40,589 nucleotides of DNA, taken from a virus. Position numbers and translations under genes: made by a program. The notes below the pieces were generated by a model. The model made no database searches, had not been told where the DNA came from, and saw nothing but the letters and a program-made list of their open reading frames with translations. The number at the start of each line of letters is the position of its first letter. The stretch's first letter is position 1. The stretch lies in IMG/VR virus record IMGVR_UViG_3300020202_000049, positions 1 through 40,589 of that record; one strand, given 5' to 3'. Shown here one piece after another: positions 1 to 40,589 of the stretch.

Positions 1-127
1 AATCGGGGCATTTAGGATTAGGAACGCCCAATAATGCGAACTTTAATCAAGGGGCGTTGTTTGACGTCAGAGATGGTTCTGTTTCAATCCATGGCTCAGG
101 CTCAGCACTTGAAGTAGGTTATAAATC
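1..127. repeat. Terminal direct repeat, left copy (circular-contig overlap)
   Basis: Bases 1-127 are identical to 40463-40589. An exact overlap of this size at both contig ends is typical of an assembler closing a circle; 127 is a common largest k-mer. I infer a circular or circularly permuted genome of 40,462 bp rather than a biological terminal repeat, because an open reading frame runs through the join in frame. Confidence 0.93.
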
Positions 128-947
128 AGGAATCGTTTCAAGCTCAGTCTTTATGGTTGAGCCGGCATCTTTTTCTGTCTATGGCGATGGCAATGTTGGC
201 ATTGGATTAAGAGGCAACCCACAAGTAAAGCTGCACGTTGCGGGAACTGGATTTGATGCAGCGGTTGTTATTCAAAATACTATATCAACTCCGACGGCAA
301 TGGTTTTTCTTAACCCTTATCAACAATGGGATCTTGGAACTGACCCAGAATCTTCAGGAACTGGCGGAAGAAGAAACTTTGAATTTGTAAACGAAAGTGA
401 AGATACGGTTGTGATGGTTCTTTCGACAGGACCAGGAACCGTGAGCATATTAAATCGCAATCCTACGCCTAATTCAATGTTCCAGGTAGGTGGTGGAACT
501 TTAACAGTATTTAGAAGTGGCTATGTTGGAATTGGTGAGAGTAATCCTGACAACATCTTTGCAAAATTACACGTTGTTGATTCAAACAATGAGACAGCAC
601 TAATTTTGATACAAAACACTATTTCTTCAGGTGCAGCACAATTTGTTTCTGAGAATGGGAGTATTACTTGGGGTGCAGGTATCGTTGATCCTGATTCGGC
701 TGAAAATGCAAACGCAGTAAATAACTACACAATCAGGAATTTTAGTAACGGAACTAACGATGTAATTATTTCCTCTGCAACTGGCTCTGCGTCATTTATA
801 AGCTCCGTCACTGTAAGATCGGGAAACTTTTACAACTCTACCGCAGATCAAGGAATCATTTTAAAGAGCGCAAACAGCACTTGTTACAAGGTGACCGTCA
901 GTAACGCCGGAGCATTACAGACAGCATCTGTCACGTGTCCAAATTAG
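1..947 (+). CDS. Secreted-type tail fibre-like protein, 3' part (5' part at 39985)
   Basis: This is the C-terminal two thirds of a 474-residue protein whose start lies at 39985 and which crosses the circular join in frame. The visible part carries repeated short motifs of the form xVGIGxxxP..KLHV (about 220-250 and 525-575) followed by AVVIQNT/ALILIQNT, a pattern common in phage fibres and other trimeric beta-structured adhesins. It ends with a small cysteine-containing domain (two Cys near the C terminus), which fits an oxidising periplasmic or extracellular location. The full-length protein begins with a Sec signal peptide. Probable role: host recognition or surface-displayed fibre. No chaperone or peptidase S74 motif was recognised. 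Confidence 0.75.
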   Translation, partial: SGHLGLGTPNNANFNQGALFDVRDGSVSIHGSGSALEVGYKSGIVSSSVFMVEPASFSVYGDGNVGIGLRGNPQVKLHVAGTGFDAAVVIQNTISTPTAMVFLNPYQQWDLGTDPESSGTGGRRNFEFVNESEDTVVMVLSTGPGTVSILNRNPTPNSMFQVGGGTLTVFRSGYVGIGESNPDNIFAKLHVVDSNNETALILIQNTISSGAAQFVSENGSITWGAGIVDPDSAENANAVNNYTIRNFSNGTNDVIISSATGSASFISSVTVRSGNFYNSTADQGIILKSANSTCYKVTVSNAGALQTASVTCPN

Positions 948-960
948 GAGGATGATTAAA

Positions 961-1359
961 ATGAAGAAAGTATTATTAGCGTTATCGTTGGTGTTTTTAT
1001 CCATCGGATTCATTCAGGCAAGATCCGAAGGTGGAAGATTTGAAATCTGGCGGAGCACAGAAAACGAGGGACCTATCGATCATGTCCCTGTTGCGACTGG
1101 CTCAATATACGTTGCACGTATTGTAGTCACGTCTGGAACTACTGGATCAATTTTCCAGTTATACAACTCTTCATCAACTGATCCAGGCGTTGACCGTTCA
1201 ACATCTGCTGAATATAGTGCAGCAACTGCAATTGTTTACCCTTTTAATAGGGTTTATGAACGTGGCTTGGCTTGGACTATTGACGGTGGCGCAACGATCG
1301 AAATTCATTGGGATTGGATTAATAATGCACCAGCGGGACAAGAAAATAGAGGACGCTAA
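961..1359 (+). CDS. Small secreted-type virion-operon protein
   Basis: 132 residues from the ATG at 961, chosen because AGGAGG ends 9 bases upstream; the ATG at 952 touches that site and is too close. Residues 1-20 (MKKVLLALSLVFLSIGFIQA) form a classical Sec signal peptide with cleavage after IQA. The mature part is short, Ser/Thr-rich and beta-predicted, with an IYV...VTSGTTGSIF segment that resembles the layout of the head accessory protein at 37280. It lies between a fibre gene and the adaptor gene, so it is probably a virion accessory or decoration protein. Function unknown. Confidence 0.8.
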   Translation: MKKVLLALSLVFLSIGFIQARSEGGRFEIWRSTENEGPIDHVPVATGSIYVARIVVTSGTTGSIFQLYNSSSTDPGVDRSTSAEYSAATAIVYPFNRVYERGLAWTIDGGATIEIHWDWINNAPAGQENRGR

Positions 1360-2447
1360 TGTTATTTGGAAAGTTCATAGACGAAACCTGCGATCGGATC
1401 AAAAAGGATAAAAAAAATCCCGATGATAGGGAGTTAGCCGCTCGCAAAATCAATAAAGCCTATAAAGAGATACTTAATAACTCGAGTATCAAATGGCCTT
1501 ATTTGATCAGGACTGGCGAAATCAGAACGGTTGCTAACTACACCACAGGGACCGTATCTATTACGAATGGTTCCCGTACAGTTACTGGAGCAGGAACCGT
1601 ATGGACTTCAGCTATGGAAGGGCGCTATTTCCAGCCCCAAGGCTCTAAAAACTGGTATCGCATACGTCGGGTGGAGAATGCAACATCATTAATCCTTTAT
1701 AGCGCAATCAAAGAAGATAGCGCCTCCAGTCAAACCCACATCATCTGGAAGCGCTTTTATTATTTCCCGAGTGAAGTTAGAAAGGTTTTAGAATTCGGTA
1801 GCTGGATCCAAAATGGAATCATCGAAGAAAAATCTCTCTACGCCTTGAGAGATCAAAACAAAGACATTAGTCTTACTGGTGAGCCAGAAGAGTTTTCCAT
1901 GTTCGGAGCAGATCCATTTGAGTCGTCATATTCTGAAGGAACCGTAAGCGTTACGGAAGACAATAATTTATTAACCGGCTCAGGCACATCATGGCTTGAT
2001 AATGTCGAAGAGGGTGACCGTGTAGAGATTGGGACAGACATTTACAGAGTCAAAAGGGTTGAGTCAGACACGAGAATCCGTTTATTAAACTCTGCCAACT
2101 CGACTGCATCTGGCGCTTCTTACACGATTCATAAAGAAAACAATCTCGGGTTCCAGCTTTGGTTTAACCCGAATGATGTATATATCCTTCCTTATACATA
2201 TTTAAAGCGAGTCTACGACATGGTGAATGAGGAGTATGACCGACCGGAAGTACCGGAAGAGTTTGACGCAGCTATTTTAGATCTCGCTGAAGCCGACAGG
2301 CTTGCCGATATGGATGATTCAAAATGGATCAACAAACAGGCTTTAGCGACAGCCAGAATCAGCGATTTACGGAGGATGCTAGTGTCTACTCCAAGAAAAC
2401 GACAATTCAAGCCGTACATCGAAAATAACAGGGGGTCATACCTATAA
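1359..2447 (+). CDS. Head-to-tail adaptor / neck protein
   Basis: 362 residues; the start overlaps the previous stop (TAATG). The N terminus (LFGKFIDETCDRIKKD) and C-terminal helices (EFDAAILDLAEADRLADMD) look like podovirus adaptor proteins that bind under the portal. Two internal copies of a beta-rich unit, at about residues 62-125 and 194-258, share GTVS(I/V)T...(V/L)TG(A/S)GT.W followed by YR(I/V)(R/K)RVE. They look like inserted Ig/SH3-like domains. Position between capsid and ejection-protein genes supports a neck role. No signal peptide, unlike its neighbour. Confidence 0.65.
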   Translation: MLFGKFIDETCDRIKKDKKNPDDRELAARKINKAYKEILNNSSIKWPYLIRTGEIRTVANYTTGTVSITNGSRTVTGAGTVWTSAMEGRYFQPQGSKNWYRIRRVENATSLILYSAIKEDSASSQTHIIWKRFYYFPSEVRKVLEFGSWIQNGIIEEKSLYALRDQNKDISLTGEPEEFSMFGADPFESSYSEGTVSVTEDNNLLTGSGTSWLDNVEEGDRVEIGTDIYRVKRVESDTRIRLLNSANSTASGASYTIHKENNLGFQLWFNPNDVYILPYTYLKRVYDMVNEEYDRPEVPEEFDAAILDLAEADRLADMDDSKWINKQALATARISDLRRMLVSTPRKRQFKPYIENNRGSYL

Positions 2448-3628
2448 TGGCTCTTACAGTTCAGCAAATTCAACAAGGTTTAGAACCAAATGTATTGGCG
2501 CATCAGCTTGGGATCACGTCCCAAGAACTGATTGCTTATATCCAAAAAAATAACAAACTCCCAGACGAAGCTGTTAAAGTTATGGGACAATCTACCGTTA
2601 ATGCACTAAATAATTCATTTAAACGTTTGAACCAAGGATTTACTGGAAACCCTAATCCTTTGGCAAATCTAGAAGTGCCAGAGGCGCAAAAAAACCCGCA
2701 GGCTTATTTAAAGAAGCAAATACAGCTTCTAGGTGAAGATAATTCAAGACTAACTGCTGATGAGTTAAAGCAAAAAATTGAACTTCTCACATTGCTTAGC
2801 AAGGAAACACGTGGAGATTTTACGGGTGGAACTGTAACTCAAAAAGTTGACCAAAGTGGTGGATATTTAGAACCGTTTAATCTTCAAAATTACCAGATCG
2901 TGTCCCCTATCGACACATCATCTGAAATTAAATCCATTCAAGACCTTTTAAGTTCAAGAGAGACAAAATTAAAGCGAGAAGGGCAGCTTGAACAATTTCA
3001 ATCCGGCTTGCAGGACGAGCTTGCAAGAGGCCGCACTGATTTCATTCGCGGTGAAGAAGATTATGCCAGATATGTTTATGAAAATGAATTAAAACCGCGT
3101 ATTGAGGAAAACTTAAACGTCCGTGGGCTTCTTTATAGCGGAGATTTAGCTACAGAGCTTGCTCGTACAGGATCAGGATTGCAAGCAGATATTGAGCAAC
3201 AGGCTCTTGCATTGCAGCAGGAAGACGATGCTTTCTTTCAAGATATTGCCTATCAAAATACCTTCCGCAAAGAAATAGAAGCCGGGAACGACGTTAGCTC
3301 CCAGCTCGATTTTGCACGAAATCAAACACGCACTAATCAACAGCAGAATTTCCTAAGAACGCAAAATGACTTGAGACGACGTTATCAAGAGCAGTCGTAC
3401 CAAAAAGACTTGGACCGTCAATTAAGAGTTCAAGAGGCAAATTTAAAGAGACAGCAGGATTTAGCAAGAAAGAATCAGCAATCAGGCCTGATTAGCAGTA
3501 TTGGATCTACAGCCGGAATGATTGGTGGTGCATTAATAGGAGCTAAATTAAGCAATCCGGTTGTTGGTGCTCAAATTGGTAGTCAGCTTGGTGGAACTGC
3601 TGGTTTAATGACTGGAGGTAACCAATAA
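2447..3628 (+). CDS. Internal virion (ejection-type) protein 1
   Basis: 393 residues, start overlapping the upstream stop (TAATG). The middle is Gln/Glu/Arg-rich and strongly helical (about residues 165-345). The last 45 residues are Gly/Ala/Ile-rich with GxxxG spacing (MIGGALIGAKLSNPVVGA), resembling a glycine-zipper membrane-insertion segment. Such long helical proteins with a membrane-active tail between adaptor and nozzle genes are typical of podovirus internal proteins that form the DNA-ejection channel. No enzymatic motif is visible. Confidence 0.6.
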   Translation: MALTVQQIQQGLEPNVLAHQLGITSQELIAYIQKNNKLPDEAVKVMGQSTVNALNNSFKRLNQGFTGNPNPLANLEVPEAQKNPQAYLKKQIQLLGEDNSRLTADELKQKIELLTLLSKETRGDFTGGTVTQKVDQSGGYLEPFNLQNYQIVSPIDTSSEIKSIQDLLSSRETKLKREGQLEQFQSGLQDELARGRTDFIRGEEDYARYVYENELKPRIEENLNVRGLLYSGDLATELARTGSGLQADIEQQALALQQEDDAFFQDIAYQNTFRKEIEAGNDVSSQLDFARNQTRTNQQQNFLRTQNDLRRRYQEQSYQKDLDRQLRVQEANLKRQQDLARKNQQSGLISSIGSTAGMIGGALIGAKLSNPVVGAQIGSQLGGTAGLMTGGNQ

Positions 3629-4290
3629 TGCCTATAAATTTACAGGATGAATTGTTGAGAAAAGAACAGGCGACTGATGCCTATTTAAAAGGGCTGAAAG
3701 GATACGAAACAAATCGTCAGAATGTGGCGAGACAAACACTCGCAGGATCAAGGCAGCCATTTCTTAAAAGTTTAGGTATCGACCAGAGAGCGATTCCACG
3801 TATTACTGGAAAGCTCAATTCTGAGGCGGCCCGCACATTGTCTAGACGATCCCTTGGATCTAATCGTGACCGCCTCAACGTTATGTATCAAACAGCCTTA
3901 AAGAGAGCGGAGATGGCCGGAGCAAGCCAACAGGAGGCTGATGCTTATGCTCGCCAACTAGTCATGGATGAGATGGATCGCTCTTTTCAGGCAGGTGAAC
4001 AAGCCGCTGATATTGAGTCAAGCAGACGAAGAGAATTAGTATCGGATGACTACGCAAACCGGGGAATAGCTCTACAAAATCAATATATGCCAGATGTGAA
4101 TTATGAAGGCGCACTTTATAGGTCGTTATTCGGTTTAGCTGGAACAGCTGGGACTGCCTACGCATTAAATAAATCTAAACCAGGAATAAAATCAAATTTT
4201 GCTGGTACAGGGAATGTATCGCGATACAATGCAATTTACGATGATCCTTTTACAAAAAGCAGTACTTTAAGTTTTGCAGGAGGCAGATAA
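3628..4290 (+). CDS. Internal virion (ejection-type) protein 2
   Basis: 220 residues, TAATG-coupled to the preceding gene. Mostly helical and rich in Arg, Gln and Ala (REL, RQL, ADAYARQLV), with a short Gly/Ala stretch (LFGLAGTAGTAYAL, about residues 168-181) that could insert into membrane. Its place in a run of four such genes between adaptor and nozzle supports a role as an ejected core protein. No family was recognised with certainty. Confidence 0.55.
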   Translation: MPINLQDELLRKEQATDAYLKGLKGYETNRQNVARQTLAGSRQPFLKSLGIDQRAIPRITGKLNSEAARTLSRRSLGSNRDRLNVMYQTALKRAEMAGASQQEADAYARQLVMDEMDRSFQAGEQAADIESSRRRELVSDDYANRGIALQNQYMPDVNYEGALYRSLFGLAGTAGTAYALNKSKPGIKSNFAGTGNVSRYNAIYDDPFTKSSTLSFAGGR

Positions 4291-5220
4291 ATGAGCGCAA
4301 CAGACAATATACTCGCAGGGATTGCAGGGTTTGGAGAAGGGATCAGAGATGTTTTAGTTCCGTACACAATGGAAAATTTAAAAGAGCAGAGAGAAGAAAG
4401 GTTGTTGAGGAAAAAAGCCTTGCATGATATTGAAGGCTACAAAATGCTTTTGCCGTACAAGCAAGCGGAGGAAAAATATAAAGCTAATTTAAACTTTGAC
4501 ACTCAAAATAAGTTAAAAGAAGCTGAATTTGATAGAGAACAAAACGCTATGGTTGATGTTCTTGATGTAGGAACAGGTAAGAAGCTTGGGACTGCAAAGA
4601 GGGGTTCAATTAAAACAGGTGTTGATTTTGAAGATAAATCATCGCAAGCGGAAAAGGAAATTCTAATAAAAAACCTTACAACTCAATTACCTGATTTGAA
4701 GCAAAATGCAATGCGCAATAAGACTAATCTTCAGGCAATTAAAAAAGCTAAAGGCTTACTGGAAAAGGGTGTGTCTGGCAAACTTGGACAAGTGAAATCG
4801 TTCTTGGCTTCTTACGCTGATTTCGCAGGCGAAAATGTAGACAGTTTGTCAGAAGCTCAAACTTATCAATTATTAACAAGAGTTATTACAGGACCAATGA
4901 GGTTAGAAATTATCGGCCCCGGTCCAGTGTCTGAGTACGAGCAGAAGCTAATGCAAGCAATTTCCGGCGGCGGAGGAGCGGCGAAAGGGTCTGCGAAAGA
5001 ATTGCTCAATTTTTATGAAAAGAAAGCGAAGGACAATGTTTCTAACTACAATTCGACATTGGATGGGGCTAAGAAATTAAGCCCATATTTCGAACAAGTA
5101 TATTCAAGCGTCGATCTTTCAGACTTGGAAGAGAAAGATGTAATTGACAATGGTAATCAAGCTCAACCAAAGGAACATTCAAAAAGAAAGCCATTAAGTG
5201 CGTTCTGGAGCAAGAGGTAA
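4291..5220 (+). CDS. Internal virion protein 3, helical
   Basis: 309 residues with an AGGAGG site 7 bases before the ATG. The N terminus (ILAGIAGFGEGIRDVLVPY) resembles amphipathic starts of phage internal proteins. The rest is charged helix, with a conserved-looking block near residues 190-215 (YQLLTRVITGPMRLEIIGPG) containing a Gly/Pro turn. I infer a structural or ejection protein from position; no catalytic motif is visible. Confidence 0.55.
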   Translation: MSATDNILAGIAGFGEGIRDVLVPYTMENLKEQREERLLRKKALHDIEGYKMLLPYKQAEEKYKANLNFDTQNKLKEAEFDREQNAMVDVLDVGTGKKLGTAKRGSIKTGVDFEDKSSQAEKEILIKNLTTQLPDLKQNAMRNKTNLQAIKKAKGLLEKGVSGKLGQVKSFLASYADFAGENVDSLSEAQTYQLLTRVITGPMRLEIIGPGPVSEYEQKLMQAISGGGGAAKGSAKELLNFYEKKAKDNVSNYNSTLDGAKKLSPYFEQVYSSVDLSDLEEKDVIDNGNQAQPKEHSKRKPLSAFWSKR

Positions 5221-5222
5221 AT

Positions 5223-6737
5223 ATGGCATTCGATATTAAGGCCGCGAGATCAGAAGGCTATTCCGATGAGGAAATCGCCTCCTTTTTAGAACAAACTGCC
5301 CCTACTTTTAACGTCCGTGCGGCAATGTCGGAGGGTTATTCATTGGACGACATTTCTGCGGAAATATCGTCTCCCCAAAAGCCGCAAAGCATTGCAGGAA
5401 AAACTTTATCTGTTGTAAAAACAGGTATTGAAAAACCATTGGGTATACCAATTGCAAATATAGCAAAATCGGCTTACCGAAATATAGTTCAACCATTTGG
5501 TGCAGAGGGCGGGATGTCCGAAATGGTTAAGCCAGGCAATGTTCAAGAAACCTATTATGACTTGATGCCAGAGCAGGAAAGGATGGCCGATACGGTCACT
5601 GGCGCAGCATTTGAATCGATCCCGAACCTGCCAGTCAATTCAACAGCCAAGGAAGCTCTTAAGCTGCCGCTCCTATCTGGAATTTATCCACCAAAACCGT
5701 CAGTCATTGCGATGAGTAATCTTCCACAACTAATAAAACCACAAGGCTCAATTGCTCCGAAAAATATTACACGCTATGCGACTTCAAAAATAACTGGAAT
5801 ACCAGAAGAGACTATGGTTGCATGGGAAAAAAATCCGCAATTACTTGAATCTAAAACACTTGAAGCAATTGCGGCAAATCGTATTCCAGAGATATCTAGC
5901 AAATTCGAAAACATCAGAACTGGATTGGCAGCAAAAGCAAAAGAGGCATTATCAACATCTCAATATTTGGAAGAAGGTGCGATTCCAAAGACGAAAATTC
6001 TCGATTCAGTCAAAAATGTTAGGAAGGATTTGGGTGGTGTCTATACGAGTGAATCTAAGCAGGCAGCAAAAACTTTAAAAAACATAGAAGAGAATTTTAA
6101 AAAATTGAGGAATACCGTCAGTCAGAACAATCTGCATGAATTGATGCAACAGCTGGATAACGAAATACCGTGGGACAAGGTGTGGAAAAGCCCAGAAACG
6201 CTCACGCCTACAGATAATTCCTTGATTGCTCTACGAACAAGGTTTGATTCTTTCCTAAAAGATTCAAATAAGGAATATAAGCAAATAATGAAGCCCCTGT
6301 CAGAGGCTATACAGACAAGAAATGAATTTTTTAAGAAGTTTAATGTCGAGCGTGTAAAGGAAGTTGGAGAAAAAGGCACAAAGACAGTCTTTATGCCGGG
6401 CGACTTTACCGTTTCTCGCCTTAAAAATGTAGCTAAGGAATCAAAATTTGGAACAGAGAGGGTTATTCAAAACATTAAGAAGGCGACTGGTGAGGACTTG
6501 TCGCCAGAAGTGCAAAATGCCCTATGGCGACAGGAAATAGAAGAAGCGACAATGAAGGTTCCCTGGACAGATATTAAATTTAACAGCAAAGACATTGCGG
6601 AAAAGGTAGTAAATCTGTTGCGTGATAAAAAACAATCAAAGAAACCATTAAAAGTTATAGAGCCGAGGAATAAACCTCCAACAAAAACATTAACGCCAGA
6701 CAAAATAATTGACTTACTGCGGGTTGCACAATTCTAA
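5223..6737 (+). CDS. Internal virion protein 4 with tandem SEGYS repeats
   Basis: 504 residues. The first 50 residues hold two copies of a motif, KAARSEGYSDEEIASFL and RAAMSEGYSLDDISAEI, a short helical repeat seen at the start of many phage internal or DNA-transfer proteins. The rest is mainly helical and Lys-rich with no clear enzyme motif. It follows three similar genes and overlaps the nozzle gene start (TAATG), so it probably belongs to the ejection core. A scaffold for DNA transfer is inferred, not shown. Confidence 0.6.
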   Translation: MAFDIKAARSEGYSDEEIASFLEQTAPTFNVRAAMSEGYSLDDISAEISSPQKPQSIAGKTLSVVKTGIEKPLGIPIANIAKSAYRNIVQPFGAEGGMSEMVKPGNVQETYYDLMPEQERMADTVTGAAFESIPNLPVNSTAKEALKLPLLSGIYPPKPSVIAMSNLPQLIKPQGSIAPKNITRYATSKITGIPEETMVAWEKNPQLLESKTLEAIAANRIPEISSKFENIRTGLAAKAKEALSTSQYLEEGAIPKTKILDSVKNVRKDLGGVYTSESKQAAKTLKNIEENFKKLRNTVSQNNLHELMQQLDNEIPWDKVWKSPETLTPTDNSLIALRTRFDSFLKDSNKEYKQIMKPLSEAIQTRNEFFKKFNVERVKEVGEKGTKTVFMPGDFTVSRLKNVAKESKFGTERVIQNIKKATGEDLSPEVQNALWRQEIEEATMKVPWTDIKFNSKDIAEKVVNLLRDKKQSKKPLKVIEPRNKPPTKTLTPDKIIDLLRVAQF

Positions 6738-9700
6738 TGAATAAATTGATTCTGGCATCATTGTTTGCGCTCGGTTTGTTTGTTAATGGATACTCTGAAC
6801 CGCTCCCATCCGGCCAAATCGGATTCGGTGGAGGGTTAAACCTTCAATCCGACATCACTAACATCAAAGATGAGCAGTCACCAGATATGTGCAACTGTAT
6901 TGCTAACCTTGACGGGTCTATGGGGAAACGTGGTGGAAGTGAAAGGTATATCGATCAGGCCGTTTCATCGCAGCCTTTCACGGCTCTTTACAGGGCCTAT
7001 GCTTCAACAGGTACGACTGACGTTAAACGTTTAATCGGTATCGTTGGCGATAAGATTGTTTACAGTACGGGTGATACGAATCCAGTTTGGATTCAGGCAT
7101 CGAGCAACACTATTCGCGCCGGTCAAAGCTGGGATTTTACCACTATGAGCAATCACGTCATCTTCACGGGTGACGGATTAGTCGATCCTATATACAAGTT
7201 CAATCTTTTTACATCGTCCCTCTCTACCTTAACCGATAACGACGTTTCGACAGAAGGTGTGACTTTGAGAGCAAAGTATGTGGAGCAGAAAAGCAATTAT
7301 CTTCTGTTAATCAATGTCGCAGAGATCACAGACGGGACGACTTTCTATCCGAGCAGAATATATTACTCTCTATTGAACTCGCCAAGAGACGCAAGCGTAA
7401 CCACAAACCTTCCTATATCGAGTTTTTCATGGAACCGCTATATTGACGTTAAAACAAATGACGGTGAAGAACTAACCGGCGCTGGCGTTTTAAACGATGA
7501 AGTAACGCTTTTTAAACCTTCCTCTATTCACAGCCTTTCTTATTCCGTTTTAAGCCCAGGGACAGGAGATCAGGCATTAAGAGAGTTAACCAACGGATTC
7601 GGTCTCAAAGCGCCTCGCAGTCTGCAAAATATAGGCAATTACTACATCATGGCCGCACAAGACGCAATCAGGCTGTATGACGGTGGTCGACGATCACGGC
7701 TTACGGTTGGCGAGGAAAACAGGACGATATCGGACGATATCAAACCATTAATCGACAAGCTCATTAAAGCCGGAACCTATCAAAACATCATCGGAAAATA
7801 TTACAAAAAGAAAGAGTATTACTTGATGGCGTACGAACACCCAGAGCGGTTCCCAAAAGGTCGCCCGAATTCAGTCATGATCTATGACATCAGAAAAGGG
7901 CAGTGGTTCCCTGTTTGCGGATGGCTCGTTAATTCTTGGGAAACGTTTGACGGCAAGGGCGATAATGGGCAGCTAGTCTATGGCGACTTAGGTATTGTTC
8001 ATAAAGCAGATTTAGAGGAACAGATTGATGATTCTGGCAAATTCTTTGTCATCGATACGATGGATTCTCTTGCTTCATGGAATGGGGTAAGGGTGAATCG
8101 CGATACAACAAACATCATCGAAGGCACTGCATCTTTGAGAATGTGGATTGCGCCAAGTGTATTGGAATCATCAATGAGCCTAAACAGAATGATGATATTA
8201 GGTGAGTGGTATGATCGTACAAAAATTACCAAAGACGACAAGATTCAATTCAAAATCTATACAACCAGCATTGGAAACATTACAAGCCTACGGGTGGATC
8301 TAGAGGTTGACGACGTTACTTCCTTCGACACAAATTTCACATCTGTAACGCTCTCTAGTGCGTCACTCAACGCCGCAAACACTACCTGGACCACAGTGGA
8401 AATCGCGCTTTCTTCTTTCCCGACGCGGCCAGATTGGACTGACTTTGACAGTGAGGAAATTCCTTTCGCTAATACGCTTTCATACTACGGGCTGAGATTC
8501 GTTTTAAACGGTATCAATATATCCTCTATGTCGATTGATGATGTTCGCATCGTTCAAGCGCATGATAGAAACCCTGTTAATTTCTACCGATACACAAAAC
8601 TATTTGATTTTAGCCGTCCAGAGATCAAAAAGTTTGGTCAGATTCTTTTGACCTATGAAAAGTCGCCGGATGCTATTTTAAGCATGGACGTATATAACGA
8701 TTTTGGAAGACAAATAACCACTGAAAAATTTGAACGCGAAATACCCCGTGAACTAGTTGTTTTGGGGTTAGTTTCTACCGCAAGCATCGCAATCGTGGAT
8801 GATGTGGATTACAGTATTATTCAAAGCACGATATTTGCTGAATCGAGTTATCTTCCGTTAAACGCCGTGGCAAACAAAGACTTCATTTTCTTTCCAGACA
8901 GAACTAATAACCGTTACGTGAAAATGGATCGAGCGCCATTTGGTGTAATTTTGACAACTTTTGGCAGTATTGGATCGGGAACTACGAATTTTAATATCGC
9001 TCATCAATCAGATATCGATGAAAAGAACAACATTTATATCATTGATATCGATAATCAAAGAGTTAAGGTTCATAAACAATCAGATTTAAGCTTTGTAAAG
9101 GCCGTCGGTGGCTTATCTAGAGCAAACACAGGATATCATCAACCAACAGGTATTACTTGCGATGAAAGTAATTGTTATGTCGCAGACGAAGGGAATTATC
9201 GTTGGTTGAAGCTCTCTATAAGCACGCTTGGAGCAACATTAGTCAAGGATGTTGACTATAACACCATAGGAGATACATCGCTTGATCAGGACGATTCCTA
9301 TGTTTACGGAGCCTATAACAAAACATCCGAGGATTCCATTAACCATCAAGACGTTGTATTGGAAAAGCGCAACAAAGGTGACCTTGAACTTGTTAATAGG
9401 GTTAGAATTACACCAAAAGATTCTGTTGCGTTAAGCACATACGCACTTCAGGGGGACATTGCCTTAAGAGGACGATATATTTTCGTCTCTTTCACGGATA
9501 ATGCCCTTGCAAACAATCCGACATACTACATTCAAAAGCGCTTAAAGTCTGATTTTTCTATTGTGAATGAATTTGTTTCTACAACAGAATTATTTTCTGT
9601 TATCGGCGATCCGTTTGCCCACAAACCAATGATCAAAAGCCAGAAAAAGGATTTAAAAGTGGAAGGACAGTATCTTCAAATTAGGTTTTACGATACTGGA

Positions 9701-9766
9701 CTTGATAATTACTTACGTTTGGTCAATCAAACGTACTTAATGAATTTAGAAACACTGAAGTATTAA
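6737..9766 (+). CDS. Tail nozzle protein (P22 gp10-like) with signal peptide and NHL-like C terminus
   Basis: 1009 residues. After a hydrophobic leader (residues 1-20, MNKLILASLFALGLFVNGYS) the mature N terminus has the usual nozzle layout: GGLN, DEQSPDMCNC, then GSMGKRGGSERY, the pattern of P22 gp10/T7 gp12-like hub proteins in which a polypeptide lists residues before a KR.G. step. Residues about 715-1000 contain NHL-propeller-like units (NNRYVKMDR, NIYIIDIDNQRVKVHK, NCYVADEGNYRWLKL). The start overlaps the previous stop and no Shine-Dalgarno site is evident, so translation is probably coupled. A signal peptide on a nozzle is unexpected. Nozzle assignment is by pattern, not by search. Confidence 0.7.
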   Translation: MNKLILASLFALGLFVNGYSEPLPSGQIGFGGGLNLQSDITNIKDEQSPDMCNCIANLDGSMGKRGGSERYIDQAVSSQPFTALYRAYASTGTTDVKRLIGIVGDKIVYSTGDTNPVWIQASSNTIRAGQSWDFTTMSNHVIFTGDGLVDPIYKFNLFTSSLSTLTDNDVSTEGVTLRAKYVEQKSNYLLLINVAEITDGTTFYPSRIYYSLLNSPRDASVTTNLPISSFSWNRYIDVKTNDGEELTGAGVLNDEVTLFKPSSIHSLSYSVLSPGTGDQALRELTNGFGLKAPRSLQNIGNYYIMAAQDAIRLYDGGRRSRLTVGEENRTISDDIKPLIDKLIKAGTYQNIIGKYYKKKEYYLMAYEHPERFPKGRPNSVMIYDIRKGQWFPVCGWLVNSWETFDGKGDNGQLVYGDLGIVHKADLEEQIDDSGKFFVIDTMDSLASWNGVRVNRDTTNIIEGTASLRMWIAPSVLESSMSLNRMMILGEWYDRTKITKDDKIQFKIYTTSIGNITSLRVDLEVDDVTSFDTNFTSVTLSSASLNAANTTWTTVEIALSSFPTRPDWTDFDSEEIPFANTLSYYGLRFVLNGINISSMSIDDVRIVQAHDRNPVNFYRYTKLFDFSRPEIKKFGQILLTYEKSPDAILSMDVYNDFGRQITTEKFEREIPRELVVLGLVSTASIAIVDDVDYSIIQSTIFAESSYLPLNAVANKDFIFFPDRTNNRYVKMDRAPFGVILTTFGSIGSGTTNFNIAHQSDIDEKNNIYIIDIDNQRVKVHKQSDLSFVKAVGGLSRANTGYHQPTGITCDESNCYVADEGNYRWLKLSISTLGATLVKDVDYNTIGDTSLDQDDSYVYGAYNKTSEDSINHQDVVLEKRNKGDLELVNRVRITPKDSVALSTYALQGDIALRGRYIFVSFTDNALANNPTYYIQKRLKSDFSIVNEFVSTTELFSVIGDPFAHKPMIKSQKKDLKVEGQYLQIRFYDTGLDNYLRLVNQTYLMNLETLKY

Positions 9767-9770
9767 ACAT

Positions 9771-9787
9771 TTCTCCCGAGGGAGAAT
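9771..9787 (+). other. TTCTCCC/GGGAGAA hairpin before fibre gene
   Basis: A perfect 7-bp inverted repeat (TTCTCCC GA GGGAGAA, shorter as RNA because of the 2-base loop) lies between the nozzle stop and the Shine-Dalgarno AAAGGAG of the next gene. A similar element sits before the scaffold gene at 35573. There is no T-tract, so it may be a stability or processing hairpin. Confidence 0.4.
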
Positions 9788-9809
9788 ATTTTAAAAGGAG
9801 AGTGATATT

Positions 9810-11081
9810 GTGAAAAGACTAGTAATAGCATTAGGACTGCTCTTTGTAGGGAGTAATTTGTATGCAACGCACTTATTCAGAAACAACGCTTCAAATATTA
9901 ACGCGGGGACCCTCCCAAATGCACGCTTAGATCCTTCCAGCGTCACTCTTCAGGGAAACAACATTTCTATTTCTACCACATCGCAAGGGTTTTCTCTGTA
10001 TAAATCAACAGCAGAGCAGTTGTTTGGTGGATTTGATGTGTTCAGAACGACAGCACAAACTAGAATCAACAACCTTGATTCAAGCACAGCTACGCTTGCA
10101 ACAGCAATCTCAACAACTGGGGTTGTGTTCCGTTCAGAATTGAACAACATCGTATCGACAAACATTGTAAATGGAACAATCCAGCTTGCTGATGTGGCCG
10201 CTAGTGTATTTATTACTTCCGGTTCCCAGACGGTTGATCAATTCCACTTAAAAAACACCACAGTAACAGCCGGACAGTACACAAATGCAAATATTTCAAT
10301 TGATGCCGATGGACGGATTGTTGAAGCTGCTAATGGTGCGGGAAGCGCTGCTACCAGCACGAGCGCAGCCGTTTATAACTTGGTTGTTACTACAGTGGCG
10401 AATAATCGCAATCAAATTGCTGTGACGGCCGACTCCATCGATATTATGGGTTTTACGGCGGCGCTCTCAACCATCTGCGATATTTCGAAAGTGGGAGCTG
10501 GTGGCTTAAATACTGGATCTGAGCAAGCTGAGACTCGTTATGCTTATTGGGCTATTTCGGATGGAAGCACAAATACAGTCATATTTTCTCTTGATACGGC
10601 GGATATAAAGACGGGTCCACCGTTAATGCCGGCAGGATATACAAAGTGGCGCAAACTTGGCTCAGTTTACAACAAGGGTAATTCCGATATTCGCGCTTTC
10701 CATAAGAAAATGCGGAATGTCACACTTTTAGAGCAAACACCTATCATTAATGACTCTGATGTTCAGGCGACTGAAGTGGTTGTTGATATTAGCTCTACAG
10801 TGCCACCAGATGTTTCTCAGGTCTGCTTTAATATTAACCCTACACAAGCAGATTCTACAGAGCTTGGATTATTTTTCTACCCACAAGGTTATACTTTTTC
10901 GGCCAACAACGTGGACGGAGGGCAGCCGTTTACCTGGTTCTTCAATTTCGCCGTCAATGATCAATTCATTGATTCAAAATGTTTCAACATGGCTAGTACG
11001 CGCAATGTGGTTTATCGTCAATATGCTGCTGTTGGAGCTATGAAGGCCGGAATTTATAACTATGTGGAGGCTTACCCATGA
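9810..11081 (+). CDS. Secreted-type tail fibre protein
   Basis: 423 residues from a GTG start preceded by AAAGGAG about 10 bases upstream. Residues 1-19 (MKRLVIALGLLFVGSNLYA) are a signal peptide with an LYA cleavage site. The mature N terminus (NINAGTLPNARLDPSSVTLQGN) and TVTAGQYTNANISIDADGRI are typical of fibre beta-structure, where 'GTLPNARL' and 'DADGRI' turns recur. The C-terminal half (from about residue 190) is a distinct globular domain with four cysteines. It follows the nozzle, the normal place for a receptor-binding fibre, and overlaps the next gene by 4 bases. Confidence 0.75.
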   Translation: MKRLVIALGLLFVGSNLYATHLFRNNASNINAGTLPNARLDPSSVTLQGNNISISTTSQGFSLYKSTAEQLFGGFDVFRTTAQTRINNLDSSTATLATAISTTGVVFRSELNNIVSTNIVNGTIQLADVAASVFITSGSQTVDQFHLKNTTVTAGQYTNANISIDADGRIVEAANGAGSAATSTSAAVYNLVVTTVANNRNQIAVTADSIDIMGFTAALSTICDISKVGAGGLNTGSEQAETRYAYWAISDGSTNTVIFSLDTADIKTGPPLMPAGYTKWRKLGSVYNKGNSDIRAFHKKMRNVTLLEQTPIINDSDVQATEVVVDISSTVPPDVSQVCFNINPTQADSTELGLFFYPQGYTFSANNVDGGQPFTWFFNFAVNDQFIDSKCFNMASTRNVVYRQYAAVGAMKAGIYNYVEAYP

Positions 11082-11521
11082 AGCGTTACGCACTTGCATT
11101 TCTCTTAATTCCTTCAATTTTATGCGCTGAGGTTGTTGTTTATCACACCGGGACAGGAAAGTTGATCCGTTCTGTTCCCGGCAAGCTCTCTAACTATTCA
11201 GCAGAGCAAATTGCAAATCTCAAAGAAAATAATGCTGATTATGCTGTGAAAGAGTTTACTGGTGATGAGGTGTTAAGCAGCGATTTGGAATTTAAAAAGA
11301 TAGAAAATGGCTCGGTGGTTAGCAAATCTCAGGCCGAGATAGACGAAATTAAAGTTCAAAGGCAAATTACTCTAATCGATTCACGGATCGTAAAGTTAAA
11401 GAAGCAAGAGATCGAATATCTCGAAGCAGCCAAAGAAGGCGTTGATGTTGCAGCTTCAACGGCATCAATCAGGGTAAAGATCGATGCGCTTAAAGCGGAG
11501 AAAGCTGCATTACAGGAATAA
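11078..11521 (+). CDS. Small exported protein with C-terminal coiled coil
   Basis: 147 residues, GGAGG 7 bases before an ATG that overlaps the fibre stop. The first 17 residues (MKRYALAFLLIPSILCA) are a signal peptide; the Cys does not sit in a proper lipobox (SILC), so type I cleavage after CA is more likely. The mature start (EVVVYHTGTGKLIRSVPG) is beta-like and residues 90-147 are a charged coiled coil. Coupling to the fibre gene suggests a fibre partner or chaperone acting outside the cytoplasm. Function not established. Confidence 0.7.
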   Translation: MKRYALAFLLIPSILCAEVVVYHTGTGKLIRSVPGKLSNYSAEQIANLKENNADYAVKEFTGDEVLSSDLEFKKIENGSVVSKSQAEIDEIKVQRQITLIDSRIVKLKKQEIEYLEAAKEGVDVAASTASIRVKIDALKAEKAALQE

Positions 11522-11529
11522 TAATTTGA

Positions 11530-11868
11530 ATGGAAGAACTTATATTAAAACTTCTCAAAGAGCCGAACGGATGGATTGTCGTTTTAGGCTACTTAGCTCT
11601 TAAATATGGGAATATTTTGGTCAAAAAATCCCAAGGTAAGTATGTTAGCTGCAAGGAAACGCAGGAAAAGCTCGACGCTTTGGATAGCAAGGTCAATCTT
11701 CATCTAAAGGAATCGGAAATGAACGTTGTTAAATTGGAAAAGCTCGAATCGTCACAAATTCAAATAAATGCAAACTTAGAAAAGGAAAATGAACGGTTAC
11801 GTGAATCCATAATAAAAATATTTGACAACATGGATAAGCTCAAGGATATTCTGCTGAATAAAAAATAA
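11530..11868 (+). CDS. Membrane-anchored coiled-coil protein (holin- or spanin-like)
   Basis: 112 residues. One possible membrane segment near residues 14-27 (GWIVVLGYLALKYG) is followed by a long charged coiled coil (about 45-112). It lies two genes before the endolysin and overlaps the next start (TAATG). The topology fits a lysis accessory such as an inner-membrane spanin or holin, but the hydrophobic stretch is short and other roles are possible. Confidence 0.5.
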   Translation: MEELILKLLKEPNGWIVVLGYLALKYGNILVKKSQGKYVSCKETQEKLDALDSKVNLHLKESEMNVVKLEKLESSQIQINANLEKENERLRESIIKIFDNMDKLKDILLNKK

Positions 11869-11999
11869 TGGCTTTCATTTGTTGCCGGTGTGCTCAAGCA
11901 ATTATTTGGGGGCAAGAAATGGGAGAAAAGCAGCTCAATGAGCATGGCGAATCAAGAATCGAATATTACCATGTTCATTGCCCAGAGGATACACAATGA
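11868..11999 (+). CDS. 43-residue Cys/His mini-protein coupled to endolysin
   Basis: A short frame, MAFICCRCAQAIIWG... to HVHCPEDTQ, begins in the stop of the previous gene (TAATG) and ends in the ATGA overlap of the endolysin start. CCRC near the N terminus and HVHC near the C terminus form a plausible zinc knuckle. Overlaps at both ends argue for a real, translationally coupled gene. Function unknown. Confidence 0.6.
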   Translation: MAFICCRCAQAIIWGQEMGEKQLNEHGESRIEYYHVHCPEDTQ

Positions 12000-12565
12000 A
12001 GTGGATCGCAATTGACCCGAGCGTTAGTTTGACCCCATCTATTAGCAGGACTATTGATTTAATTGATGTCTACTTCGACAAACTCCCATCCACAATATCT
12101 TCAGGTTACCGAACAGGCGAAAAGCAGTTAGAAGTCATAATCGATTACCTTAAAAGACATGGACTATATAACTTTGAAGGCTTTAACACATTTGTCGGAA
12201 ACAGTGTGAATTTCAAAGTCAAATACGACGATCACGAGTTTTACTGGTGGCAAAAAGGGTGGTCCAAGCTTTTGAATATTGGCGTTATTGTAAATCCGCC
12301 TGTTCCAGCGAAGGTCCTCTATGACTATTGGGACTGGATTACCAATAAAGAAGGAAAGCGCGAGAAAATCAACAAAAAGGGTACAGAGATAGGAATATCC
12401 AACCACATGAGAGGAAACTCTTTTGATGTGGCTGGTGGCAGTAACTTATCAGAGAAGGCAAAAAGAGTTATGCGTGCGTATGAAGAAGGCAAGTGTTTCA
12501 TTACGAATTACCGTATCGAACGCAATAATAATGCGGTTCATGTGGATGTTGAGCCATTAAGATAA
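11996..12565 (+). CDS. Endolysin, M15-like peptidoglycan peptidase
   Basis: 189 residues from the ATG at 11996, chosen over an upstream TTG at 11978 because AGAGG lies 8 bases before it and it overlaps the preceding stop. Motifs of the zinc D-Ala-D-Ala carboxypeptidase/L-Ala-D-Glu endopeptidase group are visible: SSGYRT (35-40), H137 and D144 in SNHMRGNSFDV, and H182 in HVDVE. These would be the His-Asp-His zinc set. A tryptophan/tyrosine-rich insert lies at 82-115. It probably cleaves peptide cross-bridges or stems at lysis. No signal peptide is seen, so holin-dependent release is expected. Confidence 0.78.
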   Translation: MKWIAIDPSVSLTPSISRTIDLIDVYFDKLPSTISSGYRTGEKQLEVIIDYLKRHGLYNFEGFNTFVGNSVNFKVKYDDHEFYWWQKGWSKLLNIGVIVNPPVPAKVLYDYWDWITNKEGKREKINKKGTEIGISNHMRGNSFDVAGGSNLSEKAKRVMRAYEEGKCFITNYRIERNNNAVHVDVEPLR

Positions 12566-12606
12566 CCTTGAAATATGCCAGTTAAGTAAAGGATTTTCAA
12601 GGTCAG

Positions 12607-12624
12607 TGTACACAATAGTGTACA
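12607..12624. promoter_or_regulatory. Perfect palindrome TGTACAC-AATA-GTGTACA
   Basis: A 7-bp perfect inverted repeat with a 4-base spacer lies 12 bases before the TTG start of the exonuclease gene. It could be an operator for a dimeric repressor or a small RNA hairpin controlling access to the adjacent AAGGCGG site. Confidence 0.5.
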
Positions 12625-12636
12625 AGGCGGTAGTGC

Positions 12637-13356
12637 TTGATCTGGACACCGTACGAAGAAAAGCAGCTAATTCAGTTAAGGGCCAAAGGTAAGACAACTA
12701 GAGAAATTGCTAACGCACTTCACAGGTCATACGAGTCAATAGAGCATAAGATTCATAGACTCGGATTAGAGTTTAAAAGGGAAGAAAAGAAAAAGAAAGA
12801 GCGCATCGCATTTGGTGATCTGGAATGCAGTTCTTTAACAGCTTCGTTTGGAATAATTTACACGTTTTGTCTGAAGAAGTTAGATGGCCCAATTATTAAG
12901 AGGAAGATAGATTTAAAAGATTTACACAGTGGGTTGTACGACAAGAATTTGGTTAAGCAGTTTATTGAAGACTGCGAGGAATTTGACAGGCTGGTCTTTC
13001 ACTACGGGACAGACAGGAAATTCGATCTCCCCTTCATAAGAACAAGGGCCGTTTATTGGGGACTCCCATTTCCAGAACATAAGTTTATGTGGGTTGGGGA
13101 TACCCACCCCATCTTAAAAAACAAATTCAAATTGCACTCCAATAGACTAGAGGCAGCTTGCGACTTCTTTGGTATTCCATCTAAAAAACACAGATTGAAT
13201 ACGGATATTTGGCTTAAGATGATTACCGGAAACAAGAAGCTAATGCAAGAAGCGATTGATTACATCATGATTCATAATGTTGAGGACGTTGTTAGTTTAG
13301 AGCTTTTGTGGAAGAAAATTTACAAATACGTTCCCTACGTTAACACGAGCATTTAA
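12637..13356 (+). CDS. Myb/SANT-like HTH fused to DEDD 3'-5' exonuclease domain
   Basis: 239 residues from a TTG with AAGGCGG 6 bases upstream. Residues 1-45 (WTPYEEKQLIQLRAKGKT..EIA) are a SANT/Myb-like DNA-binding helix set. Residues 57-235 look like the YprB-type RNase H-like exonuclease: D61-L-E63 (FGDLECSS), D130 in RKFDLPFIRTR, and D217 in HNVEDVV, with H213 and Y209 placed as in DEDDy/h enzymes. It sits downstream of the endolysin. Possible roles are DNA processing or host nucleic-acid degradation; the fusion suggests site-targeted activity. Confidence 0.68.
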   Translation: MIWTPYEEKQLIQLRAKGKTTREIANALHRSYESIEHKIHRLGLEFKREEKKKKERIAFGDLECSSLTASFGIIYTFCLKKLDGPIIKRKIDLKDLHSGLYDKNLVKQFIEDCEEFDRLVFHYGTDRKFDLPFIRTRAVYWGLPFPEHKFMWVGDTHPILKNKFKLHSNRLEAACDFFGIPSKKHRLNTDIWLKMITGNKKLMQEAIDYIMIHNVEDVVSLELLWKKIYKYVPYVNTSI

Positions 13357-13358
13357 AA

Positions 13359-13676
13359 ATGACAAATGAAGAGTTTGAGAAGATTATTCAAGAAAGAATT
13401 TCTGATACGTTGCGGCGTTTAATCGTCAAAGGCAAGGAATATGGCTCAACAGACCGTCTGCATAACTTTAAACGCGCGGCACAGGTGTTGGGATGTACAC
13501 CGGAAAGAGCATTGGTTGGTTTTAAAACTAAGCATACAGTTTCACTCTTAGACATCATTGATGGCATAGATAAAGGCAAGAACCCATCAAGGGAAATGTG
13601 GGATGAGAAGATAGGGGACGAGATAGCCTATTGCCTGTTGCTCGATGCAGTAGTCTCAGAAAGATTAAAAGTGTAA
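13359..13676 (+). CDS. MazG-like / nucleotide-modification-associated all-alpha protein
   Basis: 105 residues, three bases after the exonuclease stop. KGKEYGSTDRLHNF, then ALVGFKTKHTVSLLDII, and DEKIGDEIAYCLLLD form the conserved pattern of small phage proteins related to MazG-type nucleotide pyrophosphatases (acidic EKIGDE for metal binding). It may clean up nucleotide pools or support nucleotide modification. Assignment is by motif pattern. Confidence 0.55.
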   Translation: MTNEEFEKIIQERISDTLRRLIVKGKEYGSTDRLHNFKRAAQVLGCTPERALVGFKTKHTVSLLDIIDGIDKGKNPSREMWDEKIGDEIAYCLLLDAVVSERLKV

Positions 13677-13699
13677 CAAAAGTTACATTTTATGTAACT
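13673..13699. promoter_or_regulatory. Two overlapping inverted repeats sharing one arm
   Basis: GTAAC (13673-13677) pairs with GTTAC (13682-13686), and AGTTACAT (13681-13688) pairs with ATGTAACT (13692-13699, 3-base spacer). The middle arm can pair with only one partner at a time. This can be read as three operator half sites or as an RNA with alternative hairpins, 17 bases before the next start. The first repeat overlaps the stop of the MazG-like gene. Confidence 0.5.
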
Positions 13700-13715
13700 A
13701 TAAGATATCACAAAT

Positions 13716-13940
13716 ATGGAAAAAGACGGAAGACTTAAAATCATCGAGAACCACTGTAAAGAATTGATGAAATTCTTTGACTCAGTGCAGATATTTTGTA
13801 CCAAGGCAGACAAGGACAATGGTGGTAGTCTTGCAAACTATGAATATGGAGACGGAAACTATCTCGCCCGCTTTGGGCAGATAAAAATGTACGTAATTAG
13901 GGAAGAGGAAGCTACCCGGAGGTCAGTGGATGATGATTGA
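13716..13940 (+). CDS. Hypothetical 74-residue protein
   Basis: A small acidic protein with an N-terminal helix (LKIIENHCKELMKFFDSV) and a central LANYEYGDGNYLARFGQIKMYVIRE beta segment. There is no strong Shine-Dalgarno site. It follows the overlapping inverted repeats at 13673-13699, which may control it. Not recognised. Confidence 0.55.
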   Translation: MEKDGRLKIIENHCKELMKFFDSVQIFCTKADKDNGGSLANYEYGDGNYLARFGQIKMYVIREEEATRRSVDDD

Positions 13941-14025
13941 TGCATTATCGCCATTCGTGATAATAGCGCTTGGCCTCATCTGGGGGAACCTTTGCACAGG
14001 AGGAGAAAATGACAAGACGGTTTGA
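13930..14025 (+). CDS. 31-residue membrane peptide
   Basis: The frame MMIDALSPFVIIALGLIWGN... has a clear single membrane segment and an excellent GGAGGT site 7-10 bases before tandem ATGs. It overlaps the previous gene end and the next gene start. The size and topology suggest a lysis or membrane-regulator peptide (holin/antiholin or spanin partner), but there is no proof. Confidence 0.55.
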   Translation: MMIDALSPFVIIALGLIWGNLCTGGENDKTV

Positions 14026-14239
14026 TTATTTAGGAATCTTAATCTTAACGGCCCTTATAGGGTTTATGGCTTATTTTATGACTGGGTGCAATGGCGCATA
14101 TAAGAGAGCTTACAAACAAGATTTGATAAATATAAAGACAAAGATCACAAAAATCAAGGATGAGCCGCACTTTAAACACTACTATAGCTTGAGCGAGTTG
14201 GAATACTATTTAGAGTTAAGGCTCAGAAGATTACAGTGA
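14009..14239 (+). CDS. Small lipoprotein-like membrane protein
   Basis: 76 residues from the ATG at 14009, with AGGAGG 6-7 bases upstream; an upstream TTG (13970) has no such site. A hydrophobic segment (LGILILTALIGFMAYFMTGC) ends in MTGC, close to a lipobox, suggesting lipid attachment at that Cys. The remainder is a basic coiled helix. It may be an outer-membrane spanin-like partner of the overlapping 31-residue membrane peptide. Confidence 0.6.
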   Translation: MTRRFDYLGILILTALIGFMAYFMTGCNGAYKRAYKQDLINIKTKITKIKDEPHFKHYYSLSELEYYLELRLRRLQ

Positions 14240-14406
14240 TTGACTGGTTGTTGAAGTGCATTGATGGTCTATTCTTAGGTTATACGATTAGGTTCAAGGC
14301 TAACGGATATGAAAATAAAAGAAAAACTGATCGCTTGGTGGATCGCAGGAGCATTAAAGAAAAACGGGTTAAGAAGAAAAATAACACTGGTAGTAGTGAA
14401 GCGTAA
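14236..14406 (+). CDS. Possible 56-residue membrane-proximal basic protein
   Basis: A GTG start overlaps the preceding TGA stop. The product begins with an amphipathic segment (VIDWLLKCIDGLFLGYTI) and ends in a very basic tail. Its 3' half overlaps another frame with an ATG at 14309 that leads into the holin-like gene. The upstream site is weak. I favour this frame slightly over the 14309 start because of stop-start coupling. Confidence 0.4.
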   Translation: MIDWLLKCIDGLFLGYTIRFKANGYENKRKTDRLVDRRSIKEKRVKKKNNTGSSEA

Positions 14407-14437
14407 AATAGATAAATATTTCAGGAGGTTTGAAACT

Positions 14438-14635
14438 ATGGAATCAAAGAAAATATGGCAATCAAAGACATTCTGGTTTAACCTGGTATCTGGTCTGGTT
14501 GGAGTGGTTGGGGTACTTCAGGGGAACGAATTAATTAATGACCCCAAGGTGCAGGCGGCCTTTGCGTCAGTCGTGTCAGTTGGCAATATCGTTTTGAGAC
14601 TTTTAACGGATAAACCTATCGAGGGAACGAAATAA
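14438..14635 (+). CDS. Holin-like small membrane protein
   Basis: 65 residues from the ATG at 14438, which has a perfect AGGAGG 8 bases before it. An in-frame upstream ATG at 14309 would add 43 residues. WQSKTFWFNLVSGLVGVVGVL, then VGNIVLRLLTDKPI, is the layout of a widespread family of phage small membrane proteins annotated as holins. Two membrane segments are visible (about 11-28 and 36-54). It closes the lysis region just before attP. Confidence 0.6.
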   Translation: MESKKIWQSKTFWFNLVSGLVGVVGVLQGNELINDPKVQAAFASVVSVGNIVLRLLTDKPIEGTK

Positions 14636-14636
14636 C

Positions 14637-14664
14637 TGCTACCGACTTTGCTACCGTGCTACCG
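14637..14664. promoter_or_regulatory. Integrase arm-type sites, left group
   Basis: Three direct copies of TGCTACCG at 14637, 14649 and 14657. Two further copies of TGCTACC(G/T) lie on the other side of the tRNA-derived core. Short direct repeats bracketing the core beside an integrase gene are the expected pattern for N-terminal-domain (arm) binding sites. Confidence 0.65.
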
Positions 14665-14745
14665 TGTTTTAAGGTTATTTGGATTACTTGCGTTACAACC
14701 AATTATTTCGTCAATTTTTGGTATTTTCCGTCGGAAATGTAGGTT

Positions 14746-14827
14746 ATCGACGGTGAAAAAACTTCGGGGACGACGGGATTTGAACCCGCGATCTCTGCCT
14801 TGACAGGGCAATCGATGAATCGACGGT
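14746..14827. repeat. 9-bp direct repeats flanking att core
   Basis: ATCGACGGT occurs at 14746-14754 and 14819-14827, on both sides of the core. These could be additional integrase or excisionase sites. Confidence 0.5.
14765..14811 (-). other. attP: attP core: 3' half of a tRNA-Asp(GTC)
   Basis: The minus strand reads as the anticodon arm with loop CTGTCAA (anticodon GTC), variable loop, T arm (GCGGG TTCAAAT CCCGT) and 3' acceptor strand CGTCCCC plus G of a tRNA-Asp. The 5' half is absent, so it is not a gene. This is the usual arrangement in which a phage carries the end of a host tRNA and restores it on integration. The integrase gene begins about 50 bases away. The host attB is therefore predicted to be a tRNA-Asp gene. 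Confidence 0.85.
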
Positions 14828-14840
14828 AAATGGCCTATTT

Positions 14841-14861
14841 TGCTACCGAAAACTGCTACCT
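14841..14861. promoter_or_regulatory. Integrase arm-type sites, right group
   Basis: TGCTACCG at 14841-14848 and TGCTACCT at 14854-14861; the second overlaps the integrase stop codon. They share orientation with the three left copies. Confidence 0.6.
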
Positions 14862-15831
14862 AATAGGGTAATTTCTCTACTGGAACGAGGGCGGAATTCT
14901 GATGAGAGTAACGCTCAGTAGTTTTTACTGTGGAGTGGCCAAGGGCATCTTTAGCTGGGGTTGATCCAACATTACGAACTAAATGAGTAGCAAAAGTGTG
15001 TCGAGTTGTATGCGTTGAACCTTGCAGCTTTGCTCTTTTCAACAATCTTTTCCAAAACCAATACAGCCCTGCTGGGCGTAAGCCGTTTAGAACAAACGAG
15101 CCTTTGCATTTAGGTTGCCATTTCAAAAGAGTTTCACGTAAAACGGGATGCAATTTAATGGTTCTTTCTTCATAGTTTTTTAATCTAAAGCCCGGTTTGC
15201 TTTTTAAGTGGATTAGGTCTTTCTTAAAATCTATGTCACCCCACTCAATCTTGGTCATTTCCGTCCTTCTGAAGCCCGTATAAAGCGCCAAATCTACCCT
15301 TATTTTGCTTTGAATGTCGCTAGCTGTATCGCGGAGTAGGTTAATCTGGTCTAATTCGAAATAACCCCTAATTTTGCGCGTTTCCTTGAGTTTTTTAACC
15401 GCTCTTAAATCGTAATAGTCTAAAATCTTCCACTCCATGGCTCTTCTCGCCATAGCCTTGATAGTGCCAAGTTCCCTATTAATGGTGGCCGGTGACTTTT
15501 TAGCTGAAACGCGGGCAGTTTTATATTGTTCCATGGCGTCGTTAGTGAATTCCCGCAATTTGTTTATTCTAGTGATATTAGTGAATGTGTCTATTGTGAT
15601 TTTGTCTCTTTCATAGGTAGTTGCGGAATGATTGGTTTTCGAATATGCTAAATACTTGTCCTTAAAATCATACCAATTCATTTCGCTCGTCGTTGATAGA
15701 TCCATTTTTTCCAGAAGTTTACCATAGCGGATTTTGGCTTCCCGTTTATCATCTGTCTTTAACGAACGCCAAACTTTTTTCCCCTGATGATATATTGCGG
15801 CGTGGTATGTGTTTCCTCGTAATTTAATCAT
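14860..15831 (-). CDS. int: Tyrosine integrase
   Basis: 323 residues. Residues 1-45 form an arm-binding beta domain (RGNTYHAAIYHQGKKVWRS), 50-140 the core-binding helices, and 160-323 the catalytic domain. The catalytic set is complete: R188 in YTGFRRTEM, K near 210-212, H274 and R277 in HTTRHTFATHL, H299 in LGHS and nucleophile Y308. It directs site-specific integration at the adjacent tRNA-Asp-derived attP. The ATG immediately precedes the toxin stop, so it shares the leftward toxin-antitoxin operon with a strong upstream promoter (16273-16301). Confidence 0.95.
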   Translation of the reverse strand: MIKLRGNTYHAAIYHQGKKVWRSLKTDDKREAKIRYGKLLEKMDLSTTSEMNWYDFKDKYLAYSKTNHSATTYERDKITIDTFTNITRINKLREFTNDAMEQYKTARVSAKKSPATINRELGTIKAMARRAMEWKILDYYDLRAVKKLKETRKIRGYFELDQINLLRDTASDIQSKIRVDLALYTGFRRTEMTKIEWGDIDFKKDLIHLKSKPGFRLKNYEERTIKLHPVLRETLLKWQPKCKGSFVLNGLRPAGLYWFWKRLLKRAKLQGSTHTTRHTFATHLVRNVGSTPAKDALGHSTVKTTERYSHQNSALVPVEKLPY

Positions 15832-16101
15832 TTAATACGAATCGCCCCTTGTGTCGATTGATGATATATAAACAATTCTTTTAGACGATGAGATTATGTA
15901 AAAGCAACGGAATTGTCCGACTCTGTAACGATAGAGACCGGAGAGACTACCGTGGAGCCTTTTTATGCGTTTAGCGTGATGATAGGGGTTTTGTTCAAGG
16001 ATTGGAACCATGTCTCTAAGTCGTTGCTTATAGCTTTCGCTAAGGCGCTCATATCGCTTAAAGGCATCGTTTGACCATCTTACTTCATATTTTGATGTCA
16101 T
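15832..16101 (-). CDS. RelE/ParE-type toxin
   Basis: 89 residues. YEVRWSNDAFKRYERLSESYKQRL, then AKRIKRLHGSLSGLYRYRVGQFRCFY and RIVYISSIDTRGDSY give the beta-alpha-alpha-beta layout of RelE/ParE proteins: a basic strand R.L.G...GLYR.RVG.FR..Y and a C-terminal Y. It is likely an mRNA interferase or gyrase poison. It overlaps the antitoxin gene by 17 bases and abuts int. In a prophage it would act in plasmid-like stabilisation or anti-phage defence. Confidence 0.85.
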   Translation of the reverse strand: MTSKYEVRWSNDAFKRYERLSESYKQRLRDMVPILEQNPYHHAKRIKRLHGSLSGLYRYRVGQFRCFYIISSSKRIVYISSIDTRGDSY

Positions 16102-16252
16102 CTCTTACACGAGAATGGCGGTTTGATTCAATCTGATGGATTCCGCTTTCAATCTCATGTACGAGCTTATTGTCGGATAGTATTTCTACGGTAAGTTTAA
16201 GAGACTCTAGCTTTTCTTTCATGGCTTTGTACTTCTTTGCGCTTATCGTCAT
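16085..16252 (-). CDS. Antitoxin partner (55 residues)
   Basis: Reading leftward from the ATG at 16252 gives MTISAKKYKAMKEKLESLKL... ending in SRVRDDIKI. GGAGG lies about 9 bases upstream and a TTGCAG-17-TATAAT promoter precedes it. Small, helical, with a charged C-terminal tail, and it overlaps the toxin start by 17 bases, as is usual for antitoxins. A clear DNA-binding motif is not visible, but the N-terminal helix could be one. Confidence 0.75.
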   Translation of the reverse strand: MTISAKKYKAMKEKLESLKLTVEILSDNKLVHEIESGIHQIESNRHSRVRDDIKI

Positions 16253-16272
16253 TTTATATCCTCCATCTTTGA

Positions 16273-16301
16273 ATTATAGCCCCTTATTTGAAAATCTGCA
16301 A
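16273..16301 (-). promoter_or_regulatory. Sigma70-like promoter of antitoxin-toxin-int operon
   Basis: On the minus strand: -35 TTGCAG (16296-16301), 17-base spacer, -10 TATAAT (16273-16278). The antitoxin ATG lies 20 bases after the -10. Confidence 0.75.
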
Positions 16302-16346
16302 CTACTTAAGTCTAAATTAGATTACCGCTTTGACGTCCAAGAAGAA

Positions 16347-16883
16347 TCATTTATGTATATCTTTTTTCCAGTGCGTTGATAGAATCTTTCCAGTATTTAT
16401 ATCTATTAACTTATAATAAATAGTGTCCGCAATTAGATTCCCGTGAGGACTTCTCAAACACGTCCAATAAAGAAAATGTGTCGCCCCAAGCATTTTGCCT
16501 ATTTCAATTTCCTGGTCCTTTTTAACCATTCCAGTCAAATGGAAATATTGCTCTTTGGCTATTTCATTCGTCGAGCTTCTGTCAACTATTTCAAAATTTT
16601 CATATTTACCTAAATATTTATAATATGTCTCTGCGACGCTATTATTAATTTGATTATGCACCATTTCCTTCCATTGTTCTAAATTTACACCTTGACTAGC
16701 AAACTCATATTCCGAAAAAGACGTTGTAACATTCCCGTTAATCAATAATCTAACAGGCCGGCTGGTATTCAAAATTTTTATTATTTCTAATTGCGCTGGG
16801 CTGTAGTAGGTATTCCAAGATTTAGACGTTGAGGCGCATCCGATAAGAATCTGAGAAAGAAACAATAAAAGAGTTAGCCGCAT
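16347..16883 (-). CDS. Lipoprotein, CsgG/LpoB-like, lysogeny-region cargo
   Basis: 178 residues. A signal sequence ends in the lipobox LIGC (Cys16), so the mature protein is a lipoprotein. The mature part contains EIGKMLGATHFLYWTC, the helix-strand pattern (gk.lgA...l.G) of the CsgG/LpoB/TolB-like fold, preceded by FEIVDRSSTN, as in that family's (F.vvdR..l) strand. Expected in the outer membrane facing the periplasm. It is carried in the lysogeny operon, so a superinfection-exclusion or envelope-modifying role is plausible but inferred. Confidence 0.7.
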   Translation of the reverse strand: MRLTLLLFLSQILIGCASTSKSWNTYYSPAQLEIIKILNTSRPVRLLINGNVTTSFSEYEFASQGVNLEQWKEMVHNQINNSVAETYYKYLGKYENFEIVDRSSTNEIAKEQYFHLTGMVKKDQEIEIGKMLGATHFLYWTCLRSPHGNLIADTIYYKLIDINTGKILSTHWKKDIHK

Positions 16884-16943
16884 ATCGATCTATACCTTTA
16901 TGGTTCTAGAAGTAATAAAGTCTGGCTTTGAAACTAATTAAAG

Positions 16944-17051
16944 TCATAGCCATGTGAATGTGGCAATAACCGAGAAGGCGATCACTATCAGCATTGGTTC
17001 CCAAACAACCGTCCAAATATCAATAAATAAACGAAAGAAGTTATTTTGCAT
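16944..17051 (-). CDS. 35-residue membrane peptide in lysogeny operon
   Basis: The frame MQNNFFRLFIDIWTVVWEPM... to FTWL has a single long hydrophobic segment (residues 10-35). It sits between a Cys-rich mini-protein and the lipoprotein gene on the same strand. No strong ribosome site is seen. A membrane anchor or toxin-like peptide is possible. Confidence 0.5.
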   Translation of the reverse strand: MQNNFFRLFIDIWTVVWEPMLIVIAFSVIATFTWL

Positions 17052-17073
17052 ACTACTCTTTTGCTTTTTCCTA

Positions 17074-17208
17074 TTAATTCATCCTTTGGCAAACCACACA
17101 TCTTGAAACTATGTGCCCGTTTTTGCAAACATTGCAATCCCCGATTGCGTGACACCGTGGACAGGTAATTTTCATCTTCCCTGTCCCTAAGCAGATCTCG
17201 CAACTCAT
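17074..17208 (-). CDS. DnaJ-type zinc-finger mini-protein (44 residues)
   Basis: Starts at ATGA overlapping the repressor stop. MSCEICLGTGKMKITCPRCH... has CxxCxGxG and three more CxxC pairs, the pattern of the DnaJ cysteine-rich zinc domain, here free-standing. A different frame over the same bases (16988-17203) is a shadow. Possible role: chaperone or redox cofactor, or protein-binding regulator. Confidence 0.65.
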   Translation of the reverse strand: MSCEICLGTGKMKITCPRCHAIGDCNVCKNGHIVSRCVVCQRMN

Positions 17209-17636
17209 AGCTTGTGGCGAATCAAATTTTTTCCTTCTAGTGCCTGAATTCTCTTTTCCAATTGGTCGAATTTCTCAATAATTCTGCCTTCTAGTCTATA
17301 GATTAACGCCTTAATATCTTCCACTTCACTGTCCTCCATTGTAGTAGCCGTCTTGTCCGAGGATGCCCGACCTTGCTGTAAATTGTATTTTTCCTTTGCT
17401 TTTATTTCGTCCCGTATCGCATTTAGTGTTTTAAATACTTGCCCTAATTTTGGTGGTATATCACCATTTTCTTCATCTAGCCATCTGTAGATTTGTCGCG
17501 GCTTAATATCGAGTTTTTCTGCAATATAAGAAATTGATTCTGTCCTATTAATGTCTTTTTTTAAGATCAATAAATCTATAACGACTTCGATTAACCGTCG
17601 GAGATTATCGCTTCTAGTGTCTATTCTCTTATCCAT
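17205..17636 (-). CDS. HTH repressor, probable lysogeny regulator
   Basis: 143 residues. The helix-turn-helix at about 33-54 (SISYIAEKLDIKPRQIYRWL) is of the Cro/CI or MerR-like type; the second half (about 105-138) is a leucine-zipper coiled coil for dimerisation. No peptidase domain for RecA-stimulated cleavage is visible, so induction may differ from lambda. The divergent position next to a strong rightward promoter flanked by inverted repeats makes it the best candidate for the switch repressor. No obvious Shine-Dalgarno site precedes the ATG, so its mRNA may be leaderless. Confidence 0.7.
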   Translation of the reverse strand: MDKRIDTRSDNLRRLIEVVIDLLILKKDINRTESISYIAEKLDIKPRQIYRWLDEENGDIPPKLGQVFKTLNAIRDEIKAKEKYNLQQGRASSDKTATTMEDSEVEDIKALIYRLEGRIIEKFDQLEKRIQALEGKNLIRHKL

Positions 17637-17642
17637 TTAAAA

Positions 17643-17660
17643 AAGTCATAAAAAAGACTT
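17643..17660. promoter_or_regulatory. Operator-like inverted repeat OL/OR1
   Basis: AAGTC-N8-GACTT overlaps the -35 of the rightward promoter. Its half site (AAGTY) resembles that of the repeat at 17702-17719. A bound dimer would block that promoter. Confidence 0.55.
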
Positions 17661-17687
17661 GACTTATTTTTGTCCTATTGCTATACT
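17659..17687 (+). promoter_or_regulatory. Sigma70 promoter PR (rightward)
   Basis: -35 TTGACT (17659-17664), 17-base spacer, -10 TATACT (17682-17687). It would drive the leader and the rightward early region, divergent from the repressor gene. Confidence 0.85.
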
Positions 17688-17701
17688 TTATATGTAGCAT
17701 C

Positions 17702-17719
17702 AAAGTTTCACAAAACTTT
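17702..17719. promoter_or_regulatory. Operator-like inverted repeat downstream of PR
   Basis: AAAGTTT-CACA-AAACTTT, 7-bp arms, lies just past the expected start point. It is a candidate repressor site; as RNA it would form a 5' hairpin. Confidence 0.55.
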
Positions 17720-17742
17720 AACCCTTGGAGGCCAGCCACAAA

Positions 17743-17826
17743 GTGAATCATTCTTTAGAAAAAATCTCATCCACAACCTTTTTCTTTTTAGTTTCTAGTT
17801 CTTTTAAAACTCTGACCCCCTCATGA
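17743..17826 (+). CDS. Possible 27-codon leader peptide
   Basis: A GTG with GGAGG at 17727-17731 opens a frame (VNHSLEKISSTTFFFLVSS...) that ends in ATGA with the start at 17823. The ribosome site is strong and correctly spaced after PR. The Phe-rich run is also the antisense of a Lys-rich stretch of the opposite-strand frame, so chance is not excluded. Confidence 0.35.
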   Translation: MNHSLEKISSTTFFFLVSSSFKTLTPS

Positions 17827-18005
17827 AGATCAGCAAACGCATGGAAGAGATCAGTCATCGCCTTAGTAAGGAATGTGACATCCTTGATAAGTCCACGGTT
17901 GTCACGCCGAGTCAATTTAAGCTTCTTGTAGAGGCTGTACAAATGCTTACGATCGCTCTTAAGAACACTCGCAGTGGGATTTCTAAATCCACGAACTTTA
18001 TTCAA
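17748..18005 (-). CDS. Alternative antisense ORF (85 residues)
   Basis: A Lys-rich helical product (LKLTRRDNRGLIKDVTFL; KELETKKKKVVDEIFSKE) that starts at TTG with no clear ribosome site. It is fully antisense to the leader ORFs below PR. Codon first-position purine content is similar on both strands by hand count (about two thirds), so I cannot decide which is coded. Confidence 0.35.
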   Translation of the reverse strand: MNKVRGFRNPTASVLKSDRKHLYSLYKKLKLTRRDNRGLIKDVTFLTKAMTDLFHAFADLHEGVRVLKELETKKKKVVDEIFSKE

Positions 18006-18035
18006 TATACACCAAAATTTCTTGAAAGAAGATGA
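17823..18035 (+). CDS. Leader ORF below PR (70 residues)
   Basis: An ATG overlaps the stop of the putative leader peptide (ATGA). The product MKISKRMEEISHRLSKECDI... is helical at the N terminus, basic at the C terminus. Placed as a Cro-like or antirepressor gene would be, directly after the rightward promoter and before a terminator. It competes with the opposite-strand frame. Confidence 0.4.
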   Translation: MKISKRMEEISHRLSKECDILDKSTVVTPSQFKLLVEAVQMLTIALKNTRSGISKSTNFIQYTPKFLERR

Positions 18036-18075
18036 GCTATTGCAAATTAAATAAGGCCGAATAAATATATGAAAA

Positions 18076-18132
18076 AACCCTTGGAACTGTCATTTTTCAT
18101 TTTAATGGACGGATCGTTTCCTTCCAAGGGTT
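18076..18132 (+). other. Leader hairpin with alternative pairing
   Basis: AACCCTTGGAA (18076-18086) pairs with TTCCAAGGGTT (18122-18132), 11 bp. The same 5' arm, AACCCTTGGA, occurs at 17720-17729 over the leader-peptide ribosome site and could pair with the same 3' arm. A GATCG/CGATC pairing also overlaps the 3' arm. This suggests a switchable leader. Confidence 0.5.
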
Positions 18133-18146
18133 CCGATCTGAAAAAT

Positions 18147-18188
18147 AAGCCGAGTGCCCTCCCGGGGTATTCGGCTTTCCATTTTTTT
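18147..18188 (+). terminator. Intrinsic terminator in PR leader
   Basis: A 13-bp stem (AAGCCGAGTGCCC / GGGTATTCGGCTT, with G-T pairs), 5-base loop and then TCCATTTTTTT. It lies between PR and the early genes, so read-through needs antitermination or a second promoter downstream. Confidence 0.8.
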
Positions 18189-18256
18189 AAGGAACATTTG
18201 AGGAATCAATGAAGCTAGGGTTACAGATAATACTAAATATACAAGGATGAAACAAT

Positions 18257-18454
18257 ATGAATAAGGAAAACAAAGACTTTTACACAATCCCGGTATTGGC
18301 GGAAATGTATAGCATTTCAAGGAATACGCTATACAAATACGTTAGATCAGGGAAAGTAAAAAGCGAGATAATCGGTGACAACATAAGGATAAGAAAGGAA
18401 GATTGGGACAAATTCAGAGCGGAATCAAGAGAGGCATATTTCAGGAGGCATTAA
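18257..18454 (+). CDS. Excisionase / MerR-like HTH protein
   Basis: 65 residues. FYTIPVLAEMYSISRNTLYKYVRSGKV, then IRIRKEDWDKF is the standard helix-turn-helix-17/excisionase pattern (x..eva..l.vs..tvy.yirsGkl.a...g...ri..edl..f). It is likely the phage Xis or an early regulator, and the first gene after the terminator. AGGAT lies before the ATG. Confidence 0.75.
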   Translation: MNKENKDFYTIPVLAEMYSISRNTLYKYVRSGKVKSEIIGDNIRIRKEDWDKFRAESREAYFRRH

Positions 18455-18456
18455 TC

Positions 18457-18591
18457 ATGACCTTAATGGACGCATTGGCAACAAACGAGCGTTACGTGGA
18501 GTGGTTAGATAGGAACCCAGGCGGATCATGGGATGAGTTTGTTGAGGATATGGAAGTTTACGCAGACAAAATCTCGGATATGGACCGATGA
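18457..18591 (+). CDS. 44-residue acidic protein
   Basis: The ATG at 18457 has AGGAGG 8 bases upstream; a longer frame from 18403 lacks this. MTLMDALATNERYVEWLDRN...EFVEDMEVYAD is acidic and helical. Unrecognised; it overlaps the next start (ATGA). Confidence 0.6.
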   Translation: MTLMDALATNERYVEWLDRNPGGSWDEFVEDMEVYADKISDMDR

Positions 18592-18668
18592 AGTTGATTT
18601 TTCAAGCAATAGCCGGAGCCGCTTTGTTTTACATCACCGTATGGAGCTACTACGTATTGTTACCTTAA
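18588..18668 (+). CDS. 26-residue membrane peptide
   Basis: MKLIFQAIAGAALFYITVWS... is a single hydrophobic helix; its ATG overlaps the previous TGA. It is one of several tiny membrane genes in this phage. Confidence 0.5.
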   Translation: MKLIFQAIAGAALFYITVWSYYVLLP

Positions 18669-18682
18669 TAGGGGGTTAAACG

Positions 18683-18847
18683 ATGACGACGCTAGAAATG
18701 CTGAAACGAATTGACATCATCCTCGGAAAACAAAAAGAGTATTTAGCACAGAGAATTAAGGAAATCGACAAGGAAATCGAAAATCGCACTAAGAGCATTA
18801 AAGAGTTTGAGCAGGAATTGCAACGGGTCCATTCGGGATTACTATGA
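18683..18847 (+). CDS. 54-residue coiled-coil protein
   Basis: The frame MTTLEMLKRIDIILGKQKEY... is almost all charged helix with heptad-like Leu/Ile, ending at an ATGA overlap with the membrane protein at 18844. It is antisense to an open but unsupported minus frame. Likely a small structural or regulatory partner. Confidence 0.6.
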   Translation: MTTLEMLKRIDIILGKQKEYLAQRIKEIDKEIENRTKSIKEFEQELQRVHSGLL

Positions 18848-19113
18848 ACGAATTGCTCATTATTTTGCTGATGGTCGGTTATGGAATGGTGCAATACTCA
18901 ATTGCTATGTTTGCGCTTAAGGCATATAGGAAATACCGTGAAAAGCGCCGGGAAGCCATTATTAAGCGTGAGACAAGAAAGATGATTGCTCAGATTAAGC
19001 TAATTAATGCCATCGCTGAAAAAGTAGCTCAATCAAGACTTACTGGCAGCGCAAGAACAGGATATATCGCAAACCTGCTGCAAGACGAGCAGTTAGACGT
19101 TGAATTGAACTGA
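18844..19113 (+). CDS. Membrane protein with basic cytoplasmic helix (89 residues)
   Basis: Residues 1-25 (NELLIILLMVGYGMVQYSIAMF) form a membrane segment; the remainder is a basic helical tail. It overlaps both neighbours (ATGA and TGATG), typical of a coupled early operon. No known family. Confidence 0.6.
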   Translation: MNELLIILLMVGYGMVQYSIAMFALKAYRKYREKRREAIIKRETRKMIAQIKLINAIAEKVAQSRLTGSARTGYIANLLQDEQLDVELN

Positions 19114-19277
19114 TGGAAGCCATTATTCAAAGTGGACCATGGATGCTAATAATCGCCTGTATTGTAATCTCAATCGCTTCGTTTATTGGATTGATTTGGT
19201 GGGCCAAAGGCATGATTGATGCTGAATGCAAGTTATCCGCGGAGTGTGTTGCAAGAAATTTTAAAGAAATCGAATGA
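19113..19277 (+). CDS. 54-residue membrane protein
   Basis: MEAIIQSGPWMLIIACIVIS..FIGLIWWAKG is one long membrane helix followed by a Cys-containing tail (DAECKLSAEC). Stop-start overlaps occur at both ends. Confidence 0.55.
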   Translation: MEAIIQSGPWMLIIACIVISIASFIGLIWWAKGMIDAECKLSAECVARNFKEIE

Positions 19278-19360
19278 AATGCGAGCTATGCAGTGTGGAA
19301 CTTAATTCATCGGAATATCAACTTTGCCACACTTGCCAAGCCGCAGTCGGAGGACACTAA
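19274..19360 (+). CDS. 28-residue zinc-ribbon peptide
   Basis: MKCELCSVELNSSEYQLCHT... has two CxxC pairs 12 residues apart, a minimal zinc ribbon. The ATG overlaps the previous TGA and the gene ends 1 base before the next start. Confidence 0.55.
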   Translation: MKCELCSVELNSSEYQLCHTCQAAVGGH

Positions 19361-19361
19361 A

Positions 19362-19571
19362 ATGGAACACGAAATAATAGAAGCATTAGAACAAGTAAAA
19401 CTAAGAACAATAATCTTAGAAGCAGAATGCGAAAAACTCCAAGATCAAAGCTACAAGGTGCAGATGCTTTCAGAGAAAATAATCAAGGAATTAGACTTGA
19501 TTATTGCAAGGCAAAAGAAGGAAATCGATGACCGTTTGGTCGAAACTTATAAACACGCGGTAGGAGAATAA
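19362..19571 (+). CDS. 69-residue coiled-coil protein
   Basis: The ATG at 19362 has GGAGG 9 bases upstream; an upstream start at 19293 is unsupported. MEHEIIEALEQVKLRTIILE... is a continuous charged coiled coil. It sits directly before the SSB gene, so a recombination accessory role is possible. Confidence 0.6.
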   Translation: MEHEIIEALEQVKLRTIILEAECEKLQDQSYKVQMLSEKIIKELDLIIARQKKEIDDRLVETYKHAVGE

Positions 19572-19573
19572 TC

Positions 19574-20182
19574 ATGGTATTCGTATTAAACGGGAAAAGG
19601 AAGGTGGAAACAATGGAGCCAATTATAGCAACCGAGGGTTCAAAGGTATATCAATTAGCGCCGGCCGGCACATTTCAAGCGGTTTGTTTTGGAGCATGGG
19701 ATATTTACTGGCATAAAAACAACTTTGGAACGGTACAGCGTAAAGTCGTTGTTGGGTGGGAGATATCCGAAACGATGTCAGAGGGTGAACAAGCCGGGAA
19801 GCGGTTTTGCGTTTATAAGCAATACACTCTTTCCTTAAATGAAAAGGCAAATCTTCGAAAGGATCTTGAATCGTGGAGAGGGAAGGCATTTACGCCGGAT
19901 GAGCTGAGAGGCTTCGATATTACAAAGCTTGTCGGTGCAAACTGCATGCTTTCAATCATTCACACAGAAAAGGGACCCAAAACCTATGTCAACGTGACTT
20001 CGGTTGCCCGCTTAATGAAGGGATTAACTCCGATGAAGCAAGAAAACGTTGGAATTACCCCAAAATTGGTTGAAGTCTTGCGCGAAAAAGCGGCCTCTAA
20101 CTCTGCAAACAAGCCTGAAGACATTCATGACGAAGAGGAAGCCCCGGCAGCCGATGGAGAGGATAGCGATATTCCTTTTTGA
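19574..20182 (+). CDS. Single-stranded DNA-binding-type protein
   Basis: 202 residues. APAGTFQAVCFGAWDIYW..., then VQRKVVVGWEISE, KQYTLSLNEKANLRKDLESW and FDITKLVGANCMLSI form the beta-barrel signature of a phage SSB/OB-fold family. The C terminus (EDIHDEEEAPAADGEDSDIPF region) is an acidic tail ending in DIPF, as in SSB proteins that recruit partners. With the nuclease immediately downstream it forms a recombination/replication module. Confidence 0.78.
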   Translation: MVFVLNGKRKVETMEPIIATEGSKVYQLAPAGTFQAVCFGAWDIYWHKNNFGTVQRKVVVGWEISETMSEGEQAGKRFCVYKQYTLSLNEKANLRKDLESWRGKAFTPDELRGFDITKLVGANCMLSIIHTEKGPKTYVNVTSVARLMKGLTPMKQENVGITPKLVEVLREKAASNSANKPEDIHDEEEAPAADGEDSDIPF

Positions 20183-20191
20183 GGATATAAC

Positions 20192-20965
20192 GTGAAGATC
20201 GTCAATAAATCAAATATTCCAGATTCCTTATTTCGTTATCTTGCAATGGATTATTATGACTACGAAATTAAAGGGGATTCTTTTAGCGCCACCGAATTAT
20301 TAAATCCTATTCAAATGGTTGTCTTGAAAAGACGTCATTGGGATGAAATTGAAGTGGATGCGATTGATAAAGTTTGGAGTGTATTTGGCGATGGCGTTCA
20401 CGGTAGATTGGAAAAGGAACCCGGGATCGAAAAGATTGAACGCTTAAAGGTAACCGTAGAAGGTCGGGAAGTCAGTGGCAAATGGGACAGAATCTTCGAA
20501 AACGAGATTACTGACTACAAGGTTACTTCAGTGTTTACATATATGTACGGAAGTAGAAATAAAGAATTTATGTTGCAGCTTTCTATCTATAGATGGCTTT
20601 ATTTCAAGGTAAAGGGAGTGTTGCTAAACGAAGTAGGAAAAATCGTTGAAATCTTTAGAGATTGGGCTGAACGGGATAAAAAGAAAAAGAATTACCCGCA
20701 AAGGGCGGCAGAGGAAGTTAAATTCAATCTTTTATCGCCAGAACAAACAGAGCAATTTGTTACCAATAAAGTTAGGGCTATTATCGAAGCAGAAAAGTTA
20801 TCTGACGATAAACTTCCCCGATGCTCAGACGAAGATCGCTGGTACAAACCATCTACTAGAACTTATGGTCGCTGTGCGAAATACTGCGATGTTTCAAAGT
20901 TTTGCCATCAATTTAAAAAAGAAAAAGAAATGGAATCTATTGAATGGGGAGTGGAATTAGGATGA
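20192..20965 (+). CDS. RecB/Cas4-like PD-(D/E)XK nuclease with Fe-S cysteines
   Basis: 257 residues from a GTG with GAGGAT 7 bases before. GVHGRLEKE, D99 in GKWDRIFE, D108-Y-K110 in ITDYKV and a following MLQLSIYRWL helix (Q129) form the RecB-like active site. C211, C228, C232 and C238 form the terminal Fe-S cluster set seen in Cas4/AddB-like nucleases. It follows SSB, so it probably processes DNA ends in phage recombination. Confidence 0.8.
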   Translation: MKIVNKSNIPDSLFRYLAMDYYDYEIKGDSFSATELLNPIQMVVLKRRHWDEIEVDAIDKVWSVFGDGVHGRLEKEPGIEKIERLKVTVEGREVSGKWDRIFENEITDYKVTSVFTYMYGSRNKEFMLQLSIYRWLYFKVKGVLLNEVGKIVEIFRDWAERDKKKKNYPQRAAEEVKFNLLSPEQTEQFVTNKVRAIIEAEKLSDDKLPRCSDEDRWYKPSTRTYGRCAKYCDVSKFCHQFKKEKEMESIEWGVELG

Positions 20966-21306
20966 ACGAGTTTTTTGATACTAACAGAGATCTAACATCG
21001 ATTGAGGCTGTGCTTCAACAGCTTGTCCCGATGCTTGGAGATGCTAGAGAAGCATTTATGAATTCAGAGGCGGAATACGACAGGGCATATTCATACAAAT
21101 TACTAATGACGAAGGCTCAAAACCCTAAATATACTCAAGCGCAGCTCGAAGCCGAAGCCATTGTTGGCACGCACGATAAGAAGCTTGATTGCATTAAAAA
21201 GGAAAGCGCCTACAGGAGAATTGATGACAAGATCAGACTATTAAGGGACAGAATCGAAGTATTAAAAGAGAAATCTTACAACTTAAGGACAGAAGCGAAG
21301 ATCTAA
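20962..21306 (+). CDS. Helical recombination-module accessory protein
   Basis: 114 residues from the ATG at 20962, which overlaps the nuclease stop; an upstream in-frame ATG at 20944 would lie in the nuclease gene. The product is acidic and helical (LTSIEAVLQQLVPMLGDARE; LLRDRIEVLKEKSYNL). No recognised family. It overlaps the winged-helix gene. Confidence 0.55.
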   Translation: MNEFFDTNRDLTSIEAVLQQLVPMLGDAREAFMNSEAEYDRAYSYKLLMTKAQNPKYTQAQLEAEAIVGTHDKKLDCIKKESAYRRIDDKIRLLRDRIEVLKEKSYNLRTEAKI

Positions 21307-21572
21307 TGACTGATTTGGAACGGGTCCGGCAATATATCGAATCAAAAGGCCAAGTTAAAACTTGGGACTTTGAAGATTTTGTCCGTGAGCTTCCGCTTGA
21401 ATATAAAATGACCGCGGAAAGTGCAGCCAGACATGCCAGAACGCTTGCAAGTAAAAAATTGATTAAGCATCCAATAAAGATGGGCATTATTGACCGGCAT
21501 ACTTGGGAGTGGGTCGGTGAAAGAGAGAGTGCTTACACATTTGATCATACTGGACAGGGGGTCTTATGTTGA
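21306..21572 (+). CDS. Winged-helix DNA-binding protein
   Basis: 88 residues. MTDLERVRQYIESKGQVKTW, then ESAARHARTLASKKLIKHP is a winged-helix pattern with a recognition helix. Possible transcriptional or replication regulator. TAATG overlap with the previous gene. Confidence 0.55.
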   Translation: MTDLERVRQYIESKGQVKTWDFEDFVRELPLEYKMTAESAARHARTLASKKLIKHPIKMGIIDRHTWEWVGERESAYTFDHTGQGVLC

Positions 21573-21736
21573 AAAGAAAAATGTTTAGAGATTGCCGCCA
21601 GTTTAAAGCAATTGAAACAGAAAGACAGTTTCCTCCATGCGACGCAATGAAAGACGGATTTATTTGTAGCCGAAAAAAAGGTCATAAAGGCAAGCATCAT
21701 GCCCATTCATTTGAGTATTGTTGCAAGGTTTATTAA
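21566..21736 (+). CDS. Cys/His mini-protein with GHKGKHH motif
   Basis: 56 residues; the start overlaps the previous gene by 7 bases. C..C spacing and CSRKKGHKGKHHAH form the Gly-His-x-Gly-x-His zinc motif of many phage proteins of unknown role. Confidence 0.6.
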   Translation: MLKRKMFRDCRQFKAIETERQFPPCDAMKDGFICSRKKGHKGKHHAHSFEYCCKVY

Positions 21737-21738
21737 TC

Positions 21739-21951
21739 ATGCTTATCAAATACCAAGTCATCCCAGGATTCGATAACTACGGAATTACACATGAAGGCAC
21801 AATTTATCGCCTGGATAAGATGAGAGAGCTAAAAGGCAGAGTGATTGCATTGTCACAGAATGGTAAGCCAACTTGGTTTTGGAGAGCGAAGCTAGTCAAA
21901 AATTTTTTGTCCGGCAATGTCACAAAAATGAGACATAAATTAGACAAATAG
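21739..21951 (+). CDS. NUMOD4-like protein without an HNH domain
   Basis: 70 residues. IPGFDNYGITHEGTIYRL matches the NUMOD4 pattern (I.GF..Y.IS..G.I.s) found before HNH homing endonucleases, but no HNH (HxxR...N...H) follows. It may be a free DNA-binding module or a truncated endonuclease. Confidence 0.6.
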   Translation: MLIKYQVIPGFDNYGITHEGTIYRLDKMRELKGRVIALSQNGKPTWFWRAKLVKNFLSGNVTKMRHKLDK

Positions 21952-21954
21952 TAC

Positions 21955-22167
21955 ATGACAATTGAGCAAATAAAGAAAATAGCTCTTGAATACGCAACCA
22001 AGGGTCCATCAGTTCTTGCTCAAGATCTTGGAGTATCAAGACAGGCCGTGAACGAAGTGGCTAATAGGTTAAGAAAGAACGGGGTTAATATTCCGGTTCT
22101 CAGAAAGTATGTTTCATATAAGAAGATAGTTGCGGAGTTAAAACAAGAACGGCCAGATTTGTTTTAG
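21955..22167 (+). CDS. HTH protein
   Basis: 70 residues. GPSVLAQDLGVSRQAVNEVA is a clear helix-turn-helix with Ser-Arg-Gln recognition helix. Probable regulator of the replication gene just downstream. Confidence 0.6.
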   Translation: MTIEQIKKIALEYATKGPSVLAQDLGVSRQAVNEVANRLRKNGVNIPVLRKYVSYKKIVAELKQERPDLF

Positions 22168-22178
22168 AGGAGAAAATT

Positions 22179-22982
22179 TTGTCTTGGATCGAATTTCATG
22201 CAACACGGATAATCAGGCTTAAGAAGTTTCACGATTTACGCAAAGAGATGGGATGGTCAACAGCAGAGTGTTTGGGGAATCTTGGGTTATTCTGGGGTCA
22301 AACGTTGGAAGTTTGTGAGCAGGGCGAGGTTACTGGCTGGACAGGCGAGTACCTCGCAAGCCTCATGGGTTTCGGGACGCAGGTTTCAGAAAAAATGCTT
22401 AAGGCTCTGGGTACTCACGGATGGTTCGATTACAGAGGTGATCGGGTCTTTGTCCATGACTGGATAGACTATGCCGGTAGCTTTTTGCGTGGAAAGTACG
22501 CAGGAGACAATAGAGAAAGACTGGTTGAAATATGGGCTCTCCATGGGCGTACCTATGGGAAACCAATTGGTAACCAATTGGAAACCAATAGTACCTTACC
22601 TAACCATACCTTACCTAACCTAACCAAACCTAATAAACCTCTCTTCGTTCCAACCGCAAGCGGTCTGGAACTGGCAGAGCTGTTAAAAGTCTTGATTCTT
22701 GTCAATAACCCTACTGCTAACATCCCCAAGGATCTCAACAAGTGGGCGTTAGAGGCCGACAAGATGATGCGCCTTGAAAAGCGGCCGCTAGAAGAGGCAC
22801 GCCGGGTAATGGAGTGGTGCCAGCAGGATAGTTTCTGGAAGATTAACATACTGTCGATGGGTAAGTTTCGTGAGAAATATGACCAGTTAAAACTCAAGAT
22901 GGAGGCAAAGAATGCAAAAACTCAAGGTAATACCGCCGGACTTAAAACAGCCGCAACCGTCTGGGACAATCAATACGACTGA
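22179..22982 (+). CDS. Replication initiator (DnaD/lambda-O type)
   Basis: 267 residues from a TTG with GAGGAG 8 bases before. The N-terminal half (WSTAECLGNLGLFWGQTLE; MLKALGTHGWFDYRGDRVFVH) is a winged-helix replisome-organiser domain. The C-terminal half (MEWCQQDSFWKINILSMGKF) is the DnaD-like conserved block. Between them the DNA encodes a repetitive linker that is itself an iteron cluster (22562-22630), as in lambda O. It overlaps the DnaC-like gene by 71 bases. Confidence 0.75.
   Translation: MSWIEFHATRIIRLKKFHDLRKEMGWSTAECLGNLGLFWGQTLEVCEQGEVTGWTGEYLASLMGFGTQVSEKMLKALGTHGWFDYRGDRVFVHDWIDYAGSFLRGKYAGDNRERLVEIWALHGRTYGKPIGNQLETNSTLPNHTLPNLTKPNKPLFVPTASGLELAELLKVLILVNNPTANIPKDLNKWALEADKMMRLEKRPLEEARRVMEWCQQDSFWKINILSMGKFREKYDQLKLKMEAKNAKTQGNTAGLKTAATVWDNQYD
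22562..22630. repeat. ori: Iteron cluster, probable replication origin
   Basis: ACCAATTGG at 22562-22570 and 22573-22581 and a partial third at 22584, spaced 11 bases (one helical turn). Then TACCTTACCTAACC twice (22592-22605, 22607-22620) and TAACC, AAACC. The repeats lie inside the initiator gene, the classical lambda-type origin arrangement. Confidence 0.7.
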
Positions 22983-23673
22983 CGATTTTGAGCCGGTTTT
23001 AACGCCAGAGCAGGAGGAGCAAAACCGTTTGTGGGACGAGCGCCGAAGGAAAGAGCATTATGATTTTCAACTGCGATCCGTTGGGATTCCGTTACGGTTT
23101 ATGGGCAAGACGTTCGACGATCTAACCGGGATGTCGGACAAGATTATCACTTGCAAAAAAACCGTCATGGACGAAGGGCAGAGCTTGTTTCTGACCGGTG
23201 GTCCGGGAGTTGGCAAAACCCATATTGCCGTTGCTTTGACAAAGTTAATGTTTGATAAGCATAAAAAACGCGCCCAAGAACGACAGGAAGAGTTGCGTAA
23301 AAATGGTGACTATAGATTAGTTTCCGATACGCCATCAGTCGCATTTCTCCCCAGCGTTGAGTTGTTTTTGCTGCTTAAACACAGCTTCAACAGTGATTCT
23401 GTGTCCGAGTTAGAAATCATAGAAAAATTCTCGAAAAAAGACTTTTTGGTGATTGATGACGTTGGATCTGAGAAGGTTTCAGATTGGTCCAGACAGGTGT
23501 TTTACACGCTGATTGATCGCCGTTATCGAGATATGAAACAAACGGTCATCACGAGCAACTTAGACTTAAAAGAGATAGCAGACGTGATCGATTCGCGTAT
23601 CGCAAGCCGGATCAGGGAGATGGGAGCCGTTGTTAAGATTGATTCAACCGACAAGAGACTAAAACCGAAATGA
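22912..23673 (+). CDS. DnaC-like helicase loader ATPase
   Basis: 253 residues. Walker A LTGGPGVGKTH (95-104), Walker B VIDDVGSE (180-187, D182/D183) and a sensor-like TSNLDLKEIADVIDSRI block identify an AAA+ DnaC/IstB-type loader. GGAGG precedes the ATG, which lies inside the initiator gene. Together with it, it should load the host DnaB helicase. It overlaps the next mini-gene by 4 bases. Confidence 0.88.
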   Translation: MQKLKVIPPDLKQPQPSGTINTTDDFEPVLTPEQEEQNRLWDERRRKEHYDFQLRSVGIPLRFMGKTFDDLTGMSDKIITCKKTVMDEGQSLFLTGGPGVGKTHIAVALTKLMFDKHKKRAQERQEELRKNGDYRLVSDTPSVAFLPSVELFLLLKHSFNSDSVSELEIIEKFSKKDFLVIDDVGSEKVSDWSRQVFYTLIDRRYRDMKQTVITSNLDLKEIADVIDSRIASRIREMGAVVKIDSTDKRLKPK

Positions 23674-23816
23674 CCTGGAAGACCCTTCGGCGCTCCATTT
23701 GTTGCAATGCTGTATGCTCACTTGATTTTGAGGACGTTTCTAGATGCTCCAAGTGCCGAAGGCCGCAACCAAAGAAGGAACCAACATATCAACCGAGGAG
23801 AGACATCGACGAATGA
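23670..23816 (+). CDS. 48-residue cysteine-rich protein
   Basis: The ATGA start overlaps the loader stop. MTWKTLRRSICCNAVCSLDF...RCSKCRRPQ has two Cys groups forming a zinc ribbon. Two shadow frames cover it. It ends overlapping the VRR-NUC start. Confidence 0.6.
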   Translation: MTWKTLRRSICCNAVCSLDFEDVSRCSKCRRPQPKKEPTYQPRRDIDE

Positions 23817-24130
23817 AAGAATCAGATATTTATTTGCCAGCGATTCGTTGGTTATGTGGTCAGCCGAAAACAAAGGCATGGATTCACTGGAATAACGCTA
23901 TTTATCTACCGAAGCCAGGGATCTGGAAAAGAAAAAAAGGCCATGAAGATGGTATCCCCGATATCTTAGGGGTAAAAAATGGCCGGCCCTTCGCATTCGA
24001 AGTAAAGCGCCCCGGGAATAAACCAACGCAAGCACAGATTAACTGGATGCAGAGATTTACAGAATGTGGCGGTATCGCATACGTTGTGAATACTCTTGAA
24101 GACATTGAGTGTGCGTGGTCAGAAATATAA
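23813..24130 (+). CDS. VRR-NUC family nuclease
   Basis: 105 residues from the ATG at 23813, with GAGGAG about 10 bases before it; the upstream in-frame ATG at 23744 lacks that. GIPDILGVKNGRPFAFEVKR gives D50, E63 and K65, with Q75 in PTQAQINW, the VRR-NUC active site. Such small proteins resolve branched DNA or act in replication. Placed directly after the helicase loader. Confidence 0.85.
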   Translation: MKESDIYLPAIRWLCGQPKTKAWIHWNNAIYLPKPGIWKRKKGHEDGIPDILGVKNGRPFAFEVKRPGNKPTQAQINWMQRFTECGGIAYVVNTLEDIECAWSEI

Positions 24131-24154
24131 AACTAAAACGAAAGGAGATGATAA

Positions 24155-24496
24155 ATGACAGCAATCGCAGAAGTGTATAGACGGTATGAGCATCTTGATT
24201 CTATTCTATCCAGATTTGACTTCAATGGTAATCTTCAAATGAAAATGATTAAGGATATGTGGTTAGCAATAAAAGAGACCCTACCAGAGTTTGAAGTCAC
24301 AGTGACTTACAAGCGAATAGATGAAAATGACGTTCTTAAAACATACACCATTACCCATAATGTTCATGCCTTACATAGCACTGATGCGGAAAAAAAGGCA
24401 ATGGATATCGTCAATAAACTAGGAATCCATAAAGCTCTAGATGCTACTGCTTCTCCGGTTCAAGTCAGAGACTTAGCTACCGAGGATTATTTGTGA
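24155..24496 (+). CDS. Hypothetical 113-residue protein
   Basis: The AAAGGAG site is well spaced. The product is mixed alpha/beta with HALHSTDAEKKAMDIVNKLG. No recognised family. The 3' end overlaps the next GTG start. Confidence 0.6.
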   Translation: MTAIAEVYRRYEHLDSILSRFDFNGNLQMKMIKDMWLAIKETLPEFEVTVTYKRIDENDVLKTYTITHNVHALHSTDAEKKAMDIVNKLGIHKALDATASPVQVRDLATEDYL

Positions 24497-24672
24497 AATA
24501 CGACGATTTCTGCGGTTTATGTCAGAAGAAAATACTAGAGAACGGACACCCAAACGGAGCCGGAGTTTCAGTTACTTTTTACATACCAAAATCAATTTGG
24601 ACAGCAAAGAAATATTATAAGGATTTGTTTAAGAAACGACTAAGAACAATGATTAAAAGGTATAGGAAATGA
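24493..24672 (+). CDS. 59-residue basic CxxC protein
   Basis: VKYDDFCGLCQKKILENGHP... begins at a GTG overlapping the previous TGA. One CxxC, a His and a basic C terminus are present. It ends just before the tRNA-like RNA. Confidence 0.5.
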   Translation: MKYDDFCGLCQKKILENGHPNGAGVSVTFYIPKSIWTAKKYYKDLFKKRLRTMIKRYRK

Positions 24673-24678
24673 ATCAGA

Positions 24679-24798
24679 TTTGGCAGTGTGGCGGAATAAG
24701 ACGCAGATGATATACCTTGTCCCATCGGGTACTAATACACATAGTGGACGGAAGGGATGAACTACCCGTGTCAGATGAAATCTCTGACCACTGCCAAA
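24679..24798 (+). ncRNA. tRNA-like RNA with predicted internal pseudoknot
   Basis: TTTGGCAGTG pairs with CACTGCCAAA (10 bp) as an acceptor stem. A D-arm-like GCG-GAATAAGA-CGC follows at 24691-24704 with the usual TG between them, and a T-arm-like stem GTCAGA-TGAAATC-TCTGAC lies just before the 3' acceptor strand. In the middle TTGTCCC (24717-24723) pairs with GGGATGA (24754-24760), and CGGGTA (24726-24731), inside that loop, pairs with TACCCG (24763-24768), an H-type pseudoknot. No anticodon arm of normal size is present, and the T loop lacks the TTCRA motif. So this is not a standard tRNA but a tRNA-like molecule or decayed class II tRNA. Confidence 0.5.
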
Positions 24799-24829
24799 CA
24801 GATTTGAAAATAACAGGAGGAATTAAACG

Positions 24830-25081
24830 ATGAGCGAGAAGAAGATAGAAGATGGCGGACCAGCGTTTCCAAGACCAGCAAGTTCATTGAGCCCTTTTAA
24901 AGATGTATTTGAAATTGCATCTCAGCCAGGTATGTCGCTCAGAGATTATTTTGCAGCTCATGCGTTACAGGGGTTTCTTGCCGCTGATTTAAAGTGTTCT
25001 TGCAACGAATCAGTTTCGAGTATTACCAGTAAGGCATATTATATAGCCGACGCTATGTTATCAGCCAGAGAGAAAGAATAA
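24830..25081 (+). CDS. DGGPAFP-family phage protein
   Basis: 83 residues with AGGAGG before the ATG. DGGPAFPRPAS, then GMSLRDYFAAHALQGFLA and DAMLSAREKE is a widely shared phage pattern of unknown function. The next gene overlaps its stop (TAATG). Confidence 0.7.
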   Translation: MSEKKIEDGGPAFPRPASSLSPFKDVFEIASQPGMSLRDYFAAHALQGFLAADLKCSCNESVSSITSKAYYIADAMLSAREKE

Positions 25082-25224
25082 TGAAAATCAAAGCCTGGAC
25101 AGCCTCATTTAACCGTCGTACATCCAAGAAATGGATTGTCATTCGCAAGACAAAGCCTAAATTGAATAGTGAATATTATGAGCCGTGTGTGTTGATTATT
25201 GGGGAAAACTCAGCGAGGAGGTAA
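25081..25224 (+). CDS. 47-residue basic hypothetical protein
   Basis: The TAATG-coupled frame MKIKAWTASFNRRTSKKWIV... is basic and beta-predicted. Its end includes the AGGAGG of the next gene. Confidence 0.5.
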   Translation: MKIKAWTASFNRRTSKKWIVIRKTKPKLNSEYYEPCVLIIGENSARR

Positions 25225-25231
25225 TGAACTA

Positions 25232-26191
25232 ATGTTTATGATTGACTATCTTCGCAATAATCCTGAAAAAATAAGGGACAAGAGCGAATTTCAATATTAC
25301 TCTAAATCGGGGATCGTCAAATCTTTAGATGAAGCCGTTTCGATAAATAACCAAAATGTCCTCAACTATATTACAACGAAGGAAAAATGGACGCTTAAAG
25401 ATTTGCGTTATCCAAAGCCGCAGTTTCCTTGCATTTTTTTAGAAGCAGAAGAACCGCCACCTCATAGATTAGATATAAAAAAGTTCGGAATTCCTTCCCA
25501 TGGGATGCTGGTAGTTACTGGTGATGGAAAGCAGAAAATTAACTATGCCTATGCAATTCATTTTATCGGTATAAAAGACTTTAAAAATAAATTTGTGCAA
25601 ATGGGACAAGGGGCAACAATGTTTTGGGCTTATGATAAAGAAGGCAATATTATTAAAAGATATGAAAGCAATTCATTAATGGATAAATTAAAAAGAAAAC
25701 TTGGACTGAAAGATTCCTCATACGAAGAAATATCTTATTTTGATGGAGATTATTTTTATAACGCATTAACTAAAGAAAAGCAGAAATATGTCCATGAAAA
25801 TGAGTTAAGTATTCAAAATATTTCAGGGGTGCAATTAATTGGGACATTAATGACTTTTTCGTTTATGAACTGCAAAAATGTCTCAATGCCAACTCTTCGT
25901 GAAGGATCAAAACAGACATATACTCCAACAGCCGTTGGTGAACGAAAGCCAATAACTAAAATCTATACACTTACTATTGATCCAATTAAGAAGATTATCC
26001 AATCAAAATGTAATGGACAATCAAATTTAACTCCAAAATCTCTCCATATTTGCAGGGGTCATTTTAAAGATTTTTCACATGGCAAAGGTTTATTTGGCCA
26101 ACATAAAGGAATTTATTGGTGGCCTATGCAGACCAGAGGAAATGAGAAGTATGGGAAGATTATTAAAGATTATAAGGTTCTAAGTAAATGA
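25232..26191 (+). CDS. Conserved phage protein with HICRGHF...YWW C terminus
   Basis: 319 residues from the ATG at 25232, 10 bases after AGGAGG; the upstream TTG at 25199 is not supported. The C-terminal 50 residues (SLHICRGHFKDFSHGKGLF; GIYWWPMQTRGNEKYG) form a conserved-looking block with Cys, His and aromatic residues, recurrent in phages and mobile elements. I recognise the pattern but not a proven function. Confidence 0.65.
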   Translation: MFMIDYLRNNPEKIRDKSEFQYYSKSGIVKSLDEAVSINNQNVLNYITTKEKWTLKDLRYPKPQFPCIFLEAEEPPPHRLDIKKFGIPSHGMLVVTGDGKQKINYAYAIHFIGIKDFKNKFVQMGQGATMFWAYDKEGNIIKRYESNSLMDKLKRKLGLKDSSYEEISYFDGDYFYNALTKEKQKYVHENELSIQNISGVQLIGTLMTFSFMNCKNVSMPTLREGSKQTYTPTAVGERKPITKIYTLTIDPIKKIIQSKCNGQSNLTPKSLHICRGHFKDFSHGKGLFGQHKGIYWWPMQTRGNEKYGKIIKDYKVLSK

Positions 26192-26346
26192 CCCCTAAAC
26201 CAAAGAAACCTAAGTGCGATCATTTACTTGGATACGATATTCTGCCGAATGCGCCGTATCTTGTTAGCTTGGTTCATAACAGAGACGGTTATTTTCCGAA
26301 CAATAAATTTAAATGGTGTCCAAATTGTGGAGCAAAGAATAAATGA
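26188..26346 (+). CDS. 52-residue zinc-ribbon protein
   Basis: The ATGA overlap follows the preceding gene. KCDHLLGYD... and WCPNCGAKNK at the end give a CxH...CxxC zinc ribbon. Confidence 0.6.
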   Translation: MTPKPKKPKCDHLLGYDILPNAPYLVSLVHNRDGYFPNNKFKWCPNCGAKNK

Positions 26347-26603
26347 ATATAGAAATAACACTTCCAGAAGGAAAAGAATCATTAAACAAACAAGAGATCG
26401 AGGACTTATTCATCCGTCCTTATGCCGAAATGGTTGATAAGGCATTTGCGGATTATGTGAACAAAATTAATGAGCTTCAATCCCAGCTCCGCGAGGCAAT
26501 ACAGATTATTAGAATAGGAACCGGTTATTTGACTGTAGATAGAGATATAACTTGGAGAAATACTGCTAATAAGTTTCTGCAATCCGTGGAGGGGAGCAAG
26601 TGA
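26343..26603 (+). CDS. 86-residue helical protein
   Basis: ATGA-coupled. A beta-like N terminus (MNIEITLPEGKESL) is followed by a long helix (DKAFADYVNKINELQSQLRE). Unknown. Confidence 0.55.
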   Translation: MNIEITLPEGKESLNKQEIEDLFIRPYAEMVDKAFADYVNKINELQSQLREAIQIIRIGTGYLTVDRDITWRNTANKFLQSVEGSK

Positions 26604-26923
26604 TCTTCTTAAAACTTTTAATAGGCCACGCTTTCGCTGATTTCGTATTTCAAGGTGACACAATGGCGAAGGGTAAGAATCGCCATAGAAAAACAGAGCC
26701 ACCGCCAGGCGCACAGTATCAGCCGACATGGTTTTATTGGCTTACAGCTCATGCCTTAGTTCACGGTGGAATCGTTTGGATTATTACTCAAAATATGTGG
26801 CTAGGAATTGCGGAAATCGTTTGCCACTGGCTCATTGATTTCGGAAAGTGCGAAAACTTATATGGAATTCATACGGATCAACTATCACATATATTTTTCA
26901 AATTAATTTGGAGTGTATATTAA
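26600..26923 (+). CDS. DUF3307-like membrane protein
   Basis: 107 residues from a GTG. GHAFADFVFQGDTMA, LTAHALVHGGIVWI and HWLIDFGKCENLYGIHTDQL are the conserved His/Asp motifs of the DUF3307 membrane family, with three or four membrane helices. Unknown biochemical function. Confidence 0.75.
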   Translation: MIFLKLLIGHAFADFVFQGDTMAKGKNRHRKTEPPPGAQYQPTWFYWLTAHALVHGGIVWIITQNMWLGIAEIVCHWLIDFGKCENLYGIHTDQLSHIFFKLIWSVY

Positions 26924-27118
26924 ATGCAAATAACAGTCTACGCTTGCGATGAGTGCGGGAAAGAGAGAAGGGATGAATTCTTAGATATTGCCTTTTCATT
27001 ACGTCACGTGAAATTTAATGAACCAGGTTTTGCTGAAACCGGCGACTTTTGTTCTATCAAATGCGCCCGAGCATGGTTCGAGAAGCTATTGGATAAGATT
27101 GAGAAGGAGGGGAGATGA
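26924..27118 (+). CDS. 64-residue zinc-ribbon protein
   Basis: CDECGKERRDEF and CSIKCARAWFEKL give a two-knuckle CxxC/CxxxC ribbon. It abuts the membrane protein gene and overlaps the next (ATGA). Confidence 0.6.
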   Translation: MQITVYACDECGKERRDEFLDIAFSLRHVKFNEPGFAETGDFCSIKCARAWFEKLLDKIEKEGR

Positions 27119-27357
27119 AACTAACGCCACGGCAATGGATAAAGAAGTTGAGTATTAAATGCGAGATTTTGGACCCTGACGGATGGAATCGCTCTAATTG
27201 GAGGAAGTCATGGCGTGAGAAAATAGATAGGGATTTGTTTTTCGACAGAATGGACTCCTCAACCTGTATTCATAGAAAATTAAAAACAAACAGATGGTGT
27301 TCATGTGTAATGGCAAGGCCAGAATTAGTTGAAGAGTATTCATCTCTCGACAAATGA
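27115..27357 (+). CDS. 80-residue basic Cys-containing protein
   Basis: TPRQWIKKLSIKCEIL and NRWCSCVMARPELV. A Trp-rich basic N terminus and a terminal CxC; ATGA-coupled to neighbours. Unknown. Confidence 0.55.
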   Translation: MKLTPRQWIKKLSIKCEILDPDGWNRSNWRKSWREKIDRDLFFDRMDSSTCIHRKLKTNRWCSCVMARPELVEEYSSLDK

Positions 27358-27524
27358 CCACCCCATCTAACATTTGCAAAGATCACTGCTTCCACGAAGT
27401 TGATATTGAAATTCCTTTTGGACATGGGTTCCATTATTCTTATTACGATAGAACCAAGCAAACTCGCAGAGGTAGAATCTGTTGCTGGTGCGGCACAGAG
27501 AGGGAAATATATGGAATCCTCTAA
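27354..27524 (+). CDS. 56-residue Cys/His mini-protein
   Basis: MTTPSNICKDHCFHEVDIE... with ICCWCGTERE near the end: a CxxxCxxH plus CxxC zinc ribbon. The stop-start overlap is 4 bases upstream and it overlaps the next start by 14. Confidence 0.6.
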   Translation: MTTPSNICKDHCFHEVDIEIPFGHGFHYSYYDRTKQTRRGRICCWCGTEREIYGIL

Positions 27525-27666
27525 CATTTGCGCTAATTGTGGGCATGGAATTAAGGATCACGAGAAAACATATACTGGAGCAAATGAATGTTACTTTGCG
27601 GTAAGAGAATCGCCAATAGTTTATTGTGCTTGTTTTAATTTCACCCAACGGAGGAAGCGGAGATGA
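27511..27666 (+). CDS. 51-residue zinc-ribbon protein
   Basis: ATG at 27511 with GAGG upstream. ICANCGHGIKDHEK, then ECYFAVRE and YCACFNF form a Cys/His set. A longer frame from 27400 begins in the previous gene. Confidence 0.55.
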   Translation: MESSNICANCGHGIKDHEKTYTGANECYFAVRESPIVYCACFNFTQRRKRR

Positions 27667-27803
27667 GAGACGATCAATTTAAAAAGTTAATGACAGCACT
27701 CAACATAATCATATTAGCTCTCGGGTATATTGCCGGTTCATTGATGCTTGGTTGCGCTACTCCTAGAACACATCCCGAATTCTCTAGGCAGGTGAGGAAG
27801 TGA
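27663..27803 (+). CDS. 46-residue lipoprotein
   Basis: MRDDQFKKLMTALNIIILAL..SLMLGCATP has a hydrophobic stretch ending in a lipobox MLGC (Cys31). GGAGG upstream. Small mature part, like Rz1-type outer-membrane spanins, but far from the lysis genes. Confidence 0.6.
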   Translation: MRDDQFKKLMTALNIIILALGYIAGSLMLGCATPRTHPEFSRQVRK

Positions 27804-27880
27804 ACGATATCCTTTTGGTTATATGCATTGTATGGATACTAGCGGTCATATTGGTTTATGTTACGGGGATTTATGTATGA
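27800..27880 (+). CDS. 26-residue membrane peptide
   Basis: VNDILLVICIVWILAVILVY... starts at a GTG overlapping the lipoprotein TGA and is one hydrophobic helix. Paired with the overlapping lipoprotein it may form a membrane complex. Confidence 0.5.
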   Translation: MNDILLVICIVWILAVILVYVTGIYV

Positions 27881-28032
27881 AAAAGAAAAAGATTAAAATG
27901 CACGTGATGTCCTCAGAGCATTTCGTCTGTTACAAGAAATTTGATTTATGGGTTAAGAATACTAAGTATTGCTGTAGGTGTGAGGGGCATAGGTGTAGGA
28001 TGCCGAGGAGGACGAAACGGGTATGGAAATAA
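27877..28032 (+). CDS. 51-residue Cys-rich basic protein
   Basis: ATG at 27877 (ATGA overlap) rather than the longer frame from 27823. CYKKFDLWVKNTKYCCRCEG and HRCRMPRRTKR form a zinc ribbon in a basic context. Confidence 0.55.
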   Translation: MKKKKIKMHVMSSEHFVCYKKFDLWVKNTKYCCRCEGHRCRMPRRTKRVWK

Positions 28033-28163
28033 AACCGATTCTTTTGAAAGATTTGTATGCCTTAATAGAAAAAATGGAAGACAACGGAGCTAAGCCAAAG
28101 TATATTTATTTTGTTGGTGACAAATTATTTGTGACAGAAAAGAAGGTAAGGCAATCTAAATAG
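28023..28163 (+). CDS. 46-residue hypothetical protein
   Basis: MEIKPILLKDLYALIEKMED..., with AGGAGG about 10 bases upstream, partly inside the preceding gene. Unknown. Confidence 0.5.
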   Translation: MEIKPILLKDLYALIEKMEDNGAKPKYIYFVGDKLFVTEKKVRQSK

Positions 28164-28177
28164 AAAGGAGGGTTTGA

Positions 28178-28363
28178 TTGAGACAGCCGACAGACCCAGA
28201 CAAGTTAGAGCAACTCAGGAAATATCACATTGAACTGTTGTCGAGATTTTTGAGAGGGAAGCTGGATGGAAAGGTGACGCACTTAATGAGAATAAAAGCT
28301 AATGAGTTAAGGGTTTCTCTTTCGGTTTATTACGAGCGCAATAGAAAATTGAAACAAGTATAA
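28178..28363 (+). CDS. 61-residue helical basic protein
   Basis: TTG start with AAAGGAGG at good distance. PDKLEQLRKYHIELLSRFLR is strongly helical and basic. Last gene of the early block before a terminator. Confidence 0.55.
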   Translation: MRQPTDPDKLEQLRKYHIELLSRFLRGKLDGKVTHLMRIKANELRVSLSVYYERNRKLKQV

Positions 28364-28459
28364 TCTTGCACTTTTATGCTATATCTTGTATAAAAGGACT
28401 GACCGGGGCTATTTCCCTACTAGCTTCGGATTGCAATACGGGTTAGTATTACATCCATC

Positions 28460-28487
28460 CATGGAAATTTAAATATAAATTCCCATG
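28460..28487. other. Imperfect hairpin before terminator
   Basis: CATGGAAATTT and AAATTCCCATG pair with one A-C mismatch around a six-base AT-rich loop. No coding frame seen here. Confidence 0.35.
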
Positions 28488-28497
28488 CTAGTTTGAT

Positions 28498-28541
28498 AAA
28501 AAGCTCTTGGAGTTTAGTCCTCTGAGAGCTTTTTCTTTTTT
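28498..28541 (+). terminator. Intrinsic terminator of early operon
   Basis: AAAAAGCTCTTGGAG pairs with CTCTGAGAGCTTTTT-type arm (15 bp with two G-T pairs), loop TTTAGTC, followed by a second T-run. Ends transcription of the early genes. Confidence 0.85.
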
Positions 28542-28837
28542 GATTCCTCTTTTTATTCATACTCCGTCCTTGTTGTTACTTCATTTCGGGCATAATTTCA
28601 CCCGGGCCTTTGCAGGTGATTAATATGCCTATAGGAGAATGTGGAATCAGAAGGGTTTTGCCCCGGCCAGCATTCAATAATTGTCCCATCATATTAAAAA
28701 GTTGTCAAGTAATTTGTCCCAGCGGCAAACTTATTCGTTCAATCCGTAACAAACCGGAATAATACGGAATGGAATTAGACTACAAAAAATACACTTTTCT
28801 GCTACACTTAATATAAGTGTTAATGGATTTTTCCGCC
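28542..28837. other. Non-coding stretch with repeat cluster
   Basis: No convincing gene; a 45-codon ATG frame at 28625 has no coding signal. TACACTT occurs at 28790-28796 and 28803-28809 (13 bases apart) and its complement AAGTGT follows, with TATAAG (28812-28817) as a candidate -10. This could be a late promoter with activator sites. Confidence 0.4.
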
Positions 28838-29005
28838 CTTAGCTTTTTTTGCTAAGCCGCGAGCGCCAACGAAAGTTCGCGTCGCTTTTTACATAAACCC
28901 TTTAGCCTCATGAACTAAAGGATGAGTTAGCGCAAACTAACGCCAACAGATTTTGCGGTCTGATTGTCCCGAGGAAAACCCTCGTGATGGTCAGGCCGCT
29001 TTTTT
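28838..29005 (+). ncRNA. Structured RNA with H-type pseudoknot, ending in a terminator
   Basis: Five consecutive helices: CTTAGC-T7-GCTAAG (28838-28856); a GAAA-loop hairpin GCGA..TCGC (28859-28885) followed by TTTTT; CCTTTAG (28899-28905)/CTAAAGG (28915-28921) with CTCAT (28907-28911) in its loop pairing with ATGAG (28922-28926); GTTAG/CTAAC (28926-28941); and the terminator stem 28955-28999. No long frame runs through it. Either an independent small RNA or a late-operon attenuator leader. Confidence 0.55.
28955..29005 (+). terminator. Strong intrinsic terminator
   Basis: GCGGTCTGA pairs with TCAGGCCGC (one G-T), with an inner CGAGG/CCTCG helix, and six T follow. It lies 15 bases before the next gene start. 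Confidence 0.85.
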
Positions 29006-29020
29006 GTTGCAAGGAACCTA

Positions 29021-29212
29021 ATGGGATTTAGATATCACAGCGACTACGAAGTATCCGTCCAAGCCTCCGAAAAGAGAAGCAACGAAACCGGAATCCTTAA
29101 ACGCGGCAAGGTCATGGATGAAGTGAAAAGTATGCTCAAAGACGGATACGAGGTTGATTTCTCAAACCCAGAAGTAACGATCTTTAGGAAGCCGAAGCGG
29201 AGAATGTGGTAG
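29021..29212 (+). CDS. 63-residue basic hypothetical protein
   Basis: MGFRYHSDYEVSVQASEKRS... with KVMDEVKSMLKDGYEVDF is alpha/beta and basic. AGGAA precedes the ATG. Isolated between a terminator and the RNA-structured gap. Confidence 0.55.
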   Translation: MGFRYHSDYEVSVQASEKRSNETGILKRGKVMDEVKSMLKDGYEVDFSNPEVTIFRKPKRRMW

Positions 29213-29598
29213 AAACCAGATTTTAACCGTATCAAGCAGGATGTCTTTGTTTCCATTTCGCATCCAAAAAAAGAGTTAATGGAAAACCTTATCAAATAAG
29301 CATTTTAGAACTTTGAACTTTTTAAGCCCTTTTCGTTCCGAAACAATAAAGGGAATGCAGAAAAAGAAACCGAAATTGACCACCACGGGTGTTGGCAACT
29401 TTCACCTTGGTCGCTTGGCAAATAAATGTCGTCAGTTGGTAGTAATGGGAACGGCTCTAAACTCCTAAACTACTATAACGAGTATCGCTAATGGTTAGCC
29501 ATAGAGCTTGCCAAGCAAGAAAGTTGAAAGAAGTGTTATGTTTTTTAAAAGTCTTAATATACAAGCATTTTAGAGATTCAGTAAAACTATAGGAATCT
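29213..29598. other. Non-coding gap before terminase
   Basis: Only short frames (a 37-codon ATG frame at 29355 with a badly spaced ribosome site). It contains the long-range inverted repeat at 29396-29526 and a small GCTAA-TGG-TTAGC hairpin. Confidence 0.5.
29396..29526. repeat. Long-range two-part inverted repeat
   Basis: CAACTTTC (29396-29403) and GCTTGGCAA (29413-29421) pair with GAAAGTTG (29519-29526) and TTGCCAAGC (29508-29516): 17 bp interrupted by an unequal internal loop. The enclosed bases hold a small hairpin. Conceivably a packaging-site or mRNA leader structure upstream of terS. Confidence 0.55.
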
Positions 29599-29892
29599 AT
29601 GCCTTTTAAAGCCGGTGAAGAGTGGAAAGGAAATAGCAAGGGTCGGCCGCGGAAGCCGGAGATTGACCTTGTTAGAGAAGCTATAGAAGAGACGGCAATA
29701 GAAAAGAAGAAAACACTCTGGAAACATTTAATTGAGCAGTGCTATCAGGACAACAACGTTTTAATCGCAGTTGCAAAGAAGTTCATGCCTGACAAGATAG
29801 CAGCCGATGTTACGATTGATGACAGTTACGACTGGCAAGAACGCAGAAAAGAGCTGTTGGAATCACTCAAAGGACTAAATGCCTCAGATTGA
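29599..29892 (+). CDS. terS: Small terminase subunit
   Basis: 97 residues. PFKAGEEWKGNSKGRPRKPE is the basic N terminus typical of phage TerS (often GRPRK), followed by helices and a coiled C terminus. It overlaps the large subunit by 14 bases. Binds the packaging site and stimulates TerL. Confidence 0.75.
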   Translation: MPFKAGEEWKGNSKGRPRKPEIDLVREAIEETAIEKKKTLWKHLIEQCYQDNNVLIAVAKKFMPDKIAADVTIDDSYDWQERRKELLESLKGLNASD

Positions 29893-31285
29893 AGATATCG
29901 TAAAGACTGAAGCCGATACTAAAATCCTCGACCGTTACCTTTGCGAGAAGAGCTTGAAGCATCTCTGCCGTAACGTGCTTGGCTTTAAAGATTGGGATAA
30001 ATGTCACGATGATTTGGTCATCTTTGACGGCAAAAGCAAGAACAAACGCTTTAAACTCTATCTCCTCCCTCGCGGTCACCTTAAAACGTCCATCGTTACG
30101 ATTGGTAAAACCATTCAGGATCTTTTAGTGGACCCAGATACCACGATCCTTTTAACGAGCGCCATTTGGAATAACTCTCGCTCATTCCTCTCTGAAATCA
30201 AAGAATATCTCACTACCAAGTCATTCTTGCCGCACCTTTACGGTAAGTTTGAATCAAACCTGTGGAATAGTGACCAGATCATTATCAGCCAGAGAAAACG
30301 CCCGAACAAAACCCCTACCGTTGATACGGCCGGTATCGAAAAGACGATGACAGGTCAGCACTATAAGGTTATCCGCGCTGATGACTTGGTCAACCGCGAG
30401 AATGTCTCTACCCCTGACCAGATACAAAAAACAATCAATTACTTTAAAGACTTGCTCAAACTCTTGGAACCGGATGGACGTTTAGAGATTGTTGGTACAC
30501 GCTGGCATGATGCTGATCTCTATGGTCATATCCTTCGTGAGCTATGCAAAGAAGGGGAGTTAGATAGCTTTGCTGTACATAAGCGGAAAGCGGTAGAAGA
30601 TGGCAAGGTCATATTCCCGAACAAGTTTAATATCGCATTGCTTGAGAACATCAAAAAACAGCTTGGAACATACGATTATTCTTGCAACTACGAGAACGAG
30701 CCTATTAATCCTGAAACGCAACAGTTTAAACCGCCTTTCCGCTATTGGAATGAATTAGGTCAAGGATGCGAACATACCATCACGGTTGATTTAGCCGTTG
30801 GAGACAAAGAATCGTCCGATTTTAACGTCATTATGGACGCAACCGTTAATGGAGCAAACCAGCTATGCGCCGTTGATTATTACCGTGGCAAGTGCGGGAC
30901 AGCAGAGCTAATTGATCGTCTATTCTCTATGGCAATCTTATACCGCGTGAAGAAGGTTGGTATTGAGTCGGTCGCATACCAGAGAATATTCGCAAAGATG
31001 ATCGAGGAAGAATGCCGCAAGAGAAACGTATTCTTTCAGGTTATTCCTATCATCCCTCATAAAGACAAGTTCTCTCGCATCATGGCGCTTCAACCACGTT
31101 ATGAGTCTGGGAACCTTCTTTTAAAACAAGGGATGCATGAGCTGGAGGATGAGTTTACCCGCTTCCCCGTGGCTCAGCATGACGACATTTTAGACGCATT
31201 AGCAATGCAGTTATTACTCATTCAGCCGAGATATGAATCACGTCCGAAGGTTTATATCCCGCCCGAATATCAATCAGTCAGATAA
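29879..31285 (+). CDS. terL: Large terminase subunit (packaging ATPase/nuclease)
   Basis: 468 residues. The ATPase has a variant Walker A PRGHLKTS (64-71) and Walker B YKVIRADDLV (162-171). The C-terminal RNase H-like nuclease has D304 in TVDLAVGD, D314, E in VGIESVAYQ and QHDDILDALAM. All motifs intact. It drives DNA translocation into the prohead. Confidence 0.93.
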   Translation: MPQIEDIVKTEADTKILDRYLCEKSLKHLCRNVLGFKDWDKCHDDLVIFDGKSKNKRFKLYLLPRGHLKTSIVTIGKTIQDLLVDPDTTILLTSAIWNNSRSFLSEIKEYLTTKSFLPHLYGKFESNLWNSDQIIISQRKRPNKTPTVDTAGIEKTMTGQHYKVIRADDLVNRENVSTPDQIQKTINYFKDLLKLLEPDGRLEIVGTRWHDADLYGHILRELCKEGELDSFAVHKRKAVEDGKVIFPNKFNIALLENIKKQLGTYDYSCNYENEPINPETQQFKPPFRYWNELGQGCEHTITVDLAVGDKESSDFNVIMDATVNGANQLCAVDYYRGKCGTAELIDRLFSMAILYRVKKVGIESVAYQRIFAKMIEEECRKRNVFFQVIPIIPHKDKFSRIMALQPRYESGNLLLKQGMHELEDEFTRFPVAQHDDILDALAMQLLLIQPRYESRPKVYIPPEYQSVR

Positions 31286-31458
31286 TGCGATTTACTGGAA
31301 AGTTAGTTTATGCAGGCGGAAATCATAAAGTGTTCTGTAACGAAAAAGATCATGTGAGAGTGTCTGATACAAGAAATGAGAACATTTTTGAATACGATAA
31401 ATTTGGATGTGATTGCAGTAACTGGACGGAGGTGAACCGTGGCAAAGAAAAAGAATGA
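31285..31458 (+). CDS. 57-residue Cys-containing protein
   Basis: TAATG start on the terminase stop. MRFTGKLVYAGGNHKVFCNE..., then GCDCSNWTEV. Beta-like and coupled, function unknown. Confidence 0.55.
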   Translation: MRFTGKLVYAGGNHKVFCNEKDHVRVSDTRNENIFEYDKFGCDCSNWTEVNRGKEKE

Positions 31459-31597
31459 AGAAGCCGTTGAACAAACTGTAAATCCTCTTGAAGAAAGAGT
31501 GGCGAAGCTTGAAGGCGTGGTTGCAGAGCTGACCAAGTTCTGGAACGAAGTAAAAGAAAATCCATATATCAAGAAACCGAAAGGCGGTTTGATTTGA
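31439..31597 (+). CDS. 52-residue coiled-coil protein
   Basis: GTG start with GGAGG upstream, inside the previous gene. VAKKKNEEAVEQTVNPLEER..VAKLEGVVAEL is a coiled coil. Perhaps a head-assembly accessory. Confidence 0.6.
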   Translation: MAKKKNEEAVEQTVNPLEERVAKLEGVVAELTKFWNEVKENPYIKKPKGGLI

Positions 31598-31776
31598 AAT
31601 CAGAAATGAAATGCACGGTTATGTTTAAGAAAAATATTATGCCGGATTGGTGCGAATACATTAATTCATACTACGTTCGCGATGGCTTTATATTTTTTGA
31701 AAACATAGGTTCATCGGGTCTCTTTTACGCTTTTCCTCTAGATGAGATTTTGTCAATTACTACAACGGAGAAATAA
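31594..31776 (+). CDS. 60-residue hypothetical protein
   Basis: TTG at 31594 overlapping the previous TGA, or ATG at 31606. YVRDGFIFFENIGSSGLFYA suggests a small beta barrel. Unknown. Confidence 0.5.
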   Translation: MKSEMKCTVMFKKNIMPDWCEYINSYYVRDGFIFFENIGSSGLFYAFPLDEILSITTTEK

Positions 31777-31777
31777 T

Positions 31778-32074
31778 ATGGAATTCCCTTTAAAGTTCGC
31801 CTCTGATTACTCTATCCGTGACGCTAATGACAAGGTGATCTGTCCTTGCATTATTTACCGCTCTGACAAGTATCACATAGATGAGCAGATTGCTAACGGG
31901 AACATGATCGTAAGTGAGTTGAATAATAAACACGGGTACTTTTTAAACAAAGAAAAGAAATGGGAACGATTAGACGACATGGCTTTAAAAACCACGTTGG
32001 AAGAAGTTAACGGCGAGACAGTGACAGTGGAAGAACCAGTAAACGGTAAATTGCATAAATCTAGGAAAAAATAA
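31778..32074 (+). CDS. 98-residue structural-operon protein
   Basis: ATG at 31778 (the frame opens earlier at 31742 without support). A short beta/alpha fold, Lys-rich end. Abuts the portal gene. Possibly a head-completion accessory. Confidence 0.55.
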   Translation: MEFPLKFASDYSIRDANDKVICPCIIYRSDKYHIDEQIANGNMIVSELNNKHGYFLNKEKKWERLDDMALKTTLEEVNGETVTVEEPVNGKLHKSRKK

Positions 32075-32075
32075 A

Positions 32076-34187
32076 GTGGACGAGCTAAACCAACCCGACG
32101 ACTTAGAGACTACTGACATTCAAGCGCCTACCGGCGTTGATGCTGATGCTACCCCTACATCGATTGTAGACGAGATCGACGATAACGAGCTATCGGTCTA
32201 TATCATTAATAGGCTTCAAGCAGATATCCGTGACCGTGAAGCGTTCGGCTGGAACGCCATGCGGGTCTATGACGAGTATGCCTATAACGGTTACAAAAAG
32301 AAAGCAAATGAGCCATGGAATAACGCATCCAATTACTCTGTCCGCATGACAACGACGCTTGTCGATACCGCACACGCTAACACTATAGGTAGTATCTTCG
32401 CTGATCCTAATAAGGTTGCCGACGTTGAAGGTATTGGCAAAGAAGACGTTAGAAACGCAAAAAACATTTCCTCTTTAATTAATTGGCAAGTATTAAACGA
32501 TATTGACGATGCCAAGGATGTCTTGGATAAGGCGGTGCACACCGCATTCAAACATGGAAACTCACCGATAAAAGTTATCCAAGGCTCCGGCATCGCAGGT
32601 CAGAAGAAAAAGATCATCTGGAGACGTATTAACATCTGGAATATGTTTCTACCTGTAAACGCTCAAGGTGTGCAGCCGAGACACACCGACCATGTATTCG
32701 AGTTAATCCCATTAGATGAGAACGATTGGGAATCACGCAAAGGATTGAAAGGACCAGACGGCAAAGTGGTCTATGATGGAATTGAGGATCTAGGAAAAGG
32801 CAATTATATTTTCTCCTCCACAGGAATGGAAGAGATTACGACTGCGAAAGATAGAACCTCTGGCACATCGCTGGGTGATATGTACTCTCGAGATATGAGA
32901 TACATTCTTGAGTGTTACCTGACCTATCCGCATAAAGATAAAAAGACAAACGAGGTAACCTTAGTTGAGCTGGTAGTTACACTTGCTCCGAACGGTGGAA
33001 AGGTTATGCGAAAGGTTGAAAACACCGACATTGATGAAGCAACTGGCGATGCCGTTAGACCTTACGTCTGGAAGTTTCAGCCCTATCCCAGAGAAGATAG
33101 AGCCTATGGCGATTCACTCCCATGGCTTATCCGTCAGTCTCAGGAAGAGTTGGATTACGCTCACAATCAGGTTTTTAATGCGATTGAAAAGATCGTTAAA
33201 ACTCCCACATTCTACGATCCGAACGGTGGCTTTGATCCTGAAGAGGTTCAGATGACCCCTAATGGTTGGTATCCGGTTCCGAACCCGAATCAGAATATCT
33301 TTATCCCATCTTACGATTACGGCTCTATCTTTCAGCACTATCGCTCATTTGATCTTTATTGGGAATACGCCCAGAGGCAGACTGGTTTAACTGAACTCTT
33401 CCAAGGCCGACAACAGGACCGTCAGACGACGCTGGGTGAAGCTGAGATTAGGACTAACAAGGCTGAGATCAGATTTAAAGTTATTTATGACAGGCTTGAA
33501 GCCGGATTCTCAGAGTTACTTTATCTGACTTATTTTTACGATAGAAAATGGCTCCCTGAAGATACTGTCATCAAGGTGTTAGGAACTAGCGATTATAAAG
33601 CAGTCGCAGAAATATTTCCTGAAGGAATCAGCGGCCTTTACAATTTCCGTTTCTCGAGCGCTCCTCTAACAGAGAAAGCAAAAAGACGTAACGACATTGA
33701 GCAGGCTTATCTTAAAGCCATGTCCATGTCGATGGTTGCAAACTCAGACGCGAATCAATGGAAGCTTTTAAACTGGTATTGGGAAGAGCTTGGATTTAGA
33801 AACCTTGGAGATGTAATTTCTAAACCAAAAGAAGCAAACATCATGAGCCCACAGGAAGCGATTCAAAGAATTATGTCGGGTGAGTATGAAATCATCCCAG
33901 ATCCTGGTATCGACGCACCAGATTATATTCTCCGTCTTAAATCATTTATGCGATCTGATACGTTTAAGAAGGCAAAGCAAGAGGAAAAACAAGCAATCAT
34001 GACGCTGCTTCGTCGCGTTGATATGATCCGTATGGGTCAACAGCTTGCGATTCAAGATGCGCAGATATTGAAACAGAGAATGGCTCAGGAAGCTGCAGTT
34101 ATGGGTAATTCTGATATGACTGAAAGCGGAGTAAGAAATTACATGAATGGCGCATCGCCTGATAATCAGCCGGCAGGTGTGCAATGA
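32076..34187 (+). CDS. Portal protein
   Basis: 703 residues from a GTG, the size of P22-type portals. After an acidic start come YDEYAYNGYKKKANEPWNNA, then DTAHANTIGSIFADP, a beta-rich wing, and a stem-helix region with PWLIRQSQEELDYAHNQVFN and DRQTTLGEAEIRTNKAE. The C terminus is helical and Gln-rich (barrel-like). Dodecameric vertex for packaging and adaptor binding. Confidence 0.88.
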   Translation: MDELNQPDDLETTDIQAPTGVDADATPTSIVDEIDDNELSVYIINRLQADIRDREAFGWNAMRVYDEYAYNGYKKKANEPWNNASNYSVRMTTTLVDTAHANTIGSIFADPNKVADVEGIGKEDVRNAKNISSLINWQVLNDIDDAKDVLDKAVHTAFKHGNSPIKVIQGSGIAGQKKKIIWRRINIWNMFLPVNAQGVQPRHTDHVFELIPLDENDWESRKGLKGPDGKVVYDGIEDLGKGNYIFSSTGMEEITTAKDRTSGTSLGDMYSRDMRYILECYLTYPHKDKKTNEVTLVELVVTLAPNGGKVMRKVENTDIDEATGDAVRPYVWKFQPYPREDRAYGDSLPWLIRQSQEELDYAHNQVFNAIEKIVKTPTFYDPNGGFDPEEVQMTPNGWYPVPNPNQNIFIPSYDYGSIFQHYRSFDLYWEYAQRQTGLTELFQGRQQDRQTTLGEAEIRTNKAEIRFKVIYDRLEAGFSELLYLTYFYDRKWLPEDTVIKVLGTSDYKAVAEIFPEGISGLYNFRFSSAPLTEKAKRRNDIEQAYLKAMSMSMVANSDANQWKLLNWYWEELGFRNLGDVISKPKEANIMSPQEAIQRIMSGEYEIIPDPGIDAPDYILRLKSFMRSDTFKKAKQEEKQAIMTLLRRVDMIRMGQQLAIQDAQILKQRMAQEAAVMGNSDMTESGVRNYMNGASPDNQPAGVQ

Positions 34188-34456
34188 AAAAATATACCCG
34201 TGAGGACAAGCTCAGAATCTCCGAACAATTACTAGCCTCAGAATATTGGGAATGGTTGAAGAGCGAATATGAAAAAGAAGCGAAAAGGTTCGAAACGTCG
34301 CAGCACACGGACCCGGAGAAAGATAAAACGCTCATCTTTAGACAAGGCATTTATGCAGGAATTAAGCTCTGCCTTGAATTGCCTGAAACCGTTAGATCAG
34401 GTAATGAAAAATTAATCAACCGCATAATGTCAGCGGTCATGGGAGACAGAACATGA
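34184..34456 (+). CDS. 90-residue helical protein
   Basis: ATGA overlap with the portal stop. EYWEWLKSEYEKEAKRFETS is charged helix; it overlaps the next gene. A head-assembly accessory is inferred from position. Confidence 0.55.
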   Translation: MKKYTREDKLRISEQLLASEYWEWLKSEYEKEAKRFETSQHTDPEKDKTLIFRQGIYAGIKLCLELPETVRSGNEKLINRIMSAVMGDRT

Positions 34457-34704
34457 AATACGATATGCCGGTACTGAAAGAAGCAAAAGGAAAAGGAAAG
34501 ATTAAATCCATCCACATTGATATCGCTGAAAATGGATTCAAATACTGCGCTCATACTGACAAAATGGAATCAAAAGATTATGTGTATGAAGACATTGCAG
34601 ATGTACTTAAAGCCGTTAAAGACGATCTGACTAGTCCACATTTAAGGACATATAAGAAAGACAAGGGTTTAATGTCAGAAGCTAAAAGGACGAAGAAGTG
34701 CTAA
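34453..34704 (+). CDS. 83-residue hypothetical protein
   Basis: GKIKSIHIDIAENGFKYCAH suggests a small alpha/beta fold with Cys. The 3' end overlaps the next gene by 7 bases. Unknown. Confidence 0.55.
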   Translation: MKYDMPVLKEAKGKGKIKSIHIDIAENGFKYCAHTDKMESKDYVYEDIADVLKAVKDDLTSPHLRTYKKDKGLMSEAKRTKKC

Positions 34705-35219
34705 CGCAAACTCTAGATTCAGGCGAGAAAATCCATACCCAAGACGGTTATATTCAGTCGGTAGAGCCCGCTGAAACCCTCTTTGGATATACCTGTTTCT
34801 CCGCCATGATTCCACCGATGAAGCCAGAAAATATGCTGATCCTTGGTTACGGTAACGGGACCGTATCGGAACTCACTAAGAAAATCTGGGGTGACGTTAA
34901 GGTAACCGGCATTGATCTAAATGCTCCTTTAAAAGTGTCTGGAAAGGACATCGTGATCGAGATGGACGCACAGGAATTTGTGAAAGATTGTCGGAGCCAA
35001 TACGATTACATTGTCATTGATCTATATAACGGAAAAGAAGTTTGTGAGTTTATCTTTAATGAAGATTTTGTCCGTAAGCTTCGAGAGATTTGCAGCTTAA
35101 GGCTATCAATCAATTTGTTTGAGTATCACATTACGAAAGATATTCATTATTGGGAATTTTTCAAGCATGAGATCTCAAAGACAATAGGAAGGAATAGAGT
35201 AAGTTTCTTTAAAAAATGA
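34698..35219 (+). CDS. Methyltransferase / spermidine synthase-like protein
   Basis: 173 residues from a GTG. MLILGYGNGTVSELTKKIWG (about 45-65) is a Rossmann GxGxGT-like nucleotide/SAM loop, followed by VTGIDLNAPLK (acidic end of strand 2) and YDYIVIDLYNGKEV (strand 4). The spermidine synthase fold shares this pattern (GxGxG...ID...VID). The acceptor-specific residues are not clear. Sits between portal and scaffold, unusual for a SAM-type enzyme. May modify a virion or host component. Confidence 0.7.
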   Translation: MLTQTLDSGEKIHTQDGYIQSVEPAETLFGYTCFSAMIPPMKPENMLILGYGNGTVSELTKKIWGDVKVTGIDLNAPLKVSGKDIVIEMDAQEFVKDCRSQYDYIVIDLYNGKEVCEFIFNEDFVRKLREICSLRLSINLFEYHITKDIHYWEFFKHEISKTIGRNRVSFFKK

Positions 35220-35437
35220 AATTTGAAATAGATGTAGACCCAACAAGATTTATTTGTTTTGCGTGTTTTAAACCAGCAAATGTGTTTTGTGGAGATAGAA
35301 GTTTTTGCAAGAGATGTTGGGAGTTTTTAGGGTGGTACGACATCGACAACAATTTGGTTGACGGAAACCCAAAAACAGAATTCCATTTATTTAACTATTT
35401 GCATCAAATTGGAGAGATACATAAACCAATAAAGTAA
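35216..35437 (+). CDS. 73-residue zinc-ribbon protein
   Basis: FICFACFKPANVFCGDRSFC then KRCWEFLGWYDID give four Cys in CxxC/CxxC plus one more. ATGA-coupled to the methyltransferase-like gene; they may act together. Confidence 0.6.
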   Translation: MKFEIDVDPTRFICFACFKPANVFCGDRSFCKRCWEFLGWYDIDNNLVDGNPKTEFHLFNYLHQIGEIHKPIK

Positions 35438-35460
35438 GAAGTTAATCATATCACCAAAAC

Positions 35461-35590
35461 GCCCCGCTACGGCACGTGTGATTCCGACAAATTTGGGAAT
35501 CAGCTCTGTAGCGGGGCTTTCCTTTTGGTAGTAAAGGCTCTCACCGATAGAGCGCTTGCTACCAAAAAACTTTCTCCCTTCAAGGGAGGA
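35461..35590 (+). other. Three hairpins upstream of scaffold gene
   Basis: Hairpin 1: GCCCCGCTAC/GTAGCGGGGC (35461-35517) with an inner TGATTCC/GGAATCA helix. Hairpin 2: TTTTGGTAG/CTACCAAAA (35523-35567) with an inner GCTCT/AGAGC. Hairpin 3: CTCCCTT-C-AAGGGAG (35574-35588). A candidate processing or attenuation leader of the capsid genes. Confidence 0.55.
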
Positions 35591-35613
35591 AATATAAAAC
35601 GGAGGTTTGAAAA

Positions 35614-36342
35614 ATGGAGCTTGAAAAAGACGTGATTGAATCGGAATCGTCTACCGATATTGATTCTCAGGAGCCAACACCCAACTCGAGTGAGGGTAAC
35701 AACTCGTTAAAAGGCGAAGAGAACTTCAAGGAACTACTGAAAAAGAAAGACAAGGCAATTAGTGACTTGCGGGCGAAGCTGGAAAGCTATCAGTCCGAGA
35801 AAGAGGAAAGGATAGAGGAACTGGAGTCTAAAAAGCGTCTGAGCGCATCCGAACAGGACGAACTTGAATCGCTTCAGGATCAAGTGGCCGCTATCAAAAG
35901 AGATAAAAGATCAAAACCCTGGTTAGAGGTGAACAAGGAAATATCGAAGAACGTTACCAAAGACGGGATTGATTCTTTAGATCTTGCCTATGCTGAAGAG
36001 TTTGTAGAGGAACTAGCCGAGAAAGAAGGAAAGGACGTGGATGAGTTCATGCCCGAGATTAAAAAGTATATGCGCCGGGTAGACCCCGAAGCGAATATGC
36101 GCCTTCTTACCAGAGCCAAGAAAGCCTACAAGATGATGAAGCATGAGGAAACTCTCTCTAAACGTGAGAAGGAATTGCTTGAAAAAGAAAGACGTTTTTC
36201 TGAAGCAGGAGGTTCCAAACAGCCCAAAGCTCCATCTAGAGACGAATTACTCGGTTGGAAAAACAGCAAAGACCCTGACTTAGCTTTAACACAGTTACTT
36301 AAAGGGGTTAATGCCGTTCAATCAGAGCAAACGTCCAGATAA
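35614..36342 (+). CDS. Scaffolding protein
   Basis: 242 residues. Ser/Glu-rich N terminus, then a charged coiled coil (KKKDKAISDLRAKLESYQSE) and a helical C terminus. Immediately precedes the major capsid gene, with a GGAGG ribosome site, the standard place and character of a phage scaffold. No protease domain is visible. Confidence 0.75.
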   Translation: MELEKDVIESESSTDIDSQEPTPNSSEGNNSLKGEENFKELLKKKDKAISDLRAKLESYQSEKEERIEELESKKRLSASEQDELESLQDQVAAIKRDKRSKPWLEVNKEISKNVTKDGIDSLDLAYAEEFVEELAEKEGKDVDEFMPEIKKYMRRVDPEANMRLLTRAKKAYKMMKHEETLSKREKELLEKERRFSEAGGSKQPKAPSRDELLGWKNSKDPDLALTQLLKGVNAVQSEQTSR

Positions 36343-36368
36343 TCTCCACGAACAAGGAGGCCATTTAA

Positions 36369-37265
36369 ATGGCACAGAACGTTTACTTAGATTCATATTA
36401 TGCGGTTGGTAACCGTGAAGATTTAATCAACATCATCACGAATATCAGCCCTGAAGAAACAGTATTTATGTCCCGCATCGGCAAGACTACCGCGACCCTT
36501 CGCGTTCACGAATGGTTGACTGAAACACTGCAAGCCGCAAACTCCGGCAATGCAGTTCTCGAAGGTGCGACAGCCGCCTATGCGTCCAGCGATGTAACCC
36601 CCCGGACCAGAGTGTCAAACCACACTCAGATCCTCCGTAAAACCTTCAGCGTTTCCTACTCTCAGGATCGTTTCGATAAAGCCGGAATTTCTGGCACGGA
36701 ATTTGATCATCAGAGAATGCTGAAAACCAAAGAATTGGCTCGTGATATGAACTCGGCACTTATCAATCAAGCCTCTGCTTCCGGCACGTCTGCGGTTGCA
36801 AGAACCTTGAATGGTATGTTGGCTGCGATCACCACCAACACTGGTTCTGCTAACAGCCTTCCTCTCGATGAAGCGAACTTTAACACGGTTCTGCAAAACA
36901 TCTGGACCCAAGGTGGAGCGCCGAATGCGGTTTACGTTGGCGGATTCAACAAACGGACGATCTCCGGTTGGACTTCTCCTTTAAACCGTAACATCGACGC
37001 GGCTGGCAAAAAGCGCGTGGTTGCGACGGATGTTTATGATTCTGACTTCGGTCAAATGTCGATCTATCTTGAACGGCATATGCCTGCGGCTCAGGTCGCT
37101 ATCTTGGAAGAGAAGTATTGGAAAACGGCATTCGCCCGTCCGCTCTTCTTCGAAGAAACCGGAAAACGCGGTGGAGTTCGGGAAGGTTACGTGGAATCCG
37201 AAATCACACTCGAATACTTGGCCGAAAATTCCAGTGGCAAAATCACTGGAACGGCAACTGCTTAA
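36369..37265 (+). CDS. Major capsid protein (HK97-fold, DUF5309-like)
   Basis: 298 residues, GGAGG upstream. REDLINIITNISPEETVFMS, then SNHTQILRKTFSVSYSQDRF and YVGGFNKRTISGWTSPLN match the DUF5309/SU10-type capsid family. Beta strands and an E-loop-like stretch are consistent with an HK97 fold. No N-terminal signal or delta domain. Followed by a gene for a secreted-type accessory protein. Confidence 0.85.
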   Translation: MAQNVYLDSYYAVGNREDLINIITNISPEETVFMSRIGKTTATLRVHEWLTETLQAANSGNAVLEGATAAYASSDVTPRTRVSNHTQILRKTFSVSYSQDRFDKAGISGTEFDHQRMLKTKELARDMNSALINQASASGTSAVARTLNGMLAAITTNTGSANSLPLDEANFNTVLQNIWTQGGAPNAVYVGGFNKRTISGWTSPLNRNIDAAGKKRVVATDVYDSDFGQMSIYLERHMPAAQVAILEEKYWKTAFARPLFFEETGKRGGVREGYVESEITLEYLAENSSGKITGTATA

Positions 37266-37279
37266 TAGGAGGCGCATAA

Positions 37280-37744
37280 ATGAATAAATTAAAAGGTTTG
37301 TTTATCGCTTCACTGTTAATCATGTCGGCTGGAATCGCGAAAGCGGATCTTATTTCCGGTCAAAGCGGTTGGAACTTCACTCATTTCGCTGATTCAGGGT
37401 CCTTGACCACTGAAGCTGTTGAAATTGGTGCGATCTATATGTCCTCGGGTATCAGCACTCAGGCAGATTACGGCATTCTGTTCTCTACGAATGCAACGTC
37501 TTCTGTTCTGTTCGGCGCTCTCCCCGCGGCTGGTCGAGTCAGCCCTGCGTTGATCTTCAACTCAACGACTACCCTGACCGGTGACCAATTGGCTCCCGCA
37601 ATGGATCGCGTGTGGAACGCAATCGGACCTGATGGAAACGGTATCCGCCTCAACAACGGCGCTTATTGGTTTGCATCGGCCGGTGCATCTGGTGAAGCTC
37701 GCCGCGCTGTTATCAAATGGCGCAGAGGCAAATCAGGTAACTAA
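37280..37744 (+). CDS. Secreted-type head accessory/decoration protein
   Basis: 154 residues, GGAGG before the ATG. Residues 1-22 (GLFIASLLIMSAGIAKA) form a signal peptide with an AKA cleavage site. The mature part is a short beta protein (FSTNATSSVLFGALPAAGRV; GNGIRLNNGAYWFASAGA) with two near-equal halves. Position after the capsid gene is that of a decoration protein. Why it would be exported is unclear; see findings. Confidence 0.75.
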   Translation: MNKLKGLFIASLLIMSAGIAKADLISGQSGWNFTHFADSGSLTTEAVEIGAIYMSSGISTQADYGILFSTNATSSVLFGALPAAGRVSPALIFNSTTTLTGDQLAPAMDRVWNAIGPDGNGIRLNNGAYWFASAGASGEARRAVIKWRRGKSGN

Positions 37745-37751
37745 TAGTTTA

Positions 37752-37787
37752 ATCGGACGGGGGAGGTTAACGCCTCCCTCGTCTGAT
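37752..37787 (+). terminator. 15-bp hairpin after capsid/accessory genes
   Basis: ATCGGACGGGGGAGG pairs with CCTCCCTCGTCTGAT (two G-T pairs), loop TTAACG. The following sequence, GCTTTAAAAGG, has only a short T-run, so partial termination or an mRNA-end stabiliser that boosts capsid mRNA is likely. Confidence 0.6.
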
Positions 37788-37802
37788 GCTTTAAAAGGAA
37801 AC

Positions 37803-38150
37803 ATGAAAGAGTATTTACAATCCTGCGGTTTAGAAGAAGCAAAAGACATGATCGGCTTTATTGAGCAGATCAAGGCTTATAAAGCATACGTTCTAGCTCG
37901 CCGCCGTGCAGAGATTAAAAGAACTCTTGAAGAATGCAAGGAACAAAGAAGTTTAAACCTTCTCTCTTCTAACGGCTGGAACAAAGATAAGACACTTAAG
38001 GCTAAAGCGAAAATCCCGCAATGGATGATTTTTGATGAGGAATACGGCAAGTATTTCGACCCAGAAATCCCGGTTGAGGATAGAGCAAAAGAAAAAGAAA
38101 AGCTACTTAAACGATTGGATAAGGAATATGGAAACTTCAGAGTCTCGTAA
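37803..38150 (+). CDS. 115-residue basic helical protein
   Basis: ATG at 37803 with AAAAGGAAAC; EYLQSCGLEEAKDMIGFIEQ then Lys-rich segments. Overlaps the next gene by 23 bases. Unknown head or host-modifying partner. Confidence 0.55.
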   Translation: MKEYLQSCGLEEAKDMIGFIEQIKAYKAYVLARRRAEIKRTLEECKEQRSLNLLSSNGWNKDKTLKAKAKIPQWMIFDEEYGKYFDPEIPVEDRAKEKEKLLKRLDKEYGNFRVS

Positions 38151-39264
38151 GCTTTGCATCTACGGCGTGAACGGTTCTAAAAACGGTTGCGATTTTTATC
38201 GCATTCAGCAGCCTTTCTCCCGTCTAGCTGAATCTGAAAAGTTTATGTGTGCATCAAGCTCGCTTCTTAAAGGGTTGGACGATCAAACACTCTGGACGGA
38301 CAAGGCTGATGTCATCGTTTCGCAGATTGGAACGTCGGAAAAATTCTTAGATTACGTGTTCGATAATCAAGGAAAAAAGAAATTTGTCTTAGATATGGAT
38401 GACAACCTATTTGCGGTTTCTCCATACAATCCAGCCTATCGCCAGCATGGAATCAGCGAGGTTGAAGTGACGGTAAACGGAGAGAAGGTAATGTTGTGGG
38501 AAGACGGTAAAAACGGCTTTCAGATTAAAGAAAACAAAGCCCGCCTCTTCCTCTTTCAAGAGATGTTAAAGATCGTTGACCTAGTTACTACCCCTTCACC
38601 AGTCCTTGCCGGAGTATTTAAAAAGAAAGGCGCAAAAAACGTGAAGGTCATTAAAAACTTCATTGATTTTAAAGTCTGGAAGCCATTAAGGATCGTAAAA
38701 GATGAGTTTGTACGCATTGGTTATCAAGGCGGATGGTCCCATTACGAAGATTGGTGCGAGATTAAAGACGTAATGCTTGAGATCATGCAAAAGCACAAAA
38801 ACGTGAAGCTCATCATCATGGGCCAACATTATGAAGGAACATTGAAAGGTATCGAGAAGGAAAGAATCGAAGTTGAACCGTGGATGCCGGTTGAGATTTA
38901 TCCATGGAAATGGAAAACACTAAATATCGATATCGGTATTGCGCCTCTTAAACAAACTGAATTTTCAATTTGCAAAAGTGAGCTTAAGTGGGAAGAGTAT
39001 GGAGCGCTTAGCATTCCCTGCATCGCCTCTAACATTCCGCCCTACAATCTTGCAATCGAACATGGGAAAACAGGTCTTCTGGCTTCTAGTCAAGATGAGT
39101 GGTTTGATTATTTAGACCAGATGATAACAAGTGCAAACCTGAGAGAGAAGCTTGGACAGCAAGCAATGGAAAAGGTTAAAGCATCGTATGACATAGACAA
39201 AGAGGTGGAGCAATACGAAAAAGCGTACGCAGCTCTATTTAAACCGGAGGTTTTAGTTGTATGA
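38128..39264 (+). CDS. GT-B type glycosyltransferase
   Basis: 378 residues from the ATG at 38128 (the open frame starts earlier, at 38032). IYGVNGSKNGCDFYRIQQPF is an N-terminal GT-B strand; the C-terminal half has IRIGYQGGWSHYEDW, then LIIMGQHYEG and WEEYGALSIPCIASNIPPYN, where E and the GxPxIA block match the nucleotide-sugar site of family-4-like enzymes. In the middle of the virion operon, it may glycosylate a capsid or fibre protein, or host surface sugar. Confidence 0.8.
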   Translation: METSESRKLCIYGVNGSKNGCDFYRIQQPFSRLAESEKFMCASSSLLKGLDDQTLWTDKADVIVSQIGTSEKFLDYVFDNQGKKKFVLDMDDNLFAVSPYNPAYRQHGISEVEVTVNGEKVMLWEDGKNGFQIKENKARLFLFQEMLKIVDLVTTPSPVLAGVFKKKGAKNVKVIKNFIDFKVWKPLRIVKDEFVRIGYQGGWSHYEDWCEIKDVMLEIMQKHKNVKLIIMGQHYEGTLKGIEKERIEVEPWMPVEIYPWKWKTLNIDIGIAPLKQTEFSICKSELKWEEYGALSIPCIASNIPPYNLAIEHGKTGLLASSQDEWFDYLDQMITSANLREKLGQQAMEKVKASYDIDKEVEQYEKAYAALFKPEVLVV

Positions 39265-39539
39265 GTTTATCGGTTCCCACTATTATCAATCTTACTCTAA
39301 CTAACGCCAACACAGAATACTCACAGGCGTTAAAATCGTTTGCTTCACGGTTTTCAATCCAATGCCGCACCGTTGCTGATATCAAATTATCTTTTACGTC
39401 CGGGCAGAGTGGTGCAACCTATATCACCATTCCTGGCGGGTCAACATTTACCCAGAATGGAATTTTCAGCGGTGTTTTAACACTGTATGTACAAAGCCCG
39501 TCCGCCGGCGCTGTTGTTGAAATTTTAGAGTGGTCCTAA
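39261..39539 (+). CDS. Small beta-sandwich virion accessory protein
   Basis: 92 residues, ATGA-coupled. FASRFSIQCRTVADIKLSFT, then GSTFTQNGIFSGVLTLYVQS is short beta strands, like small stabilising proteins. Similar length and layout to the two signal-peptide proteins at 961 and 37280, but with no signal peptide. Confidence 0.65.
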   Translation: MSLSVPTIINLTLTNANTEYSQALKSFASRFSIQCRTVADIKLSFTSGQSGATYITIPGGSTFTQNGIFSGVLTLYVQSPSAGAVVEILEWS

Positions 39540-39550
39540 GGAGGAGTTAA

Positions 39551-39985
39551 ATGGCAAAAGAAACGTATCAAGACGTAATCAAAGCGAAGTTAAGTTCCCT
39601 GATTCAAAACTCCGTCGATATCAAAAATATTTACGAAGACTTTTTGAAAGAAATTGGAACATTGCAGAAACAACGAGATCAAGTTATGGCCGATACGGAA
39701 AAGAGAAAAACTGAATGGGCCAAAACTGTCCAAGAAAAAGAAGCTTATTTAGCTGAGTTTGACAAAAACCTAAAGAAAGAGCGCGAGAAGATTGAAAATG
39801 ATAAGCGCGAAGCAAAGTCGGTTCTGGTTATGGCTCAGGAAGAAAAGATGAAGTATGAGAAGCTTTTAAAAGATGTCACCGCCAAGGAAAAGAAAGCGGA
39901 CGAAAAAATTGCTGAAGTCGATCTGTTGAAGAAAATGTATGAATCAAAGATCGAGAAAATCAAGGCACTCACACAGCAGGTGTAA
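39551..39985 (+). CDS. Coiled-coil protein preceding the fibre gene
   Basis: 144 residues with AGGAG upstream. Nearly continuous charged coiled coil (KETYQDVIKAKLSSLIQNSV; DKREAKSVLVMAQEEKMKYE). The stop overlaps the fibre start (TAATG), suggesting a paired structural role or fibre-assembly helper. Confidence 0.65.
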   Translation: MAKETYQDVIKAKLSSLIQNSVDIKNIYEDFLKEIGTLQKQRDQVMADTEKRKTEWAKTVQEKEAYLAEFDKNLKKEREKIENDKREAKSVLVMAQEEKMKYEKLLKDVTAKEKKADEKIAEVDLLKKMYESKIEKIKALTQQV

Positions 39986-40589
39986 TGAAGAAATATTTAT
40001 TACTTCTTTTACTCCTGCCAGTAGTGATAAAAGCAGAGATGACTATTAACAGACCTTATCCAACATTGCAAGAGCAAGATGGAACTCCGTCGGTTAGGTA
40101 TCCGCTGATTAAGGTGCCAAACGGTTCTCTAACGGATGGGACCACATTTGCATCTCTTACATTTGGTGGAGGGTCCGGCGATGCAGTGCTAGCCGCTACT
40201 CAAACGTGGACAGGCCAGAATACTTACTTATCAACAGTAACATATAAGTCATCTGCAACATTTGATAGCAGTGTTAATTTTAGCAGCGGTGTTCTTACGT
40301 TTGGAGATGAAGTAACTCTTAAATCAGCGATTGACGGTAGAGCGATATTCTTTTTTAACAGTTTCGGAACACGATTGTTTTACACGCCTTTTAACTCAAT
40401 GGGAATAGGAACTAACTCAATAGATTTTTATATAGGCGCAGCCAAGGTTATGACGTTAGGGGAATCGGGGCATTTAGGATTAGGAACGCCCAATAATGCG
40501 AACTTTAATCAAGGGGCGTTGTTTGACGTCAGAGATGGTTCTGTTTCAATCCATGGCTCAGGCTCAGCACTTGAAGTAGGTTATAAATC
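39985..40589 (+). CDS. Secreted-type tail fibre-like protein, 5' part (3' part at 1-947)
   Basis: Residues 1-17 (MKKYLLLLLLLPVVIKA) are a signal peptide with cleavage after IKA. The mature start (EMTINRPYPTLQEQDGTPSV) and TQTWTGQNTYLSTVTYKSSA resemble fibre shafts. The frame runs off this end and, counting 127 duplicated bases once, continues to 947, total 474 residues. Start overlaps the coiled-coil gene stop. Counted once, genome length is 40,462. Confidence 0.75.
   Translation, partial: MKKYLLLLLLLPVVIKAEMTINRPYPTLQEQDGTPSVRYPLIKVPNGSLTDGTTFASLTFGGGSGDAVLAATQTWTGQNTYLSTVTYKSSATFDSSVNFSSGVLTFGDEVTLKSAIDGRAIFFFNSFGTRLFYTPFNSMGIGTNSIDFYIGAAKVMTLGESGHLGLGTPNNANFNQGALFDVRDGSVSIHGSGSALEVGYK
40463..40589. 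repeat. Terminal direct repeat, right copy
   Basis: Identical to 1-127. See the left copy; consistent with a closed circle. Confidence 0.93.

Follow-up and report, generated by a model that had tools for sequence, protein, structure and literature searches.

A hairpin-rich, terminator-closed region at the early/late boundary of an uncultured temperate phage as a possible late-operon leader

Based on the analysis reported here, we tentatively suggest that a 220-nt region, 28786-29005, of the window (the whole stretch of viral DNA analysed, 40,589 nt) is a Q-like terminated leader of the phage late operon. The region is strongly structured, ends in a strong intrinsic terminator (T2) that lies 15 nt ahead of the first ORF of the late block, and has no alternative fold that competes with this terminator. 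In the suggested model, transcription would start at or near 28790-28820 and give rise to a hairpin-rich RNA of ~185 nt that would be stopped at T2 in the early or lysogenic state, thereby keeping off a 63-aa ORF, the terminase genes TerS and TerL, and the genes downstream. A phage or host factor that loads onto the polymerase close to the promoter, or possibly the leader RNA itself, would confer termination resistance late in infection, and the resistant polymerase would then read the whole late block. A second terminator upstream (T1) may have the same role one step earlier or may be the plain end of early transcription. A leader closed by T2 would probably add a new case to a known class of control.

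Genomic setting of the region

The 40.5-kb contig carries a direct terminal repeat of 127 nt at its ends, an assembly sign of completeness, and is probably a complete phage genome. By its gene content, this is an uncultured temperate phage, with the genes in a lambda-like order. The tRNA/tmRNA scan returned none. The genes that define the setting are as follows.

14860-15831, minus strand, integrase
20192, exonuclease
22179, DnaD-like replication gene
22912, DnaC-like replication gene
23744, VRR/resolvase-type nuclease
28178-28363, plus strand, last early ORF, 61 aa, TTG start preceded by AAAGGAGG
29021-29212, plus strand, 63-aa ORF, first of the late block, AAGGA ahead of its ATG
29599-29892, plus strand, TerS-like ORF, 97 aa
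29879-31285, plus strand, large terminase TerL
32076, portal-like gene
36369, major capsid gene

TerL is assigned by its match to phrog_38 (E 2.4e-75), while the TerS-like ORF has a very weak DUF5681 match and is assigned by position. Small early ORFs lie in a row that ends at 28363. About 650 nt separate the last of these from the 63-aa ORF that opens the late block, and the hairpin-rich element lies within this gap. The sequence-only reading that preceded this analysis had correctly placed the element between the early genes, which end at 28363, and the terminase genes at 29599 and 29879. The resulting order, from integrase through replication genes to the element and on to TerS-like/TerL, portal and capsid genes, counts in favor of a late leader.

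The two small ORFs that flank the gap have no relatives in the searches made with them. The 63-aa ORF is preceded by a ribosome-binding site, and its codon usage is phage-like (z 2.2). For the 61-aa ORF, codon usage lends weak support, the predicted structure is a single long helix and uninformative, and no regulator fold is recognisable in this neighbor of the leader.

RNA structure and terminators

The gap contains the following features, of which the promoter-like blocks are putative.

28367-28396, plus strand, promoter-like block P1, TGCACTTTTATGCTATATCTTGTATAAAAG, read as TTGCAC-17-TATAAA
28419-28495, no strand assigned, inverted repeats forming a three-way junction, between P1 and T1
28498-28540, plus strand, terminator-like hairpin T1, 15 bp with a CTTTTTT tail
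28790-28819, plus strand, weak promoter-like block P2, TACACTTTTCTGCTACACTTAATATAAGTG
28804-28820, no strand assigned, perfect dyad of 17 bp, ACACTTAATATAAGTGT, which overlaps with the putative -10
28838-28856, plus strand, hairpin CTTAGC-T7-GCTAAG
28859-28885, plus strand, hairpin with a GAAA tetraloop (-11 kcal/mol), then TTTTT to 28890
28899-28921, plus strand, hairpin CCTTTAG/CTAAAGG
28926-28941, plus strand, small hairpin GTTAG-CGCAAA-CTAAC
28955-29005, plus strand, intrinsic terminator T2, 14 bp, a 1x1 mismatch and 5 bp, loop AAAAC, U6

The 220 nt of 28786-29005 fold with a minimum free energy of -73.8 kcal/mol (z -6.96), and none of 200 shuffled sequences folded as well; without the 5' part, z is still -5.75. 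In a scan of the genome (1348 windows, two strands), the region belongs to a small group of most strongly structured sites. Thus, both the strong structure claimed for this stretch and the run of plus-strand helices upstream of T2 are borne out. The minus strand folds about equally well (-74.4 kcal/mol, z -5.18). Because inverted repeats are expected to fold nearly equally on both strands, the strand was judged helix by helix. Only T1 and T2 clearly prefer the plus strand, while the inner hairpins fold as well or better when read from the minus strand. The hairpin at 28859-28890 with its TTTTT run forms a weak terminator-like element within the leader.

The T2 stem (28955-28999, 19 bp) is followed by TTTTTT and has a stability of -30.5 kcal/mol compared with -19.7 kcal/mol on the minus strand, in agreement with the strong terminator that had been read at 28955-29005. 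When both strands of the genome were compared for hairpins with a U-tail, T2 ranked second in stability; only the hairpin at 35461 is more stable (-33.6 kcal/mol), but with a poorer U-run, and T2 is the most stable canonical hairpin with a full U6 in the genome. The T2 tail ends 15 nt ahead of the ATG of the 63-aa ORF. This distance leaves no room for a promoter of the ORF's own, and read-through of T2 is therefore needed if the ORF is expressed from upstream. Forbidding the 3' arm of T2 costs 25.7 kcal/mol (from -67.8 to -42.1 kcal/mol), while the best pairing of the 5' arm within the leader gains merely 5.7 kcal/mol. Because alternative folds fall short of T2 by ~26 kcal/mol, a two-state attenuator is improbable. 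For the gene to be read, a processive mechanism would be required in which the polymerase itself is modified, as under Q or put control. We rejected riboswitch-like and leader-peptide attenuation for the same reason, i.e. no alternative fold approaches T2.

Neither T1 nor the closeness of T2 to the 63-aa ORF was part of the earlier reading. T1 lies 135 nt past the last early ORF and folds with -17.8 kcal/mol on the plus strand compared with -14.7 kcal/mol on the minus strand. T1 and T2 are ~420 nt apart, and each has structured DNA ahead of it. The three-way-junction repeat between P1 and T1 folds better as minus-strand RNA (-27.7 vs -18.5 kcal/mol).

An H-type pseudoknot had been proposed at 28899-28926. 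Its two stems, S1 (CCTTTAG/CTAAAGG) and S2 (CTCAT/ATGAG), do complement each other. However, with the 7-bp S1 the connecting loop across it (loop 3) is 0 nt, with 5 bp it is 2 nt, and the geometry is feasible only if S1 is trimmed to ~4 bp. Moreover, comparable motifs occur in 22% of shuffles for an S1 of 7 bp with an S2 of at least 5 bp, and in 77% for 5 and 5 bp. The pseudoknot was dropped on these two grounds.

Promoter-like blocks

The TACACTT copies at 28790 and 28803 and the TATAAG at 28812 are present as read earlier; as a loose pattern, the spaced TACACTT repeat is no commoner than expected by chance. In P2, either TACACT (extended, with TGC ahead) or TATAAG could be the -10 element. 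Scoring of the plus strand for sigma70 sites found no convincing promoter here, and P1 and P2 are both outside the good sites. The two blocks are the best internal match of each other in the gap (12 of 13 and 21 of 30 positions), and this similarity is reached by 3.5-19% of shuffles, depending on length. Since the likeness is only borderline against shuffles, we rejected it as proof of tandem late promoters. The second TACACTT forms half of the perfect dyad at 28804-28820, which is unique genome-wide as a perfect match, while the genome has 24 dyads of such size. The dyad would suit an operator, or the first hairpin of the RNA.

On the minus strand, 28708-28680 reads TTGACA-17-GACAAT with TG ahead of the -10 and is the best sigma70-like site of that strand in the genome. 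It reads leftward from between the two terminator units and leads into an SD-preceded 46-aa ORF (28560-28420) and the three-way-junction repeat. Further downstream, at 29438-29547, there are -35/-10 candidates whose scores are equal and modest.

Searches for relatives

Rfam scans at the gathering threshold and at E 10 returned nothing fitting. Neither a pattern scan of viral contigs, BLAST in the records of relatives, nor distant BLAST in phages found a homologue of the leader, and searches via TerS, the 63-aa ORF, the 61-aa ORF and a 330-aa early ORF led to none either. These empty searches speak of missing homologues and not of missing covariation. A genome collection gave no match by TerL and, by capsid, only relatives with 29-42% identity from mixed hosts. 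Close relatives were limited to one groundwater-type phage, represented by contigs with TerL at 58% and capsid at 79%; upstream of terminase, these have other genes and other DNA. The regions before terminase in the relatives L003, L027 and L030 are structured in places and unrelated to the leader.

Two of these contigs have repeats of their own. L003 has two exact copies of TTGGCATAAAAATTGCTAC (1999-2017 and 2109-2127) before the ORF in the TerS position; the pair loosely recalls the two blocks described here, but this likeness is too short to build on. A sigma54 reading of this repeat was considered and discarded: its GG-N10-GC fits a -24/-12 element, but the blocks in the window do not have such spacing. 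L030, from a Synergistaceae MAG, has many TGTCCC/GGGACA repeats at 1497-1680 that are extremely stable (z -7.5) and lie before a RusA-like gene.

Discussion

The Q-controlled leader at lambda pR'-tR' has a similar anatomy. In both cases, a promoter-like site at the early/late boundary is followed by a leader of ~185 nt and a strong intrinsic terminator before the late block. By definition, Q-type control combines binding at the promoter with a terminator downstream (PMC6266700, PMC7171158). Here, T2 lies between the putative late promoter and the first late gene, as in a Q-dependent leader. P2 scores poorly as a sigma70 promoter, and a Q site between -35 and -10 or a promoter-proximal, sigma-dependent pause is not recognisable without the protein. 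The Q families PF03589 and PF06530, which cover lambda Q and Q21, had no match in the genome while their controls gave a signal; PF06323 (the Q82 model) had none either, but its control was equally silent. The leader is also far more structured than that of lambda and is followed directly by packaging genes. Thus, of the attenuated late leader envisaged by the sequence-only reading, the anatomy, with T2 15 nt before the late block, has held up as the best fit, while its promoter is unconvincing and no Q or ArpU protein was detected. The ArpU/RinA-type late activators of Gram-positive phages also have their control point immediately upstream of terminase. However, their target is initiation, which requires no terminator, and the genome has no match to the ArpU family (TIGR01637).

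HK022 put, to which the region had also been likened, is a structured leader RNA near a promoter and upstream of a terminator. It comprises ~70 nt with two stem-loops in early leaders, works in cis with no phage protein, and needs defined bases and the zinc-binding domain of RNA polymerase (PMC9378689). The element described here would serve a late and not an early operon, no two-stem element of this kind is identifiable in it, and no put family matched in Rfam. It is very unlikely that the leader RNA acts in cis, without a Q-type protein, to modify the polymerase for read-through of T2 and the entire late operon, as would a put-like late antiterminator unrelated to HK022 put in sequence and fold. 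The analogy with phi29 pRNA, a structured RNA that is roughly as long and also lies close to packaging genes, did not survive. pRNA is described as peculiar to phi29-like phages (PMC11476376), whereas the phage studied here is temperate and lambda-like, does not have genes for protein-primed replication, and has an ordinary TerL with a TerS-like ORF ahead of it. Also, the pRNA family model had no match in Rfam scans of the window or in a permissive scan of 28300-29650.

The main alternative is that T1 and T2 are strong terminators of the ordinary kind, which close rightward early transcription and thereby shield the late genes, with the late promoter further down (29213-29598) and the intervening hairpins as by-products or protein-binding repeats. 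We regard this explanation as doubtful, and it deserves serious weight: 135 nt separate T1 from the last early ORF, a strong promoter before T2 is absent, and promoter candidates of equally modest score lie at 29438-29547. A separate promoter within 29213-29598 could serve TerS and TerL, which counts against a late leader, as do the failure to find a leader homologue, the different sequence ahead of terminase in the nearest relatives, and the lack of a recognisable regulator fold in the 61-aa ORF. On the other hand, ordinary terminators leave unexplained the excess structure at 28804-28945 and the position of T2 merely 15 nt ahead of an ORF, and two terminators 420 nt apart, each after structured DNA, are more than the end of an operon needs. 

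A stand-alone small RNA of ~185 nt, starting near 28820 and ending at T2, perhaps with a second one before T1, is less probable still. Such an RNA could target host or phage RNAs in trans, or serve in packaging or assembly. Compact hairpins between a promoter-like block and an intrinsic terminator are the typical make-up of a small-RNA gene, and the minus-strand fold of the first unit, before T1, is likewise unusually stable. Against this idea, Rfam has no fitting match even at E 10, no homologue was found, and the closeness of T2 to the ORF suits a leader better; a pRNA-like version is further opposed by the ordinary TerL and the TerS-like gene. It is improbable that the inverted repeats act as DNA, be it as an operator (the 17-bp dyad), as a site for a packaging or integration protein, or as part of a leftward transcription unit from 28708-28680. 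In favor of this view, the dyad overlaps the putative -10, the best minus-strand sigma70-like site lies at 28708-28680, and several helices are more stable when read from that strand. Against it, T1 and T2 clearly favor the plus strand, where they have their U-runs, and codon usage does not back the two leftward ORFs (38 and 46 aa).

If the late-leader model is correct, a switch based on termination followed by read-through would operate in a lineage far from the coliphages in which such control was worked out, and, as no Q protein is recognisable, its agent would be a new antiterminator, either protein or RNA. If T1 and T2 are merely a pair of terminators, they represent ordinary genome punctuation.

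Other structured sites in the genome

The 386 nt of noncoding DNA before TerS could be a packaging (pac/cos) site. It contains a 23-nt imperfect inverted repeat, two copies of AAGCATTTTAGA (29298-29309 and 29563-29574), and a possible long-range GCTCTA/TAGAGC pairing; the structure at 29399-29530 with this pairing has a z of merely -1.8.

Directly before the scaffold-like ORF at 35614, three successive hairpins (-33.6, -22.3 and ~-11 kcal/mol) occupy 35461-35592. Three hairpins are present in the same place in the related phage L007 (4663-4792) and likewise in L002, L003, L005, L006 and L008. When the arrays of the window and the related phage were compared from the outside in, with the register set by hand for these two lineages, 23 of 42 pairs differed on both sides and still paired. 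Because the hairpins are not followed by a full U-run, this array is likeliest a processing element (perhaps for RNase III) or stabilising element of the capsid mRNA, or a weak terminator. As an RNA element of this phage family, it is better supported than the leader.
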